A stretch of 64,000 nucleotides of DNA from Bacteroidota bacterium. Its GTDB lineage: Bacteria; Bacteroidota; Bacteroidia; Cytophagales; Cyclobacteriaceae. The notes below the pieces were generated by a model. The model was not told the origin of the DNA, ran no database searches, and saw only the letters and a list, made by a program, of their open reading frames with translations. Of the stretch, positions 1-64,000 are shown one piece after another. The position numbers and the translations under genes are program-made. The stretch spans positions 62,001 to 126,000 of the forward strand of contig JAFDZA010000013.1 of the NCBI GenBank assembly GCA_018267135.1, written 5' to 3'. Every line of letters starts with the position of its first letter. Positions within the stretch are counted from its first letter, which is position 1.

Positions 1-996
1 TCGGTAGCAATAAAACTCATAACTGATTTTTGAACCGAACTTAAATACTTTTTCCAGAAAAATACGATCGTATTGGGCGGTCAGTTCATTGTACCGGGTT
101 TTCAGGGCGGTGGGGAGTTCATCGGGTGTTATGGGTCGTTCTATTTCCAATCCATCGTCTATGGCAAACTCCAGCACCAGGCTGCTGTTCCGCCAGTTCA
201 TGGTGGTTTCATCGTGTTGGTTTTGCGAAAAAGAAAGATGGTCTTGCTGAATAATATTTTGCGAAGTATTAAAAAATAAAAACAAGCCCGAAGCCACCAT
301 AGCTCCATATCCGATTTTGCGAAAAACATATTCGCTTAGATACGGCAAAATAAATTTTACCGTATAAGCCGAAACTACCGAGGCCACGGCAATGGCCAGC
401 CCGATCCACCCGGCTTTGGCTGAATACAATCCTAAAAGGAAATAGATAATGAGTTTAACCGAATGAAGAAATATTTCGTTGGCAGCCCGCGTGGCTACAA
501 TCTCTTCTTTCGTCAGTCCGTACCGTAAATAAAATCGGTTAAACAAAAGACCAATGGCTCCGGTAATACCCGATATCAACCCGGCCAAAAAACCGACCAT
601 TGCCAGAATAAATGGGGGATACGGCTTCTCTTCACTGGCTTGTTGTTTTTTTGTTCTGAAAAGTTCCGGAATATTGGCTAACAAAAAGAGAGCAACAAAA
701 ATTTGCAGGTAAAAAGGGTTCACCCATCTTATCAGCCAGGCACCTAAAAGAACGGCCGGAATAGAAAAGGGTACAAACCAAAAGAATATTTTCCACCGAA
801 TGGATTTTTTAAAAATGATAATCCGTGAGGCCGAGCTGGCAAAGGTGCCGATTGTTAACGAAAACGGAATAACCGAAACAGGCAACAACAAATTAAGCAC
901 CGGCAGCAAAATAAGGCTGGCCCCTCCGCCACAAAGGGCACTAATCCAAAATGCCACCAGGGTGGCGGCAAAAAGAAAAACGATCTTTAATACCAT
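1..996 (-). CDS. TauE/SafE family permease, 3' end cut by window edge
   Basis: Reading leftward from the ATG at 994-996, the frame stays open to base 1 (332 codons). The first ~255 residues are a multi-helix membrane protein with a glycine-rich CGGGAS motif in the first helix and a second glycine-rich helix in the middle (GFLAGLISGITGAIG), the usual pattern of TauE/SafE (DUF81) anion permeases. This family exports or imports small sulfur or organic anions; the substrate cannot be read here. After the last helix (about residues 233-252) there is a soluble, charged tail of at least 75 residues that typical ~250-residue members lack. The gene lies 38 bases downstream of the aminopeptidase on the same strand and may be co-transcribed. 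Confidence 0.85.
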   Translation of the reverse strand, partial: MVLKIVFLFAATLVAFWISALCGGGASLILLPVLNLLLPVSVIPFSLTIGTFASSASRIIIFKKSIRWKIFFWFVPFSIPAVLLGAWLIRWVNPFYLQIFVALFLLANIPELFRTKKQQASEEKPYPPFILAMVGFLAGLISGITGAIGLLFNRFYLRYGLTKEEIVATRAANEIFLHSVKLIIYFLLGLYSAKAGWIGLAIAVASVVSAYTVKFILPYLSEYVFRKIGYGAMVASGLFLFFNTSQNIIQQDHLSFSQNQHDETTMNWRNSSLVLEFAIDDGLEIERPITPDELPTALKTRYNELTAQYDRIFLEKVFKFGSKISYEFYCYR

Positions 997-1034
997 GTTA
1001 CCAACTTACGTGATGAACCGACCGAAGCAACCCG

Positions 1035-2495
1035 TTATTCTTTCCTATCAAGATCGGGCAAGATAAAATTATCCAGCGGGCTGGGGAGTTTCATTATCGC
1101 TTCGATATCCTTTACCGTGCGTGGAGCAGAAGAAGAGAGATGTTCATAGCCGTTAGGTGTAATGAGGAAGTCGTCTTCAATGCGAACAGCTATGCCCCAC
1201 CATTTTTTATCGCAAGGCGAGTTTTCGGGAATATAAATTCCGGGCTCGATGGTAATCATCATCCCTGCTTCCAGCAGATTATACTCGCCCCGGTCGTGCA
1301 CATCTAACCCAATGTGGTGTGTGCACCCGTGCGGATAATACATGTGCTTATCATTTTCATTCTGAATAATGCCCAGTTCTTTCAGCCCTCGGTTAATTAC
1401 TACCCGGGTAGCCAGATATATCTCTTTAAAGGATGTACCCGGTTTGCATATTTTCATAGCTTCTTCCTGGGCTTTCAGCACCAGTTCATAGATCTGTTTT
1501 TGCTCGGGCGAAAATTTGCCGTTTACCGGTATGGTGCGTGTAATATCGGCTGTGTAGCCGTGAAACTCCGCCCCCAGATCCATCAGGATTAATTCTTTGT
1601 TGGAGGTCGTTGGTTTGTAATTATCAATGTAGTGTAAAATGCAACCGTTATGGCCGGCTCCTACGATGGAGGGGTAGCCCACATCTTCCGCCTGGTATTT
1701 TTTAAAGACAAACTCATGAATGCCTTGAATTTCACGCTCGCTCATGCCGGGTTTTATCGCTTTCATTACTTCTACCTGCCCGGCACATGAGATTCGCACG
1801 GCCTTGCGCACCAACTCAATCTCTTCTTTTGTTTTTATGCCGCGCAGGTTATCCATAATCGTTTCCAAACCTGTTTTGTTCAGGTTGCTTTTGGGAGGTT
1901 CTACCGCAAGGGTAGTTCGGTGGGCATCAGGATAATTTACTTTGGTTTTAAACTGGGCGATCAGGTTATACAAATCAGACGAATCGCGGGGGTTATCGCG
2001 TACATCGTTATTAAAATTAAAAAATAAAATGGAGGTAAACTTTGAAAAATCAAGGTTGTATTGTTTAAACAGGGAATTATTGAAAGCCTGATCAAAGCCC
2101 AGGTTCTCTTTCACTCCTTTATCGCCCAGTCTGCGGCCCGTCCACATTTCGCGCAGTTCATTTCGGGGCTGCACAAAAATAATTTCATTGTACGTAGTGC
2201 CATTGGCTGAGTTTTGTTTTTCTTTAAACACCAACAACACCGCATCCGGTTCTCGGTACCCGGTGAGGTAATAAAAATCCGGATCCTGGTGATAGACAAA
2301 ATCTACATCGTTCGACCGGTTGCGCACCGGGTTGGCAAAAAATACGGCTACGGAATTAGCCAGAAGTTTTTCGCGCAATTTTTCTCTGCGCTCGCGAAAA
2401 AATGTTTTTGGTAAAAAATCGTTGGGGAGATCAGAATCTTGTGCGGCTAAAGAAAAAAAACACAGGATAAAAAACAGAGAACTCAGTAGTTTCAT
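1035..2495 (-). CDS. pepP: Secreted Xaa-Pro aminopeptidase (M24B)
   Basis: Metallopeptidase that removes an N-terminal residue when proline is second. Residues 1-18 form a signal peptide ending at LAAQ, so the enzyme is probably periplasmic, unlike cytosolic PepP. An N-terminal creatinase-like domain (about 25-200) is followed by the pita-bread catalytic domain. The five dimetal ligands can all be placed: Asp306, Asp317, His393 (in HGCTHHIGLDVHD), Glu417 (TIEPG) and Glu440 (VRIED). At 486 residues it is of normal length for Bacteroidota members. It is divergent from the FMN reductase at 2619; the shared 123-base gap should hold both promoters. Confidence 0.93.
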   Translation of the reverse strand: MKLLSSLFFILCFFSLAAQDSDLPNDFLPKTFFRERREKLREKLLANSVAVFFANPVRNRSNDVDFVYHQDPDFYYLTGYREPDAVLLVFKEKQNSANGTTYNEIIFVQPRNELREMWTGRRLGDKGVKENLGFDQAFNNSLFKQYNLDFSKFTSILFFNFNNDVRDNPRDSSDLYNLIAQFKTKVNYPDAHRTTLAVEPPKSNLNKTGLETIMDNLRGIKTKEEIELVRKAVRISCAGQVEVMKAIKPGMSEREIQGIHEFVFKKYQAEDVGYPSIVGAGHNGCILHYIDNYKPTTSNKELILMDLGAEFHGYTADITRTIPVNGKFSPEQKQIYELVLKAQEEAMKICKPGTSFKEIYLATRVVINRGLKELGIIQNENDKHMYYPHGCTHHIGLDVHDRGEYNLLEAGMMITIEPGIYIPENSPCDKKWWGIAVRIEDDFLITPNGYEHLSSSAPRTVKDIEAIMKLPSPLDNFILPDLDRKE

Positions 2496-2618
2496 GCGTT
2501 GATCGTTTATAGATGAGTGGCTTATAACAAATGTTTATCGTTTGATTCGGTAAGATAGGAAAAACTCCTAATTTTAACTTTATTCATGATTATCCGTTAA
2601 TCCAAGAAGTTACACACC

Positions 2619-3179
2619 ATGCCTCACATTATCATTCTCTCTGCCAGCATTCGCAACGGCCGCAAGAGCCACCGCGTAGCTTTGTATTTTAAAAAATACC
2701 TGGAAGAAAATAAATTGGCTACAGCCACTATTGCTGACCTGAACGAGTACCGGTTTCCTTTGTTTAATGAAAGATTAAAATTTCAACCTAACCCTACGGC
2801 CGATGTCATTGCCTTTGCCAACGATATCCGTTCGGCCGATGGCGTGATCATTGTTACCCCGGAATATAACGGAGGCTACCCGGCTTCTCTTAAAAATGTA
2901 ATTGATCTGCTCTACGAAGAATGGCAGCGAAAACCTGTTGCTATTTCTACCGTATCAGACGGTGTGTTTGGCGGAACACAGGTCATTACCTCGCTCCAAT
3001 TTACTTTATGGAAAATACGGGCGTGGACGGTAGCGGCTCAATTCCCCGTTCCGAAAGTGGACGAACTTTTTGATCCGAACGGCCATGCGACCGATCCCGA
3101 AAAAACAAATCTACGGGCCGGTGCATTTATTCATGAATTACTTTGGTGTGTGGAAGCCAAAAAAAGAATGAGCCAATAA
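2619..3179 (+). CDS. NADPH-dependent FMN reductase family protein
   Basis: Flavodoxin-fold oxidoreductase (FMN_red family). The N-terminus shows the flavin phosphate-binding loop after the first strand (SASIRNGRKS, about residues 8-17), and TPEYNGGYPASLKNVIDLL (about 86-104) is the family's second FMN-binding signature. Such proteins use NAD(P)H to reduce FMN, quinones, azo dyes or metals; the physiological substrate is not predictable. It has 186 residues, a full-length member. The stop codon lies two bases before the preferred start of tilS, so the two genes are probably one transcript. Confidence 0.88.
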   Translation: MPHIIILSASIRNGRKSHRVALYFKKYLEENKLATATIADLNEYRFPLFNERLKFQPNPTADVIAFANDIRSADGVIIVTPEYNGGYPASLKNVIDLLYEEWQRKPVAISTVSDGVFGGTQVITSLQFTLWKIRAWTVAAQFPVPKVDELFDPNGHATDPEKTNLRAGAFIHELLWCVEAKKRMSQ

Positions 3180-3181
3180 TA

Positions 3182-4504
3182 ATGAACGAAGCCTTTCTTG
3201 CTTTCATCAATCAAAAAAAACTTTGCACCCCGCACGATCATATTTTAGTGGCCGTAAGTGGGGGGCAAGACTCTATGGCTCTTTTGCATCTGTTTATCAA
3301 TGCAGGTTTTCGGGTAAGTGTGGCTCATGTCAATTTTCAGTTGCGTGGAAAGGAGTCGGATCAAGACCAGGAATTTGTAAAGGGGTTTTGTCGGGAGGCA
3401 GGCATCCCATTTTATTCTAAAAAATTTCAAACTGAAAAATATGCAGCTCAAAAATCGCTGTCCCTCCAGATGGCAGCCCGGGCGTTGCGCTACGGTTGGT
3501 TTCACGAGTTGATGCTCCGGCATCGGTTTAAGCGGCTGGCTACGGCACATCACTTAAACGACTCCATCGAAACAGTGTTGATCAATTTCATCCGTGGCAC
3601 CGGGCCGGAAGGGCTGGATGGCATCGCAGCTAAAAATAAAAATATCATCCGTCCTTTGCTTTTTGCCACCCGCGATCAAATCCATTCGTACATTAAAAAA
3701 AATAAAATTCATTGGCGGGAAGATTCCAGCAACCATACTGACGACTATGTGCGAAATTATTTGCGGCATCAGGTTATTCCGAAGTTAAAAAAAATAAACC
3801 CTTCGCTGGAAGATTCTGCAGCTGATATGCTGGATAAAACGGCAGCCGGAAATGAACTGGCCGAGGCCGGCCTCCTGCAATGGAGAGAAAAATATGAAAC
3901 GATTCAGGGGGATCAAACCATTTTTTTAAAAAAAGGTTTTTCGGATTTCCACAATCCGTGTGGGTTACTTTGGCAATTGGTGAAAAAATATGGATTTCAT
4001 TTTGATCAATGCCGGCAGGCTATTCATTCATTGGATAAACAGCCGGGCAAAAAATTTCTATCCGGCAACTATGTATTGGGTATAGACCGGAAAAGTTTGA
4101 TTCTCTCACCTCAAAAAAAGGAAGAGCCAGCCGTAACCATTACTAAAAATAAAGCTCATGTAACTTTAGGCACTCGTCAGTTAAAAATTTCGACATCTAA
4201 AAAAAATAAAATTTCAATCGACCGTTCTATCGCGCTGCTGGACTCATCCAAACTTACATTCCCTATTACCTGGAGAGTCTGGAAAAAAGGTGATTTTTTT
4301 TATCCGCTGGGCATGGACAAACGAAAGAAAGTGAGCGATTTTCTCATTGACCGGAAAATTCCAGTTTCCGAAAAGAAAAATGTAACGGTAATTGAGTCGG
4401 CCGGAGAAATTGCCTGGCTGGTGGGGTACCGCATTAGCGACCGGTTTAAAATAACCGATCGCACGCAAGTCATTACAAAACTGGAATTAAAAGAACCGCT
4501 CTAA
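3182..4504 (+). CDS. tilS: tRNA(Ile)-lysidine synthase
   Basis: Converts C34 of the CAU-anticodon tRNA(Ile) to lysidine using ATP and lysine, changing both decoding and charging from Met to Ile. The PP-loop ATP pyrophosphatase motif SGGQDS lies at residues 26-31, followed by the family's HVNFQLRGKES segment and a substrate-binding C-terminal domain. I chose the ATG at 3182, giving 440 residues. An in-frame GTG at 3143 would add 13 residues inside the preceding reductase gene and is less likely. The last 18 bases overlap, tail to tail, with the fRMsr gene on the other strand. Confidence 0.95.
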   Translation: MNEAFLAFINQKKLCTPHDHILVAVSGGQDSMALLHLFINAGFRVSVAHVNFQLRGKESDQDQEFVKGFCREAGIPFYSKKFQTEKYAAQKSLSLQMAARALRYGWFHELMLRHRFKRLATAHHLNDSIETVLINFIRGTGPEGLDGIAAKNKNIIRPLLFATRDQIHSYIKKNKIHWREDSSNHTDDYVRNYLRHQVIPKLKKINPSLEDSAADMLDKTAAGNELAEAGLLQWREKYETIQGDQTIFLKKGFSDFHNPCGLLWQLVKKYGFHFDQCRQAIHSLDKQPGKKFLSGNYVLGIDRKSLILSPQKKEEPAVTITKNKAHVTLGTRQLKISTSKKNKISIDRSIALLDSSKLTFPITWRVWKKGDFFYPLGMDKRKKVSDFLIDRKIPVSEKKNVTVIESAGEIAWLVGYRISDRFKITDRTQVITKLELKEPL

Positions 4505-4969
4505 AATCCGGGCGAGTTGGTTCAGATAATGGGCATCGGTATCATCAAAATCGTTTACCTTATCGCTGTCTGCATCTAACACAAAAGAAACCACCCCGCT
4601 GCTAAACACAGGCACTACAATTTCTGATTTGGAATCGGAACTACAGGCAATGTGTCCGGGAAATTTTTCCACATCCGGAACAATGATTGTTCGGGCTTCT
4701 TTCCAGGCCGTGCCACAAACTCCTTTGCCCCACTGGATGCGGGTGCAGGCAATCGGCCCCTGAAAAGGGCCCAACACTAATTCGTCTTCTTTTACTAAAT
4801 AAAAACCTACCCAGAAAAAATTAAATGTTTGCCGGAGTGCCGCTGCCACGTTGGCTAAGTTGGCAATTGGTTCCTTCTCTCCGGTTATCAGCGATTCAAT
4901 TTGCGGAAGCAAAACCTCGTAGCGCTCTGCTTTGCCGGCTGATGGGGCTATCAACAAATTTTCAGCCAT
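4487..4969 (-). CDS. Free methionine-(R)-sulfoxide reductase (GAF domain)
   Basis: Single GAF-domain enzyme of 160 residues that reduces free L-methionine-(R)-sulfoxide with electrons from thioredoxin. The three cysteines known from the E. coli enzyme are all present: Cys75 (GPIACTRI), Cys85 (GKGVCGTA) and Cys109 (GHIACSSD). The substrate-loop sequence GPFQGP also matches the family. The start ATG sits two bases after the lspA stop, so it is the last gene of the ileS-lspA operon. Its 3' end overlaps the end of tilS by 18 bases in opposite orientation, with no room for a separate terminator. Confidence 0.93.
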   Translation of the reverse strand: MAENLLIAPSAGKAERYEVLLPQIESLITGEKEPIANLANVAAALRQTFNFFWVGFYLVKEDELVLGPFQGPIACTRIQWGKGVCGTAWKEARTIIVPDVEKFPGHIACSSDSKSEIVVPVFSSGVVSFVLDADSDKVNDFDDTDAHYLNQLARILERFF

Positions 4970-4971
4970 GT

Positions 4972-5619
4972 TTATTCGGCTGGCGTCTGTGTTTCAGAGA
5001 CTGGTATTTCAGAGGCAGGTTGCCCATCATGGGTCTTTCCTGATTGTTGATGTGGAAAAAATTTCTTTTGAAAAAGGAGTACCGTAGCTACTCCTATAAA
5101 AATGGAAGAATCGGCAATATTAAACACCGGGCTGAAAAACTCAAACTCACCACCGGGGTTGAGTGGAAACCACTCTGGTATCTGAATATGAAACAGCGGA
5201 AAATAAAGCATGTCTATTACTTCGCCATGAAACCATTTAACGGGTGCCCCCAGCGCATTATTTTCTAAGAAAACACCATAAAAAATACTGTCTATTACAT
5301 TGCCTATGGCTCCGCCTAAAATCAGGGCGAGGCAAACCAAAAAACCAGGGTGATGTTTTTTTTGTACAGACGAAACCAGATAATACCCAATGCCCACCAT
5401 AGCCCCCATCCTAAAAACGGTAAGCGCCAGTTTTCCAAATTCGTTTTCCCACCGAATACCAAAAGCCATACCGGGATTAAGTAAATAGTGTAACCGAAAC
5501 CATTGCCCGATTACATTAATTTCCTCGCCCAGTTGCATGTGGTGGTAAACCAATAATTTGCTGGCCTGATCGATGGCAATTACGAACAGCGCTACTAAAA
5601 AGTATTTCAGAACTTTCAT
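4972..5619 (-). CDS. lspA: Lipoprotein signal peptidase (signal peptidase II)
   Basis: Inner-membrane aspartyl protease that cleaves the signal peptide of diacylglyceryl-modified prolipoproteins. The catalytic pair is Asp110 (in GGAIGNVID) and Asp170 (in FNIADSSIFIG), each next to a membrane helix. Residues 111-165 hold a longer loop than in E. coli LspA, as is common in Bacteroidota, and a polar tail follows the last helix, bringing the length to 215. The gene starts four bases after the ileS stop. The ileS-lspA neighbourhood is widespread in bacteria. At least ten predicted lipoproteins in this window would be substrates. Confidence 0.96.
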   Translation of the reverse strand: MKVLKYFLVALFVIAIDQASKLLVYHHMQLGEEINVIGQWFRLHYLLNPGMAFGIRWENEFGKLALTVFRMGAMVGIGYYLVSSVQKKHHPGFLVCLALILGGAIGNVIDSIFYGVFLENNALGAPVKWFHGEVIDMLYFPLFHIQIPEWFPLNPGGEFEFFSPVFNIADSSIFIGVATVLLFQKKFFPHQQSGKTHDGQPASEIPVSETQTPAE

Positions 5620-5623
5620 CCGG

Positions 5624-8600
5624 TTACAATTTTTTAATTTTTATTTTCAGCACAAATTCATCCATATCCACCTCGGTAGTATTCTCTACCTGTGTCTTTA
5701 TTTCTAAACTCAGTGCCTGGGTTTCGGTGCAGATATAGTCTTTATATTCGGTAAGTGAGGCCGCTGCCAATTCGCCATCTTTCTCTACTTCAATGCCGAT
5801 TTTGTCGAGCACTTCAAAACCTGATTCTTTTCGCAGGTTCTGAACTCGGTTTACAAAATCGCGGGCTATGCCCTCGCGCTTCAGCTCCGGGGTAATGGTT
5901 ATATCCAGTGCTACGGTAACATTGTGTTCAGTAGCTACCGACCAGCCCGGAATATCTTGTGACAAGATCAGCACATCTTCCGCTACCAAATCAAAACCAC
6001 CTTTAGCCAGAGTTCCTGTTTTTTCAAGTTTATTTATTTCTTCTTTTGTTAAAGTATTAATCACCTCCGATACTTCTTTCATCTTGGGGCCATACTGCTT
6101 ACCCAGTTTGGCAAAATTGGGTTTCACGCTTTTTACCAGCAAGCCGGAGGCATCGTCTATATATTCAATTGATTTTACGTTTACTTCAGATTTGATAATC
6201 TCTTCCACACCTTGAATACGCCTGGCAAATTTTTCATCGAGTACCGGAAGCAAAATCCGTTGCAAAGGTGTGCGCACTTTTATTTTGCTGTTCTTACGTA
6301 TAGAATGTACCAGCGAACAAATGGTTTGTGCGTAATCCATAGAAAGTTCTAACTCCCGATCTATGCGGAAGGTTTCAGCCTTTACTAAATCGGTGTGATG
6401 GATGGATTCAAACCGCAGCGGAGTATTATGCTCTTTTGCTTTTTCGCGGATATTGCCGGTCAGGTTTCCATAAAGCCAGTCGGCATAAAACGGAGCGATG
6501 GGCGACATAAGCTGAGCCGTTACCAACAAACATTCATACAATGTTTCGTAAGCGGCTTTCTTATCTTCCGATACTTCGCCCCGCAGAGTAGGCTGCCAAA
6601 ACCGTTTGCGGTTTAGGCGCACATACCAATTGCTGAGGTGATCATTTACAAACTCTTGAATGGCCCGGGCGGCTTTAGTTGGTTCGTAGTCTTCATACGC
6701 GGCCGTCACTTCCAGAATCAGCGATTGCAGTTTAGAAATAATCCACCGATCGAGATGTGATAATTTTTCATAAGGCACATTATTCATTTCATCTTTTATA
6801 AACCCATCTATGTTGGCATAGAGAGCAAAAAATGAATAGGTGTTTTGCAGGGTACCAAAAAACCTGCGTTGGGTTTCTTCTACTCCGGAAAAATCAAACT
6901 TCAAATTATCCCACGGAGGCGCGTTTTCAATCATGTACCAGCGGAGCACATCCGCTCCATATTTTTCCATGGCCGCAAACGGATCAACCACGTTGCCTTT
7001 GCGTTTGCTCATTTTATTTCCGTCTTTGTCGAGTACCAGGCCATTGGAAATTACATTCTTGAAAGCCACGCTGTCGAACAATAGGCCGGCAATCGCATGC
7101 AGGGTAAAAAACCAGCCGCGGGTTTGATCTACACCTTCGGCAATATAATCGGCCGGAAAAGATACTCCGAACAACTCTTTATTTTCAAATGGATAATGTA
7201 GTTGAGCATACGGCATGGCACCCGAATCAAACCACACATCGATCAGATCCGGCTCGCGGTACATTGGCTGGCCTCCTGCGCTTGACAGGATGATGTGATC
7301 GACATACGGGCGATGTAAATCATTTAAGTTTACGGAGTCGTTTTTAATCCCGGCTTTTTCGGCTTTAGCCATTTCATTTTTCAACTCTTCTACCGAGCCG
7401 ATACAAATTTCTTCCTGGCCATCTTTTGTACGCCAAATGGGGAGAGGTGTTCCCCAAAAACGCGACCGCGATAAATTCCAGTCCACCAGATTTTCAAGCC
7501 AGTTACCAAAACGGCCGGTGCCGGTGCTCTCGGGTTTCCAGTTGATGGTTTTGTTCAGTGCTACCAGCCGGTCTTTCCTGGCCGTGGTTTTAATAAACCA
7601 GGCATCGAGCGGATAATACAGCACAGGTTTATCGGTGCGCCAGGAGTGCGGATACGTGTGCTCGTATTTTTCTACCTTAAAAGCTTTGTTCTCTTCCTTT
7701 AAAAGAATGGAGATGATGACGTCTGTGTTTTTGTAGTCAGGATTATTTTCATCTTCATCCGTATAGTTCTTTACATAAAAATCATTTTCAGAAAGCGGTT
7801 TGTGGGTTTTAATTTTATAGCGCTCCACACCTTCTTTCAATTTTATACCAATCTCTTTCACAAATTTTCCTTTGCGGTCAACGGTGGGTACTTCGTTGCC
7901 GGCTTCATCGCGCAGGGTAAGCGGAGGGATGCCATATTGTTTAGATATCCGGAAGTCGTCTGCACCAAACGTGGGTGAGCTATGCACAATACCGGTTCCG
8001 TCTTCAGTTGTTACAAAATCTCCGGCTACTACCTGAAATGCTTTGTCGGCCTCATACATCGGGGGTAAGTAAGGCATGAGTTGCTCGTAGTGAAGACCTA
8101 CTAATTGGCTGCCCTTAAATTCGTCTGCTATTTCAAATGGAATGGCTTTATCGCCCGCCTTGTAATTGGCAAGCTTCAGGTCTTTATTCTTTTCTGAAAA
8201 ATATTTGCCCACCAGATCTTTCGCTAACACTACAGTTATTGCCTTAAAAGTGTACGGATTAAATGTGTTTACCCGTACATAAGAAATCTTCCCGCCTACC
8301 ACCAAAGATGTATTGGATGGCAACGTCCACGGGGTGGTCGTCCAGGCTAAAAAATAAACAGGTAAATCGTGGCCGGCAAATAAAAAATCGCTTTTTGCCT
8401 CGCGAATCACTTTAAACTGCGCCACCACCGAAGTGTCTTTTACATTTTTGTAGCAGCCGGGTTGGTTTAGTTCGTGCGAACTTAAGCCGGTTCCATCCGA
8501 AGGCGAGTAGGGCTGAATGGTGTACCCTTTATACAGTAGTCCTTTCTGGTAAAATTGTTTTAGTATCCACCATACGGTTTCAATGTAGTTGTTGTTGTAG

Positions 8601-9052
8601 GTGATGTACGGATTTTTTAGATCCACCCAGTAGCCCATTTTTTCGGTGAGGTCATCCCACTGGTCTTTATACATCATTACCGTTTCGCGGCACTTTTGGT
8701 TGTATTCTTCAATGGAAATTTTCTTACCTATGTCGTCTTTGGTAATGCCAAGTTGTTTTTCTACCTGCAACTCTACCGGAAGCCCGTGCGTATCCCAGCC
8801 GCCTTTGCGTTTTACCTGAAAACCCTGCAGTGTTTTATAACGGCAAAAAATATCTTTTACCGTGCGGGCCATGACGTGATGTATGCCCGGGGTGCCATTG
8901 GCCGAGGGAGGTCCCTCGTAAAAAGTAAATGTTTGTTTACCCTCGCGGTAAAGCACTGATTTTTCAAAAACCTGTTCGTGCTTCCAGAACGAAAGCACCT
9001 CGGCTGCCACGCGAGAAAAATTGAATTCTTTGTATTCGTTGTATTTGCCCAC
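5624..9052 (-). CDS. ileS: Isoleucyl-tRNA synthetase
   Basis: Class I aminoacyl-tRNA synthetase that charges tRNA(Ile). The HIGH-type motif is in PPSANGTPGIHH (residues 48-59), the KMSKS motif is KMSKR at 680-684, and WTTTPWTLPSNT lies at the start of the CP1 editing domain, as expected for Ile/Val/Leu enzymes. The C-terminal anticodon-binding region is complete. At 1142 residues it is of the long form usual in Bacteroidota rather than the ~940-residue E. coli form. It is the first gene of an ileS-lspA-fRMsr operon. The 144-base gap upstream (9053-9196) should carry the promoter; I saw no T-box-like structure there. Confidence 0.97.
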   Translation of the reverse strand: MGKYNEYKEFNFSRVAAEVLSFWKHEQVFEKSVLYREGKQTFTFYEGPPSANGTPGIHHVMARTVKDIFCRYKTLQGFQVKRKGGWDTHGLPVELQVEKQLGITKDDIGKKISIEEYNQKCRETVMMYKDQWDDLTEKMGYWVDLKNPYITYNNNYIETVWWILKQFYQKGLLYKGYTIQPYSPSDGTGLSSHELNQPGCYKNVKDTSVVAQFKVIREAKSDFLFAGHDLPVYFLAWTTTPWTLPSNTSLVVGGKISYVRVNTFNPYTFKAITVVLAKDLVGKYFSEKNKDLKLANYKAGDKAIPFEIADEFKGSQLVGLHYEQLMPYLPPMYEADKAFQVVAGDFVTTEDGTGIVHSSPTFGADDFRISKQYGIPPLTLRDEAGNEVPTVDRKGKFVKEIGIKLKEGVERYKIKTHKPLSENDFYVKNYTDEDENNPDYKNTDVIISILLKEENKAFKVEKYEHTYPHSWRTDKPVLYYPLDAWFIKTTARKDRLVALNKTINWKPESTGTGRFGNWLENLVDWNLSRSRFWGTPLPIWRTKDGQEEICIGSVEELKNEMAKAEKAGIKNDSVNLNDLHRPYVDHIILSSAGGQPMYREPDLIDVWFDSGAMPYAQLHYPFENKELFGVSFPADYIAEGVDQTRGWFFTLHAIAGLLFDSVAFKNVISNGLVLDKDGNKMSKRKGNVVDPFAAMEKYGADVLRWYMIENAPPWDNLKFDFSGVEETQRRFFGTLQNTYSFFALYANIDGFIKDEMNNVPYEKLSHLDRWIISKLQSLILEVTAAYEDYEPTKAARAIQEFVNDHLSNWYVRLNRKRFWQPTLRGEVSEDKKAAYETLYECLLVTAQLMSPIAPFYADWLYGNLTGNIREKAKEHNTPLRFESIHHTDLVKAETFRIDRELELSMDYAQTICSLVHSIRKNSKIKVRTPLQRILLPVLDEKFARRIQGVEEIIKSEVNVKSIEYIDDASGLLVKSVKPNFAKLGKQYGPKMKEVSEVINTLTKEEINKLEKTGTLAKGGFDLVAEDVLILSQDIPGWSVATEHNVTVALDITITPELKREGIARDFVNRVQNLRKESGFEVLDKIGIEVEKDGELAAASLTEYKDYICTETQALSLEIKTQVENTTEVDMDEFVLKIKIKKL

Positions 9053-9196
9053 AAAATAAAAAATGAGGGCGCAATTTAGCTAAATTCCGTATGAGAAATC
9101 GGGGGTAGCGGTCAAATTTACGTGGTTGGGTATCTCCTTTGTTTTCTGTTTTCGGCTTACGATTTTCCGGTTTTGAAACGGTGCTATTTCTGTTTG

Positions 9197-9649
9197 CTAC
9201 TGCTCTACTCCTTCTGTTTCAATGTAGTTGATCAGCACAAAGGTTACCAGCAGACTGGAAAAAACGCCTTCTAACGCCACGATAAATGCAACGATGTAGG
9301 CATTGAGATAACGCCCCATCGGTTCGTTATCAATAATCCACTGCATAAACGAGTGGTCTGCTTTCATATAAAGAAACATAAACAAGGCAAAAGCCAACGA
9401 GGCTATCCCACCGGTGGCCACGCCTACGGCCAGTGCCCGGAAGTAATGAATTCGATGTTGGTGGGTTTCCTTAAATTTCTTCAGTCCAAAATAAATGCCC
9501 ACGGCCAATACCAGTAAATTAAGTAAGCGAAGCTCTACAATATGTGCCAGGCCTATAACCTGCATCAATACAAAAAATAAAATCAATCCGGCAGCTATGC
9601 GCAATCCGTAGCTTTCAGGAATGTGCTTGGGGTTGTTGATAAAGCTCAT
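9197..9649 (-). CDS. DUF4199-like four-helix membrane protein
   Basis: A 150-residue inner-membrane protein with four predicted helices (about residues 13-34, 40-57, 69-95 and 112-143) and a polar segment after the third. Size, helix layout and the N-terminal pattern (YGLRIAAGLILFFVLMQVIG) resemble the DUF4199 family, which is widespread in Bacteroidota and has no known function. It stands alone on the minus strand between the methyltransferase and ileS. Nothing in the sequence suggests a substrate. The family assignment is by resemblance and needs a profile search. Confidence 0.65.
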   Translation of the reverse strand: MSFINNPKHIPESYGLRIAAGLILFFVLMQVIGLAHIVELRLLNLLVLAVGIYFGLKKFKETHQHRIHYFRALAVGVATGGIASLAFALFMFLYMKADHSFMQWIIDNEPMGRYLNAYIVAFIVALEGVFSSLLVTFVLINYIETEGVEQ

Positions 9650-9758
9650 GGGGTCAGGGTTTTAGTATATGAAATTTTATACTTTTTAGCCTGACAAGCA
9701 ATGTTTGGTAACTAAAAATTTAGGCAGTTTGCTATTCGTCCGAATTTGCAGCCCAAGC

Positions 9759-10487
9759 CTATTCTAACATTAAAGCCACCTGAAAATAATTGTTTACCGC
9801 TCCCAGCAGTTGGGTTTTGATGTAGTACGAATCGCAAAATATTTTGAAGGCGTGAAATTCGTGATTGGGCACATTAAATTCATCGAACAATAAAATATCG
9901 CCTTTCTTTAAAAATGGAGCGAGGCTGGTCAGCACATACAGCGTTGATGAAAACAAATCGGCATCGAGGTGGATCAGTTTTCTTCTTCCCGCATTCATAG
10001 AATGGGTGGACAAAAAAACAGGCACGGTTTGCTGAAACAGTCCTTTAAAAAAATGAACCCGCTCATCGTTCATGGCCGGGAGGGCCGCACTCATATCACC
10101 TTTTTTATAGAGGCCCCAGTTTTCGGGCAGGCCTTCAAACGTATCGAAACCATAAAAGCGCCAGGCGGAGTTGGTACAGTTTTTTGTCCACCACTGAATG
10201 GAAGCACCTTGTGCTACCCCAAACTCCAGGTAGTCGGTTGGCTCCTGTGCGATACCTGTTTGGGTGAGTAGGTACTCATATAACTGATACCTTTTGGCGT
10301 ACTGGCGGGCAGGCGAATAAAAATCGTTTAACTCCGTTTTCTTTTGCAACGAAATCCATTTCGATAAATAAATAAAATTAGAGGCCATCAGCAACGGCTG
10401 CTTTAGCCACCCTAAAAAATAATGCGGCCGAAGCCACAATAAAAAGCCTTTTATAAATGCGGCCAGGCGTATAATCTTTCGCTTCAT
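9759..10487 (-). CDS. TylF-like class I SAM methyltransferase
   Basis: A 242-residue SAM-dependent methyltransferase. Motif I is YLEFGVAQGAS (about residues 86-96). It is followed by YGFDTFEGLPENWG (about 112-125) and HLDADLFSST (about 173-182), the acidic metal/SAM motifs typical of the TylF (macrocin O-methyltransferase) and related group. The family methylates sugar or other hydroxyl groups. The neighbours are GtrA and a GT39-like glycosyltransferase, so a role in modifying a surface glycan is a reasonable inference. The start lies nine bases after the GtrA stop; it is the last gene of the leftward operon. Confidence 0.82.
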   Translation of the reverse strand: MKRKIIRLAAFIKGFLLWLRPHYFLGWLKQPLLMASNFIYLSKWISLQKKTELNDFYSPARQYAKRYQLYEYLLTQTGIAQEPTDYLEFGVAQGASIQWWTKNCTNSAWRFYGFDTFEGLPENWGLYKKGDMSAALPAMNDERVHFFKGLFQQTVPVFLSTHSMNAGRRKLIHLDADLFSSTLYVLTSLAPFLKKGDILLFDEFNVPNHEFHAFKIFCDSYYIKTQLLGAVNNYFQVALMLE

Positions 10488-10496
10488 CGTTTTAAA

Positions 10497-10889
10497 CTAC
10501 CGGTTGAACGTAAAAAAATAATTGGCAAAAAAATTCCAAAAGAGCACCACTCCGATAGAAATTAATTTAGCAAAATAAAAATTCCACTTTTGTTTTTCGT
10601 GCATAAAATAAATGATGGCATTACTCAGTAACACACCTACCACAGCCAGCGATAAAAATTTTATATACTGAAAAGCAATAGCGGGATCACTGCTTTCAAA
10701 CGTCCAAAGACGGTTAAAAATATAATTGCTGCTGGCAGCACAAAAAAAGCCAAGTGTATTGGCTGCGTATTTGTTTATTCTTATTTTTTCTTTGGCTAAA
10801 TAAGTAATCCCAAAATCAACCACCATACCGGAGATACCTACCAGTCCGAATTTTAAAAATTTAAAAAAAATGGTTTCGAGCGTTTCCAT
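10497..10889 (-). CDS. GtrA family membrane protein
   Basis: A 130-residue protein with four membrane helices and the typical GtrA opening (FLKFGLVGISGMVVDFGITYL region, about residues 10-30) plus NYIFNRLWTF in the middle. GtrA-like proteins are thought to help move undecaprenyl-phosphate-linked sugars across the inner membrane for surface glycan decoration. It sits two bases after the GT39-like glycosyltransferase and before a sugar-type methyltransferase, so the three probably act together on a cell-surface polysaccharide or glycoprotein. The length is normal for the family. Confidence 0.9.
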   Translation of the reverse strand: METLETIFFKFLKFGLVGISGMVVDFGITYLAKEKIRINKYAANTLGFFCAASSNYIFNRLWTFESSDPAIAFQYIKFLSLAVVGVLLSNAIIYFMHEKQKWNFYFAKLISIGVVLFWNFFANYFFTFNR

Positions 10890-10891
10890 TT

Positions 10892-12466
10892 TTAGCGGCC
10901 GGGCAATGGATTAACAAAATTACCCCGGTAGTTTTTAAGCCTGTAAAAAAAGGCATACCGCATGGGCCGGCCGGCTCGTTTTATTTCTACCGTATCCATC
11001 GGTTGTATTTTCTCAAAATAATTTCCGAAAAGCTCATCCGGATTTTTATACAAATTACTAACCGCAATATGATAATAGTCCTGACCTTTTTCAAGGCCTC
11101 CGCGTTTTTCATTAATCCAGGCATATTTGTGAATATCGTTTAATGAGCCGATCAAAAACATTTTTCGGTAAGCCGGACGAGCTGCATAAAAATCCAGATG
11201 GGCTCCGGGAAACCATTTGTTTGAAACCAGACCGGCTCCTTTTGGCATACGTGCTTGTGTTTCTTCGCGCTGCGAAATTCTCGCAAACGCATCGCCTATT
11301 TGGTTCCACCCATAGATATCCTGTGTAAAGTCATCTTCTCCAAAAGAAATCTTCGATGATTGATTTCCCAGTGGCCACGGAGAATAATTTACTACCCAAA
11401 AAGCCAGCGCCAACACCACCGCCAAAAAATAAACGGGAAGCTTAACCCAAAACAAAATACCGGTTTTTATTTTTACCTCCGACCAGTAAGCAGCCGCCAG
11501 CAAAATTAACGACACATACGCGGGAGCCGTCCAGTGTGGAAGGGTCGATCGAAAAACAGAAAAGGAAGTAAAGATAACCCACAGGGGAGCCGCCAGTACC
11601 GCTAACACATGGGCTGTTTTATTATCGAGAAATTGCTTGCCTCTAAACCAAGCAACCAGCGCAAGGGCAATTAATACCCACACTATCGGGTTAGTGTAGG
11701 CAAGTTGCCCGCCTAACTCCGTCAGAAAATAATCTGGTCTTATGTGCCAAGAGGGAGTTACCCGCTCTGAATGAAATGTAAAACTGATAAAGCTGTTTTG
11801 AAAGTTCCAAATGACCAACGGCAGTAATAGTGCGGCAGAGATCATACCTGCAAGGTAAAACGAAAATTGGCGGAGCCAGCTCCGGTTGTATAACAGCACA
11901 TAAACCAATACCGCAATCCATAAAAATGCACCCTGGTATTTGGAGAGCATAGCCAGACCGGCTACTAACCCAAACCACCGAATGCTGTTTTGTTCTTTCT
12001 TTGATATTTGTTTGGCCGGCAGAAAGGAAACCATCAGGTAGGTAGCCAGTAACCAAAATAAAACCAAGGGCGAATCCGGAATAAATGAAAAGCCACTGAT
12101 GATGAACCCATACACCGATCCGGTAAAAAGATAGACGGCATATAGCCCGGTGCGTTCGTCTTTTATTTTTTTTCCAATTAAAAAAATAATCCACGTGCTT
12201 ACTGCCGAGAGTATAACCGGCCCGAGCCGGAGAAAGAAACTACCTGGCAGCAACAGGTTAAGAGAAAATACCTGCGCCATTATGCCTACCATAGGCGGAT
12301 GATCGAAATGGCTCCAGTCGGGGTAAAGTGCATAAGTCCAGTAATACACTTCATCGTTGCCAAGTTCTAATTGTAAGGCCAAAAAAAGTTTAATCAGTGT
12401 GGCCATAGCCATTACTCCAAGGGCATGCTTTTTATAATTGATTTGTAAAGAAGAAAGTGTGTTCAC
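10892..12466 (-). CDS. GT39/ArnT-like membrane glycosyltransferase
   Basis: A 524-residue integral membrane glycosyltransferase of the GT-C fold. The first periplasmic loop has the acidic pair of the family in LGNDEVYYW (Asp38-Glu39), followed by WSHFDHPPMVG, which closely matches the ArnT/PMT-type signature. About ten helices follow, then a C-terminal periplasmic domain. The enzyme uses a lipid-phosphate sugar donor on the periplasmic face; the acceptor is unknown. The start is a GTG at 12464-12466. It begins nine bases after the fucosidase stop and is followed at once by GtrA, which supports a shared glycan-modification role. Confidence 0.88.
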   Translation of the reverse strand: MNTLSSLQINYKKHALGVMAMATLIKLFLALQLELGNDEVYYWTYALYPDWSHFDHPPMVGIMAQVFSLNLLLPGSFFLRLGPVILSAVSTWIIFLIGKKIKDERTGLYAVYLFTGSVYGFIISGFSFIPDSPLVLFWLLATYLMVSFLPAKQISKKEQNSIRWFGLVAGLAMLSKYQGAFLWIAVLVYVLLYNRSWLRQFSFYLAGMISAALLLPLVIWNFQNSFISFTFHSERVTPSWHIRPDYFLTELGGQLAYTNPIVWVLIALALVAWFRGKQFLDNKTAHVLAVLAAPLWVIFTSFSVFRSTLPHWTAPAYVSLILLAAAYWSEVKIKTGILFWVKLPVYFLAVVLALAFWVVNYSPWPLGNQSSKISFGEDDFTQDIYGWNQIGDAFARISQREETQARMPKGAGLVSNKWFPGAHLDFYAARPAYRKMFLIGSLNDIHKYAWINEKRGGLEKGQDYYHIAVSNLYKNPDELFGNYFEKIQPMDTVEIKRAGRPMRYAFFYRLKNYRGNFVNPLPGR

Positions 12467-12475
12467 AAAAAATGA

Positions 12476-13930
12476 TCAATAAATTTCAATATTCGAAATG
12501 ACAGGGCAAGTTTTGGCCGACAAGATATTCACTCTGATTTTATTCGTTTCAACCGGGACGATCTTTAAAATTCGCTTGCGGCCTATGGTTGTTTCTCTGG
12601 CCACCTGTTCCCATTTATTATTTTTCCAAACCTCAACAGAAAAATGCTTTATACGTTGGCCAAGTTTTATGTACTCCTGCAACACCACGTACTTTATCTT
12701 TTCTTTTTTAGCCAGATTAATTTCAATCGTTCCGGTGAGGTGGTCATCGTCTGTGGCCCAATAGGTTTCATCGTTTCCATCGGTAAGAGCTCCCGGTGCA
12801 AAGCGATCATCATGGCCACGGTATGTATCGGTCTTCACAATGGCATTCTGAGCCAGGTCTTTTTTAAATTCTTCGTTAAATAATTTTCTAAATCCGCGCA
12901 GGGATTTTATGTCGTTTTCGTGAAACCACCCTCGTTTATCGGGCGGAATATTAAGCAGCAACAGCGAACCCCGGCCTACCGATTTCAAATAAATATCAAA
13001 AAGTTGCTCGGGTGTTTTTACCAGTGAATCTTCCTTGGCGTGATAAAACCACCCCGGCCGGATCGATACATCACACTCGGCCGGAATCCAGCTGGTTCCG
13101 TTTTCAGTTCCTGTATTCAACAAATTTTCAATACCTGCTTTGCCGGCATAGAGTGTATCGGGTGTAATGGTATTCCAATACGTTTTGCTTACGTTTCCTT
13201 TTTCGTTTCCGGCCCAACGTATGTCGGGCCCGGCATCGCTGAAAAAAAGAACCGAAGTGTCTATCTGCCGAACCTGAGACAGCGTAGTTGGCCAATCATA
13301 ATACTGGCGGCCATTTATTTTTCGTGTTTCGCGCTGACCACCATAAAACCCATCGCCACCGTTAGCGCCATCAAACCACATTTCAAAAACATCGGGATAC
13401 AGGGTGAATAATTCATTGAGTTGATGGCGATAATATTCGATGTAAGCCGGTGAACCATAGTCTTTGTGGTGGCGATCCCATGGGGAAAGATAAATTCCGA
13501 ATTTCAATCCCTCCTGCTTGCAAGCTTCGGCAACTTCTCTCACCAAATCTCCTTTGCCGTTTTTCCACGGAGCGTTTTTTATTGAGTGTTCGGTGAATTT
13601 GCTTGGCCACAAACAAAAGCCATCGTGATGTTTACAGGTAAGGATCAAACCTTTAAATCCTGCTTCTTTCAATACCGATACCCATTGAGACGGGCTACAT
13701 TGCGTTGGATTAAAAAAATTTTCGTTTTCGTCTCCATAGCCCCATTCTTTATCGGTAAAGGTGTTGATGCCAAAATGCACAAAGGCATTCAGTTCCATAT
13801 CGTGCCAGGCAAGTTGGGTCGGGGTGGGCACAGGGCTTATCGCTTGGGGTGGACTTACTTTTTGTTGTGTACACGCCCAGATCAGCCCGGCTGTGAAGAA
13901 AAGACTAAGAATGAATCTGTTGAAGGGCAT
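12476..13930 (-). CDS. GH29 alpha-L-fucosidase lipoprotein with C-terminal F5/8-type domain
   Basis: A 484-residue secreted fucosidase. The signal sequence ends in a lipobox with Cys20 (GLIWAC), so it is probably a lipoprotein. The catalytic domain covers about residues 35-345: [13 protein letters not shown] and [14 protein letters not shown] are GH29 signatures, and the nucleophile is most likely Asp187 in EMWFDG. Residues ~365-484 look like a discoidin (F5/8 type C, CBM32-like) domain. The start overlaps the 3' end of the DUF255 gene by 26 bases. No SusC/SusD pair is nearby; the next genes build or modify glycans, so it may trim a host or self glycan. Confidence 0.92.
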
Positions 13931-15884
13931 CCTTTACATGAGTTACCGGCAAATTGCAAATATTATTTCGGCAAATATAAATTTTCGTTTTGCCATCGAT
14001 TGATTCACGGCCTTGTAATAACGGTAGTTCGCTTTTTGATTTTGTTCCGGCATAAACAGCAAACGGAATAAAGTTGGATTGAATTTCTCTTCTGATCTCA
14101 TGCCACTCATTTCCGACTATCACTACTTCGCTCAGCCCTTCGCTAATCTCTGCAAATAAAATCCCCCAATAGCACATGTAAACCGGCTCGGAAGAAATGA
14201 TAGAAGATAATTTGGAAGTCATCTCGGTCGCTCTCTGTTTCCATTCATTTTTATCTAACATTGCTCCCAGCCGAAAAAGATTTCGCGCCATTACCGCATT
14301 AGAAGAGGGGATGACGTTATCAAAAATTTCTTTCTTTCGGGCAATCAGCTTTTCGGCTTGGTGTGAGGTAAAACTAAAATACTTTTCTTGGGTGTCATAA
14401 AAATTTTCTATCACAAAATTCGTCCATCGTTCAGCCTCTGCCAGATACTTCTCCTGAAATGTAACTTCATAAACAGAGGTGTAAGCCCGAACCAGAAAAG
14501 CGTAATCTTCCAAAAAACCTTCCGTAGCGGAGTGTTTATTTTTAAACGACCGAAAAACTTTTCTCTGGTCGATCAAATATTTTTCTATAAAGGAAATATT
14601 TTTCAAAGCAAGATGAAGAAACCACTCATCGCCAAACGCCTTATAACAATCTGCCAGTCCGCAGATCGTCATGGCATTCCATCCGGTAAGAATCTTATCG
14701 TCCAGCGATGGCCTGGTTTTCTTTTCACGATAGGCAAGTAATTTTTCTTTGGCTTTTTTTATAGATTCTGTTTCGATTTGTTCAGGCTCACGGATTAAAA
14801 TATTCTGTTCGTGTTCCCAATTTCCTTCTTGGGTGCAGTGAAAATAATTTGCTGCTTCCATTTTATTTTCATCCAATGCAGCTTCTAATTCACTCCAAGA
14901 CCACGTATAATATTTCCCTTCGGTTCCTTCGCTGTCGGCATCGAGCGCAGAGTAAAATCCACCTTCCGTGTGTGTCATTTCGCGCGTAAGCCAACCCACT
15001 GTTTCATAAACAATCGTTTTAAAAAAATCATCTTTCGTTACCGCAAAGGCTTCGGCATATATACTCAACAACTGTGCATTGTCATAAAGCATTTTTTCAA
15101 AATGTGGCGCAACCCATTCGGCATCTACCGAGTAGCGGGCAAAGCCTCCGCCTAACTGGTCGTACAAACCAGCTCGTGTCATTTGCTTTAATGTGTGTGT
15201 AACCATGTGCAAAGCCGATTCATTTTTTGAAATGTAGTAATAACGCAGCAGCCACAACCAAACAGCAGGCATTACAAACTTCGGTGCCTTCTCTATTCCT
15301 CCCCATGTTGCATCAAATTTGTTTTGCATAATGAAAAACATGGCGTTCAGTTTTTCCAACACAAAAACATTGTTGTTTTCTTCCTGCACAAATCGTTGCA
15401 GATCGCTGGTGTGCAAATGATGCGCCAATTCATCGGCCGACTGATTAATCTCCGCCCGCTTGGCATTGTATGTGTGAGCCACCTGCTGCAACAGTTTCGA
15501 CCAAGATGCAGGTGGAAAATACGTACCGCCATAAAAAGGTTTTTGATCGGGCGTAAGAAAAACGTTGAGCGGCCAGCCGCCATGAATCCCCATGGCCTGC
15601 ACCGCTTCCATATACACCTGATCGAGGTCGGGTCTTTCTTCGCGGTCTATCTTAATACAAATAAAATATTCGTTCATAAGATCGGCAATGTCCTTATTTT
15701 CGAACGATTGCTTTTCCATTACGTGGCACCAGTGGCAGGCCGAGTACCCGATGCTGATCAAAATCGGTTTGTCGGTGGCTTTGGCTTCAGCCAATGCCTC
15801 TGTGCCCCACTCCTGCCAATGCACGGGGTTATGTGCGTGCTGCAATAAGTAAGGAGACGTGGCATAGATAAGTTTATTGGCCAT
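13905..15884 (-). CDS. DUF255 thioredoxin-like / six-hairpin glycosidase-like protein (YyaL family)
   Basis: A 659-residue cytosolic protein of the YyaL/SPATA20 family. The N-terminal thioredoxin-like DUF255 domain opens with the conserved [14 protein letters not shown] and carries the redox pair Cys50/Cys53 in SACHWCHV. The rest is an (alpha/alpha)6-barrel-like region with family motifs [12 protein letters not shown] and [12 protein letters not shown]. The biochemical function is unknown in bacteria. I took the ATG at 15882-15884, because family members start two to four residues before the SPYLLQ block; an ATG at 15896 would add four residues. Either start overlaps the end of the GSCFA gene (stop at 15874). 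Confidence 0.9.
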
Positions 15885-16875
15885 GGTTATACGCATGTGG
15901 GTGCTTCACAATCCGTGTCTTTATTTCAGCTATTTCTTGGTCAACGTTTAGCATTGATTGAAAGGACTCTATTCTAGTTAACAACGATTTTAAAAAATGC
16001 AGGTGTTTTTTCGATGATTCGTGAAAAGGACGATGGGCCATGTCCACTTTTACATGTTGCCAGGCCATCATAATTTTTTTTGTTGGTTCATCAAAATACG
16101 TTTCGGTAAATTTAGTCCAGATATAATCGATCGCCTCTTCGGTGGGGTGAATTAAATCTTTTTTATAAAAACGATAATCGCGCAAGTCGTCCATCAAAAT
16201 TTCGTAGGCCGGAAAATAAGTTACATCAGGATACCGATTAACCAGAGTATGACAGGCCGTGCGTAAAACCGATTTACTAACGGAGTTTAATTCGAGCGAA
16301 TCTTTAATGTGCCGCACCGGGCTAACCGTAAGAATCAGTTTAGCCGAAGGGTTAATAGTTTTTAAAAGAGTATAAAAAGAAGCGAATGAATCAATTATTT
16401 CACAATCGGTTAGCAACTGTTTGGTAAAATGAGAAGCCGATTTTTTGTGGCAATTGGCTACAATCGTTTCGTTGTGCCGTTTGTAAACCCAGGCTGTTCC
16501 GTAGGTAATTATAATCCATTCGGCCATTTTTAAAAATGAATTCGATTTCGCGATTACCTCTTTCAGTCTGATTTGAAGTTCATCTTTCTTTAAAGATGAA
16601 AAGACAGAATGGAAATGGAAGTTAAAATAAATTTCTTCCTGTTGGTCGTAACTTTCTTCGGGCGGAAGTTCACCGGTTAATCCAAAATTTAAAAGGCGGT
16701 GAATAGAAACCGGATTATACACCGTGCCAAACGGATTAACCGCTGCCTGAAATTTATTGTCGGTAAGCCGGTGGCCAATTTCATCAGCAAAACAGGAGCC
16801 GATGGTAAAAACCGGGGTAGTCAGCCTGATTTTATCTGTGGAAAGCGAGGGAATTAATTCGGTTCTCCAGTTCAT
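15874..16875 (-). CDS. GSCFA domain protein
   Basis: A 333-residue cytosolic protein named after its own signature, GSCFA, at residues 26-30. The GSCFA family is an SGNH-hydrolase-like group common in Bacteroidota. Other features that fit are [12 protein letters not shown] (about 47-58), the ITYGTAWVY block (about 122-130), and a late [14 protein letters not shown] segment whose Asp-x-x-His is the usual position of the SGNH catalytic Asp-His. The substrate is unknown; acyl or glycan ester hydrolysis is an inference from the fold. It is the first gene of a leftward run that continues into DUF255, fucosidase and glycosyltransferase genes. Confidence 0.88.
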
Positions 16876-16948
16876 TCCGTAAAGTTACAAACTGCTTCCT
16901 TCTATATTCCCTCATCTTTCCCTAATTTTCCGAACCAAAAAAAATACT

Positions 16949-17719
16949 ATGCACTTCGTTTCGTGGAATGTAAACGGTATCCGGGCTATTGTTAAAAAAG
17001 GATTTGAGGAAAGTATCGGTGCGATGTCGCCCGATATTTTTTGTCTTCAGGAAACCAAGGCGGCTACAGACGATGTGTATGAAGTTGCCAAACTATTTCC
17101 GGCATATAAGGTATATGCCAACTCCTCTAAAGCCCGCAAGGGCTACAGCGGCACGGCTTTATTTACGAAAGAAGAACCTATTCATGTTTCGTACGATTTG
17201 GGCATAGAAGCCCACGACCAGGAAGGCCGGTTGATTACCGCTGAATATCCTTATTTTTTTTTAGTTACATCTTATACGCCCAATGCCGGTGAAGGACTGA
17301 AACGGTTAGACTACCGGCAAACCTGGGACACCGCCTACCGCGAATATTTGCAATGGCTGGTGCGCAGAAAACCGGTTATCGCGTGTGGCGATTTTAATGT
17401 GGCTTATCAGCCGATAGACCTGGCCCGGCCAAAAGAAAATTACAACCAAAGTGCAGGCTACACCCAACAGGAAATTGATGGCTTCGGAAATTTATTGAAT
17501 GCCGGCTTTACCGATACCTTCCGCCACTTTCACCCAACCGAAGTAAAATACACCTACTGGAATTTTATTTTTAACGGACGCGAAAAAAATATAGGCTGGC
17601 GGATAGATCATTTTCTGGTAAGCCAAAAAATAGTACCGCATCTAAAAGAAGCTCTCATTTACAATGAATACCACGGATCCGACCACTGCCCGGTAGGGCT
17701 GAAGATAGCGGTTAACTAA
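16949..17719 (+). CDS. xth: Exodeoxyribonuclease III (AP endonuclease)
   Basis: Base-excision-repair AP endonuclease and 3'-5' exonuclease of the exonuclease III/APE1 family, 256 residues. The sequence has WNVNGIRA (metal/DNA binding), CLQETKA with the metal-binding Glu, CGDFNVAYQPID with the catalytic Asp-Asn, and the C-terminal RIDHFLVS and SDHCPVGL with the catalytic Asp-His. No extra domains are seen. It is divergent from the GSCFA gene, with 73 bases between the starts. Its stop overlaps the stop of rnc by four bases in opposite orientation. Confidence 0.95.
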   Translation: MHFVSWNVNGIRAIVKKGFEESIGAMSPDIFCLQETKAATDDVYEVAKLFPAYKVYANSSKARKGYSGTALFTKEEPIHVSYDLGIEAHDQEGRLITAEYPYFFLVTSYTPNAGEGLKRLDYRQTWDTAYREYLQWLVRRKPVIACGDFNVAYQPIDLARPKENYNQSAGYTQQEIDGFGNLLNAGFTDTFRHFHPTEVKYTYWNFIFNGREKNIGWRIDHFLVSQKIVPHLKEALIYNEYHGSDHCPVGLKIAVN

Positions 17720-18435
17720 ATACTAAGTTTAACACAAGTTTTTTCGGCTGCGTCTTGTTCCGCCTTTTTTTTAGTGAGGCCAAATCCCATTCCGTATGGT
17801 TCACCACTCAACATTACCTGCGCTGAAAATTCGCGCCCCCGGCCATTGCGGGTTTCGGTAATTTCAAATCGAATTTCTTTGGCGTGGCGCTGCGCCCACT
17901 CCAGCAACCGGCTCTTGTGGTTGGTGTCTGAATTCACCACTGTATCCAAATCAAAATACGGCTGAATCAGTTTATCAATAACAAATTTTTTGCACGCGGC
18001 ATATCCTTTATCTAGATACACGGCTCCTACCAAGGCTTCCAGCGTGTTGCCCAGAATAACTTTTTGCAGTTGCACATTGCGCTGATCGTATTGTACAATG
18101 GATGCAATTCCAATTTTACGGGCCAGGTTGTTAAGCGACTCCCGGTTTACAATGCGCGAGCGTATTTCGGTAAGGAACCCCTCATCTTCTAATGGATATT
18201 TTTTAAAAAGATAATCGGCCACGGCCGCCCCTAAAATGGCATCGCCCAAATATTCCAGCCGCTCGTTTGATTCGCGAAATCCCCCGGCCTCTTTTCCCTT
18301 GCTGCTGTGCAGCGTGGCCAACCGGTAAAGCGAAATATTAGAGGGTGCAAAACCGGCAATGGTTTTGATGGCCGTAATTAGTCTTTGGTTTTCTTTAGAA
18401 ACGGATGAGCCGGATCGCTTCAGTAACTTCCACAC
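17716..18435 (-). CDS. rnc: Ribonuclease III
   Basis: Double-stranded-RNA endonuclease for rRNA and mRNA processing. The catalytic domain has the signature NERLEYLGDAIL with the metal-binding Glu and Asp, and a second cluster GNTLEALVGAVYLD. The C-terminal dsRNA-binding domain ends in GFGLTKKKAEQDAAEK. I favour the GTG at 18433-18435, four bases after the fabF stop, giving 239 residues. An ATG at 18489 would add 18 residues inside fabF that look unlike the family. The acpP-fabF-rnc order is a common bacterial arrangement. Confidence 0.94.
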   Translation of the reverse strand: MWKLLKRSGSSVSKENQRLITAIKTIAGFAPSNISLYRLATLHSSKGKEAGGFRESNERLEYLGDAILGAAVADYLFKKYPLEDEGFLTEIRSRIVNRESLNNLARKIGIASIVQYDQRNVQLQKVILGNTLEALVGAVYLDKGYAACKKFVIDKLIQPYFDLDTVVNSDTNHKSRLLEWAQRHAKEIRFEITETRNGRGREFSAQVMLSGEPYGMGFGLTKKKAEQDAAEKTCVKLSI

Positions 18436-18439
18436 AAAC

Positions 18440-19690
18440 CTACTCGGCTTTTTTGATGATGATCGAGAAGTTGTGCCCGCCAAATCCAAATGTATTGCTC
18501 AAGACAATATTTACCTTGCGTTGCTGCGCTTTGTTAAAAGTGAGATTGAGTTTCGGATCGAGTTCGGGGTCGTCTGTGAAGTGATTGATCGTAGGTGGAA
18601 TAATACCTTCGTTAAGAGCCAGCAGGCATGCAATAAATTCGATCGCCCCGGCTGCCCCGAGCAAATGCCCGGTCATGCTCTTGGTAGAGCTGATATTCAG
18701 TTTATAGGCGTGATCGCCAAATACTTTTTGAATGGCTTTTATCTCGCCAATATCGCCCAGCGGAGTAGAGGTGCCGTGCGTGTTAATATAATCTACTTGT
18801 TCGGCCTTAAGGCCGGCCTCTTCCAGTGCCAGTTCCATTACCTTGGTAATGCCGTGGCCTTCGGGGTGAGGTGCTGTAATGTGGTAGGCATCGGCTGTCA
18901 TGCCCCCGCCTATGATTTCACCAAGTATGGTAGCCCCGCGTTTTTTAGCATACTCGTATTCCTCCAAAATGACCGCTCCGGCTCCTTCGCCCAGTACAAA
19001 ACCATCGCGGTCTTTGTCGTAGGGGCGTGATGCTGTCTGGGGCGAATCATTCCGTTCGGAAAGGGCTTTGAGGGCATTAAACCCGCCCACACCGGCAATG
19101 CAGACGGCCGCTTCCGATCCACCCGACACAATGATATCGGCTTTGCCTAACTTAAGATAGGTGTAGGCATCGTAGATGGCATTGGTAGAAGAGGCACAGG
19201 CCGAAACCGTAACATAGTTAGGTCCGCGGAACCCATACTTAATGGAGATGTGGCCCGCACTGAGATCGGGAATCATTTTAGGAATGAAGAAAGGATTAAA
19301 GCGCGGAGTGCCATCGCCTGCGGCAAAAGCCCGCACTTCTTCCTGGAAAGTAAGCAACCCTCCGATGCCCGAGCCCCAGATTACGCCTACGCGGTCTGAG
19401 TCTAATTCGGCCAGCGGAAGGTTGGCATTTTTTATGGCTTCATCCACCACGGCCATCGCATATTGTGTGAATAAATCCATTTTGCGCGCTTCTTTGCGGT
19501 CAATGAATTTTTCTACCTCAAACCCTTTTACCTCACAGGCAAATTTGGTTTTGAATTTTGACGTATCAAACTTCGTAATAGGGGCTGCGCCACTGGTTCC
19601 ATTTTTCAACCCATTCCAGTATTCCGGAAGTGTATTGCCAATGGCCGTCAGTGCGCCTGCACCGGTTATTACTACTCGTTTGAAAGCCAT
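18440..19690 (-). CDS. fabF: Beta-ketoacyl-ACP synthase II
   Basis: Elongating condensing enzyme of type II fatty-acid synthesis, joining malonyl-ACP to acyl-ACP. The catalytic triad is Cys165 (VSACASSTNA), His305 (NTHGTSTPLGD) and His342 (TGHLLGAAGA). The protein is 416 residues, a normal FabF length, with the C-terminal GFGGHN loop. The ACP gene is 22 bases upstream and rnc follows four bases downstream, so the three are expected to be one transcript. The FabF rather than FabB assignment rests on overall sequence and the acpP neighbour. Confidence 0.97.
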   Translation of the reverse strand: MAFKRVVITGAGALTAIGNTLPEYWNGLKNGTSGAAPITKFDTSKFKTKFACEVKGFEVEKFIDRKEARKMDLFTQYAMAVVDEAIKNANLPLAELDSDRVGVIWGSGIGGLLTFQEEVRAFAAGDGTPRFNPFFIPKMIPDLSAGHISIKYGFRGPNYVTVSACASSTNAIYDAYTYLKLGKADIIVSGGSEAAVCIAGVGGFNALKALSERNDSPQTASRPYDKDRDGFVLGEGAGAVILEEYEYAKKRGATILGEIIGGGMTADAYHITAPHPEGHGITKVMELALEEAGLKAEQVDYINTHGTSTPLGDIGEIKAIQKVFGDHAYKLNISSTKSMTGHLLGAAGAIEFIACLLALNEGIIPPTINHFTDDPELDPKLNLTFNKAQQRKVNIVLSNTFGFGGHNFSIIIKKAE

Positions 19691-19712
19691 GCGGTGGCGT
19701 TGCGGGTAAAAC

Positions 19713-19952
19713 TTATTTTTTTACGTTTTCTTCCAGGTATGAAATAGCCTGGCCTACCGTGGCTATGTTTTCCGCCTGGTCGTCAGGGATGGAAATATTA
19801 AATTCTTTCTCAAACTCCATAATGAGTTCTACGGTGTCCAAGCTGTCAGCACCCAGGTCGTTGGTGAAGCTTGCCTCAGGGGTTACTTCCGATTCTTCAA
19901 CGCCCAGCTTGTCGATGATGATTTGCTTTACTTTTTGTGCAATTTCAGACAT
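19713..19952 (-). CDS. acpP: Acyl carrier protein
   Basis: Carries growing acyl chains on a 4'-phosphopantetheine arm. The attachment serine is Ser37 in GADSLDTVE, the universal ACP motif, and the 79-residue acidic protein has the normal length. I chose the ATG at 19950-19952 (MSEIAQKV). The frame is open another 28 codons upstream, but that stretch has no ACP likeness and falls in the promoter region. It lies directly upstream of fabF. Confidence 0.97.
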
Positions 19953-20107
19953 GATTGTAAGGTTTAGAGATTCAAAAAACGATGCAAATAAAGGCTTTTC
20001 GGGGCATATTATCAAACTAAAAAGTTTTGACCCCATTTTAGAGTAAAACTATTTTGTTCGCAATTGAAATTGTTTGCCTCCCACTGACGAAATCCTGAAA
20101 TTTGTAA

Positions 20108-20530
20108 ATGGCCAAGCGTAAACGTCTCGATATTGATTTTTCTTTCGATTTTCAGCTTTATGGAATCATTTCCACGCTAAAACCCTTTAAACTGGTATGG
20201 GAAATTAACCGGGCTGCAGGTAAAAATCTGGTAAAAATGCCCGATTTTGAAATTGAAAGTAAGGCTGGCAGCCGGCCTTATGTTTATTACGCTTCGCCAC
20301 AAAAAATAAATATGTTGCGGCTCTTTAAAAATAAACCAACCGATGAGAGCCGTTCGCGCGAGCTTTTAGTACCCGAACATCCGCACTTCGATTACATTTT
20401 ATTACAACACGGAGAAGCATTTGAAGAGAGCAATCGTTTGCAGGAACTCTTGCGCAATATTCCTTCCGTTGAATTAACCGCTTTCATACCTTTGGCGGCT
20501 TTAAAATCGAAAGAACATTTTATTTTTTAA
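20108..20530 (+). CDS. IPExxxVDY family protein
   Basis: A 140-residue soluble protein of the Bacteroidota-specific IPExxxVDY family. The naming motif appears here as VPEHPHFDY (about residues 87-95), and the protein starts with the typical lysine-rich segment and a short beta-rich N-terminus. The function is unknown. In many Bacteroidota it is encoded directly upstream of pyruvate kinase, as here (18 bases before pyk). The motif differs from consensus at two positions (Val for Ile and Phe for Val), which is conservative. Confidence 0.85.
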   Translation: MAKRKRLDIDFSFDFQLYGIISTLKPFKLVWEINRAAGKNLVKMPDFEIESKAGSRPYVYYASPQKINMLRLFKNKPTDESRSRELLVPEHPHFDYILLQHGEAFEESNRLQELLRNIPSVELTAFIPLAALKSKEHFIF

Positions 20531-20548
20531 CTCAATTCAAAACAACTG

Positions 20549-21976
20549 ATGGAACGTATCTCGTACAACAAAACTAAAATTGTGGCCACCGTAGGGCCGG
20601 CCTCTAATAATAAAGAGACGCTCCGGGCGCTGATCAAAGAAGGAGTCGATGTTTTTCGCCTCAATTTTTCGCATGGCACACACGATGATCATTTAAAAGT
20701 GATTCGTTTCGTTAATGAACTAAACTTGGAAATGGGTACCAACATAGCCTTGTTGCAAGACTTGCAAGGACCTAAAATAAGAGTGAACGATGTGCGGCCG
20801 GGAGTCGAATTAATTTCCGGGCAAGAACTGATTATTACCACCCGCCAGATGACGGGCACCAACGAAATCGTAAGCACCTCGTACGAAGGCCTGCCTCACG
20901 ATGTGAAACCCGGAGACATGATATTAATTGATGATGGCAAAATAGAACTGAAAGTAAAAGAAGTACGCGATGTAGAGGTGGTTTGCTCGGTCGTATATGG
21001 CGGACCCCTGAAACCCCGCAAAGGAATAAACCTGCCCAATACAAAAGTATCGGCTCCCTCGCTTACTGAAAAAGACAAAGAAGATCTTGAATTCGGGCTC
21101 AGCCATAAAGTAAATTGGGTGGCCTTATCGTTTGTGCGCAAAGCCAAAGACATTGAAATGCTGCGCGAGATCATTAACCGACACAAAGCCGACACACGCA
21201 TCATAGCCAAAATTGAAAAACCGGAGGCATTAGAAAATATAGATGCCATTATTGCTGCCACCGATGCGGTCATGGTAGCCCGGGGCGATTTGGGCGTGGA
21301 GTGCTGGATGGAAGAAGTGCCTATGATACAAAAAATGCTGGTGAATAAGTGCAACAAAGCCGCCAAGCCCGTAATTGTGGCTACCCAAATGATGGAGAGC
21401 ATGATTGAAAACCCGCGCCCTACCCGGGCCGAAACAAACGATGTGGCCAATGCCGTGATGGATGGCGCTGATGCGCTGATGCTCTCGGCCGAAACTGCTT
21501 CGGGCAAATACCCCCTTGAGGTAATCCGAAGCATGGTGCGCACCATCGGATCGGTAGAAAAACAAGGCAATATTTTTTACCACTTCCACGATCCCGATCC
21601 CGCATCGGCCAATTTTTTTAACGACAGCTTAATCTTAACTGCCTGCAAACTGGCCAAAGATGTAAAAGCCAAAGCCATTGTAGGCATGACCTTAGTGGGA
21701 TACAGCGCATACAAAGCTTCTTCGCACCGGCCCGATGCCAATATATTTGCCTTTACCAGCAAAAAAGAAATCATCAACTCCATGAGTTTGGTGTGGGCTA
21801 CCCGCGCCTATCATTACGATAACTCGGCCAGCACCGATAAAACCATGGCCGATGTGGAAGAAATTTTAAAACGCGATGGCCACGTAAAGCCGGGCGACAT
21901 CTTCATTGTATTGGCCAGTATGCCTATTTCAGAAAAAGGAAGAACCAATACTATTAAAGTGAATGTAGTAAAATAA
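20549..21976 (+). CDS. pyk: Pyruvate kinase
   Basis: Last step of glycolysis: transfers phosphate from phosphoenolpyruvate to ADP. The N-terminal KIVATVGPAS, FRLNFSHG, and the metal/substrate signature around IIAKIEKPEALEN (about residues 216-228) are all present, as is MVARGDLGVE. Length is 475, typical. It follows the IPExxxVDY gene by 18 bases, so both probably share a promoter upstream of 20108. A strong hairpin immediately downstream should end the transcript. Confidence 0.97.
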   Translation: MERISYNKTKIVATVGPASNNKETLRALIKEGVDVFRLNFSHGTHDDHLKVIRFVNELNLEMGTNIALLQDLQGPKIRVNDVRPGVELISGQELIITTRQMTGTNEIVSTSYEGLPHDVKPGDMILIDDGKIELKVKEVRDVEVVCSVVYGGPLKPRKGINLPNTKVSAPSLTEKDKEDLEFGLSHKVNWVALSFVRKAKDIEMLREIINRHKADTRIIAKIEKPEALENIDAIIAATDAVMVARGDLGVECWMEEVPMIQKMLVNKCNKAAKPVIVATQMMESMIENPRPTRAETNDVANAVMDGADALMLSAETASGKYPLEVIRSMVRTIGSVEKQGNIFYHFHDPDPASANFFNDSLILTACKLAKDVKAKAIVGMTLVGYSAYKASSHRPDANIFAFTSKKEIINSMSLVWATRAYHYDNSASTDKTMADVEEILKRDGHVKPGDIFIVLASMPISEKGRTNTIKVNVVK

Positions 21977-21989
21977 TTTGCTGCCTGGG

Positions 21990-22018
21990 CAGATGATGCA
22001 TTCCTAATGCATCATCTG
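21990..22018. terminator. Hairpin between convergent pyk and RqcH-like genes
   Basis: A perfect 13-bp inverted repeat: left arm 21990-22002, loop CCT, right arm 22006-22018. It begins 13 bases after the pyk stop and ends 14 bases before the stop of the gene on the other strand. The U-run is weak on both sides (GGGTTT to the right), but the position between two convergent genes and the perfect stem suggest a bidirectional terminator or a 3'-end stabilising stem. Confidence 0.7.
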
Positions 22019-22032
22019 GGTTTAACCATACA

Positions 22033-23589
22033 CTAACGGTGTTCGGCCTTCGGCTCCACCAAGATAACCTCTTCCCGCTCTACCACCACCGCCCCGGCCG
22101 GGTCTCCTTTTCGTTTGCGCACAAATTTTTTGGCTGTGAAGGCGACCGGGCAAAGGGTTTCATTTTTTCTTTTAGAGTAAAAAGCAGCCAAACTTGCCGC
22201 ATACTCTATTACCTCTTTTGGAAAAAATTTTCCGGCCTGGTACTTCACCAATACATGCGATCCGGCCACATCTTTCGCATGCAGCCACAAGTCGTCTTTA
22301 TACGAATGTTTTAGAGTAAGCTGATCGTTGGCCTGTGCATTTTTACCTACCCGGATTATATATCCGTTAAATTCAAATTCGCGGTAGGGCAACGGCTCCT
22401 TTTTTTCGGTTTGCTTTGTATCCAAGCCCCAGTGGGTGGCGGTTGTGCGCAGTGTTTTTAAGTCGGCACATGCTTCGATTGCCTGATGGGCTGCCTGGGC
22501 GGCTTCCCGCTCGGCCTCTTTTTTTTTAACCGATTCGGTTAGTTTATTTATCTCTACTTGCTGGTTCTTGGCTTTGCGGTAAAATATAGTTGCATTCTGC
22601 TGTGGATTCAGTTCCTTTTTTAATTTTATTTCTACAGGCTCCTGGTTATAAAAATCGTTTAACACGATTCGCTCCATCCCCCTGGTAAGGGTATGAAGAT
22701 GGGCCATGATTAAATCAGCCCATCGCTGAAAGTGGCGATTAGCCATGAGTTCATCCTGTTTGGTTCGGTTTTTTTTTAGGTATGCCTCGGCATTTTTTAT
22801 TTTAATATGAAGACGATAAAGAAGGGCTGATTTTTCTGTGAAAAGTTGACGATCGTAAATAACCTTTTGTGCAAACGAGTTGATAGCCTCAATGGGGTCA
22901 TCAATGGTTTGTTCAACTTCACCCAACGGAAGCAGACTAAACGTGAGTTGTCCCTTGAGTTGGGTAATGTAGTAATTCGGTTTTTCTAATCGGCTCCACA
23001 TTGCCTGAAGTAGCTCCCATTTTTGGGCGGGCGTGGCCCGGCTAAACCCTTGCGTCTCCAGGTAAGCCCACATTCCAGAGTTAAAGGTGAAATAAATAGA
23101 TTTTAATTGTGTGAGGTTTTTTAAAAAATGATCGTACCCAAAATCAATCGGGCGGGCGAGCTGGCGAAGGTCGGTATTTATATCTGCCGGGAGTTGATTT
23201 TTAAAAATAGCCGTTACTTTATTTTCTTTTGCCATCAGCACATTGGCAAAGTTTCCATGCATTTTAAAAATTAATGAAAGCCCGCTCTCCAGTTCTACTC
23301 CAAAACTCCGTTCATTCAAAAATGATTTTACGTTGATCACTTTTTTAAAAATAATTTCTTCAAAAAGATCGATGCTGTTTTTTTTGGCACGCTTAAATTT
23401 TTCGGGAAAGGAAAGAACCGAAAACGAAGCCGACAGATTAGCCCGGATAAAAAATGACTGATGTGTATCGTTCAGTTCTAAAATCAACTCATCCTTCGAT
23501 TGGCTGAAACAAGAAACGATGGTAAAGCCGCAGATCCGTTCATGCAAAGCGGGGCTCAGCTGTCTTAAAAAATAATAACTATGGTGCAC
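22033..23589 (-). CDS. RqcH/NFACT family ribosome quality-control protein
   Basis: A 518-residue NFACT protein (the bacterial RqcH group, often mis-annotated as fibronectin-binding protein). RqcH binds obstructed 50S subunits carrying peptidyl-tRNA and adds C-terminal alanine tails. Visible parts are the NFACT-N domain (about 1-190), a long coiled-coil-rich middle (about 270-400), and the C-terminal NFACT-R domain with DDLWLHAKDVAGSHVLVK (about 431-448), the best-conserved RNA-binding block. Whether this copy keeps tailing activity cannot be judged. It lies one base from the MBL hydrolase gene stop and may be co-transcribed. Confidence 0.88.
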   Translation of the reverse strand: MHHSYYFLRQLSPALHERICGFTIVSCFSQSKDELILELNDTHQSFFIRANLSASFSVLSFPEKFKRAKKNSIDLFEEIIFKKVINVKSFLNERSFGVELESGLSLIFKMHGNFANVLMAKENKVTAIFKNQLPADINTDLRQLARPIDFGYDHFLKNLTQLKSIYFTFNSGMWAYLETQGFSRATPAQKWELLQAMWSRLEKPNYYITQLKGQLTFSLLPLGEVEQTIDDPIEAINSFAQKVIYDRQLFTEKSALLYRLHIKIKNAEAYLKKNRTKQDELMANRHFQRWADLIMAHLHTLTRGMERIVLNDFYNQEPVEIKLKKELNPQQNATIFYRKAKNQQVEINKLTESVKKKEAEREAAQAAHQAIEACADLKTLRTTATHWGLDTKQTEKKEPLPYREFEFNGYIIRVGKNAQANDQLTLKHSYKDDLWLHAKDVAGSHVLVKYQAGKFFPKEVIEYAASLAAFYSKRKNETLCPVAFTAKKFVRKRKGDPAGAVVVEREEVILVEPKAEHR

Positions 23590-23590
23590 G

Positions 23591-24352
23591 CTATAAAGTT
23601 ACGGATAGGCCGTCATACGCCAGCGCCACTCCTGCGGGCAACTCCCGGCTTACCGTTTGGTGAAGCCCCATTTTATGACTGATGTGCGTAAAATACGTTT
23701 GTGCGGCCTGTATGCGTTGGGCCTGAGCCAAGGCTTGCTCTAATGTAAAGTGCGAAGGATGTGCCTCTTTCTGCAGGGCATTCAGCACCAATATTTGTGT
23801 GCCCTGTAATTTTTTTACGGTTTCATCCGAAATAAAGTTGGCATCGGTAATGTAGCTAAAGTTGCCCAGCCGGAATCCCAACACCGGCATGTGCAGATGG
23901 CTAACCGGGAGCGGCATTACTTTTATTTTATGAACTAAAAATTCTTTCTCGTCAATTTCAAACAAGCCTATCTGAGGTGTGCCCGGATATTTCTCGTCAG
24001 AAAAGGCATAATAAAATTCTTTTTTTACCTGTTGCAGCGTGTGGGACGAGCCATACACTGGCATATCTTTTTTTTGCAGATAGTTAAACGCCCGCACATC
24101 GTCCAGCCCGGCTATATGGTCTTTGTGCGAGTGGGTAAGCAATACGGCATCTAACTTTGAAATGCCTTCGCGCAGCATCTGCTGCCTAAAATCAGGGCCG
24201 GTGTCAATTACCACATTCTGCCCGTCAGCTTCGATAAGTACCGAAACCCGCAAGCGTTTATCGCGGTAATCCAGCGAAGAGCACACTGCGCACCGGCACC
24301 CGATGACGGGCACGCCCTGCGATGTACCGGTGCCGAGAAATGTGATTTTCAA
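23591..24352 (-). CDS. PhnP-like metallo-beta-lactamase-fold hydrolase
   Basis: A 253-residue MBL-fold protein close to the PhnP group of phosphodiesterases. It starts with FLGTGTSQGVP and the extra Cys cluster GCRCAVCSS (about residues 18-26) typical of that group. The dimetal motif THSHKDHIAGLDD (about 93-105) is intact, with later ligand histidines in PVSHLHMPV. PhnP itself cleaves cyclic ribose phosphates, but no phn genes are nearby, so the substrate is open. It follows the small hypothetical gene by 11 bases on the same strand. Confidence 0.88.
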   Translation of the reverse strand: MKITFLGTGTSQGVPVIGCRCAVCSSLDYRDKRLRVSVLIEADGQNVVIDTGPDFRQQMLREGISKLDAVLLTHSHKDHIAGLDDVRAFNYLQKKDMPVYGSSHTLQQVKKEFYYAFSDEKYPGTPQIGLFEIDEKEFLVHKIKVMPLPVSHLHMPVLGFRLGNFSYITDANFISDETVKKLQGTQILVLNALQKEAHPSHFTLEQALAQAQRIQAAQTYFTHISHKMGLHQTVSRELPAGVALAYDGLSVTL

Positions 24353-24363
24353 TTGTTGAGAAA

Positions 24364-24636
24364 TTAAATGCTGACTTCGGCTTTGGTTAGTTCTTCGTAC
24401 AGCTTGATGTTCTTTTCAGAAAATTTAGCCGTCTCCAGCGGCACGGTTTTCAAAATATCGAGCAGCGCATTGATCTTGCCTTCCATCGAAAAGAACTTAT
24501 TCACGATCATTATTTTCTGCTCCTTCAGCAAGCAGTAGCCCGCCTTAAAGTTTCCTTTTTCATAGCGCAGCATGTAGTCCGACTCGGCAATCAAATCTTC
24601 GAGCTTGGTCAAAAACGGGTTGGTGTACTTAATCAT
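24364..24636 (-). CDS. Small conserved hypothetical protein
   Basis: A 90-residue soluble protein, with no signal or helix in the membrane. The frame opens at 24657, but I prefer the ATG at 24634-24636 (MIKYTNPFLTKLEDL), because the first seven residues would lie against the repeat block. The sequence is coherent and evenly charged, and resembles a short uncharacterised protein I associate with Bacteroidota; no domain name can be given. It is the first gene of the leftward MBL hydrolase-RqcH group. Confidence 0.7.
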   Translation of the reverse strand: MIKYTNPFLTKLEDLIAESDYMLRYEKGNFKAGYCLLKEQKIMIVNKFFSMEGKINALLDILKTVPLETAKFSEKNIKLYEELTKAEVSI

Positions 24637-24661
24637 TTTCGTAGTGTTGGACTGCAAGTTA

Positions 24662-24733
24662 CAGATTCAAAATTTCAGATTCAAAATTCGGTTTCTCCAT
24701 AATTTTAAATGTGAAATTTTGAATCTGAAATTT
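24662..24733. repeat. Inverted repeat with 19-bp perfect arms
   Basis: Left arm 24670-24688 and right arm 24715-24733 are perfect reverse complements (19 bp) around a 26-base loop. The left side also holds two near-identical 14-mers in tandem (24662-24675 and 24676-24689, one mismatch). The block is AT-rich and followed by a GC-rich stretch (24740-24840) that does not look coding. This looks like an intergenic repeat unit or a small non-autonomous element rather than a terminator, since it sits upstream of both flanking genes. Confidence 0.65.
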
Positions 24734-24885
24734 AATGTAGCGGCCTGCCCCCGATTCATCGGGGCACCGCGCTATCCGCTGCAAGTCCGACAACCGCACA
24801 AGCCAATGCGCTTCGGGCTTTTCGCTCCTATCGCTGGCCGGAATGAAAAACAAAGATTAATTTACGATCAAATTCAAAAGTTGTC

Positions 24886-25302
24886 ATGATCGAAAGAATA
24901 CTATTCAATGGATTATTAACAACTGTCATACATCTGATCCTTTATGTAGTATTTCTTTATGGTGGTTGGTCTATGGGAAAACTTATTCATGCACCGAAAG
25001 AAATTACAATTATTGAACTCGAAAGTTTTGGAATCGAGATTATACTCTCATTTTGGCTATTCGCAATACTTTTATTTGTTGCAAACATCATTTCGGCTGT
25101 AATCAACAAAAATCAGTGGACGTATAGTCTTTTAGCAGTTGCTGCCCTTCTATATGCTCTTGGGTGGAGTGAAGATTTTAATTCATGGCCGTGGCAAACC
25201 GCTTTATTCATAATCGCAGGGGTGATAACAATTTTCTTCAAGTTTTTTATTGATAGAAAAATAAATCACATAATGTCTCTATTGCTCAAGTCATCAAAGT
25301 GA
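24886..25302 (+). CDS. Orphan membrane protein, four helices
   Basis: A 138-residue protein with about four membrane helices (residues 7-27, 49-71, 79-95 and 101-120) and no family I recognise. It has more AT-rich codon use than its housekeeping neighbours. It is bounded on the left by an inverted-repeat block and on the right by a fragment of miaA, so it probably arrived with the same accessory segment as the ParD/ParE genes. Its stop codon overlaps the GTG of the miaA fragment (GTGA), an overlap normally seen between true operon genes. Confidence 0.7.
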   Translation: MIERILFNGLLTTVIHLILYVVFLYGGWSMGKLIHAPKEITIIELESFGIEIILSFWLFAILLFVANIISAVINKNQWTYSLLAVAALLYALGWSEDFNSWPWQTALFIIAGVITIFFKFFIDRKINHIMSLLLKSSK

Positions 25303-25343
25303 AAAAACTTCTCGCCATCGTTGGGCCAACTGCTGTAGGTAAG
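25299..25343 (+). pseudogene. Diverged 15-codon copy of the miaA 5' end
   Basis: Starting with GTG, these 45 bases encode MKKLLAIVGPTAVGK. The intact miaA at 25962 starts MKKLIVIVGPTAAGK, also with GTG. By eye 35 of 45 bases match, and most differences are at third positions. The similarity ends abruptly after the P-loop lysine. The frame runs on for 66 more codons, but those overlap the parD promoter and gene and look random. It is a 5' remnant of a miaA gene, not a functional gene. Confidence 0.8.
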
Positions 25344-25359
25344 TTTAATTTCACGGAAT

Positions 25360-25374
25360 TACCAATTTTTGGTA
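25360..25374. promoter_or_regulatory. Candidate operator of the ParD/ParE module
   Basis: An inverted repeat of 6-bp arms with a 3-base spacer (TACCAA-TTT-TTGGTA), 19 bases before the parD start. ParD-type antitoxins usually repress their own promoter by binding such repeats. The overlapping TACATTTA (25373-25380) is one base off the Bacteroidota -7 element TAnnTTTG, so the repeat would cover the promoter. The repeat is short and binding is inferred. Confidence 0.4.
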
Positions 25375-25393
25375 CATTTACAAAAAAGCAAAT

Positions 25394-25645
25394 ATGGGCA
25401 GAAACACTTCTATATCGCTGGGAGATCATTTTGAAATTTTCGTTGATAAAAAGGTATCGGCCGGCAGATTTAAGAATGCGAGCGAGGTTATCAGGGCAGG
25501 GCTTCGCTTACTCGAGGAGGAAGAAGCAAAAATTTCTGTTTTAAAAACAGCCATTGAAGTTGGTATTGAAAGTGGAGTAGCTAAGAATTTCAATGCAAAA
25601 AAACACCTCGCTAAACTGAAATCAGCGAAGAGAAAAAATGCCTAG
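25394..25645 (+). CDS. parD: ParD-like antitoxin (CC2985 family)
   Basis: An 83-residue antitoxin. The N-terminal part (MGRNTSISLGDHFEIFV) is the ribbon-helix-helix DNA-binding strand, followed by RFKNASEVIRAGLRLLEEEE, a close match to the ParD/CC2985 helix pair. The basic C-terminal tail should wrap the toxin. The gene overlaps parE by eight bases, which is typical of translationally coupled antitoxin-toxin pairs. A candidate operator lies just upstream. The pair sits between a miaA fragment and miaA, so it is an inserted module. Confidence 0.92.
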   Translation: MGRNTSISLGDHFEIFVDKKVSAGRFKNASEVIRAGLRLLEEEEAKISVLKTAIEVGIESGVAKNFNAKKHLAKLKSAKRKNA

Positions 25646-25940
25646 TCGCTATGCTCTCTCAAATAAAGCCGTTCAAGACCTATCAACTATTTGGGAATAT
25701 ACTTTTGAAACCTGGTCTGAAGCTCAGGCCGACAAATATTATTTTATGCTGCTGGATTGCTGCCAAGGATTAGCGGATGGAAAACTCAGAGCAAAGAAGT
25801 ATCCTGAAATTCATCCTGAAATTTTAGGTTGTAAAGTCGGTCAACATATTATCTTCTTCAGGCGACTCAGGAAACATGAAATTGAGATAGCGAGAATTCT
25901 TCATAGCCGTATGGATTTGAAAAACAGAATTCAAGAATAA
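25638..25940 (+). CDS. parE: ParE-like toxin
   Basis: A 100-residue RelE/ParE-superfamily toxin. The opening (YALSNKAVQDLSTIWEYT) and the late arginine-rich segment with IIFFRRL and IARILHSRMDL match ParE, where the last helix ends in the H-x-R-M-D block. ParE proteins poison DNA gyrase, unlike RelE, which cuts mRNA at the ribosome; which applies here is inferred from the closer ParE resemblance. It overlaps parD by eight bases. The stop is 21 bases before the miaA start. Confidence 0.92.
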   Translation: MPSRYALSNKAVQDLSTIWEYTFETWSEAQADKYYFMLLDCCQGLADGKLRAKKYPEIHPEILGCKVGQHIIFFRRLRKHEIEIARILHSRMDLKNRIQE

Positions 25941-25961
25941 CGCACACTGTATTTTTACTTC

Positions 25962-26864
25962 GTGAAAAAACTCATCGTCATCGTGGGGCCTACGGCCGCA
26001 GGCAAAACTGCGGCTGCACTTACCGTGGCTGAAAAATTCCATACTGAAATCATCTCAGCCGATTCCCGGCAATTTTTTAAAGAACTCAACATCGGCACAG
26101 CCAAGCCTTCCGCGGATGAACTGAAAAAAATCACACATCATTTTATCAACAACAAATCCATTCACGAAGAGTATGATGCCGGCCAATACGGTCGTGATGC
26201 TCTTGAGCTTATTCATGAATTATTTAAAAAATACGATTGGTTGATGATGGTGGGCGGCTCGGGGCTATACATTAAAGCTGTCCTCGAAGGTTTTGACGAA
26301 ATGCCGGAAATAGATAAAAACTTGCGCGAAGAAATTCAACACCGCTACCGAGAACTTGGAATAGAATGGCTGCAAGAACAAGTAAGAAATCTTGATCCTG
26401 ATTATTTTGCTTCGGCCGACCGGCAAAACCCGCAGCGTCTGATGCGCGCTCTTGAGTTGCTGCAAACCACTCAGCAGCCGCTAAAAGATTTACACTTAAA
26501 AAAGAAAGCGGAGCTACCGTTCGAGGTAATTAAAGTTGGGCTTACAGTTCCACGCGAAAAACTCTACGAGCGTATCAACTTGCGTCTGGATGCGATGATT
26601 GCCTCCGGTCTGTTTGAAGAAGCCCGGCAGCTTTACCCCTTCCGAAACCTGAATGCCCTGCAAACCGTAGGCTACCGAGAAATATTTGATTTTATGGATG
26701 GATTCTATGGCTATGAGGAAGCCGTGCGTCTGCTGAAACGGAACACGAGAAGGTATGCCAAACGGCAACTTACCTGGTTTGGCCGCAATAAAGAAATTAC
26801 CTGGTTTGAGTCGGAACCGGAAATGGTAAAATGGCTGGCGTTGAGAATGCCCGGCAAACTTTAA
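25962..26864 (+). CDS. miaA: tRNA dimethylallyltransferase
   Basis: Adds a dimethylallyl group to A37 of tRNAs that read codons starting with U, the first step to ms2i6A. The P-loop GPTAAGKT lies at residues 9-16, followed by the family motifs ISADSRQFF (substrate recognition), GGSGLYIKAV and DRQNPQRLMRALEL. Length is 300, normal. The start is GTG, supported by the match of the upstream 15-codon copy, which also starts with GTG. No obvious promoter lies in the 21 bases after parE, so expression probably depends on read-through from the toxin-antitoxin promoter or one inside parE. Confidence 0.96.
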   Translation: MKKLIVIVGPTAAGKTAAALTVAEKFHTEIISADSRQFFKELNIGTAKPSADELKKITHHFINNKSIHEEYDAGQYGRDALELIHELFKKYDWLMMVGGSGLYIKAVLEGFDEMPEIDKNLREEIQHRYRELGIEWLQEQVRNLDPDYFASADRQNPQRLMRALELLQTTQQPLKDLHLKKKAELPFEVIKVGLTVPREKLYERINLRLDAMIASGLFEEARQLYPFRNLNALQTVGYREIFDFMDGFYGYEEAVRLLKRNTRRYAKRQLTWFGRNKEITWFESEPEMVKWLALRMPGKL

Positions 26865-26943
26865 CTCATATTAGCGGTACCTGTATACACGTTGAGGCAA
26901 GAAAAAAATTAGCTAAATTCACATTAGCTTAAACCAAAAAATT

Positions 26944-27138
26944 ATGCTTGGTAATACCTCTGCCGCGATGATATTTGTTTTGATTGTTGCTTTTATTAGT
27001 CTATCCGTTATTGGTGTTTTAATTACTCGCTGGATTGGCGCATGGATGCTTAGAATAAATGAAATAATCAGAAACCAGGAATACATTGCCGAAGTTTTAG
27101 AAGAAATTCGCAATGAACTAAAGAAAAAAAATCAGTAA
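26944..27138 (+). CDS. Small single-pass membrane protein with coiled-coil tail
   Basis: A 64-residue protein: one membrane helix (about residues 8-31), then an amphipathic tail (EIIRNQEYIAEVLEEIRNEL) likely to form a coiled coil. Small helix-plus-coiled-coil proteins of this sort recur in Bacteroidota, but I know no function. It starts with ATG 80 bases after miaA, is followed by more than 300 bases without genes, and may have its own promoter. Coding status is supported by the clear helix/heptad pattern only. Confidence 0.55.
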   Translation: MLGNTSAAMIFVLIVAFISLSVIGVLITRWIGAWMLRINEIIRNQEYIAEVLEEIRNELKKKNQ

Positions 27139-27458
27139 AGACACTTGCCTTTCTGATAAGGGAAAGTAGGATGAGGTTTCTAATTTTCGACATTAAGATT
27201 TGCTAAATCACATTAAATACCTAATCTGTTTGATAACCCTCTTGGTTGCTATTAAATACCATCTACTCCGTCTTTTTGGAACATATAAAATGAAAGCGTT
27301 GATTCTGATCAATACCTCAAATGAAGAGCGATTATAATTCTTATTCTAAAAAATGAAAGCCTACGTCCTATCCTTCTTTGTTTAATCGTGCACTATTTGG
27401 CATATAGTCGCCACTTTTGCCATTCGCATTTCGGTGTTTCTTGTTCTAACTTTGCTTC
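27139..27458. other. Gene-free stretch upstream of DUF502 gene
   Basis: 320 bases of AT-rich DNA with stops in all frames. The longest open piece starting with ATG is about 15 codons (27291). I see no hairpin with a U-run, no repeat, and no gene remnant I can name. It should contain the promoter of the DUF502 gene at 27459. Confidence 0.5.
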
Positions 27459-28022
27459 ATGAAAGATTTTCTGCACCGCATTATCCGCTATTTTTTTAGC
27501 GGTACCATTTTTATTGTGCCCCTGGTGGCCACGGCCTATTTTATTTACACGTCTTTTATTTGGCTCGACAGCCGGATTGATCTGCCCTATCCCGGCCTTG
27601 GGTTTGTTATCATTCTAACGGCCATTACCATCTTCGGCTATTTTTCTTCCATTTTTGCTTTCCGGAAAATGGGCGAGTGGTTCGATCAGCTGGTTAATCG
27701 TATTCCGTTGGTCAAGCTCATTCACTCTTCCATCAAAGATTTGCTGGCGGCTTTCGTAGGCGATAAAAAAAAATTCGACCGGCCCGTATTGGTTACCATT
27801 AATAAAGAAAACCAATTATACCGCATCGGATTTATTACCCAACCCGATCTTTCCGAGTTAGGATTAAAAGATATGGTGGTGGTTTATTTTCCGCAGTCGT
27901 ATGCGGTGGCAGGCGATCATTATGTGGTGCCCAAAGAAAGCATAAAGCCGCTGAATGTGCCGGGGCCGGCAGCCATGAAATTTATTGTATCGGGGGGGGT
28001 ATCAGGTTTTACGGAAGAGTAG
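27459..28022 (+). CDS. DUF502 family membrane protein
   Basis: A 187-residue inner-membrane protein with two helices near the N-terminus (about residues 9-31 and 44-66) and a soluble C-terminal part. The pattern (FFSGTIFIVPLVATAYFIY, then RIPLVKLIHSSIKDL and the late proline/glycine-rich segment ending in a GGVSG loop) is that of DUF502, found in many bacteria and plants (LIKE-COV). No biochemical function is established. It stands alone between two non-coding stretches of more than 300 bases. Confidence 0.87.
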   Translation: MKDFLHRIIRYFFSGTIFIVPLVATAYFIYTSFIWLDSRIDLPYPGLGFVIILTAITIFGYFSSIFAFRKMGEWFDQLVNRIPLVKLIHSSIKDLLAAFVGDKKKFDRPVLVTINKENQLYRIGFITQPDLSELGLKDMVVVYFPQSYAVAGDHYVVPKESIKPLNVPGPAAMKFIVSGGVSGFTEE

Positions 28023-28349
28023 AGGGTTTTATTTTTTTGCTATCTCCGAAGCGTTCGGCTGCTAAAAATCGGGCCGACCGTTTTAGTTGTATGAGCATTT
28101 ACCCGTATCTCCTCTTTTAATTTTCCTTTCGTGTATTCATTCGGAATGGAGTATCCCCTATCAAAAAAAATTCAACGACCCCTCCTGTTAGTTCTTGTGT
28201 GGCTAGGTGTCTGCCATCAATAAAAAAATCAAATGCACAGCCGGCTTGCAAAATCCGGTGTAATGAACCACCTGTATCCAGCGTAAACTGACCAATAGGG
28301 TTGTCATGATCGTTTTAGTCGGGACAATATATTGATCTGATTAAGAGTG
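28023..28349. other. Gene-free stretch with a possible coding remnant
   Basis: 327 bases between the DUF502 gene and the PKD lipoprotein gene, which converge here. On the minus strand 28117-28314 stays open (see separate entry). The rest has stops in all frames. I see no clear terminator hairpin for either gene. Confidence 0.45.
28117..28314 (-). pseudogene. Possible gene remnant, no start codon
   Basis: A 65-codon open stretch on the minus strand between two TAA stops. Its conceptual product reads like real protein (for example DNPIGQFTLDTGGSLHRIL and GGVVEFFLIGDTPF), with a mixed, non-repetitive composition, but there is no ATG, GTG or TTG at the left of the sensible part. I do not recognise the family. 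It lies downstream of the PKD lipoprotein genes on the same strand, so it may be the broken 3' end of a further gene of that cluster. Confidence 0.25.
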
Positions 28350-29078
28350 TTACAATGGGTTAGGATATTGCCCGCTGGCGGTCATGGCATATTTTATTGA
28401 GCTGTTTGATATATCATACTCCTGGCAAGTGAGAGTAAAACTGTTGGGGCCTGTCTTGGTTAGCGTTCCCTCGTTGGTAGAGCCATACGTGTTGGCAAAA
28501 TCTTTTGTGCTGACTGATACATACAGTACACTCTCGAGGGAACTGTAGCCATCTTTGATGGTGTATGTGCCGCTGCTTTGGGTAGGCATATTGTAAATTA
28601 TTATAATCATACCTCCCGGGTCGGTAATTAGCACATCTATATTTGAAGGATGACTTGCATTATAAATAGACGAAATAGTGCCTGAATATTTTTTTTCATT
28701 AAATGAGAACACACCCGTGTTGGTATTAACATTGGTAATCGTCAGGTTCTGGCTGGCGGTAGCCGTTACTTCCTTCCGGGTTGAAACCAACGTAACTATA
28801 AATGTGCCATTGCGGGCGTAGGTGTGCGTGGGCGATGAAACCGATTCGCGTGGCGATCCATCCCCATAATCCCATTGATAGGATGTTGCGTATTTGCTGG
28901 TGTTAGAGAATATTACCTTCGCTCCTGCTTCTATGGAATAGGTAAACTGAGCTATTGGCAAATCCTTTGTAGAGTTAGTAACACAGTTGTTCAAACTCAT
29001 TACTACCAAGACAAACAAAATAAATTTTGAGTGTAGGGCGCTCACCTGTAATGTCTTTATGTGAAGAACCAGCAACAC
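28350..29078 (-). CDS. PKD-domain lipoprotein (downstream copy)
   Basis: A 242-residue secreted protein. A hydrophobic N-terminus ends at a lipobox-like SLNNC (Cys32), then a PKD domain with the hallmark WDYGDGSP and PTHTYARNGTFIVTL (about residues 45-115), then about 120 residues of beta-rich unknown domain. It is a paralogue of the gene at 29087: the PKD parts align without gaps, and both end in ASG-x-YP. An ATG further in (Met27) is an alternative start. The start lies eight bases after the stop of the paralogue. PKD domains usually serve protein or glycan binding at the surface. Confidence 0.8.
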   Translation of the reverse strand: MLLVLHIKTLQVSALHSKFILFVLVVMSLNNCVTNSTKDLPIAQFTYSIEAGAKVIFSNTSKYATSYQWDYGDGSPRESVSSPTHTYARNGTFIVTLVSTRKEVTATASQNLTITNVNTNTGVFSFNEKKYSGTISSIYNASHPSNIDVLITDPGGMIIIIYNMPTQSSGTYTIKDGYSSLESVLYVSVSTKDFANTYGSTNEGTLTKTGPNSFTLTCQEYDISNSSIKYAMTASGQYPNPL

Positions 29079-29086
29079 AGCTATCT

Positions 29087-29773
29087 TTAAAAGGGTGGAT
29101 ATAAACCGCTAGCCGAAACACTGTATGTCGGGCTATTGGCAGGATAGGGAGCAACTGTGCAATTGAGGGTAAAGCTATTCGCACCTGTCTTAGTAAGTGT
29201 ACCACCATTTAGTGAGTAATAGGCACCGGAGGTGTTAATACCGTTGAGATAGATGGTAATGAAAGGCAAGCTGTTAGCAAAACCGGTCGGTAAATTATAG
29301 ATATTAAAAGTTCCGCTACTCTGTATGGGAATAAATGATATCCATAATTGAACATTGCTATTATTTGCATCCGTTATCCATACATTATTTTCAATGCTAG
29401 AAGACAGTGAAACTCCACCGTATTGCAAACCATTAAAATTAAATGTTCCAACATAAGCATTTGAAATAATTATTATTTGAGAAGTTGTAGCCGTGCCGCC
29501 ATCTCCTGTGACTGTTAAGGTTACTGTATAAGAGCCATCGTTTAGATAGGTATGAGTTGGCGATGGGATATCATCCTGAGGAGAGCCATCCCCATAATTC
29601 CATTTATAGCCGGTCGCATTCGTACTCTGATTACTGAATGTAATTTGCGCACCGGCACCTGTTGTATAAGAAAATAGTGCTGCCGGTTTCGGTTTAATTG
29701 TATTCGTTGAGCATTGATTTAAAGTTGCCAACAAAAAAATAATTATTGTAATATAAAAGAGGTTAGTCTTCAT
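29087..29773 (-). CDS. PKD-domain lipoprotein (upstream copy)
   Basis: A 228-residue lipoprotein with signal peptide and lipobox (ATLNQC, Cys21). The PKD domain follows at about residues 32-105 with WNYGDGSP and SPTHTYLNDGSYTVTL. The remaining ~120 residues are beta-rich and match the same region of the gene at 28350 only loosely, mostly near the end (GTLTKTG-NSFTL in both). This supports an old tandem duplication. It is the third gene from the right in a leftward cluster of predicted surface proteins. The ligand is unknown. Confidence 0.82.
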   Translation of the reverse strand: MKTNLFYITIIIFLLATLNQCSTNTIKPKPAALFSYTTGAGAQITFSNQSTNATGYKWNYGDGSPQDDIPSPTHTYLNDGSYTVTLTVTGDGGTATTSQIIIISNAYVGTFNFNGLQYGGVSLSSSIENNVWITDANNSNVQLWISFIPIQSSGTFNIYNLPTGFANSLPFITIYLNGINTSGAYYSLNGGTLTKTGANSFTLNCTVAPYPANSPTYSVSASGLYPPF

Positions 29774-29784
29774 AAATTAATATT

Positions 29785-30171
29785 TTATTTAGAAAATGTA
29801 TCCGTATAAGTACAGTAAACATTCGTGACGGCCTGTTGATTATTTTGTACAAAACTCAACACTCCACCAGAAAGCGTACCGTTAATTGAACCTTGCCCAG
29901 CCTGAACCAATGTAATTGTATTACCAGTAATCGTATATGTTCCACTGACATTTCCAAAACCATTTGAAAAAACAAACGTATTGTTTGAGTTTATTGAAAG
30001 TGTGGGGCAAGGAGGTGTTGTACAAGTACTTGACCCATTATAATTTGAATTAGTACAATTCGCTATTGTTTCGTTTAGAAATTTCCATGTACCCACCAGA
30101 GGATTGGGTGTGCTGGTTTTGCTACAGCTCACTAGTGATAAAAAAAACAGATAAGGGATAATGGTTTTCAT
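29785..30171 (-). CDS. Small lipoprotein, lipocalin-like
   Basis: A 128-residue lipoprotein: signal peptide and lipobox FFLSLVSC (Cys16). The mature part starts NPLVGTWKFLNET and continues with alternating strands (TFVFSNGFGNVSGTYTI), a pattern of the lipocalin-like domains common in Bacteroidota lipoproteins. Four cysteines in a short loop (ANCTNSN...STCTTPPC) could form disulfides. Function is unknown. It is followed after 11 bases by the PKD pair, likely in the same transcript. Confidence 0.72.
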   Translation of the reverse strand: MKTIIPYLFFLSLVSCSKTSTPNPLVGTWKFLNETIANCTNSNYNGSSTCTTPPCPTLSINSNNTFVFSNGFGNVSGTYTITGNTITLVQAGQGSINGTLSGGVLSFVQNNQQAVTNVYCTYTDTFSK

Positions 30172-30214
30172 TTTTATGTATTTATTAATGAAATAATTTT
30201 GATGTGATGTAAGA

Positions 30215-30245
30215 CAACAAGAGCGTGGCCGCCACGCCCCTGTTG
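30215..30245 (-). other. Intergenic mRNA hairpin in the lipoprotein cluster
   Basis: Arms 30215-30228 and 30232-30245 pair over 14 positions around a 3-base loop. Two positions mismatch in DNA but become G-U pairs in the RNA of the minus strand, giving a continuous 14-bp stem there and not on the other strand. No U-run follows, so it is more likely an mRNA-stabilising or attenuating stem than an intrinsic terminator. It sits between the barrel-protein gene and the small lipoprotein gene. Confidence 0.45.
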
Positions 30246-30265
30246 CTTAACCCTAAATCATAACC

Positions 30266-30784
30266 CTATTTTTTCTTTTTCAGTAAAATACCAATACCTA
30301 CTGTTGTGAGTAGATTAGTGTTCCCCGTACCATCATTGGGGTCGTACACTTTTTGCTCTATCAGATAAAAAATATTTTCAGTAGCATATATGCGAAAACC
30401 ACCCTTTCCTCCATACCCCGTGTTGCTGCTAGACTGGCCCTCGGAAGTGGTATTGGTAAAATCTACTGTAGCACCGAGGTAGAACACAAACTTTCCGTTT
30501 TTAGAAAGAATATTGTAGTTAATAAATGGAGCTAAATCATTAAATGTAAATCCTGTACCACCAGAATAGGTGCCGGAAAGTCCCCATTCAATATGTTTAG
30601 TGGCAAACCAGCTTGCTGTAACTATACCAGTAAAAATACCATTCCCATTAGGGGTACTGGTTTGGTACAAAAACTGACCAGCTATCTGTTCATCGCCTTT
30701 TTCTTGTTGGGCCAGTAACGGAAATGCTGTTGCTCCTAATAAAGCCATCAAAAAAAGTAACATTGGTATTTGAACTGTTTTCAT
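30266..30784 (-). CDS. Outer-membrane beta-barrel protein
   Basis: A 172-residue protein with a signal peptide cleaved near LLAQQ (about residue 26). The mature part is a series of amphipathic strands with many aromatic residues near strand ends, for example IAGQFLYQT and FVFYLGATVDF, as expected for a small eight-stranded barrel. The C-terminus (VGIGILLKKKK) is basic rather than ending in the usual aromatic residue. Function is unknown. It lies between the glycine-linker lipoprotein and the hairpin, in the same orientation. Confidence 0.72.
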   Translation of the reverse strand: MKTVQIPMLLFLMALLGATAFPLLAQQEKGDEQIAGQFLYQTSTPNGNGIFTGIVTASWFATKHIEWGLSGTYSGGTGFTFNDLAPFINYNILSKNGKFVFYLGATVDFTNTTSEGQSSSNTGYGGKGGFRIYATENIFYLIEQKVYDPNDGTGNTNLLTTVGIGILLKKKK

Positions 30785-30807
30785 AGTTTATTTTTTATTG
30801 TTTGACA

Positions 30808-31980
30808 TCAGTAAAGTTGTTCTTTAAAGCAGCCGTTGGCACTAACTGTTACATTGCCATTCCACTGTTTCCCAGAACAAGACGCGGTAAAAGAATAGGT
30901 GCCGGGAGCAAAAGAAAATGTAGCACAACCAGCGGCTCCGCACGATGAAGGACCTTGTGTATAGTATTCTGATATTACTTGGGATTGACCATTAATATTT
31001 ACCGTGATATTGCCACAGCGAAGATCACTAGCTACCCAAAATTCTACTTGGCCTGTGGAAGAACCGCCACCTCCCCCACTATTTGTCAGTTGCACCTTAG
31101 CACAACCGTTAGCTGTCACCGTTACATTACCACTCCACTGCATACCCGAACAAGATGCTGTATAATAATATGTGCCCGGATTATCGGAGAAGGTTGCCGT
31201 ATAAACAGCATTACAAATGGGAGGGCCTTGGGTATAGGGTTGAGAAGCAATAATCGTTTGAGTGCGTCCATCAAAATTTACTGTGATGTTGCCGCATCCA
31301 AAATCGCTGGCTACCCAAAACTGAGCCTGACCAACCTGCCCACCACCTCCTCCACCTCCTCCACCTCCACCTCCACCACCTCCTCCATTCCCACCAATTT
31401 TAACCATTACAGTACCTCCCTCAAACCAATCTCCATTCACTACTCCGGTTTGTTGGCTGTTGGTGTAAACCGTAATAAAATTTACATCTAAGTTGCCCGT
31501 GTTTTCATCTATATATCCTGAAATCAGGGTAACCGTAGTGCCTCCGGAAGAAAGTGTATTTTCTTCGTAAACCGTAAAATCATTTACGGAGCCGGTAATA
31601 AATTGCCCGGAACTTGTTCCTATTTGAGAGCCGGTGGAGTTGCCCACTTCTTTTGAAAGAATCGAGCTACCCGATTGGTTATAAAAAGTTACAGTCGTGT
31701 TCAATTGTGTACCTACAGACGTAGATAAATCGGAAGAAGAAGTTGTTATGCTCATCTGATTAGTGTTGTATGATCCCACAATTGAAGGAGGTGTACTGCC
31801 CGGGTAAATTTGAATACCCGATTGCTTAATGGCTTGCTGCACATTAGGGTTAGCCAAAAAATCGCTAGCCGAAGTAAATCCGCTTGATTTAGCAGGGTTA
31901 ACATCTTTTTTAGTACAACTATTAGCTACCATTGAAAGAACAACAATTAGTGAGATTTTGAAGGGAGTCTTCATAGGCAT
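30808..31980 (-). CDS. Lipoprotein with poly-Gly linker and two Cys-rich repeat domains
   Basis: A 390-residue putative surface lipoprotein (lipobox VANSC, Cys22). Residues ~30-200 form a beta-rich domain without known likeness. Then come 16 consecutive glycines and two copies of an ~82-residue domain (about 217-298 and 310-390), each starting GQ-x-x-FWVASD and carrying CGNITV, GTY-x-x-TASCSG and NGC near the end. The copies are joined by a second short glycine linker. The shared cysteines suggest disulfide-stabilised modules exposed outside the cell. I do not recognise the domain. An ATG at 31974 (MKTPFK) is an equally good start. Confidence 0.8.
   Translation of the reverse strand: MPMKTPFKISLIVVLSMVANSCTKKDVNPAKSSGFTSASDFLANPNVQQAIKQSGIQIYPGSTPPSIVGSYNTNQMSITTSSSDLSTSVGTQLNTTVTFYNQSGSSILSKEVGNSTGSQIGTSSGQFITGSVNDFTVYEENTLSSGGTTVTLISGYIDENTGNLDVNFITVYTNSQQTGVVNGDWFEGGTVMVKIGGNGGGGGGGGGGGGGGGGQVGQAQFWVASDFGCGNITVNFDGRTQTIIASQPYTQGPPICNAVYTATFSDNPGTYYYTASCSGMQWSGNVTVTANGCAKVQLTNSGGGGGSSTGQVEFWVASDLRCGNITVNINGQSQVISEYYTQGPSSCGAAGCATFSFAPGTYSFTASCSGKQWNGNVTVSANGCFKEQLY
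31339..31386 (-). repeat. GGN codon run encoding 16 glycines
   Basis: Sixteen successive glycine codons (GGT and GGA mixed, one GGG) inside the lipoprotein gene. The mixture of codons makes it an imperfect trinucleotide repeat, still prone to in-frame length change. It acts as a flexible spacer between the N-terminal domain and the duplicated C-terminal domains. Confidence 0.9.
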
Positions 31981-32157
31981 TGGGTTTGATTATGGGTCAA
32001 AGATTGCCAAGCCCTGCTTTCTGTGGTAGAGGAAAAACCCTGAAGTGGGGTAAGGTTTTTTCCTGTTCACAAAATATTTTATCCTGAATTCATGCTTGAC
32101 GGGTAATTTTTCAAAAAAGGATTTCTACTTTAGATGTGCTAACTCACTTTAAAGATT

Positions 32158-32733
32158 ATGAACTCAAAAAATGATTTTCTTACTCAAAAGGTATCCATCT
32201 CAAGAGGGGTATTACTCATTGCCTTTACAGGTATTGTTCTGGCCTTTGTATTAATTATGCGTGCCCAACAACCCCAAGATTTAATTGCTCTGAACGCAAG
32301 CGAATCTTTAATAGAAATAGACACGACCGATGCCAAAGAAATGGTGAAGCACTTCATTGAAACCTCTCCCAAAGAGGAAGCTTCTCCTCATGGAGCCCCG
32401 CTGATTAATCCACCTTCTATCTATTTTGATCTTAAGCCCTTAGCCTGGTATATCTTAAAGGCCTTGCCAAAAGGGGCATCGGGTCTGCGGGTTTACTTTG
32501 GCCGATACACCAAACCCTCGCAGCATCCAAACAATAATGGAATTGATTATACAAACTGTGCTACAGTAATATTTGTGCCCACCAAAAAATTGGACGATGG
32601 CACCTACTTAGATATTATTGACAGTGGCCTGAAGGGTAAGATAACTCAACCCTACACACCTTATAACGGTGGCGTGTCGTGCCCGCCTTTGCCTGTTCAA
32701 GTTTGTAAAGGGCAGCTATTAGTAACAAAATAA
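32158..32733 (+). CDS. Membrane-anchored periplasmic protein of unknown family
   Basis: A 191-residue protein with one N-terminal helix (about residues 16-35) and a soluble remainder, so it is probably anchored in the inner membrane facing the periplasm. The soluble part has IYFDLKPLAWYILKALPKG and YTNCATVIFVPTKK, with cysteines late (SCPPLPVQVCKG). I know no family. It is divergent from the poly-Gly lipoprotein gene (177-base gap) and is followed six bases later, in the same frame, by the membrane protein gene, then by a kinase and regulator. Confidence 0.7.
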   Translation: MNSKNDFLTQKVSISRGVLLIAFTGIVLAFVLIMRAQQPQDLIALNASESLIEIDTTDAKEMVKHFIETSPKEEASPHGAPLINPPSIYFDLKPLAWYILKALPKGASGLRVYFGRYTKPSQHPNNNGIDYTNCATVIFVPTKKLDDGTYLDIIDSGLKGKITQPYTPYNGGVSCPPLPVQVCKGQLLVTK

Positions 32734-32739
32734 AAGGCT

Positions 32740-33378
32740 TTGTATTTTTTATATTTTGAATTGGCTTGTTTTCTCATCTCTTTAGTTTCGATAAAGAAAT
32801 TATCGGGGGTCTATTTTTATTTTATTCCGTTTCTCGCCCTAACTAATCTTCAAGAATGGGGAAGTTATGGGGGCTGGATTCCGCTCATTCACAACAGCAA
32901 TGCCTGGTCGCTCAATCTGTTCAATAACATCGAATTCGTTTTTTATGCTTGGTTTTTTTCTACCCAGACCATACCGGGCAGAAGAAAAAAAATAATTTAC
33001 CTTACCGCTATCTACTTAGTCTGTGCGATGGTTAACATTATTTTTATTCAGGGAATTTTTCATTTTCATTCGTATTCTTATTTACTGGGGTCGTTGTTTA
33101 TGATCTACTTAGTCATTGATTATTTCTACCATCTTCTTCATGATCAAACCGTGTATATTCATTTAATCAGCTACCCTCCTTTTTGGATCGGCATCGGTAT
33201 TTTGTTTTTTTATGTAGGTATGTTTTCTTTCTACATTTATTTTGAGTTTATTATACAGCATCTTAGCACAAACTATACCCATTTATTTTCAAACTTGATG
33301 AATGTATTCAATCTGATTTTATATGGGAGTTTTTCTATTGCATTCTTATGCCCCAAGCCTCCGCAGACTATTCGTTGA
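32740..33378 (+). CDS. Polytopic membrane protein preceding a two-component system
   Basis: A 212-residue protein with about six membrane helices and aromatic-rich loops; no family recognised. No ATG lies near the start of the first helix: the best start is TTG at 32740, six bases after the stop of the upstream gene and in the same frame, so termination-reinitiation or a nonsense-split gene are both possible. The 3' end overlaps the histidine kinase gene by 31 bases. Since that kinase has almost no extracellular part, this protein could be its sensing partner. Confidence 0.65.
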   Translation: MYFLYFELACFLISLVSIKKLSGVYFYFIPFLALTNLQEWGSYGGWIPLIHNSNAWSLNLFNNIEFVFYAWFFSTQTIPGRRKKIIYLTAIYLVCAMVNIIFIQGIFHFHSYSYLLGSLFMIYLVIDYFYHLLHDQTVYIHLISYPPFWIGIGILFFYVGMFSFYIYFEFIIQHLSTNYTHLFSNLMNVFNLILYGSFSIAFLCPKPPQTIR

Positions 33379-34136
33379 TCATTGTCTGGACCACCCTCAT
33401 CTTTCTTTTTTTGGTGGCGGGGATTATTGTTTTCATTCTTTTATATCAAAATAAACACCGGGAGTATCTCATTCAAAAAAATTCTTTTCAGGAAAATTTA
33501 CTTCAGGCCCAAATCGAAATAAAAGAACAAACCCTCCGCCACGTAGCCCGGGAGCTGCACGATACCCTCGGGCAAACGGCCAGCCTCATTAAAATCTATT
33601 TGAATACAATCCCTCCGAACAAAATCCCAAAATCAAATCAAAAAATAAAGGAAACTACAGATCTGGTAAAGCAACTCATCCTCGACATAAAATCTATTTC
33701 GTGGGGATTGGTTAATCATTCCGTTACCCAACTGGGTTTAGTAAAATCGCTGGAACAGGAAGTAGAGCGAATAAATAAACTGGAACAAATGAAAGCGGTT
33801 CTGCAAGCTCCCGAAACTGTGCCCCTAAGCCATGATACATTAATTATATTATTTAGAATGGTGCAAGAGGTTTTGAACAATACCCTCAAGCACAGCAAAG
33901 CCTCATCGCTTACGCTGACATTGGCAATCAAAAAAAATATCCTTACTTTGGTCATTACCGACAATGGAGTAGGCTTTGATGTAAGGGCTTTAGCGGGAAG
34001 TGGAATGGGGTTGGCCAATTTGCAAAGTCGGGCTAAACAAATTCAGGCAACATGTGTTATTCAAAGTATTCCCCACACCGGAACATCCATTTCAATAGAA
34101 CTGCCTCTGGAAAATGAAGCCAGCCGAGCCGATTAA
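33348..34136 (+). CDS. NarL-type sensor histidine kinase, minimal input domain
   Basis: A 262-residue kinase. One membrane helix (about residues 9-32), a short coiled coil, then HisKA_3 with the phospho-acceptor His71 in ARELHDTLGQ, and a HATPase domain with the N box (EVLNNTLKH) and G box (DNGVGFD). The periplasmic part is only a few residues, so signal input must come from the helix or from a partner such as the preceding membrane protein. It overlaps the response regulator gene by 23 bases, a sign of translational coupling. Confidence 0.93.
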   Translation: MPQASADYSLIIVWTTLIFLFLVAGIIVFILLYQNKHREYLIQKNSFQENLLQAQIEIKEQTLRHVARELHDTLGQTASLIKIYLNTIPPNKIPKSNQKIKETTDLVKQLILDIKSISWGLVNHSVTQLGLVKSLEQEVERINKLEQMKAVLQAPETVPLSHDTLIILFRMVQEVLNNTLKHSKASSLTLTLAIKKNILTLVITDNGVGFDVRALAGSGMGLANLQSRAKQIQATCVIQSIPHTGTSISIELPLENEASRAD

Positions 34137-34782
34137 GATAGTCCTTGTAGATGATCATAAGCTTTTCCGCAAGGGGTTAATCAGCCTCATTGAATTTATT
34201 AATCCGCATTGCACCGTTTTATTTGAAGCCGATGACGGCTTAGATCTTCAACAAAAAATTAACCCTCGAAACCTGCCGGATCTGGTACTGCTCGATATTA
34301 ATATGCCCCGAATGGATGGGTTTGAAACACTGCAATGGCTTACCCGGATTTATCCATCGGTAAAAGTGTTGGTGGTGAGTATGGTGGAAAAAGAAGAAAC
34401 CGTGGTGCGCATGCTGCGGCTGGGGGCGCGAGGGTTTCTTTGCAAAGATGTAGAGCCCAAAGAACTTGGCGAAGCTCTGATCTCCGTTGCTTCCAAAGGT
34501 TTTTATTACACCGATTTTATTACCGGCAAACTGGTGCATTCACTGCAACAACCCAATACAGCTGAAACAACCCGCTCGCAAATTATATTAACTACACAAG
34601 AAACAGAATTTCTTAAATGGGCCTGCAGTGAAATGACGTATGTGCAAATTGCCGACAAAATGTGTTTAAGTCCTAAAACAATTGATGGGTACCGCAATTC
34701 GTTGTTTGAAAAATTAGCTGTTAAAAGCCGGGTAGGGCTGGTTCTGTATGCCATTCGCCATAATCTGGTTACCCTCGCTTAA
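34114..34782 (+). CDS. NarL/LuxR-type response regulator
   Basis: A 222-residue two-domain regulator. The receiver domain has the acidic pair Asp13-Asp14 (LVDDHKLFRKG) and the phospho-acceptor Asp61 (LLDINMPRMDG). The C-terminal LuxR helix-turn-helix covers about 155-215 (YVQIADKMCLSPKTIDGYRNSL). It should be phosphorylated by the overlapping kinase and activate transcription; likely targets include the adjacent surface-protein genes, by proximity only. The gene's stop touches the stop of the marR remnant on the other strand. Confidence 0.94.
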   Translation: MKPAEPIKIVLVDDHKLFRKGLISLIEFINPHCTVLFEADDGLDLQQKINPRNLPDLVLLDINMPRMDGFETLQWLTRIYPSVKVLVVSMVEKEETVVRMLRLGARGFLCKDVEPKELGEALISVASKGFYYTDFITGKLVHSLQQPNTAETTRSQIILTTQETEFLKWACSEMTYVQIADKMCLSPKTIDGYRNSLFEKLAVKSRVGLVLYAIRHNLVTLA

Positions 34783-34978
34783 CGTGGTTTATTCTCCGTC
34801 CGCTTCTGTTCGTGAAACGCAATAATTTGAAGCAAATCTTCCACCAATTGTTCAAACCTTTTAGCTCCCAACAATTTTTTATATTCATCTGTAAGCGCCA
34901 TGACCCGAACCCGTACGGTCACTACAAATTCTTTTCCTTTTTAGTAAACTTAATACGCAGGGCGCGTTTGTCTTCCGG
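34779..34978 (-). pseudogene. 3' remnant of a MarR-family regulator, frameshifted
   Basis: Reading leftward, codons from 34978 give PEDKRALRIKFTKK, the wing segment of MarR regulators. One base is missing in the A-run at about 34937-34942; shifting frame there gives GKEFVVTVRVRVMALTDEY and 52 codons to a TAA at 34779, a typical MarR C-terminal helix. The first ~80 residues with the recognition helix are absent. The gene cannot make a working repressor. Its missing 5' end lies on the side of the tolC remnant, which points the other way. Confidence 0.65.
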
Positions 34979-35047
34979 CAACATTCACGTAGCCCAACAC
35001 CTGGTAGAGGCTAACCGGTTGGCCGAGAAAACAGTTGGAAATACCAT

Positions 35048-35314
35048 AAAGAAAGATTTGCACAGGCACAAGCGGATATTGCGGCCAGCGAGGAGCGGAT
35101 CAAAAATACCGATGGGCAAGTGGCCTATGCACGCGAAGCGTTAACTTTGACGGAATCTCGTTACAAACAAGGTGTGGCTACCCATCTTGATTTGCTCAAC
35201 GCCTCTTCCAACCTGCAACGTATTTTACTTAGTCAAATCCAGTTTCAATTTCAACTGAGCACCGCCCGAATTGAGCAAGCCCGGCTGCTGGGGTGGAAAT
35301 ATTGGAGCAACTAA
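35048..35314 (+). pseudogene. 3' remnant of a TolC-family outer-membrane efflux gene
   Basis: About 88 codons in frame to the TAA at 35314, encoding the last coiled-coil of a TolC-like protein: ALTLTESRYKQGVATHLDLL and NASSNLQR are the recognisable parts. The other ~350 residues, including signal peptide, are missing. Upstream of 35048 the likeness stops. Annotation pipelines may call a 64-residue gene from the GTG at 35120, but it would lack a signal sequence and a barrel. Together with the marR remnant it marks a decayed efflux locus. Confidence 0.75.
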
Positions 35315-35326
35315 TTTTTGCTTTAA

Positions 35327-36409
35327 TTATTTTTTTAAAACGGACTCAATGGCTGCCCCCGGTTTTATGTCGTTTACATAATCAAAGCCTAAAAAAGCAG
35401 CCAGCGTTTTCGCTAACTGATTTTGAAAATACTGGCCTTCCGATTTTATTTCACCTGCCGGTGGTGTATCGGGACCCAGAATAGCAAACCAAATCTGATC
35501 GGCTCCCGTCACTTTTTCTCCATGGCTACGCCAACTGTTCATGGTAGTATTACCGCGGCCGTGATCTACGGTGATGATTAATGTTGTTTTATTTTTGTAC
35601 TGAGGCTGGCTTTGCAGCCACGTCCAAAAATCGCTGATGAATCGATCGGCATAGTTAGCCGCATTCAGGTATCGATCGTATTCTCCTTCGTGGGCGAAGT
35701 GGTCGGTTTCATTGAAGGAAATGTAAACCACTTTCGGTTTATTTTTTTTAAGGTATTCAAAGGCATAATGAAAGGTAAAAGCATCCAAACGGGTAGCGTC
35801 TAAAAAGTGAGGCAACTCCGTACTGAGGTTGTTCAGAAACTTTTCGGTTTCATTCGGTTGTTGCGCTTTCATCCATCCTGCATTCACTACCACCCCGCTG
35901 CGTTTGGCATTAATAATCCACGGAAAATTTTCCCACGAGGTGAAGGCAGCTACTTTTCCTTTGTACCCTGTTTGTTGATTGATAAACTCCAATACATTTT
36001 TATTTGGATTATCGATGGGGTCGTTGGTATTGATATGAATGTCATCGGCCGCTCCGGTTAAGAGTTCATTGTATCCCGGGTAGGAAAACCACATCCGGTT
36101 GGTTACGTTTACATAGTTGGCATAATGGCGGTTGCCATAAATCTGGCCTTGCCGGGCTACCGTATTCCATAAAAAAGGCATCAGCTTTTGCCGTCTTTCT
36201 TCGGGTGTACCAGTGGCATATTGGGCGGCTAAGGCTACCGTATCGCGAACAAATTTTTTGGTGATAAGACGGTTTTCGGCTCCGTTAAATACTTCTTGCC
36301 AGCGCATGCCGTCAAGCGTGATTAAAATAATATTTTCGGTTTTCAGTTTAGGTTGAGCCAGGGCGGCCCCTGTCACAACAACGAAAGCTAAGAGAAATTT
36401 CCATTTCAT
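35327..36409 (-). CDS. Alkaline-phosphatase-superfamily phosphodiesterase/sulfatase-like protein
   Basis: A 360-residue exported hydrolase. A signal peptide ends near ALAQ (residue 19). Metal-site motifs of the alkaline phosphatase superfamily are visible: ITLDGMRWQEVF with Asp33, NETDHFAHEGEYD (Asp and His ligands, about residues 238-250) and ITVDHGRG (about 283-290). It is closest in style to type I phosphodiesterases/nucleotide pyrophosphatases; no Cys/Ser-x-Pro-x-Arg sulfatase signature is seen. The substrate is unknown. It stands alone and is convergent with the tolC remnant. Confidence 0.82.
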   Translation of the reverse strand: MKWKFLLAFVVVTGAALAQPKLKTENIILITLDGMRWQEVFNGAENRLITKKFVRDTVALAAQYATGTPEERRQKLMPFLWNTVARQGQIYGNRHYANYVNVTNRMWFSYPGYNELLTGAADDIHINTNDPIDNPNKNVLEFINQQTGYKGKVAAFTSWENFPWIINAKRSGVVVNAGWMKAQQPNETEKFLNNLSTELPHFLDATRLDAFTFHYAFEYLKKNKPKVVYISFNETDHFAHEGEYDRYLNAANYADRFISDFWTWLQSQPQYKNKTTLIITVDHGRGNTTMNSWRSHGEKVTGADQIWFAILGPDTPPAGEIKSEGQYFQNQLAKTLAAFLGFDYVNDIKPGAAIESVLKK

Positions 36410-36483
36410 GTGTTTAAGGTTTTAAGGTTACGATTCGGTTTTGATGCTGTTGGTTATATAATTTTTTTGTTGCGTATTTTTTC

Positions 36484-36531
36484 GATCAATTCAAAAATCA
36501 ATTTAAAAATGGTAATCTTTGATCAATTCAA
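36484..36531. repeat. Direct 11-bp repeats upstream of DUF5690 gene
   Basis: GATCAATTCAA occurs at 36484-36494 and again at 36521-36531, 37 bases apart start to start, in the 164-base region between two divergent genes. The spacing is close to three and a half helical turns. They could be a regulator's paired sites or chance in AT-rich DNA. Confidence 0.3.
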
Positions 36532-36573
36532 GCAAACAAAAAGACATTATTTTTTTTGATTATCCATAATAGT

Positions 36574-37899
36574 ATGTTTCAACAAGGATCTTCATCAGCC
36601 CTTTCGCGGTGGCTTAGCCGCACCCGCCAGATTTGGTTTACCCTTTACGCATCGGTTGCTGTGTTTCTGGTTTATACGTGTATTTATTCGTTTCGAAAAA
36701 CATTTACTGCAGCTACCTTTTCGGGGCAAGAGTTTGCGGGGGTCAGTTATAAAAGCTGGCTAGTTATTGCGCAAGTGGTAGGGTATGCCCTGTCTAAGTT
36801 TATTGGCATCAAAGTCATTGCCGAGCTGAAATCCACCTCACGGGCAACCGGCATTCTGCTGATGTCCGGCTTGGCCGTGGCTTCTTGGTTTTTCTTTGCT
36901 ATTACCCCGGCACCGTACAACATCATTTTTCTTTTTACCAACGGTATGCCACTGGGGCTAATCTGGGGAATGGTATTAGGCTACCTGGAAGGACGAAGGG
37001 TTACGGAAGTGCTCGGAGCAGGGCTTTCCGTAAGTTTTATTTTTTCGGCCGGACTCTGCAAAACTTTGGGTGCTTATCTGCTGCGCGATTGGCACGTAAG
37101 TGAAGTATGGATGCCCTTTACGGCAGGCCTTGTATTTGGTGTGCCGCTTTTGTTCTTTCTTTTTTTTCTCAACCAATTGCCTCCGCCATCTGCATTAGAC
37201 GAACAACTCCGCACTAAGCGCCAACCGATGAATGCCCAAGACCGGCTCTTGTTTACCAAAACATTTCTGCCCGGTATTATTTTATTTGTGGCCGCCTATA
37301 TGCTGTTTACTTTGTTTCGCGATGTACGCGATAATTTTTCGGCCGAAGTATGGGGCACATTAGGCTACCGCGATCCGGCCATTTTTACCCGCACGGAAGC
37401 TCCTATTGCCATCCTTACTCTGATCATCATGGGCAGTTTAATTGTGATTAAAAATAACCACACGGCTTTGGTAGCCATCCACCTCATCATTATTGCCGGC
37501 ATGGTGCTTTTAGGTGTAGCCACCTTCTTGTTCGACCGTCAACTGATCAGCGCTCCTGTCTGGATGACGCTTATTGGGTTAGGTCTTTATCTGGGCTATG
37601 TTCCATTTAACAGTATATTTTTCGACCGGCTCATCGCAGCTTTTCAGTATGCCGGCACCATCGGGTTTATCATGTACGTGGCCGATTCCTTCGGCTACCT
37701 GGGCAGCGTAAGCGTTTTATTTTATAAAGAATTTGGCTTGGCTGAACTCAGCTGGTTGCAATTTTTTATACAAAGCGGCTATGTCGTTTCCGTGGTGGGA
37801 ACGCTTCTTATTTTTAGTTCCATGATTTATTTCATTCAAAAGAAAAAAAACTGGAGCGTGTCCGTCTCTACTGGCAATTCTCCTTACCGACTCAATTAA
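36574..37899 (+). CDS. DUF5690 family transporter (MFS-like)
   Basis: A 441-residue protein with about twelve membrane helices. It opens with YASVAVFLVYTCIYSFRKTF, the first helix of an MFS-like carrier, and contains LGYLEGRRVTEVLGAGL, typical of the DUF5690 group in Bacteroidota. The transported compound is unknown; the family is distantly related to organophosphate:phosphate antiporters. I chose the ATG at 36574; a TTG at 36556 would add six residues. It is divergent from the phosphodiesterase gene, which may supply its substrate, but that link is only positional. Confidence 0.78.
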   Translation: MFQQGSSSALSRWLSRTRQIWFTLYASVAVFLVYTCIYSFRKTFTAATFSGQEFAGVSYKSWLVIAQVVGYALSKFIGIKVIAELKSTSRATGILLMSGLAVASWFFFAITPAPYNIIFLFTNGMPLGLIWGMVLGYLEGRRVTEVLGAGLSVSFIFSAGLCKTLGAYLLRDWHVSEVWMPFTAGLVFGVPLLFFLFFLNQLPPPSALDEQLRTKRQPMNAQDRLLFTKTFLPGIILFVAAYMLFTLFRDVRDNFSAEVWGTLGYRDPAIFTRTEAPIAILTLIIMGSLIVIKNNHTALVAIHLIIIAGMVLLGVATFLFDRQLISAPVWMTLIGLGLYLGYVPFNSIFFDRLIAAFQYAGTIGFIMYVADSFGYLGSVSVLFYKEFGLAELSWLQFFIQSGYVVSVVGTLLIFSSMIYFIQKKKNWSVSVSTGNSPYRLN

Positions 37900-37915
37900 G
37901 TGATGAGCGGTAACC

Positions 37916-38311
37916 CTATCCTCTCTTCCAAAGAAGAAGGGGAATCAATATAATCAGCCCCAGCACAGCCGGAGTGATTATAAAAACAAAGGCAGGCTTT
38001 GTGCCGGAGGGCACCAAAATTCCGCTGTATGAAATAGCCGACAACACACCAACTGTAATCATCAGCCACTGCACCCACTTTTGGATTCTAAAAGCACTTC
38101 GCTTAAAGTGCCGATCCACAATAAAAACACCTACCAGCGGAAGCAGCACCCAGCCGGTAAATAAAAAGTTTAGTATCAACGAATTTTGACGTATCACCAT
38201 TCGGCACAGAAAGTATAAGGAGACCACGGTGCAAATTTCCAAAATGTTTAATGCTACCGTGTGCAGCACATTTTGGTAGGGCGACAATTTATCGGAAAGC
38301 AACTTAGACAT
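37916..38311 (-). CDS. Small four-helix membrane protein
   Basis: A 131-residue protein with about four membrane helices (residues 19-39, 46-64, 78-97 and 105-127) and short basic loops; no family recognised. It lies 18 bases downstream of the GH3 gene in the direction of transcription (bglX ends at 38330), so it may be the last gene of the PUL's enzyme arm. Its end is convergent with the DUF5690 gene, 16 bases away. Confidence 0.65.
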   Translation of the reverse strand: MSKLLSDKLSPYQNVLHTVALNILEICTVVSLYFLCRMVIRQNSLILNFLFTGWVLLPLVGVFIVDRHFKRSAFRIQKWVQWLMITVGVLSAISYSGILVPSGTKPAFVFIITPAVLGLIILIPLLLWKRG

Positions 38312-38329
38312 ATAGGGTAGGATTAAAGG

Positions 38330-40630
38330 TTACAATAGTTTAAACTCAGCCTTCTTTACATCGCGCGAGTTTCCACCTACAAAAATTTCAAATACGCCCG
38401 GCTCGCTTCCTAAACTTAAATCGGATTTATAAAAAAACAAATCTTTATTTTTTAAAGTAAAATGAACGGTTTGGGTTTCACCTGCTTTAAGTATCACTTT
38501 TTTAAATCCCTTCAGTTCTTTTACCGGGCGTGTTATGGACCCTATTACATCGTGAAGGTAGAGTTGCACTACCTCTGTTCCCTCTTTTTGGCCCAGGTTG
38601 GTTACTTCTATGGATACGGTAATGGAATCGGATGCCGTCATTTCCGGCTTACTCAACTTTACTTCGCCATAGCTAAAATCGGTATAGCTCAGGCCATACC
38701 CAAACGGATAGACGGGATCATTAGAAACATCTAAATAATTGGACTTAAATTTTTGAAACCATTTGGCATCGCCCAAAGGGCGGCCTGTATTTTTTTGAGC
38801 ATAGTACATCGGTACCTGGCCCACGTTTTGCGGAAAGGTAGTAGTCAGTTTGCCGGAGGGGTTTATCTCACCAAATAATACATCGGCAATAGCATCGCCC
38901 GTTTCACTGCCGCCAAACCAAACATCTAAAATAGCCGGCACATTCTCGTCTTCCCATTTTAATGTCATTGGGCGGCCATTAAACAAAAGCAACACTACCG
39001 GTTTGCCGGTTTGAAGTAATGCCTTCAGTAATTCTTTTTGTGTATCGGGAATACCGATATCCGATCGGCTGGACGACTCGCCCGTCATCTCGGCCGACTC
39101 GCCCAGTGCGGCCACCACCACATCAGCCTGTCTGGCCATGCGTAGCGCTTCGTCTCGCAGTTCGGCAGCACTTCGCTTGTCGCGGTGCAGTGTTTTACCA
39201 AAAGGGGTAGCTATTTCCTCGAGGTGCGCATCTTCGTATAAATTAGAGCCTTTCGCATAAATAATTTTTGCTTTTCCGGCCGTAGCGGTTTCCAAGCCTT
39301 TCCTTACCGTAATGGATTTAGAAAAATGGGCGGCTACACTCCACGTACCCGTCATGTTTTCTGCCGCATCGGCCAGCGGGCCAATCAATGCAATGGTGCC
39401 TTGTTTTTTAAGCGGCAGTAAATGGTTTTGGTTTTTAAGCAGCACAAAACTTTGGGCGGCTACCTTTCGCGAAAAGGCGCGGTTGGCATCGGTAAAAATT
39501 TCTGTTTTAGCCCGTTCCTCCTGGCAATACCGATACGGATCATCTAACAACCCTAATTTGTATTTTGCCTGCAACACTCTTTTGCAGGCTTCATTAATTT
39601 GTTGCTCGGTTATCTTTCCTTCCTTCAATGAATTTGAGAGCGTGGTTAAAAATCCTTCGCTTACCATATCCATATCTAAACCGGCATCTAGCGCACGGGC
39701 CGAAACCGTTGGTAAATCGCCTATGCCATGCGGCACCATTTCGCTTACACTTGTATAATCTGAAACCAATAAACCACCAAAGCTCCATTGCTGGCGAAGT
39801 ACATCAGAAAGCAACCATTTGTTGGCCGTGGCCGGCACGCCATCTATTTCATTAAAGGAAGTCATCACGCTCCCCACACCGGCATTTACCGCTGCCTGAA
39901 AGGGGGGGAAATACTCGTTGTACATGCGCACATGGCTCATGTCGGTGGTGTTGTAATCGCGGCCCGCTTCGGCTGCTCCATACAGGGCATAATGTTTTAC
40001 ACAGGCCATCACTGTATTGTTGGCTGATAGATCGTTTCCCTGATAGCCCCGCACCATAGCTTCGGCAATGCGTGCGCCCAAATACGGGTCCTCCCCGCTG
40101 CCTTCGGCAATGCGCCCCCAGCGGGCATCGCGGGCAATGTCTACCATAGGAGAATAAGCCCAGTTGATGCCATCTGCACTGGCCTCGGTAGCGGCCATGC
40201 GGGCGGTTTGCCGGATCAAATCCATATCCCAACTGCAACTTAACCCGAGCGGGATGGGGAAAATAGTTTCGTATCCGTGAATAACATCCATACCAAAGAG
40301 CAACGGAATTTTAAGACGGCTTTTTTCTACCGCAATACGCTGCATTTCGCGCACGTTTGCTACGCCTTTAATGTTGAACAAGCCGCCTACTTTGCCCTGC
40401 TCAATTTTTTTTCCGATATCGGAACTGGCTGCTTCACCTGTTTTGAAATAGCCGGCCGAAGGGAGATTAAGCTGTCCAATCTTTTCTTCTATCGTCATCA
40501 GGCGCATGAGCGAATCTACTTTTTTATCCATACGCGACTGAGGTTGTTGCTTACCGCAAGAAACAACCATCAGCACAGAAATGAGGATTAAAATATTTTT
40601 TTGAATAGGTTGGTAAAGTGGGTGGTTCAT
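38330..40630 (-). CDS. bglX: GH3 beta-glucosidase lipoprotein (BglX-like)
   Basis: A 766-residue exported GH3 enzyme that removes glucose from the non-reducing end of beta-glucans or their oligosaccharides. Domain order is a signal with lipobox (MVVSC, Cys25), the GH3 N-terminal barrel with nucleophile Asp291 in LLVSDYTS, the GH3 C-terminal alpha/beta domain, and a fibronectin-III-like tail. The ATG at 40630 is preferred; a TTG at 40654 overlapping the previous stop would add eight residues. It directly follows the glycoamylase-family gene, so it probably finishes off the products of that enzyme in the periplasm. Confidence 0.93.
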   Translation of the reverse strand: MNHPLYQPIQKNILILISVLMVVSCGKQQPQSRMDKKVDSLMRLMTIEEKIGQLNLPSAGYFKTGEAASSDIGKKIEQGKVGGLFNIKGVANVREMQRIAVEKSRLKIPLLFGMDVIHGYETIFPIPLGLSCSWDMDLIRQTARMAATEASADGINWAYSPMVDIARDARWGRIAEGSGEDPYLGARIAEAMVRGYQGNDLSANNTVMACVKHYALYGAAEAGRDYNTTDMSHVRMYNEYFPPFQAAVNAGVGSVMTSFNEIDGVPATANKWLLSDVLRQQWSFGGLLVSDYTSVSEMVPHGIGDLPTVSARALDAGLDMDMVSEGFLTTLSNSLKEGKITEQQINEACKRVLQAKYKLGLLDDPYRYCQEERAKTEIFTDANRAFSRKVAAQSFVLLKNQNHLLPLKKQGTIALIGPLADAAENMTGTWSVAAHFSKSITVRKGLETATAGKAKIIYAKGSNLYEDAHLEEIATPFGKTLHRDKRSAAELRDEALRMARQADVVVAALGESAEMTGESSSRSDIGIPDTQKELLKALLQTGKPVVLLLFNGRPMTLKWEDENVPAILDVWFGGSETGDAIADVLFGEINPSGKLTTTFPQNVGQVPMYYAQKNTGRPLGDAKWFQKFKSNYLDVSNDPVYPFGYGLSYTDFSYGEVKLSKPEMTASDSITVSIEVTNLGQKEGTEVVQLYLHDVIGSITRPVKELKGFKKVILKAGETQTVHFTLKNKDLFFYKSDLSLGSEPGVFEIFVGGNSRDVKKAEFKLL

Positions 40631-40650
40631 AGGTTTTGAAATAGTGTGAG

Positions 40651-42297
40651 TCAATTAAACCCAAGTTTCGTTTTGGCTGCCTGCACCTCCGGGGCGGTCT
40701 TAAATAATTTCCACAACAAACCGGTTCGGTAGTTTTCCAGCATCACCACAATGGGCCCCTGATCAATGGCCAAGGTAGAGGTGGCTGTCCAGCCTTGGGT
40801 AAGGTTGATGGCATCATAAAAACCATATTGTCCCCAGAGCCGGTCGCCCAGTTGATAGTAGAAAAAACGAATGGCTTTCATAGACTGTGCCGGTGTATAG
40901 GGCATGGAAGAAATAGCAGCCGTAGGCGAAATGGTACCGTTATCGTTGGTAGGCGATTGTGCGCCATAGCCCCATGGGTTATCGCTGGCGGTAATACCCC
41001 AACAACTGTCGGAATACAGTGCGTAGTTACCGGGGTTTTTTACGCAGTAATCATGATTGATCAGCGATTGGTTTACGTTCTGTGTCCAGTAGTTTACATT
41101 GAGATACGTATCCGTTACGTGCGGGTCAAACCCCAAAAAAGAATATTGAGTAAAAAACAACGGCCCTCCGTATGGCTCGCCCAGCGGCAACACATGCCCC
41201 AAGTACGAGTTGCCATTGAGGATGTTTTTATTTTGTGCCCACCCTTGCTGGTAAACTTCTACCGGGATAGAATGAGTAGCCGAGCCGGCTGCCAGCAAAT
41301 AGGTAATGAGGGTTTCGTTATACCCGCGCGCGGGCACGTTCACAGCAAAACCTGCCGTGGGCGACCAGTTCCAATACAGTACATTTTCGGCCGGTGTTTT
41401 TCTAAACCAGTTCCAATCCACCGCCTGGTATAATTGGGTGATGCGGTTAATCAGGTTATTGCCTACCGTATCGGCCGGTGTAAGATACTGCCTCAGGCAA
41501 AGCAGCCCGTGTATCATAAACGAAGTTTCCACAATGTCTGCTCCATTGTCGTTCGGGCTGAACGCAATGGTTTTGCCCGTAGTGCCGTCTGACCAGTGCG
41601 GCCACGCGCCATGAAAGCGGTCGGCTTTTTCAAGATAGGTAACTATTTTTTTAGCCTGTGCCAGGCCATTGGCTCGCGAAATAAACCCACGGTTCATTCC
41701 TACAATAAGTGCCATTACGCCAAAGCCGCTTCCACCCATGGTTACAGTATTGCCCGATGAGTTTCGCTCGCGCGCCATGCCGCTTACCGGCTCGGCAAAG
41801 TCGTAAAAATATTTTAGGGTTTGTTGTTGCACGAGGGTAACCAGTGCCGTATCGGATATTACAGGAAATTTAGGAACCGGGTTTACACCGGTCATCAGTT
41901 TAATTGTTATGCCAGAGGTACCAAATGTTTTTTTGGTGGCAGAGGTAAGTTGTGGCGACACCAGCAGACTGTAGCCGGTTAAATAATTTAATGGATTAAC
42001 GGGTTGAACCACCAAACTGCTATCATGATGGGTAAATGAAATAGTAACAGGAACGACTCCGTTATTGAGCAGAATTGAATTTTGAGCCGATGTATGATCA
42101 ATCGGTTCTGAAAAACCCAATACGATCTGCGGAGTAATGGATGTACCGGAATAGCTGTAGCTAAACGGGCGGCCATCCAGCGAAACAGATAATAAGGAAA
42201 TATTTTTGGGACCAGGCGAAACTTTAGTAGAATCGTTTTTGCAGGAAAGAAGAAATGAAAGAAAAGGAATAATGAAAAAGAGAAACTTTAAATTCAT
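40651..42297 (-). CDS. Glycoamylase-family (PF10091/GH144-like) lipoprotein with Big_5 domain
   Basis: A 548-residue surface or periplasmic lipoprotein (lipobox SFLLSC, Cys19). Residues ~30-135 form a Big_5-type immunoglobulin-like domain (IVLGFSEPIDHTSA). Residues ~150-548 are the (alpha/alpha)6-barrel of the glycoamylase family, with GGSGFGVMALIVGMNRGF, WPHWSDG, and ending in the LAIDQGPIVVMLENYRTGL block. Characterised PF10091 members of family GH144 are endo-beta-1,2-glucanases or sophorohydrolases. It follows a terminator after the LamG gene and leads into the GH3 gene. Confidence 0.88.
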   Translation of the reverse strand: MNLKFLFFIIPFLSFLLSCKNDSTKVSPGPKNISLLSVSLDGRPFSYSYSGTSITPQIVLGFSEPIDHTSAQNSILLNNGVVPVTISFTHHDSSLVVQPVNPLNYLTGYSLLVSPQLTSATKKTFGTSGITIKLMTGVNPVPKFPVISDTALVTLVQQQTLKYFYDFAEPVSGMARERNSSGNTVTMGGSGFGVMALIVGMNRGFISRANGLAQAKKIVTYLEKADRFHGAWPHWSDGTTGKTIAFSPNDNGADIVETSFMIHGLLCLRQYLTPADTVGNNLINRITQLYQAVDWNWFRKTPAENVLYWNWSPTAGFAVNVPARGYNETLITYLLAAGSATHSIPVEVYQQGWAQNKNILNGNSYLGHVLPLGEPYGGPLFFTQYSFLGFDPHVTDTYLNVNYWTQNVNQSLINHDYCVKNPGNYALYSDSCWGITASDNPWGYGAQSPTNDNGTISPTAAISSMPYTPAQSMKAIRFFYYQLGDRLWGQYGFYDAINLTQGWTATSTLAIDQGPIVVMLENYRTGLLWKLFKTAPEVQAAKTKLGFN

Positions 42298-42349
42298 TTT
42301 AGTTCAACAAATATTGAATCAATTGAGCCAGCTATTTATTTTTTAAATC

Positions 42350-42391
42350 CAATACTAAAAAAAGGGCACACTTCCAGTAAGTGTGCCCTTT
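42350..42391 (-). terminator. Intrinsic terminator after the LamG gene
   Basis: On the minus strand a perfect 13-bp stem (arms 42379-42391 and 42361-42373, 5-base loop) is followed by a T-rich tract (six T, then AGT). It begins seven bases after the stop of the LamG gene. It should end or attenuate the SusC-SusD-LamG transcript before the two glycosidase genes, making the enzymes less abundant than the transport complex. Confidence 0.85.
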
Positions 42392-42397
42392 GAAAAA

Positions 42398-43306
42398 CTA
42401 TCTCCCGGCAGAACCGAGTTGAAATAAAGAACCAACTTCAAGCAAGCTTAATGCTTTCCCATAAACTCTGATATCATCCAATGTGCCTTTTAATTTGCCT
42501 TGCCAAACCTGAGCCGATGAGTTTGTATATCCTGACTTAGCATTTGGAATACGGCCAATAACTGCCAATGTGGGTGGCGCAATGATTATCGGGGTTGGTG
42601 AGGAGAATCTTTGCTGCCAGTTTGTATTAGAAACCAGAACACCATTAGCATATATTACAAAAGTAGAGGCCGTTTGATCGTACACACACACATAGTGAAT
42701 CCATGGGTTGCCGGTATTAAGAACGGGAACCCATTTTTTTCCTAAATCGCCATACGATCCATTTGCTATATTATCCTGGTGTGAAATTGTTCCATTAACA
42801 AAAGTTGCAAAGGCAGGATGCAAAGGCAATGTATCGTTGGTTGATGGTCTCCAACCGGTTTCAATTCCCATATTCAGAGGTCCGGCATTCCAATCAGTTT
42901 GATTCGCTACGCTTTGGGTAAGGGCAAATAACGAAGTATAAGTCTTTTTGTTATTGGTAATATCTTTAAACCAAAGACTCACACTAAAACTAGGCATCGC
43001 ATTAGCTGAACCAAGCGTAGTTAGAGCAGGGTACGTTAGGTAGCCAGAGTCAATCGCCAATGCCTGACCAATTCTCCCTGTGGTATATGAAGTAGCCGTA
43101 TCCTTGGAAGGGGCTATTCCGGAAACCACTTCGTTTTTAGTATTATCAAAAGTCCAGTGCGCTAACAAATTTGCTGCTCCCACATCATTAGAGGAGTTAT
43201 ACCCATTAATGGGGGGCAGTGAGTTATTACTTTTCGAGCACTGAAAAAGCGATAGCGCAATAAAGGCGCTAAAGCCCATAAACAGATAATTGATTGTTTT
43301 TTTCAT
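42398..43306 (-). CDS. LamG-domain surface lipoprotein
   Basis: A 302-residue lipoprotein (lipobox SLFQC, Cys23). From about residue 50 it is a concanavalin-like LamG domain: LLAHWTFDNTKNE at the start, SFSVSLWFKD, WIHYVCVYDQTASTFVIYANG in the middle and GTLDDIRVYGKAL near the end, all classic LamG strand motifs. It lies right after susD and in the same transcript, the usual place of surface glycan-binding proteins in PULs, so binding of the target polysaccharide is inferred. Confidence 0.87.
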   Translation of the reverse strand: MKKTINYLFMGFSAFIALSLFQCSKSNNSLPPINGYNSSNDVGAANLLAHWTFDNTKNEVVSGIAPSKDTATSYTTGRIGQALAIDSGYLTYPALTTLGSANAMPSFSVSLWFKDITNNKKTYTSLFALTQSVANQTDWNAGPLNMGIETGWRPSTNDTLPLHPAFATFVNGTISHQDNIANGSYGDLGKKWVPVLNTGNPWIHYVCVYDQTASTFVIYANGVLVSNTNWQQRFSSPTPIIIAPPTLAVIGRIPNAKSGYTNSSAQVWQGKLKGTLDDIRVYGKALSLLEVGSLFQLGSAGR

Positions 43307-43432
43307 AGTTATAAATTGATTTAAGGTTTAAAATTTAAAAAAGCTGTCATCATCATTACCAGCGCACCAGGCGAGCCCCGGGCATCAAAACATTTTTTTC
43401 CATTGATTCTATATTTTATTACCCAGCCCATA

Positions 43433-44959
43433 TCAATACCCCGGGTTTTGAGTCAGTTTTCCGTTGCTCAATAATATCTGGGTAGCCGGTATGGGCAATA
43501 ATTCGTGCGTGCCTGCCACAAATCCTTTGCTGCCCAGCACTGAAGCGGCATCGCCCCAGCGCACCAAATCCCAAAAGCGATCTTCTTCCATGGCCAACTC
43601 CACATGGCGCTCTTGTTTTAGATCGGCCAGCGTTACGCTGCCTTTGGGCAATAGCCCCGCCCGCACACGCACCAGGTTTACCGGAGTGGCGGCATCGCCT
43701 CCGGTATGGAGAGCTGCCTCGGCATTCATTAACAACACATCGGCATAGCGCAACACCGGGATGTTCTTTGGGCGGTCTTTATCGCCCGGAGTGGCATAGG
43801 TTTCTTTGGAAGGCACTACGCTGCTGGTATAGGCTTTGTAGTTGTAATATAGATTTTGTACAGAATCGGAACTGGGAATACGGAAGCCATCCCATAAAAC
43901 CGTGCCTTTGTGCAGCCCTGAATTATCTATAAAAATAATGGTGGCATTTTTTCGCAGGTCGCCAGTTTCATACGTATTGATGAGAGCGGTAGAGGGGTTG
44001 TTAAATCCCCAACCCAAATCGTTCCATCCGCCCATGCCTCCTACCCGCGGTCCTTGTGATACTGTCCAGTTGGCAATACCAAAATTAGAATTGTTGAATT
44101 TGCCTGTTTCAATTTCAAAAATAGATTCACTGCAATTGTTTCCGGCTTGTTTAAACTGTAACGAATAATCTTGCACTAACTGATACTGACCGGATGTAAT
44201 AACCTGATTGGTGAGCGCCTTTACACTGTCCCATTGGGCTAAGTATAAGTACACTTTGGCTAATAATGATTGAGCCGCGCCTTTGGTGGCGTGACCGGTG
44301 CCGGCCTGGGCTTTGGAGGGTAAGTTGGCAATGGCATAATGTAAATCGCGGATGATGCTGTCGTACACCACAGTGGCTGCTGTACGGGTTTGATAAACCG
44401 GGTTGGTGTTGGCATCGTGCGCATCTTTAGGTACCTGCAGCACGAGCGGCACCCCACCAAAAAAACGGACGAGATTAAAATAAAAATAGCCTCTGAGGAA
44501 TTTTACTTCTCCAACTAATATTTTTTTGGTGGCCATGGGCAGCGGAGCCGGAGCCAGTGCTTTCAGCGCCTGGTTGGCCGCACCAATACTGTTGTAGTGC
44601 CCGCTCCACAGGGTTCCGCAAAACGGGTTGGTAGAGGTTAACGTAAAATTATCAAACTGCCCGGCCGTTGTAGCCTGATCGGCTGCATAGCTTCCCTTGT
44701 CAGCATCGTCTGATGCAATAGAGGTGGCCGATAAAAAGGCGAAGCCGTGCACATCGCCATTGCCCCACGAGTCGCCCTGAAGCAAACTGCTGTACACACC
44801 CGTTACCAGATCTTGTGCCAGATTAGGGTTTGAGGTGGTGGTTTCTCCGCCCTGCACTTTTACGTCTAAAAATTCTTTGCTGCATGAAACAATGCTCAGG
44901 CTGAAGAACACTATCACTACCAGGTTGGTTATCTTGCTCATCTTGTTATTTGCTTTCAT
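43433..44959 (-). CDS. susD: SusD/RagB family glycan-binding lipoprotein
   Basis: A 508-residue surface lipoprotein that caps the SusC channel and binds the oligosaccharide. Signal and lipobox (LSIVSCSKEF, Cys27), SusD-like N-terminal domain with the tetratricopeptide-like helices (FLRGYFYFNLVRFFGGVPLV), and the C-terminal RagB/SusD region ending in DRFWDLVRWGDA. The ATG at 44941 (MSKITN) is an alternative start six codons on. It follows susC by 12 bases. The name indicates family, not starch specificity. Confidence 0.95.
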   Translation of the reverse strand: MKANNKMSKITNLVVIVFFSLSIVSCSKEFLDVKVQGGETTTSNPNLAQDLVTGVYSSLLQGDSWGNGDVHGFAFLSATSIASDDADKGSYAADQATTAGQFDNFTLTSTNPFCGTLWSGHYNSIGAANQALKALAPAPLPMATKKILVGEVKFLRGYFYFNLVRFFGGVPLVLQVPKDAHDANTNPVYQTRTAATVVYDSIIRDLHYAIANLPSKAQAGTGHATKGAAQSLLAKVYLYLAQWDSVKALTNQVITSGQYQLVQDYSLQFKQAGNNCSESIFEIETGKFNNSNFGIANWTVSQGPRVGGMGGWNDLGWGFNNPSTALINTYETGDLRKNATIIFIDNSGLHKGTVLWDGFRIPSSDSVQNLYYNYKAYTSSVVPSKETYATPGDKDRPKNIPVLRYADVLLMNAEAALHTGGDAATPVNLVRVRAGLLPKGSVTLADLKQERHVELAMEEDRFWDLVRWGDAASVLGSKGFVAGTHELLPIPATQILLSNGKLTQNPGY

Positions 44960-44971
44960 AAACTCTTACCG

Positions 44972-47900
44972 TTAAAATCCAAGACTGATACCTGCTGCAA
45001 TAGTTCGGGTAGTGGGGTAAGTACTTAACTCAATCCCCGAGTTGGTGGGGCCACCCGGAAGTTCAGAAGTAAACCCGCTGTACTTTTTATAGGTGTATGG
45101 GTTTTGTGAAACCACATATACCCGCAGCGTAGAAATTTTAAGTCGTTGCAGCGTTTCGGAAGAAAACGTATAACCAATGGTAACATTGTTGATCCGCACA
45201 AACGACCCCGACTCTACAAAGTAAGTGGAGGCGGGCAGGTTTCCACCATTGGCAGCCGGTTGGGTCTGTGTATGGTTAACGGGGGTCCACCGATTATAGA
45301 CCAGCGCCTTCTCGATGTTGTCGGTACCGGCATACCGTGCGCCACGTTTTCCGTTATACACCTGGTTGCCGGTATTTCCGTATATCGTTAAACTAAAATC
45401 CCAGTTTTTGTATTTGATACTTCCATTAATTCCGTAATACGCTTTCGGTTGATACGAGCCTACAAACACACGGTCTTTGTTAATATCTATCGGTCCGCTG
45501 CCTTTGGCATCTAAATATTTAAAGTCTCCGGCATGGGCGCTCGGCTGAATCTGAACCCCGTTTTTATCTACGTAGCCGGCTGCTTCCGCATCCGAATTAA
45601 ATACTCCGGTTTGCTTCAATACATAAAAACTTCCTACCGGATGGCCAATGTCGGTATTGGTTACCGCCCCCTGGTTGCCTACGTAGCCATCTAAAATATT
45701 CTGACCCCCGTTAAGCGCTGTAACCTGGTTGGTGTTAAGAGTGATGTTACCGCCAATAGAATAGGAAAGATTTGTATTGATTGCATCCCTCCAGTTTAAG
45801 GCAATTTCTACTCCTTTATTTTGAATGCTGGCCGCATTGGTTATGATCAGCCCATCGGCATCGCCCACCGTGCGGGGAATCGGTACGCTAATCAAAGCAT
45901 TGTGCACCGTTTTGTTGTAATAATTTATTTCGCCCGATAATTTTGAATGCAGCATAGAAAACTCGGTGGCCACATCATACTCATCTGTAATCTCCCAGGT
46001 AATATTAGGGTCTATGATCTGGTTAATCTGTGCACCATTGGTGGCAGTCGATCCGCTTCCCAAAAACGGGTAGGCTTGATTGAGGGCTACCGTCTGCGTA
46101 TAAGCATTAGTAGGTATCTGGTCGTTTCCCACTCTCCCGTACGATGCTCTGAGTTTTAGCAAGTCAAACCAAGTTTGTCCTTCCATAAATTTTTCATTGC
46201 TAAGAACCCACGCAGCCCCCACCGATGGGTAGTTTTGCCACCGGTTTTGTATCGGTAATCGTGAGCTTCCATCGCGTCTGAGTGTGGCCGTTAGTAAATA
46301 GCGGCCGTCATAGCTGTAGTTTAATCTTCCCAAATACGAATTTCTGGCCCACATATCACCCCCTCCATCGTTTTGAGAAGTGTTGGCATCGCCTACGCCT
46401 ATATACCAAAGATTAGGATCGGCCGGCACACTTTTGCGAAACGCTGAAACAAACGTGAGACGATATTTTTCGGCTGTTGTTCCTACTAAAAAAGTAAACC
46501 CATGTTTACCCACATTTTTAGAGAAGGTAGCCGTATTATCCCAAACCCATCTAAACGACTGGGTGTTTTTCACATTTAAACTGCTGAGAGGATTTTGTTG
46601 GTTGCCACCGGGTGTAACATAGGTATTATTATCGGCTATAATCTGGTAATTATACAACCGGTTTAATGAGTTGCGCCAATCGGCACCGAAAGATGTTTTT
46701 AATGTTAGCCACACTACCGGTTTGTACTCTAAGTAAGAGGAACCTTGCAATCTGTTTTCAAGCACCTTTACGCTGTTGCTGTTAATATCTAACAGCGGGT
46801 TGCCTACGTTTTGGTAGATGGAAGAGTTTCCATACCGGCCATTTACTATACTGGGTATGATGGGGGCCGCCCGATATGCATCGTTATACACGCTACCTAC
46901 ATTGCCATTCGGGTCAATATCTAAATTGCCAAATCCGTTTTGGTTGGCCGAGCTGGCAAATGAACTTTGAATGCCCAATTTTAGATTATCGGTCAATTTG
47001 TAGTCGCTGTTCAGGCGCATGGTTAGCCGCTTGAAATTGTTATTGATCACAATTCCATTATCATCCATGTATCCAACATTAAACAAAAAGGTAGATTTAT
47101 CGGCTCCGCCCGAAAACGACAGATTATGGGTTTGTTCGAGTGCATTTCTAAGAATAACACTATACCAATCGGTATTGTAGGTAGAGGCAGGTGGAATTAA
47201 ACCGGAGGCCGCCTGAACGTAGTTATTATACTCGGCCGAGTTAGCCATAGGTACCAGATTAGCTGCTTGCCGGAATCCAACATTGTTATTATAGCTCACT
47301 TTTATTTTACCCGATACTCCCTTTCGGGTGGTAATAATAATTACACCATTGGCACCTCTGGATCCGTAGATGGCGGCTGCCGAAGCATCTTTAAGGATAT
47401 TCATATCCACAATGTCGGCTGTGTTTACATTACTGATGTCGTCTGTTAAAACACCATCCACTACAAATAAAGCAGTGGTGGCACCCAAGGCCGTACTCAC
47501 TCCGCGCAACCTGATTTGGGGCGATGTACCCGGTTGGCCGCTGGTAATAATCTGAACCCCCGCCACCTTTCCTTGTATGGCCTGGGCGGCAGTAAGCACA
47601 GGTTGCTTAATCATCTCTTCTCCTTTAACATTAGCCACGGCTCCGGTTATATCGCTTTTCTTTTGAACTCCATATCCCACCACTACTACTTCCTGCAATT
47701 GCGATGCTTCTGATTCTAAAACAATAGATAAGGAGGTTTGACTGCCAATCGTTATGGTTTGTGTTTTATACCCGATAAATGATACCGTTAGTGTGTTGTC
47801 GGTTGCCTCCAAATCCAATTTAAAGTTGCCATTGGCGTCTGTTGTTGCGCCCCGGGTAGTACCTTGTATTACGACATTCACACCGGGTAAACTTTGGCCA

Positions 47901-48004
47901 TCTTCTTTGGCAACCACTTTACCGGAAATCATCCTGTTCTGAGCCAGCAGGTTTAAGGCGCAGAATGGAATAAATAAAAATAAAATCAGTAGCTTTCTAA
48001 CCAT
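44972..48004 (-). CDS. susC: SusC/RagA family TonB-dependent transporter
   Basis: A 1010-residue outer-membrane transporter that imports oligosaccharides with energy from TonB. After the signal peptide comes a carboxypeptidase-regulatory-like domain (about residues 25-100), the plug with GVQIITSGQPGTSPQIRLRG and the SusC signature RGANGVIIITTRKG (about 217-230), then the 22-strand barrel ending in AAGISLGF with the terminal Phe. There is no N-terminal anti-sigma-interacting STN domain, so regulation is not by the sigma/anti-sigma route, consistent with the membrane regulator encoded just upstream. Confidence 0.97.
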   Translation of the reverse strand: MVRKLLILFLFIPFCALNLLAQNRMISGKVVAKEDGQSLPGVNVVIQGTTRGATTDANGNFKLDLEATDNTLTVSFIGYKTQTITIGSQTSLSIVLESEASQLQEVVVVGYGVQKKSDITGAVANVKGEEMIKQPVLTAAQAIQGKVAGVQIITSGQPGTSPQIRLRGVSTALGATTALFVVDGVLTDDISNVNTADIVDMNILKDASAAAIYGSRGANGVIIITTRKGVSGKIKVSYNNNVGFRQAANLVPMANSAEYNNYVQAASGLIPPASTYNTDWYSVILRNALEQTHNLSFSGGADKSTFLFNVGYMDDNGIVINNNFKRLTMRLNSDYKLTDNLKLGIQSSFASSANQNGFGNLDIDPNGNVGSVYNDAYRAAPIIPSIVNGRYGNSSIYQNVGNPLLDINSNSVKVLENRLQGSSYLEYKPVVWLTLKTSFGADWRNSLNRLYNYQIIADNNTYVTPGGNQQNPLSSLNVKNTQSFRWVWDNTATFSKNVGKHGFTFLVGTTAEKYRLTFVSAFRKSVPADPNLWYIGVGDANTSQNDGGGDMWARNSYLGRLNYSYDGRYLLTATLRRDGSSRLPIQNRWQNYPSVGAAWVLSNEKFMEGQTWFDLLKLRASYGRVGNDQIPTNAYTQTVALNQAYPFLGSGSTATNGAQINQIIDPNITWEITDEYDVATEFSMLHSKLSGEINYYNKTVHNALISVPIPRTVGDADGLIITNAASIQNKGVEIALNWRDAINTNLSYSIGGNITLNTNQVTALNGGQNILDGYVGNQGAVTNTDIGHPVGSFYVLKQTGVFNSDAEAAGYVDKNGVQIQPSAHAGDFKYLDAKGSGPIDINKDRVFVGSYQPKAYYGINGSIKYKNWDFSLTIYGNTGNQVYNGKRGARYAGTDNIEKALVYNRWTPVNHTQTQPAANGGNLPASTYFVESGSFVRINNVTIGYTFSSETLQRLKISTLRVYVVSQNPYTYKKYSGFTSELPGGPTNSGIELSTYPTTRTIAAGISLGF

Positions 48005-48257
48005 ATTAGATTTTGATTTTCAGATAGTTATAGGAAAAAACACCACTTAATAGCAGCAATCTGTAAAATTTTATATTGATAAAGTTATCAATGAGCAAAT
48101 TCTATATGAAATATTTTTACTGAAAAGGCTGATAAAAAGGAAATAATGGCATATCAAGTGTTTGGTTTATTTTACACTTAAAAAACATTAATTCAATCGT
48201 TATAGTAGCAAAATGATGTCTAATTGTATTTGCGCTTTACACAATAACAACATCCCT
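48005..48257. other. Promoter region of the susC operon
   Basis: 253 bases between the regulator stop and the susC start. AT-rich, with stops in all frames. It includes a perfect 18-bp palindrome (separate entry). I found no exact TAnnTTTG element; TAGAATTTG on the minus strand (about 48098-48106) has one extra spacer base. The long gap inside a same-strand cluster argues for a regulated promoter here. Confidence 0.55.
48075..48092. promoter_or_regulatory. Perfect 18-bp palindrome upstream of susC
   Basis: ATTGATAA-AG-TTATCAAT: 8-bp arms and a 2-base centre, 71 bases upstream of the susC start codon. It is the most symmetric element in the 253-base gap. Its placement close to the likely promoter makes it a candidate operator for the PUL regulator encoded next door. 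No T-run follows on the minus strand, so a terminator for the regulator gene is less likely. Confidence 0.5.
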
Positions 48258-50147
48258 TTAAGCAGGTGTTTGATGTTTTCTCCTAGTACTTCTATTTTTA
48301 ATGGGAATATCCACCACTAAATCTTCCCACGAGGTTTGCGGCTTATCCCGTTTTTCAAAAAAATGTATCCGTTCGCTCACTTTCTTCCGAAAAGCCCAAA
48401 TTGTACTTAGCCTCATCTCCAAAATGGTAGAAAGTTTCTCCAGCGTAAAATGGTTCTTATGGGTGTAGATAACATAGGTTAAATAAAATGCCTTGGCTAT
48501 TGGAAATTTAATAGCTTGAAATAAAGTGCCGGCCGTAATAGATTCGTTATAACCACACTTGGTGCATCGTCTGGAAAATTTCTGTGTTCCAGGCGAGTAT
48601 TTAGCATTACTGCATTTCAGGCACTGAAACTCGGCTGTTTCTTTTCTTTTTTCAAGAAAACGGTAGCAGGCCATTTCATCGGGGTAAAGCGTAGAAAATT
48701 CTTCAAAAGTCATCAACTCTTCGTGCATTCGTTCTTCTAATACCTCTTTTACTTTATTTTTTAGTTTCCAGTTATCTAAATCAAGTATAGAATTGATCTG
48801 GTTAATTTCGTGCGCTTGCCGGTCTAGTTTGGCATTGCTGTGCATTAATTCTTCATTCATTTTTCCTAATTCCTGCGTGCGCTCATTTACTTTCTCTTCT
48901 AACTCGCGATTTACTTTTTCTTTGAGTGCAATATTGGTTTGCTGTTGCCGGATTACGCGCTTCAGTGCGCGGTCGCGGTTATCTTTTAATATCCGGATCC
49001 GATCGCCCAAGGCAACTGTTAGAAAAAGCATTTCTAAAACAAAACTTAAATGAAGGCTGTAATGGGTTAGAATCGTAAAAGGAAAAAGATTAAAGTACAC
49101 TAAGGTGCGGATAAAAAAACCGGTGAATAGTAACCCATACGAAATCACAAAAAAACGAGCCGGCCGATACCCTCCCCTCCATACATTAATGCCGGTAAAA
49201 AAAATCAGCGATAAGGGAATAATGTCTAACCCGCGGAACGTAAACATCTTGGGTAAAAAAATCAGTGTAAACACAAACCAAACCGAGCGGGCTATAATCA
49301 TATATTTAAGTGCTCGGTCAAGCCTGGGAGAATTCGCTCGTGTGCTTAAAAACCTACGGGTAAAAACGAGCGACCAAAAAATGAGAAGATACAGTGAAAC
49401 CCCTACAGCCCAATCGTTCCATGCCGGATGAGTCGGCCATAAGTACTGAAACCCTATCCCATCATAACTCATGGCATATAAGGCCACGCAAAGAATATAA
49501 AAGATATAATAGATAAACTTAACTTCTTTGATGGCGAGATAAACCAAAAAATTATAGAGTGCAATAATGACAATCATACCATAAAACATGCCGTACAAAT
49601 AGTATTCATTCAAGGCATAATAGATAAACCGGTCAACCGAACGAAGGGCGATGCGCACATCAGCAAACTCATGCGAACGAACTTTAAAATAATACGGGCG
49701 GGTTACCCGCTCATCCCTATTTAATAATATCTCAAAGTTTTTGTGATGGATGCTCCGCTCAGAAAAACGCTGGTGATCGCCCATCTTCATCAGGTGATAG
49801 CTGCCGTCTGGCTGCGGCACGTAGGCTTCAAGACTGTCAATCGTTTGATCATAAAATTCGAGTAGCCAAATTTTTTTTGATTGAGAATTAGGTTGAATTG
49901 GCAAGCGGATCCAGTACGAGGCGTTATTTTTAAAATCAATATTCTGGTAACTCCTGTTTAATCTGAATTTTTCTGCCCACTCATCGCTGATTATTTTTTG
50001 AAAAGGAGTGTGGTTCGATACATCCACAAAGTAGGTCAGCTCATACGGCATAAAAACTCTTTCGCTCAATGAGTCGTTAATTTTAATTTGAGCCAGAGCC
50101 GCTACGCGCGAGGTAAGCAATAAAACCAATATAGCAGCACGTATCAT
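48258..50147 (-). CDS. 7TMR-DISM receptor fused to a transposase-type (IS1595) zinc ribbon
   Basis: A 629-residue membrane regulator. Order of parts: signal peptide (1-19), periplasmic 7TMR-DISMED2-like beta domain (about 25-170, with ASYWIRLPI), seven helices (about 183-385), a coiled coil (about 385-480), then a zinc ribbon with Cys509, Cys512, Cys528 and Cys531, and a helical part (SITAGTLFQAIKFPIAKAFY and STIWAFRKKVSERI) to about 595. The last two blocks match the N-terminal DNA-binding region of IS1595-family transposases; the DDE catalytic core is absent. No kinase, cyclase or classical helix-turn-helix is present. Encoded directly upstream of susC, it probably controls the PUL. Confidence 0.85.
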   Translation of the reverse strand: MIRAAILVLLLTSRVAALAQIKINDSLSERVFMPYELTYFVDVSNHTPFQKIISDEWAEKFRLNRSYQNIDFKNNASYWIRLPIQPNSQSKKIWLLEFYDQTIDSLEAYVPQPDGSYHLMKMGDHQRFSERSIHHKNFEILLNRDERVTRPYYFKVRSHEFADVRIALRSVDRFIYYALNEYYLYGMFYGMIVIIALYNFLVYLAIKEVKFIYYIFYILCVALYAMSYDGIGFQYLWPTHPAWNDWAVGVSLYLLIFWSLVFTRRFLSTRANSPRLDRALKYMIIARSVWFVFTLIFLPKMFTFRGLDIIPLSLIFFTGINVWRGGYRPARFFVISYGLLFTGFFIRTLVYFNLFPFTILTHYSLHLSFVLEMLFLTVALGDRIRILKDNRDRALKRVIRQQQTNIALKEKVNRELEEKVNERTQELGKMNEELMHSNAKLDRQAHEINQINSILDLDNWKLKNKVKEVLEERMHEELMTFEEFSTLYPDEMACYRFLEKRKETAEFQCLKCSNAKYSPGTQKFSRRCTKCGYNESITAGTLFQAIKFPIAKAFYLTYVIYTHKNHFTLEKLSTILEMRLSTIWAFRKKVSERIHFFEKRDKPQTSWEDLVVDIPIKNRSTRRKHQTPA

Positions 50148-50233
50148 AATGGGTCTTTAAAGGTAAACTATTTCATATTGAAATGAGAACAGTACGACAC
50201 CAAATCATTACTTTAGAGCAGAATGAAAACATT

Positions 50234-51619
50234 ATGAAGAAACTAATCTTACCCACGCTGATTCTTTTTGTTTTTTCGTGTACACAGCCCAAAGAGATGC
50301 CATCTGCCGCCTGGAGCTACCGTGACCACGCTTCGTTTCTCGACACCCTTTCGCACCGAACTTTTAATTTTTTTTGGGATCTGGCAGACTCTACTACCGG
50401 CAACCAGCCCGACCGCTGGCCCGGCAAAAGTTTTTCGAGTATTGCCGCTACCGGTTTTGGGCTAACCGCCTACCTGATCGGTGTAGAACAAAAATATATT
50501 ACGCGAGCGCAAGCGGCCGAACGCGTTCTGAAAACTCTCCGTTTTTTAAACCAAGCTCCCAAAGGAGATAAGACCGAAGGCATAACCGGCTATAAAGGTT
50601 TCTTCTATCATTTCATCGATATGAAGACCGGGTTCCGTTTTAAAGAAGTAGAATTATCAACCGTTGATACCGGTTTGCTGATGGCCGGTATATTGGCCTG
50701 CCAAACATTTTTTGATCTGGAAAATGAATCAGAAAAAGAAATTCGTTCCTTGGCCGATTCACTTTTTCTGGCCGTAGATTGGAACTGGGCCATGAACGGA
50801 AACAAAACCATGAGCATGGGCTGGCATCCGGAGCACGGCTTTATTGATGCCTCCTGGCGCGGCTACAATGAAGGAATGATTTTGTACATCATGGGCTTAG
50901 GTACTCCATCTCACCCTATACCGGCCTCCAGCTGGGGGGCTTGGACATCAACTTACCAATGGGGAAATTATTTCGGTTATGAACATGTAAACTTTGGGCC
51001 CTTATTCGGGCATCAATACTCACATTGCTGGATAGATTTTCGTGGGCTACAAGACTCTTACATGAAGAATAAGAAAATAGATTATTTCGAAAACTCGCGC
51101 AGGGCTACTTTAGCTAACCGCGCCTATTGTATAACCAATAGCGGAGGGTGGAAAGGCTATGGAGAAAATAACTGGGGGCTTACCGCCTGCGATGGGCCGG
51201 GCAATGCCAATAAAAATAATCCCAACATGGCTTTTATGGACTACACCGCCCGGGGTGCTGCTCAATGGTATGTGCACGATGACGGCACGATTGCCCCCAC
51301 CGCTGCCGGAGGCTCTATTCCATTTGCCCCGCAAGAGTGTATTACCGCCTTACACACCATGAAGCAAAATTTTGGAGAAAAAATTTTTCAACAATACGGT
51401 TTTAAAGATGCTTTCAACTTAACCATCACATATCAAAACGGAACAGCCGGATGGTTCGATCAAGACTATTTAGGCATCGACCAAGGAGCCATTCTTATTC
51501 AACTTGAAAATTACAGATCAGATTTTGTCTGGAACCTGATGAAGAAAAATAGATACATCGTTTCGGGATTAAAAAAAGCAGGGTTTAGCGGAGGATGGAT
51601 TGATAACGTAGCCAACTAA
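50234..51619 (+). CDS. Second glycoamylase-family (PF10091/GH144-like) lipoprotein
   Basis: A 461-residue lipoprotein (lipobox FVFSC, Cys16) consisting of the catalytic (alpha/alpha)6 barrel only, with no Ig-like domain. Family blocks: FNFFWDLADSTTGNQPDRWP (about 46-65), IAATGFGLTAYLIGVE, VDTGLLMAGIL, and the closing LGIDQGAILIQLENYRSD. It is a paralogue of the gene at 40651, from which it differs in domain make-up. I used the ATG at 50234; the frame opens earlier at 50183, but only the later start gives a clean signal peptide. It is divergent from the membrane regulator, so the 86-base gap may be co-regulated. Confidence 0.9.
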   Translation: MKKLILPTLILFVFSCTQPKEMPSAAWSYRDHASFLDTLSHRTFNFFWDLADSTTGNQPDRWPGKSFSSIAATGFGLTAYLIGVEQKYITRAQAAERVLKTLRFLNQAPKGDKTEGITGYKGFFYHFIDMKTGFRFKEVELSTVDTGLLMAGILACQTFFDLENESEKEIRSLADSLFLAVDWNWAMNGNKTMSMGWHPEHGFIDASWRGYNEGMILYIMGLGTPSHPIPASSWGAWTSTYQWGNYFGYEHVNFGPLFGHQYSHCWIDFRGLQDSYMKNKKIDYFENSRRATLANRAYCITNSGGWKGYGENNWGLTACDGPGNANKNNPNMAFMDYTARGAAQWYVHDDGTIAPTAAGGSIPFAPQECITALHTMKQNFGEKIFQQYGFKDAFNLTITYQNGTAGWFDQDYLGIDQGAILIQLENYRSDFVWNLMKKNRYIVSGLKKAGFSGGWIDNVAN

Positions 51620-52213
51620 CTATTGCACATCGCCCGCTGTATTGAGATAAATATAAATACCTACTAAAACCATAATTACCGGGAGCACCCGGTGGCTGTG
51701 CTGTGCCAACCACCTGAAAATTTTAAGCCGGCTAATGAGCAGTCCTGAAATACCGAGCAGAAGAAAGCAAAAAATAAAAACTCCGGCTACTACTTTATCG
51801 CTTTGCCGGTTCGAGTCGGCAAACAACGGAACAAAAACCGAAATAGTATCAAAACTATCCATCAGCATAGCCACCGCAAGGATCCAGGCAGCATTTCTCG
51901 AAGCAATATGTTGATGTGGTTCGTACCCGCTTTTTGTGTAAAAGCTTTTGGCAAATAAAAAAAGACCTGCCCCTGACAGCAGCAAGCCAATGTATTTTAT
52001 ATCGTTTTCCGGAATATGGGAAAGCGTAAGGGAGAGCCCGAAAATAATGGCAAGCAACAGCAGCATCGAAGCATAGTATGATAACAACAACCCTATCTTG
52101 CTGCCCGGCTTGGCCGTAAGAAAACCGGTATAGATAATAAGGTTGTCAGTATTAGTGCTGATAAACGTAAGGAACGTTACGGTAGCTACCTGAAAAAAAG
52201 AAGTTAGCGACAT
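51620..52213 (-). CDS. CadD-like cadmium resistance family transporter
   Basis: A 197-residue membrane protein with about six helices. The first helix carries FISTNTDNLIIYTGF, and the fourth AMLMDSFDTISVFVPLFAD, an internal repeat with acidic residues inside the membrane as in CadD (PF03596) and the wider LysE-like superfamily. CadD proteins give cadmium resistance in Gram-positive bacteria; here the cation or other substrate is open. Its stop is adjacent to that of the convergent glycoamylase-family gene. It follows recN by 19 bases. Confidence 0.6.
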   Translation of the reverse strand: MSLTSFFQVATVTFLTFISTNTDNLIIYTGFLTAKPGSKIGLLLSYYASMLLLLAIIFGLSLTLSHIPENDIKYIGLLLSGAGLFLFAKSFYTKSGYEPHQHIASRNAAWILAVAMLMDSFDTISVFVPLFADSNRQSDKVVAGVFIFCFLLLGISGLLISRLKIFRWLAQHSHRVLPVIMVLVGIYIYLNTAGDVQ

Positions 52214-52232
52214 GAAAAAATAAATATAATTT

Positions 52233-53891
52233 CTAAACCTGGCCTTCTATCATTTCTTTTGCGCTTTGCAGATTAGTGGCACTCGGCTTTTCTCCACCAA
52301 TCATTTTAGCCAACTCCACCACGCGGTCTTGAGTATTTAATTTTCGGATCTGGCTTTCGGTTTTACCGAACGATGATTCTTTAAATACAAAATAGTGTGC
52401 GTCTGCCTTAGCTGCGATTTGCGGAAGATGGCTGATCGCAATAACCTGATGGCGATGTGCCATCTCTTTCATACGGGCACCCAACCGAATGGCCACCTCG
52501 CCAGAAACCCCGGTATCAATTTCATCCAAAATTAAAGTAGGTAATGATTTTTTTTCGGCCAGTACATGTTTGATGGCAAACATCACACGCGAGAATTCAC
52601 CTCCGGATGCCACCTGGGCCAACGGTCTGGGGGCAACGCCCTTATTGGCACTAAATAAAATTTCTATCTTATCAATACCCGAAACAGTCGGCTTCCCGGT
52701 TTCGTTATTTACTTCAAGTTGGGCATCTGGCATACCCAATTCTTTCAGCAATTGCACCAACTGTTTGCACAAAGAAGAAAATACTTTAGAGCGAGATGCA
52801 GAAAGTTTCTCGGCCACCGATTTTAGTTCTGCTTCTGACTCTACCCATGCGCGATGAGCCGTAGCCAGCGTGCTCTCCAGGTTTATGATTTTTTCCGATT
52901 TCTGCTGCAACGATTGTTGAATAGTTAATAAATCGGAAATACTTTTTACGCGATGCTTTTGTTGGAGTCGGTATATTTCGCTGAGGCGGCTGTTTACCTG
53001 CTCCGCCCGTCCGGGATCAAATTCTGTTTTTTCGCAAATCTGTTCGGTTTCGTCTAAAATATCATTCAGCTCAATTCGGGTGCTTTCAATTCGTGAAAGC
53101 AGATTTTTTAATTGAACGGAGTAAGCCGCAACTGAATTAAATTCATTTTTGATTTGTGTGAGCGAATGGGTTACGGCTGATTCCGACTGGCCTAGTTGTA
53201 ATAAAATAGAAGACAATTTTGATTTGATCTCTCCGGCATGTTCTAACATCTGTTGCTCGCTTTCGAGCAATTCTTGTTCATTTTCTTTCAGATCAGCCTG
53301 ATCGAGTTCGAGTAACTGAAACAGAATGTAATCGGCTTCTTCTTTTAACTTAGACGATTCAGCGGTTATATCGTTATATTTTGTTTGGGTTTCAAGAAAA
53401 TTAACCCATGAAGTTTGGTATGCTGACTTTATTTTTTTGTTTCCGGCAAATGAATCAACCAGGTCTAACTGAAATCCGTGCTTACCCAGTTCCAGCGTTT
53501 CGTGTTGCGAATGGATATCCATCAGATGGGCGCCCATTTTTTTTAAAACATCCAGTGTAACAGGCGTATCATTAATAAAGGCGCGGCTTTTTCCCTGTGC
53601 CGTTACCTCTCTGCGCACGATCGTCTGATTTTCAAAATCCAAATCTTCTTCATCAAAAACAGATTGAAGGTCATACCCGGAAATATCAAAAACACCTTCT
53701 ACCGTACATTTCTCATTTTCGTTCCATAGAGTTTTGGTATCGGCCCGGTGGCCCAGCAATAAACCAATGGCGCCCAGTAGAATAGATTTTCCGGCACCGG
53801 TCTCTCCGGTAATAACATTCAGGTGTGGCGACAAGTTTAACTCCATCTCGCGGAGCAATGCGTAATTTTTTATGGAGAGCGTTACGAGCAT
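52233..53891 (-). CDS. recN: DNA repair protein RecN
   Basis: SMC-like ATPase that acts early in double-strand-break repair. Walker A is GETGAGKS (about residues 29-36), followed by the family's LLGHRAD segment. Two long coiled-coil stretches (about 150-230 and 290-370) flank the tip, and the C-terminal half has the ABC signature ASGGEFSRVM and Walker B LILDEIDTGVSGE. Length 552 is normal. It lies downstream of DUF4835 in a cluster order common in Bacteroidota. No SOS box could be judged. Confidence 0.96.
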   Translation of the reverse strand: MLVTLSIKNYALLREMELNLSPHLNVITGETGAGKSILLGAIGLLLGHRADTKTLWNENEKCTVEGVFDISGYDLQSVFDEEDLDFENQTIVRREVTAQGKSRAFINDTPVTLDVLKKMGAHLMDIHSQHETLELGKHGFQLDLVDSFAGNKKIKSAYQTSWVNFLETQTKYNDITAESSKLKEEADYILFQLLELDQADLKENEQELLESEQQMLEHAGEIKSKLSSILLQLGQSESAVTHSLTQIKNEFNSVAAYSVQLKNLLSRIESTRIELNDILDETEQICEKTEFDPGRAEQVNSRLSEIYRLQQKHRVKSISDLLTIQQSLQQKSEKIINLESTLATAHRAWVESEAELKSVAEKLSASRSKVFSSLCKQLVQLLKELGMPDAQLEVNNETGKPTVSGIDKIEILFSANKGVAPRPLAQVASGGEFSRVMFAIKHVLAEKKSLPTLILDEIDTGVSGEVAIRLGARMKEMAHRHQVIAISHLPQIAAKADAHYFVFKESSFGKTESQIRKLNTQDRVVELAKMIGGEKPSATNLQSAKEMIEGQV

Positions 53892-53957
53892 AGTAAAACT
53901 AACGCAGGCAAGATAGGGTACTGCTACTTTACTTCAAAAAAGAAGATTGAAAGAGGG

Positions 53958-54848
53958 TCAGTTACCAATTATTTTCTGGTAAATATTACGCTTGGGGTCG
54001 AGTTGGCTTAGGATGTCGTACGCTTCGCGTCTTACGTTAAGATTGCCGTCTGAAAAAATATTAGTCAGTTCGTTTGCTTTGCTGTCGAAAAACGTAACAA
54101 TTAAAACAGCGGTGGGAAACGTATTCCAAACTTTTTTAACGGTTTTCAGTACATCCAGTATTTGATCGCGTCCTTGGTCCGGATTTTTATCGAAAGCATC
54201 TAAAGCCAGCCGGTGATATTTATAGGTATTCTTTCTCAGATCGGCCATCTGAGGGTTATTCATATTATCTACTAAAGCATAGCGGCTTCGGTTGTTGCTC
54301 AACGCAACCCATCCGGGGTGAATACTGCTTTGGGCATTATTCACTACCTGAAGCATTTTTTGTACATACGGAGAGCCTCCCATTTCGCTAAACGAATCAT
54401 AGTCAATGGCCAGGATGGTGTATGCATAATAGGCCAGCATAGACGTAAGATTGTTGATGTAGGTGTTATCGTTGTATTCCATCGGCTGCGATTCAATGTA
54501 CTCAAACTCAAATTCGCGGTCGGCAAAATTCAACAGCACCGTTTCATAGTTTGTGTTATACACCGGGCGGGCAGCTACAATTTGGGCACTGGCAATAAAA
54601 TTACCAATGGAAGGCATCTGGCTGATATTAACAAAAAGGGTGCAATTAATGCGCTCATAGTTTTTAAATACATCGTTGGTCCATTTGCGTGAATTTAAAA
54701 AGGCAGCAAATGAGCGCTCCATATCTTTAAACACCGAGCGGTCGGAGGTCTGAATCTGGTCGGCATTAATGGTTACTTTGCAATTCAGTTCCTGGGCCAG
54801 CCCTATTCTTACCCAACTAAAAACGATTAAAATAAAATACTTACGCAT
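53958..54848 (-). CDS. DUF4835 family protein (PorD-like)
   Basis: A 296-residue exported protein with a signal peptide ending near LAQE (residue 19). It matches the DUF4835 family, which includes PorD of the type IX secretion system: the mature start ELNCKVTINADQIQ, the FKDMERSFAAFLNSRKW block (about 41-57) and SQPMEYNDNTYINNLTSMLA (about 119-138). The biochemical role is not known; it is periplasmic or outer-membrane-facing. Its start overlaps the end of coaBC by eight bases. The gene order coaBC-DUF4835-recN is typical of Bacteroidota. Confidence 0.88.
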   Translation of the reverse strand: MRKYFILIVFSWVRIGLAQELNCKVTINADQIQTSDRSVFKDMERSFAAFLNSRKWTNDVFKNYERINCTLFVNISQMPSIGNFIASAQIVAARPVYNTNYETVLLNFADREFEFEYIESQPMEYNDNTYINNLTSMLAYYAYTILAIDYDSFSEMGGSPYVQKMLQVVNNAQSSIHPGWVALSNNRSRYALVDNMNNPQMADLRKNTYKYHRLALDAFDKNPDQGRDQILDVLKTVKKVWNTFPTAVLIVTFFDSKANELTNIFSDGNLNVRREAYDILSQLDPKRNIYQKIIGN

Positions 54849-56040
54849 GAAGTTCAGTCAATGCTTTAACGATTTCAATCGCTATTTCTTTCTTACTTCG
54901 CAAAGAAATTTCTTTAACCGGGTGGGTGGGGCTGATCAGGCTAACTTGGTTAGTATCATGGCTAAATCCGGCCCCCGGATCTTTAAGAGAGTTTAATACT
55001 ATGAGATCGAAATTCTTGGCCTGCAGTTTTTTTTGAGCATTGGCCAGTTCATTTTCCGTTTCCAAGGCAAAGCCAACAATGTATTGCCCTTCCTTTTTCA
55101 TTTTGCCGAGATCGGCAGCTATATCGGGGTTTTTAATTAATTCAATGTTTAGCCCGGCATCTGTTTTCTTTATTTTTTGAGTTGCCTTTTGAGCCGGTTT
55201 AAAATCGGCCACTGCAGCCGACAATACCGCCATATCTACCTGCGGAAAATGATACGTGGCGGCCCGGTGCATTTCATCGGCCGAAACTATGTTGATAATT
55301 TTTATGCGAGGGTGTGTGGTTTGCAAATGCGTAGGGCCGGAAATCAAAATTACCGCTGCACCCTGTTTAGCTAACTCTTCGGCTATGGCAAAACCCATTT
55401 TCCCGGAAGAATTATTTCCAATAAACCGCACCGGATCGATGGCTTCGTAGGTGGGGCCGGCCGTAACCAATGCTTTCTTCCCTTTTAACGGCTGATGTGC
55501 TGAAAAAAAAGATTTAAGCCTGTCTATTATTTCTTCCGGCTCAGCCATTCTTCCGTGGCCGGTCAATCCACTGGCCAATTCTCCATAAGTGGGATTAATG
55601 AGTTCGTTGCCTGCCGAAATCAGTTTTTTAATATTGGCCTGTGTGGATTCATGCTTCAGCATATCTAAATCCATGGCTGGGGCAAAAAAAATCTGGCAAC
55701 GGGCACTGAGGTAGGTAGCCAACAATAAATTATCGCAAAGGCCATTGGCCATTTTTGCTACCGTGTTAGCCGAGGCGGGTGCTATAACGAATACATCGGC
55801 CCACAAACCTAATTCAACATGGTTGGTCCATTGCCCGGATTCATCCTTTACCAAATCCAACAACACCGGATTTTTAGAAAGCGTAGATAGTGTGAGGGGC
55901 GTAATAAATTCCCGGGCGGCAGGTGTCATTACTACTTTTACTTCTGCCCCGGCTTTAACCAGCAAACGTACCAACCCTGCCGATTTATAAGCAGCGATGC
56001 TTCCGGTAATTCCCAGCAAGATACGTTTGCCGGACAGCAT
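54841..56040 (-). CDS. coaBC: Bifunctional phosphopantothenoylcysteine decarboxylase/synthetase
   Basis: Makes 4'-phosphopantetheine for coenzyme A: the C-terminal CoaB half joins cysteine to phosphopantothenate and the N-terminal flavoprotein CoaC half decarboxylates it. CoaC features: GSIAAYKS near the N-terminus and the active-site His74 (TNHVELGLWAD). CoaB features: VTAGPTYEAIDPVRFIGN and SSGKMG. Two usual CoaC residues differ: the PxMN Asn is Asp124 (PAMDLDM), and the Cys of the ACG-x-x-G-x-GRM loop is Ser157 (LASGLTGHGRM). I believe this form recurs in Bacteroidota, so it may be a clade variant. Length 399 is normal. Confidence 0.94.
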   Translation of the reverse strand: MLSGKRILLGITGSIAAYKSAGLVRLLVKAGAEVKVVMTPAAREFITPLTLSTLSKNPVLLDLVKDESGQWTNHVELGLWADVFVIAPASANTVAKMANGLCDNLLLATYLSARCQIFFAPAMDLDMLKHESTQANIKKLISAGNELINPTYGELASGLTGHGRMAEPEEIIDRLKSFFSAHQPLKGKKALVTAGPTYEAIDPVRFIGNNSSGKMGFAIAEELAKQGAAVILISGPTHLQTTHPRIKIINIVSADEMHRAATYHFPQVDMAVLSAAVADFKPAQKATQKIKKTDAGLNIELIKNPDIAADLGKMKKEGQYIVGFALETENELANAQKKLQAKNFDLIVLNSLKDPGAGFSHDTNQVSLISPTHPVKEISLRSKKEIAIEIVKALTELHA

Positions 56041-56045
56041 ACCCG

Positions 56046-56375
56046 TTATTCAGTTTTGGCTGCTTCCGCAGGAAGTTCTTCGCGCATGCGGAAAGTGAGT
56101 TTGCCTTCCAGAAATTCTTCCGTAGCCGAGGTGGTAGGTTTCGGCATACGCTCATAAAATTTTGAAATCTCGATTTGCTCACGGTTTTCAAAAACTTCTT
56201 CCAGATTATCTACCGTAGTAGCAAACTCGGCCAGTTTATTATTCAATTCTTCTTTTAGGTTTATGGAAATTTGTTTGGCGCGTTTAGAAATCACCACTAC
56301 CGATTTATACAAGTTGCCGGTGGGAGCAGCAATTTTTTCCACATCGCGTGTAATAATTGAAGGTTGAGTAGCCAT
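56046..56375 (-). CDS. rpoZ: RNA polymerase omega subunit, Bacteroidota type
   Basis: A 109-residue protein that helps RNA polymerase assembly. The core is DVEKIAAPTGNLYKSVVVIS followed by RAKQISINLKEEL, corresponding to the omega helices in which the polymerase beta-prime tail is bound. The C-terminal ~50 residues are a low-complexity acidic tail ending in EELPAEAAKTE. It sits between bamD and coaBC with five-base gaps on each side, an order repeated in many Bacteroidota; rpoZ next to coaBC is also common elsewhere. Confidence 0.9.
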   Translation of the reverse strand: MATQPSIITRDVEKIAAPTGNLYKSVVVISKRAKQISINLKEELNNKLAEFATTVDNLEEVFENREQIEISKFYERMPKPTTSATEEFLEGKLTFRMREELPAEAAKTE

Positions 56376-56380
56376 ATAAA

Positions 56381-57220
56381 TTAATTTATCGTTTTCGTTG
56401 TTTTTATTTTCAGTAGGTTAACTTGATTGAGACTGGCCGTGTAGTACGGCTGCGCCTCTTTTAAGTAGGCACTATTGGGAAAACTATCGAGCATTTCCTG
56501 ATAAAAATCAAGTGTAGAGTGATACCGCTCTAATTGTTTGGAAGGAATGCTCTGCTCGGCCAGTTTAAATTGTGCTTCAATTTTATAAAAAGCCATCTGC
56601 TCTAAATATTTTGAGTCGGGAAATGTTTTCCTGAAATTAGAGATACAAATAATGGCGGCCTGATAGTATCTCATTCTTAAATAAAGCAAGGCGTTTTCAA
56701 ACTCTTTCTTTTCTAATTTCACCTGACTTTTGTTGATTACTTCAGTCGCTTTGTCGGAAAACTGGCTGCCCGGAAATTGATTTAAGAAATTCTGCATGGC
56801 TCCCATCGCCTCAATGCTGCTTTTCTGGTCGAGTTGTTCGTCAGGCGAAGCAATATAAAGCGAATAGGCATACATAAAATAAGCTTCTTCGGCTAACTGG
56901 CTACGGCCATAGGTTTCAAAAAAAACTTTAAACTGGTTAGAGGCCAGCAAATACGTTTTCTGGTAATATTGGCAATAGGCCAGGTAAAATTCTACTTTTT
57001 CGCCTTCAGGCAACCCACGTACGATGGGCAAAATTTGTTCGAACAAAATAGCGGTGTGGTAATAATCTTTCTTTTTAAAGTAATTCTGACCTGCTTCGTA
57101 CTTTAATCGCCAGTCTTCGCTGCGCTCAATCCTGCGAAACTTGCTGCACGAAATAAAGAAAACAGCCGCCACAAGCAGGATAAGAAGTTTTTTAGCAGTT
57201 GAAGGAGTTAAAAAGTACAT
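56381..57220 (-). CDS. bamD: Outer-membrane assembly lipoprotein BamD
   Basis: A 279-residue lipoprotein of the BAM complex that inserts beta-barrel proteins into the outer membrane. Lipobox FFISC gives Cys25. The rest is five tetratricopeptide-like repeats; YEAGQNYFKKKDYYHTAILF is the first, and YFMYAYSLYIASPDEQLDQ is the conserved loop of BamD. Length is normal. It heads the bamD-rpoZ-coaBC-DUF4835-recN run, with the OstA-like gene 96 bases upstream. Confidence 0.92.
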   Translation of the reverse strand: MYFLTPSTAKKLLILLVAAVFFISCSKFRRIERSEDWRLKYEAGQNYFKKKDYYHTAILFEQILPIVRGLPEGEKVEFYLAYCQYYQKTYLLASNQFKVFFETYGRSQLAEEAYFMYAYSLYIASPDEQLDQKSSIEAMGAMQNFLNQFPGSQFSDKATEVINKSQVKLEKKEFENALLYLRMRYYQAAIICISNFRKTFPDSKYLEQMAFYKIEAQFKLAEQSIPSKQLERYHSTLDFYQEMLDSFPNSAYLKEAQPYYTASLNQVNLLKIKTTKTIN

Positions 57221-57316
57221 TCAAACGGGTTTTGAGCCGGAATAAGCCTGCAAATATACAACGGATGGGATAATTAGCAATTTTGCGTTTTTTCGATCAT
57301 TGGTAGGAGGTAGCAC

Positions 57317-58873
57317 TTACTGTGCAACCGATATTTTTTTGCTTGCTTTACTTTTTACCACTTCTTCTTTTTTAGGTCTTAGTTTATCGCGCCAGGTAAA
57401 TCCCTTCAGGCGTGTATCGTTGGCTTTAATTTCGTGAGGCGGAAAAAACGAAGCATCGGGTTTTACATAAAATTTTATTTCACTCACTTTTCCTTTCTTA
57501 AAATTGATGCGCATGTTACTGCATATAATTTTATTCATGCCTACCAAGTAGGTAATTTTAAGTATAACACTGTCTTTTTTAAGTTTTTTTTCTTCCAGGG
57601 CATGGTAGATGCTCTCGCCATTTCCCTGCACTACGACATAGTGAATCTGCTTCCCCTGAAAATAGGAAGTCATACGCCTGCCTTTTATCTGGTTAAAATT
57701 TTTAAGTGAATCGGTAGAAGCTACAAACGAGTTGCCGATCATATAGATGCGGTCAATTTTTTTATGTTTGATGAGCATATTAATCGAGTCGGCCGTCATC
57801 TGGTTTTCTCCGTTCCACAAAACAGGATCATGGTAGAAATACAAGGTAGAGTCGGCACTGACATAGGCTAGCGAATCGGCCACACCCTGCATATTGGCCC
57901 TGAAAATTTTTACATGGTGGTAGGCCAGCAATCTTTTCTTTTGAGGGTTCATGTTTTCCAGCGATACTAATGTATCGGCCGAAAGAAAAAGGGTATCGCC
58001 TTCGTCTGTTACTTTTGCCACGTAGGCATTGTTCCATACTTTGGAGATGCCTTTCAATTTATCGTAAAAGCCATTGTCGCCATACACGGTCATGTTTTCG
58101 TTTTTAGAGGTCATCACCACATGCCCGGCTACTTTGTATAGTTTTCGTTTGTCGTCTATGCGGTACGCATCGGCTTTAATTTTGTAGGAAGGCGATTCCA
58201 TTTCGCCCTGGTGCAACAATGAATTTTTTAGGCGGGTATCATATTCGCCATTCTGGTAGTAGGCTGTTTTACCTTCATTATCTTTAAGGGTGGTAAAATC
58301 GCGGAAGTAAACGATTTTGGTTTTAGAGTTATATTGAAGCGTATCGGAGGTAAGGGTGTAGTCAGGGTTTACGCCTACTACTTCTTTTTTAAAGGAGGCT
58401 AAATTGGTATTTACATCATAGTATCCCTTTACACTGGTAAGCTGGTTGGTGGTATCTACCAGTTTACCATTATTAAAGTAGCGGGCTTCGTTGCGGATGC
58501 GATAATAATCAAGGTAGTCGGTATAAAGTTTGGCAATTTTTAATTTTTCAAATACCACACTTTGCCGGAGGTTGGCAATTTTGGTGGTGCCATCGTAATG
58601 TAACCGAAGCGAGGTAATATCTACCGAGTCATCTACAATATGTACGCGGCCAAAGGCATCGAGTTTGTTTTCGGAGCGGAAGAAATGAGCCGAGTCGCAG
58701 AAAATATGAGTTGTATTTTGAATAAACGCCACGTTGCCAATCAGCCGGTCGAAACGCTTGCCTTCTTTAATACTGCCTTTTAAGCTATCGGCATGTACAA
58801 GTTTTACCCGCTGCTGTGCGTGCAGGGCAAAGACACCGTGTAAAAGCACTACCCAAAAAAAGATTCTCAGCAT
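57317..58873 (-). CDS. OstA-like protein (LptA/LptD-N family)
   Basis: A 518-residue exported protein with a signal peptide ending near LHAQQ (residue 21). It consists of repeated short strands of the OstA/LptA beta-jellyroll type, seen in the rhythm IFCDSAHFF..., VTSLRLHYDG and DNGFYDKLKGISKVWNNA. Such proteins carry lipopolysaccharide across the periplasm or help assemble it at the outer membrane. Bacteroidota often have this long form instead of a short LptA. The C-terminus is lysine-rich. It lies upstream of bamD, another outer-membrane biogenesis gene. Confidence 0.85.
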   Translation of the reverse strand: MLRIFFWVVLLHGVFALHAQQRVKLVHADSLKGSIKEGKRFDRLIGNVAFIQNTTHIFCDSAHFFRSENKLDAFGRVHIVDDSVDITSLRLHYDGTTKIANLRQSVVFEKLKIAKLYTDYLDYYRIRNEARYFNNGKLVDTTNQLTSVKGYYDVNTNLASFKKEVVGVNPDYTLTSDTLQYNSKTKIVYFRDFTTLKDNEGKTAYYQNGEYDTRLKNSLLHQGEMESPSYKIKADAYRIDDKRKLYKVAGHVVMTSKNENMTVYGDNGFYDKLKGISKVWNNAYVAKVTDEGDTLFLSADTLVSLENMNPQKKRLLAYHHVKIFRANMQGVADSLAYVSADSTLYFYHDPVLWNGENQMTADSINMLIKHKKIDRIYMIGNSFVASTDSLKNFNQIKGRRMTSYFQGKQIHYVVVQGNGESIYHALEEKKLKKDSVILKITYLVGMNKIICSNMRINFKKGKVSEIKFYVKPDASFFPPHEIKANDTRLKGFTWRDKLRPKKEEVVKSKASKKISVAQ

Positions 58874-58941
58874 GACCTCACGTTAGCAAGAGTTGTGCCA
58901 CTCGGGGGTTCAGTTATCCTCTATTTCGCAATAGACGGACA

Positions 58942-60159
58942 TCAGAAAGTAACAAGAAGAGTAATCATTTCTCCTTTCCGCTTCAGCTTCACAGATACGA
59001 TCTGGCCTTTCTGAAATTTGCCGAGTGCTTCCATATAGGTCTGCACATCTTTTATTTGAATATCGCCCATTTGCACGATAACATCGTCTGCTTGTATGCC
59101 GGCTTTTTGTGCGGGTTTTCCATCGGTTACACCATCTACTTTCAATCCTTCTTCAGATGATGTATAGCTTGGCATAATGCCCATCGTAACTTTAAAGGAG
59201 CGCGATGAACTCAAAGACTTATTTTTTGTCGGCAAGAACGCCAGCCGCGGGGCAGCATCAAGCTCTTCTACCAGCTTAATGATCAGTTCAAGCACTTGTT
59301 TCTCTCCGGCAAAATTAATTTTCTGCCAATCGTCTGAAGGTTTGTGATAATCGCTATGTGCCCCGGTAAAGAAATGGAGCACCGGAATATTTTTAAGATA
59401 AAACGAAGTATGATCGGACGGCCCAATGCCGGCCGAGTCAGTCTTGATTTTTATGTCTCCGGCTATTTTTTTTAGTTCGGTTTCCCATACGTTGCTGGTG
59501 CCCGTTCCGCTTACGGCCAAGGCTTTCGTAGCCGGATCCAAACGCCCTACCATATCGAGGTTAATCATGTAATTAACGGTGGAGAGATCGAGCGTGGGGT
59601 GTTCGGTAAAATACTTTGAGCCAAACAAACCCAGTTCTTCCCCACTGAATGAAATGAAGAGGAAATTATATTTCTCCTTTTTTTTATTTTTTTGAAAATA
59701 CCGGGCTAACTCTATAATACCGGCCGTGCCCGAGGCATTATCGTCTGCTCCGTTGTGTATCTTGCCTTGTGGGTTGGCATCGAGCGAACTTCCGTTTTCG
59801 CCTAACCCAAGATGGTCGTAGTGTGCCCCTATAATGATGGTTTGGGCCGCTCCGTTATCCAGATAACCAATAATATTATGCGCGGTGCCTTCTGTGCCAG
59901 TGCCGTGCATGCCGCCCTTAAAAGGGAAAGCCTGTAAAAAACCCTGTGCCTCTCCTTTCGGCTGAAGTTTTATTTTTTTGAACTCCCCCACAATGTAGGC
60001 GGCTGCCATTTTTTCACCCTCGCTCCCGGTACCTCGTCCGTTTAGGGAGTCGGCCGATAATATTTTAATGTGTTGCTTTAGTTTGGCAGCGTCAATCTGG
60101 CCCAAGGTGCTAACCGAAATCAGGCCAGCCAATAGGGTAATGGTAATTTTCATAATCAT
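58942..60159 (-). CDS. Exported M28 aminopeptidase with PDZ domain
   Basis: A 405-residue zinc peptidase. The signal peptide ends near TLGQ (residue 20). The M28 dizinc ligands lie in GAHYDHLG (His113), NGADDNASG (Asp139/140), SGEELGLFG (Glu174/175), NLDMVGR (Asp202) and the last His in HSDYHKPSDDW. Residues ~315-405 form a PDZ domain (GLKVDGVTDGKPAQKAGIQ). The PDZ may bind substrate C-termini or localise the enzyme. It works in the periplasm on short peptides; the exact specificity is unknown. Confidence 0.93.
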   Translation of the reverse strand: MIMKITITLLAGLISVSTLGQIDAAKLKQHIKILSADSLNGRGTGSEGEKMAAAYIVGEFKKIKLQPKGEAQGFLQAFPFKGGMHGTGTEGTAHNIIGYLDNGAAQTIIIGAHYDHLGLGENGSSLDANPQGKIHNGADDNASGTAGIIELARYFQKNKKKEKYNFLFISFSGEELGLFGSKYFTEHPTLDLSTVNYMINLDMVGRLDPATKALAVSGTGTSNVWETELKKIAGDIKIKTDSAGIGPSDHTSFYLKNIPVLHFFTGAHSDYHKPSDDWQKINFAGEKQVLELIIKLVEELDAAPRLAFLPTKNKSLSSSRSFKVTMGIMPSYTSSEEGLKVDGVTDGKPAQKAGIQADDVIVQMGDIQIKDVQTYMEALGKFQKGQIVSVKLKRKGEMITLLVTF

Positions 60160-60184
60160 TTTTTTTCAAAAATACACGAAAAAT

Positions 60185-60736
60185 TCAGTGCGAGCCTGTA
60201 TGTTTTTTATAAAACACAAATCGGTAAAAAGTAAGGCTTAGAATAATGAGGCAACACACCAACACAAATAATTTTTCTGCGTCCAGCCAATCGATGGGGC
60301 GGTCTTCCAGTTTGGGGTCGGTCCACACGCTGTGGATAATCAGCGGAATGGCAGCGATATACGAAGTATAGTGCAGAGTGCGCCAAAAACGGAGTTTCAT
60401 CTGATCTTTAAAATAGGAGCTAACTACCACTACGGCCGTTAAATAGAGAGCCAGTGCACCAAAGGTATTGGCATAGGGTTGGTGCTTCGTCCATTGGGGC
60501 CAGACTATATCGCTCCATGAAAATTCGGACTTAGGGTCTAACGGAATCAACACCACGTGAACTAAAATAGCCACCGCAGCCGAATAGCCGGTAAATTTAT
60601 GAAGAGTAAGAAAAGTGAGATTGTATGGCAGCTTGGCAGCTGTGCCGCTCCAGATAAAAAATCCGACAATAAAATTCGCTGCCAAACAGGCGATGGCAAT
60701 TAAGCCAATTATGCCGGAGGGTTCGATGGTTTCCAT
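60185..60736 (-). CDS. Ferric-reductase-like heme membrane protein
   Basis: A 183-residue membrane protein with five helices. Two histidines in one helix (LHKFTGYSAAVAILVHVVL) and two in a later one (LHYTSYIAAIPLIIHS) are spaced like the bis-heme ligands of the ferric reductase-like transmembrane domain (also in YedZ/MsrQ). It has no flavin or NAD domain, so it must receive electrons from a partner. No MsrP-like gene is adjacent. Its function is unassigned. Confidence 0.68.
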   Translation of the reverse strand: METIEPSGIIGLIAIACLAANFIVGFFIWSGTAAKLPYNLTFLTLHKFTGYSAAVAILVHVVLIPLDPKSEFSWSDIVWPQWTKHQPYANTFGALALYLTAVVVVSSYFKDQMKLRFWRTLHYTSYIAAIPLIIHSVWTDPKLEDRPIDWLDAEKLFVLVCCLIILSLTFYRFVFYKKHTGSH

Positions 60737-60842
60737 TCGGATTAATTAAGTAGTAAAGAATCTTTACCGGTCATACTCTTTTTTTATAAATAGGGTTATG
60801 CACCCATCGCCTACAGCCGTTCTTAGGGTTGGCCATACTATT

Positions 60843-62276
60843 TTAAAACTCGGCATTTCCCGGAAACCGCGGATAAGGTATTACATCTCGTATGTTCGTC
60901 ATACCCGTTACAAACTGAACCAGCCGTTCAAAGCCCAGCCCAAATCCGCTGTGCGGAGCCGACCCAAACTTGCGTAAATCTAAATACCACCACAATTCTT
61001 TTTCGGGTAAGCCCATTTCGCGAATTCGTGCCACCAGGTTTTCATACCGTTCTTCGCGCTGCGAGCCACCTATAATTTCTCCGATGCCGGGGAAGAGCAC
61101 ATCCATGGCAGCTACGGTTTTGCCGTCTTCATTCTGGCGCATATAAAATGCCTTAATGTCTTTCGGGTAGTTGTATAAAATGACAGGCTTCTTAAAATGT
61201 TTTTCTACTAGGTAGCGCTCGTGCTCACTTTGCAAGTCAACGCCCCAACTATCTATGAGATACTGAAATTTTTTCTTTTTGTTGGGATTAGAATTTTTTA
61301 AAATATCAATAGCCTCTGTATAACTGAGTTTTTGAAAATCGTTCTCTACCACAAACTTCAGGCGGTCAATCAGGCCGAGTTCGCTCCGTTGTTCTTGAGG
61401 TTTGGCCGCTTCTTCTTCCTGCGCCCGTTTATTTAAAAATTCCAGGTCATCGGCACAATTATCTAATGCGTATTGAGCCAAAAACTGCAGCAGGTCGGTA
61501 GCCAGTTGCATATTATCATGAATGTCGTAGAAAGCCATTTCGGGTTCTATCATCCAAAACTCGGCCAGGTGGCGGGTTGTGTTAGAGTTTTCTGCCCGAA
61601 ACGTAGGCCCAAATGTGTAAATATCGCCTAACGCAAGAGCGTAGGTTTCTCCCTCTAATTGCCCGGATACGGTAAGGTTGGTTTCGCGCCCGAAAAAATC
61701 TTGTTGATGATCTATCTTGCCGTGTTCATCGCGGGCCGGGTTGTTAATATCCAGCGTGGTAACTTTAAACATCGCCCCCGCTCCTTCGGCATCGGAGCCG
61801 GTAATAACCGGTGTATGTACATACACAAAACCACGGTCGTTAAAAAACTTATGTACCCCATACGCCATGGCATGACGCACGCGCATCACCGCGCCAAATG
61901 TATTGGTACGGGCGCGGAGGTGAGCTATTTCGCGCAAAAATTCGAGGGAATGTTTTTTGGGTTGCAGCGGAAATTTTTCCGCCTCGCTATCGCCCAAAAT
62001 TTCGATGGATTTTACTTTTATTTCTACCGCCTGGCCTTTGGCCGGAGACGGAATGAGCTCGCCTTCTACCGACACGCACGCTCCGGTGGTAAGGCGCTTT
62101 AGGGTTACCTCATCCAGGCTGTTCAGTTCGGCCACCGCCTGCACATTATGAATGGTAGAGCCATCATTAATAGCAATAAATTGATTATTTCTAAATGTGC
62201 GTATCCAGCCTTGCACCTTTACAGTTTGCCCGGCCGGTAGTGTTTTCAGTACGTCTTTGATTTTAATTCTTTTCAT
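60843..62276 (-). CDS. asnS: Asparaginyl-tRNA synthetase
   Basis: Class IIb synthetase that charges tRNA(Asn). The N-terminal OB-fold (about residues 1-115: [20 protein letters not shown]) binds the anticodon. The class II motifs follow: [16 protein letters not shown] with [20 protein letters not shown] (motif 2), and [14 protein letters not shown] at the end (motif 3). I took the ATG at 62276 (MKRIKIKDV), 477 residues; an ATG at 62294 would add six. It is divergent from rpoN. Having asnS implies direct Asn-tRNA synthesis rather than only the transamidation route. Confidence 0.96.
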
Positions 62277-62409
62277 AAAAAAATGAGAACGCAAAGCTAC
62301 ACCAATTTCCTGTAAGTGAGATTCTAGAATTGAAGCTTACATCGGCTGTCTTCCTTAAAAAAACCATTCAAATTATTCTACTCTTAAATTCCGGAATCAA
62401 CTGAATTGA

Positions 62410-62417
62410 TAAATTTG
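62410..62417 (+). promoter_or_regulatory. Candidate -7 element of the rpoN promoter
   Basis: TAAATTTG is an exact match to the Bacteroidota -7 consensus TAnnTTTG and lies 14 bases before the rpoN start codon, implying a very short leader. I see no convincing TTG element at the expected distance upstream, so confidence is limited. Confidence 0.35.
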
Positions 62418-62431
62418 CAGTTGATTCATTT

Positions 62432-63892
62432 ATGCAAAAGCTCAGTCTTACCCAATCGTTGCAACAAAAGTTGTCGCCTCAGCAGATACAATTTATTAAG
62501 CTGCTGCAAGTGCCTACGGCCGAATTGGAAAGCCGCATAGAAGAAGAACTGGAACTGAACCCGGTATTGGAGGAAGGCAACGAAGAGGAGCCGGAATCGC
62601 AACCGGAAAATGAACCGGCCGATGAACCCGAAAATGATGCCACCGAAGCGCAAGACGAAATAGATATTAAAGATTACCTGCGCGATGATGACTACAACAG
62701 CTACAAAACCTACAGCGATGATGGCGATGACGAAGAAGAACGCGAAATGCCCCTGGCCACTACTTCGTCTTTGCACGAAACTCTACTTACCCAACTCGGT
62801 TTTCTAGGTCTGGACGACCGCCAACTGGCGATTGGCCGGCAGTTGATCGGCAGCATTGAAGGCGATGGCTACATCCGCAGGGAGTTGGAATCTATCGTAA
62901 ACGATCTTGCCTTCTCACAAGGCATTGATACCACGCTGGAGGAAGTGGAAAGCATTTTAAAAAAAATCCAGTCTTTTGACCCGGCCGGCATTGCCGCCCG
63001 AAATTTGCAAGAATGCCTGCTGCTGCAACTCGACCGCCTGGATGACGGGCAAGATGTAGATGTTATTGTGGCCAAAAAAATCATCAGCGAATGTTATGAA
63101 GAGTTTACCAAAAAACATTATCCGAAAATTTTAAAAAAACTTGATCTGGATGATGACGACTACATTAAAGATGCGATCGAGCTGATCGTGCGGCTCAACC
63201 CCAAGCCCGGTGGAGAAGTAACCAATGGCTTAGTAAAAAATCAATATGTAATACCCGATTTTCTTCTTACCAACCATAACGGGAAAATTGAAGTGGCGCT
63301 CAACTCGCGCAATGCGCCCGAGCTCCGTGTTAGCCGCAGCTATAACGAAATGTTTCAGGCCTACGAAAAAAGCGATAAAAAAGACAAGAAAATGAAAGAG
63401 GCCGTTTCGTTTGTTAAACAAAAACTCGATGCCGCCCGCTGGTTTATTGATGCCATCAAACAACGTCAGCAAACTTTGCTGAGAACGATGCGTTCCATTG
63501 TAGAATTTCAATACGATTATTTTCTGGATGGCGATGAAACCAAATTGAAACCCATGATCCTGAAGGACATTGCCGGCATGATTAATATGGATATCTCTAC
63601 GGTAAGCCGCGTGGCCAGCAGCAAAACAGTGCAAACCGATTTTGGCACATTTCCTTTAAAATATTTTTTCTCGGAGGGCATCAGCACCGACTCGGGCGAA
63701 GAGGCCAGCAGCCGGGAGGTGAAACAGATCATCCGCGACTTCATCAGCGGAGAAGATAAAAGCAAACCCTACTCAGACGATAAACTGGAAGAATTGCTAA
63801 ACGGAAAAGGCTACAATATTGCCAGACGTACGGTGGCTAAGTACCGCGAACAATTAAATATTCCTGTAGCGCGATTAAGGAGAGAAATGTGA
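62432..63892 (+). CDS. rpoN: RNA polymerase sigma-54 factor
   Basis: Alternative sigma factor needing AAA+ activators. Region I is the Gln-rich start (SLTQSLQQKLSPQQIQFIKL), followed by a strongly acidic region II (about residues 40-110), the core-binding part, the helix-turn-helix near DISTVSRVASS, and the RpoN box ARRTVAKYREQLNIP close to the C-terminus. Length 486 is full. The gene is divergent from asnS (155-base gap), and its stop overlaps the GTG of the next gene. Confidence 0.97.
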   Translation: MQKLSLTQSLQQKLSPQQIQFIKLLQVPTAELESRIEEELELNPVLEEGNEEEPESQPENEPADEPENDATEAQDEIDIKDYLRDDDYNSYKTYSDDGDDEEEREMPLATTSSLHETLLTQLGFLGLDDRQLAIGRQLIGSIEGDGYIRRELESIVNDLAFSQGIDTTLEEVESILKKIQSFDPAGIAARNLQECLLLQLDRLDDGQDVDVIVAKKIISECYEEFTKKHYPKILKKLDLDDDDYIKDAIELIVRLNPKPGGEVTNGLVKNQYVIPDFLLTNHNGKIEVALNSRNAPELRVSRSYNEMFQAYEKSDKKDKKMKEAVSFVKQKLDAARWFIDAIKQRQQTLLRTMRSIVEFQYDYFLDGDETKLKPMILKDIAGMINMDISTVSRVASSKTVQTDFGTFPLKYFFSEGISTDSGEEASSREVKQIIRDFISGEDKSKPYSDDKLEELLNGKGYNIARRTVAKYREQLNIPVARLRREM

Positions 63893-64000
63893 AAACGGCT
63901 GCCCAAACCATTTCATTTGTATTTCATCCGCTCTTGATGGCTACCTACCTCGTGCTGACACTGGGCTCTTTCTTCCCAACTTTACTTATGGTTCAGCCCC
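63889..64000 (+). CDS. Membrane protein, 3' part beyond the window
   Basis: An open frame from a GTG at 63889, overlapping the rpoN stop (GTGA), to the window end: 37 codons. The product starts with one membrane-type helix (ISFVFHPLLMATYLVL) and a second hydrophobic stretch. I associate this start with a short PAP2-like or unknown membrane family of Bacteroidota, but too little is visible to name it. Confidence 0.55.
   Translation, partial: MKTAAQTISFVFHPLLMATYLVLTLGSFFPTLLMVQP

Follow-up and report, generated by a model that had tools for sequence, protein, structure and literature searches.

The locus considered here raises the question of what a membrane sensor protein may do beside a susC operon when the output domain of its receptor class is missing. 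Receptors of the 7TMR-DISM type usually end in a histidine kinase, a GGDEF or an HTH output. The first-pass annotation of the window (the whole stretch of 64,000 nucleotides that was analysed) had instead proposed a one-component, membrane-bound transcription factor containing a captured transposase part, and this proposal is supported by the match to IS1595 profiles, the missing DDE core and the adjacency to susC. In our analysis, the protein is very probably a one-component transcription factor that is bound to the membrane and serves PULs, in this case probably one for beta-1,2-glucan; its ribbon-HTH would act on paired repeats and thereby switch the susC operon, activation being the likelier outcome.

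The 629-residue frame is real and is read from the minus strand (Table 1). The DISMED2-like domain and the seven helices noted earlier are both recognised by Pfam above the cut-offs, as PF07696 (3.8e-23, 82 bits against a cut-off of 22) and PF07695 (1.6e-45, 156 bits against a cut-off of 29), and the signal peptide is assigned from hydropathy and by eye only. No histidine kinase, receiver or AraC domain was found with Pfam and NCBIfam, in keeping with the annotated lack of the usual outputs. In the full-length AlphaFold2 model (44 alignment rows, pLDDT 85) seven long helices are seen, and the last of them runs unbroken over residues 359-476 (about 118 residues) from the membrane into the coil, as expected for the coiled coil that had been described. 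Among PDB entries this model matches the periplasmic domain of RetS best (3jyb, E 3.8e-4). The C-terminal part modelled alone is folded into ribbon strands and three helices (pLDDT 89, pTM 0.81). In the alignment of 44 full-length relatives, cysteines 509, 512, 528 and 531 are indeed at those residues and are invariant, and the coil residues are near-invariant. The tryptophan of the C-terminal tail is likewise near-invariant, and this tail is present in nearly all regulators, in the place of the DDE core.

Table 1. Features of the regulator locus, in window positions
Feature	Position	Strand	Evidence or remark
GH3 glycosidase	38330..40654	-	
PF10091 glycoamylase/GH144-type glycosidase	40651..42297	-	
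LamG-like (Laminin_G_3) PUL protein	42398..43306	-	
susD	43433..44959	-	Pfam
susC, directly downstream of regulator	44972..48004	-	Pfam; TIGR04056 828 bits
Candidate operator site 2, TGTTTTTTAAGTGTAAA	48171..48187	-	65 bp from site 1
Candidate operator site 1, TGTTGTTATTGTGTAAA	48236..48252	-	
Putative regulator gene, 7TMR-DISM sensor with IS1595-type ribbon-HTH output	48258..50147	-	629 aa
W-containing C-terminal tail SWEDLV, residues 606-611 (W607)	48315..48332	-	Alignment of relatives
Helix-turn-helix of IS1595 transposases, residues 550-599	48351..48500	-	NF033547 match 547-594, model helices, hhalign
IS1595-type zinc ribbon, residues 489-533	48549..48683	-	PF12760 in relatives, hhalign
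Signalling coiled coil, residues 384-476	48720..48998	-	Model helix, conservation in 44 relatives
Seven-transmembrane domain, residues 181-383	48999..49607	-	Pfam PF07695, model helices
7TMR-DISMED2 periplasmic sensor domain, residues 37-168	49644..50039	-	Pfam PF07696
Second PF10091/GH144-type glycosidase, divergent from regulator	50183..51619	+	

The kinship of the C-terminus is established by the relatives more than by the window protein alone, which matches PF12760 at E 0.32 (11.4-15.2 bits, under the cut-off of 25.4) and the NCBIfam model of IS1595 transposases weakly, at E 0.0042, on the helices following the ribbon. The C-termini of its relatives match PF12760 in 17 of 17 cases, the best at 9.3e-12 and some above the cut-off. 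When a profile of 71 regulator C-termini was compared by hhalign with 13 IS1595-type transposases, the match reached 99.9% (E 8.3e-36) over 143 columns and stopped at the first DDE motif; since it spans all these columns up to the DDE start, the homologous region is the ribbon together with the HTH. Two proteins of about 315 residues, encoded by genome G052 from the same order, align with residues 482-595 at 1e-11 to 1e-12; both carry the VDEF catalytic motif, and the PF12762 DDE domain was recognised by Pfam in L039. In the window protein no PF12762 core was detected by Pfam and only about 29 residues follow the HTH, so that the regulators end where catalysis would begin and the claimed lack of space for a DDE core is borne out. 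As judged from these comparisons, the C-terminus is a complete IS1595 DNA-binding region (ribbon and HTH, about residues 475-600) without the catalytic part. The first-pass annotation was thus right about the transposase origin (profile-profile E 8e-36) and drew the captured part too small, as the HTH is to be included. PDB sequence searches with the C-terminal domain gave nothing significant, and Foldseek with its model gave no match below 0.001, the best having E 0.44 and weak HTH resemblances, such as to sigma region 4, being all that was seen; no solved structure of an IS1595 DNA-binding domain was found by these two routes.

A domain derived from a transposase may also be what is left of a decaying IS1595 insertion that hit a 7TM-DISM gene at its 3' end, or may result from misassembly. 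This explanation is ruled out by the conservation of the fusion and carries practically no weight with us. The identical junction is found in 100 fusions across many families, a new C-terminal tail is shared, and no PF12760 match at E <= 0.001 is present anywhere in the own genome, where the domain is single copy, unlike a mobile element. Comparison with a 90%-identical orthologue gave dN 0.055 and dS 0.71 for the C-terminal domain (dN/dS about 0.08); the domain is under purifying selection.

The extent of the family became visible with whole-genome searches, which were far better than a single scan of genome contigs that returned only one close relative. The domain is carried by 172 of the 390 sampled genomes of the host order; strong matches there are mostly ORFs 600-880 aa long, and in some families a genome can hold up to about 11 matches. 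In a sample of the phylum 57 of 395 genomes have it, all 11 ORFs of 620-718 aa being candidate or confirmed fusions and the remaining matches being either short proteins or transposases with a length near 300 aa. A tree was built from 82 ribbon domains; in it all fusions cluster together (SH-aLRT 94), nested in a wider group with transposases among its members, and the fusion cluster also takes in a Reg_prop protein and a solo protein. The inner branching order is unsure because the tree has only 116 columns. One capture event probably gave rise to all the fusions. The solo protein (L112:1197-1649, genome G217) is a ribbon-HTH of 151 aa with the regulator-type W tail, an output without a sensor.

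The Reg_prop protein (L190:7291-10293, genome G514) has 1001 aa, with seven Reg_prop repeats and Y_Y_Y, one likely transmembrane helix as seen by eye, and then the coil, ribbon-HTH and tail of the 7TM regulators. Its ribbon groups with that of a 7TM regulator encoded in the same genome (SH-aLRT 85). From its domain order, this protein is an HTCS-type sensor with a captured transposase domain as its predicted output. We lean towards the wider view that a single IS1595 capture gave rise, in this order, to a large class of membrane one-component regulators that is still being shuffled, in which kinase and AraC outputs were replaced on 7TM as well as HTCS-type sensors, and whose operators, paired direct repeats that follow the recognition helix, can be read from sequence.

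The conservation of the coil also bears on how the output may work. Membrane-bound factors are often activated by proteolytic release, and the ribbon-HTH could similarly be freed to work as a soluble factor. We regard this as quite unlikely here: no stretch is better conserved against the orthologue than the coil that joins membrane and ribbon (96% identical), this coil is retained even on the Reg_prop sensor, and no adjoining protease gene was noticed. Such conservation of the coil, and its retention on a different sensor, suggest mechanical signalling rather than a cleavable linker, and the output is accordingly taken below as tethered.

The neighbourhood indicates what may be controlled. 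A susC gene on the same strand lies within 0.9 kb downstream in 60 of 100 distinct fusions, as the proposed co-occurrence with PULs would require, and within 8 kb in three more. By group, adjacency is seen in 21/22 fusions of the genus, 15/20 of other genera of the family, 13/14 of f13, 4/4 of f11 and 6/10 of f19, and in none of the readable fusions of f16, f20, f5, f9 and f74. Ribbon-less sister 7TM-DISM proteins in the same locus set adjoin susC in 0 of 9 cases (Fisher p 0.0005 against the fusions, the nine controls being few and related genomes not being independent). Chance adjacency should be rare, as the genome has about 13 SusC matches over the cut-off. Some fusions sit outside PULs, next to a GH9 cellulase, a GH3, an outer-membrane efflux gene or other envelope genes, so the family is not exclusively of the PUL type, and not every member would be a PUL regulator. 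No other regulator was recognised in the PUL of the window. GH144 enzymes are beta-1,2-glucanases, and in Bacteroides xylanisolvens one of them is encoded within a susC/susD cluster (PMC11739564). The PF10091 proteins of the window are probably of this family, and beta-1,2-glucan would then be the substrate.

The DNA between regulator and susC (48005-48257), which had been named as the candidate target, contains a conserved candidate direct-repeat pair that in the genus occurs only beside this regulator. The pair follows the pattern TGTTTTTnnnGYGTAAA, on the same strand and 65-66 bp apart. In a motif-free scan of repeat lags (20-139) over 56 such gaps, the top lags were 66, 65 and 67. With up to 3 mismatches the double pattern occurs once in the own genome, in the regulator-susC gap, and nine times in 59 congeneric genomes (five and four at spacings of 65 and 66), with 0 for the reversed-pattern control. 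All nine lie just behind the regulator gene; six are in regulator-susC gaps already read, and the remaining three are likewise beside the regulator gene, in genomes unused in motif discovery. This co-occurrence could come from linkage alone, because the operator adjoins the regulator gene. Single sites are hardly enriched in the own genome (19 against 14 for the reversed control), so no wider regulon is claimed. About one third of the gaps of family f1 have no clear repeat pair, and the 65-66 bp spacing did not extend to families f13, f11 and f19. A palindrome at the presumed promoter of the window (TTGATAA-CT-TTATCAA) was dismissed, as it is not conserved in relatives. Between the candidate operator and the terminal inverted repeats of related transposases (L039, L040, L041, L086, L130) no resemblance was seen by eye.

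A second clade of regulators (clade B: L033, L034, L127, L162-L165 and L176) differs from clade A in its recognition helix. Its gaps contain CGTATYA, exactly two per gap in 8/8 (16 forward and 0 reverse, 0.4 expected), at spacings of 76-80 or 90-91 bp. As clade B has both another helix and another repeat pair, the operator sequence appears to follow the regulator clade. This covariation also bears on the idea that the C-terminal domain has lost DNA binding and instead acts on another regulator, as a zinc module that binds protein or RNA, for zinc ribbons have many uses. With the HTH and its recognition helix kept, clade-specific repeats co-varying with clade-specific helices, and no second regulator in the PUL to act upon, we find such a role improbable. 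Several of the gaps of L162-L165, L033 and L127 share AACTATCTATTTTTCAG near the second site, possibly a longer operator or a promoter part. In the f13 gaps (L166-L169, L173) a shared TAAGTGTATA element precedes the predicted susC start by 315-397 bp, and a 24-bp repeat lag is also seen, perhaps the f13 operator.

The placement of the sites bears on the direction of control. The same protein may be a repressor that is bound to DNA without ligand and lets go once the glycan is sensed, as InsA of IS1, its closest functional analogue, which has a zinc finger and HTH but lacks DDE, binds DNA and represses transcription (PMC12428005). In most relatives 131-184 bp separate the proximal site from the predicted susC ATG downstream of it, and paired upstream sites six turns apart are commoner for activators, the sites being placed here relative to the ATG. 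Repression is for these reasons unlikely, if still to be taken seriously, and activation is the likelier direction because the candidate sites lie well upstream of susC. In the activating regulator that we favour, DISMED2 would sense a periplasmic glycan fragment, in this case probably one derived from beta-1,2-glucan, and the 7TM bundle and coiled coil would relay the signal as a change within a dimer. The cytoplasmic ribbon-HTH units would then bind both direct repeats, which are separated by about six turns of DNA, the dimer either binding each repeat or spanning both, and this binding would alter transcription of susC-susD-LamG-GH144-GH3.

The proposed regulator combines features of several known systems. 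It shares signal peptide, DISMED2, 7TM and coiled coil with the 7TMR-DISM receptors of the RetS/LadS type, and its model matches the RetS periplasmic domain, whereas their usual output is replaced by the IS1595 ribbon-HTH. The hybrid two-component systems of PULs (Reg_prop/Y_Y_Y, kinase, AraC) are likewise single-polypeptide membrane sensors beside susC/susD, and their Reg_prop/Y_Y_Y sensor is also present in L190; the regulator chain, on the other hand, has no kinase, receiver or AraC domain. With IS1595-family transposases (PF12760 and PF12762) the homology covers their N-terminal ribbon and HTH throughout, and the regulator differs in having no DDE domain, in carrying the ribbon-HTH at the C-terminus of a receptor and in its new conserved W tail. 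ToxR/CadC-type regulators also combine a sensor, a membrane anchor and a DNA-binding domain in a single chain, and tethered action would be common to both; their domains are unrelated and they have one transmembrane helix instead of seven. InsA, which is likened here by function, shows a transposase zinc finger and HTH part working alone as a transcriptional regulator, and differs in being soluble, in being part of the IS itself and in regulating its own element (PMC12428005).

No description of a 7TM-IS1595 ribbon fusion was found in the open-access literature searched, in line with the earlier statement that no described PUL regulator of this type is known, and we consider a membrane one-component regulator with an output domain of this origin to be new within that literature. 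The architecture could show automatically in profile databases, since at least one relative (L157) passes both Pfam cut-offs. In eukaryotes, host regulators are documented to have captured transposase DNA-binding domains, and the literature found was mostly eukaryotic. The present family would be a bacterial example of such capture on a large scale, with a single origin and many descendants, a clear task and an operator that can be tested. It offers a candidate regulator for many PULs that possibly have no neighbouring HTCS, ECF sigma or AraC gene, and a means of predicting the glycan loci under control in a genome together with the DNA sites involved. As the operator pairs differ between clades, the rules by which an IS1595 domain recognises DNA can be tested directly.

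Further IS1595-type proteins were met in the survey. One genome (G219) holds about 11 paralogues of about 315 aa (L101-L111), and outside the fusion no ribbon-HTH comes closer to the regulators than theirs (130-150 bits). Those printed have the PF12762 domain without the VDEF motif (e.g. ICEMGVN, TCELGIN), and with this motif lost they are probably transposase-like proteins that are catalytically dead and have been maintained in many copies. Conserved stand-alone IS1595 ribbon proteins of about 154 aa without a DDE core (L117:8336-8797, L118:8438-8899, L119:8334-8837, L131:9416-9880, L132:9671-10279) belong to one genus (g33) of the same class and may represent a second, independent domestication. 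At two loci (L179:6235-8250, L182:11754-13730) a 7TM-DISM protein adjoins a 7TM-DISM ribbon regulator, and the neighbour at L179 has a histidine-kinase ATPase domain, so that cross-talk between kinase and captured-transposase outputs is possible.
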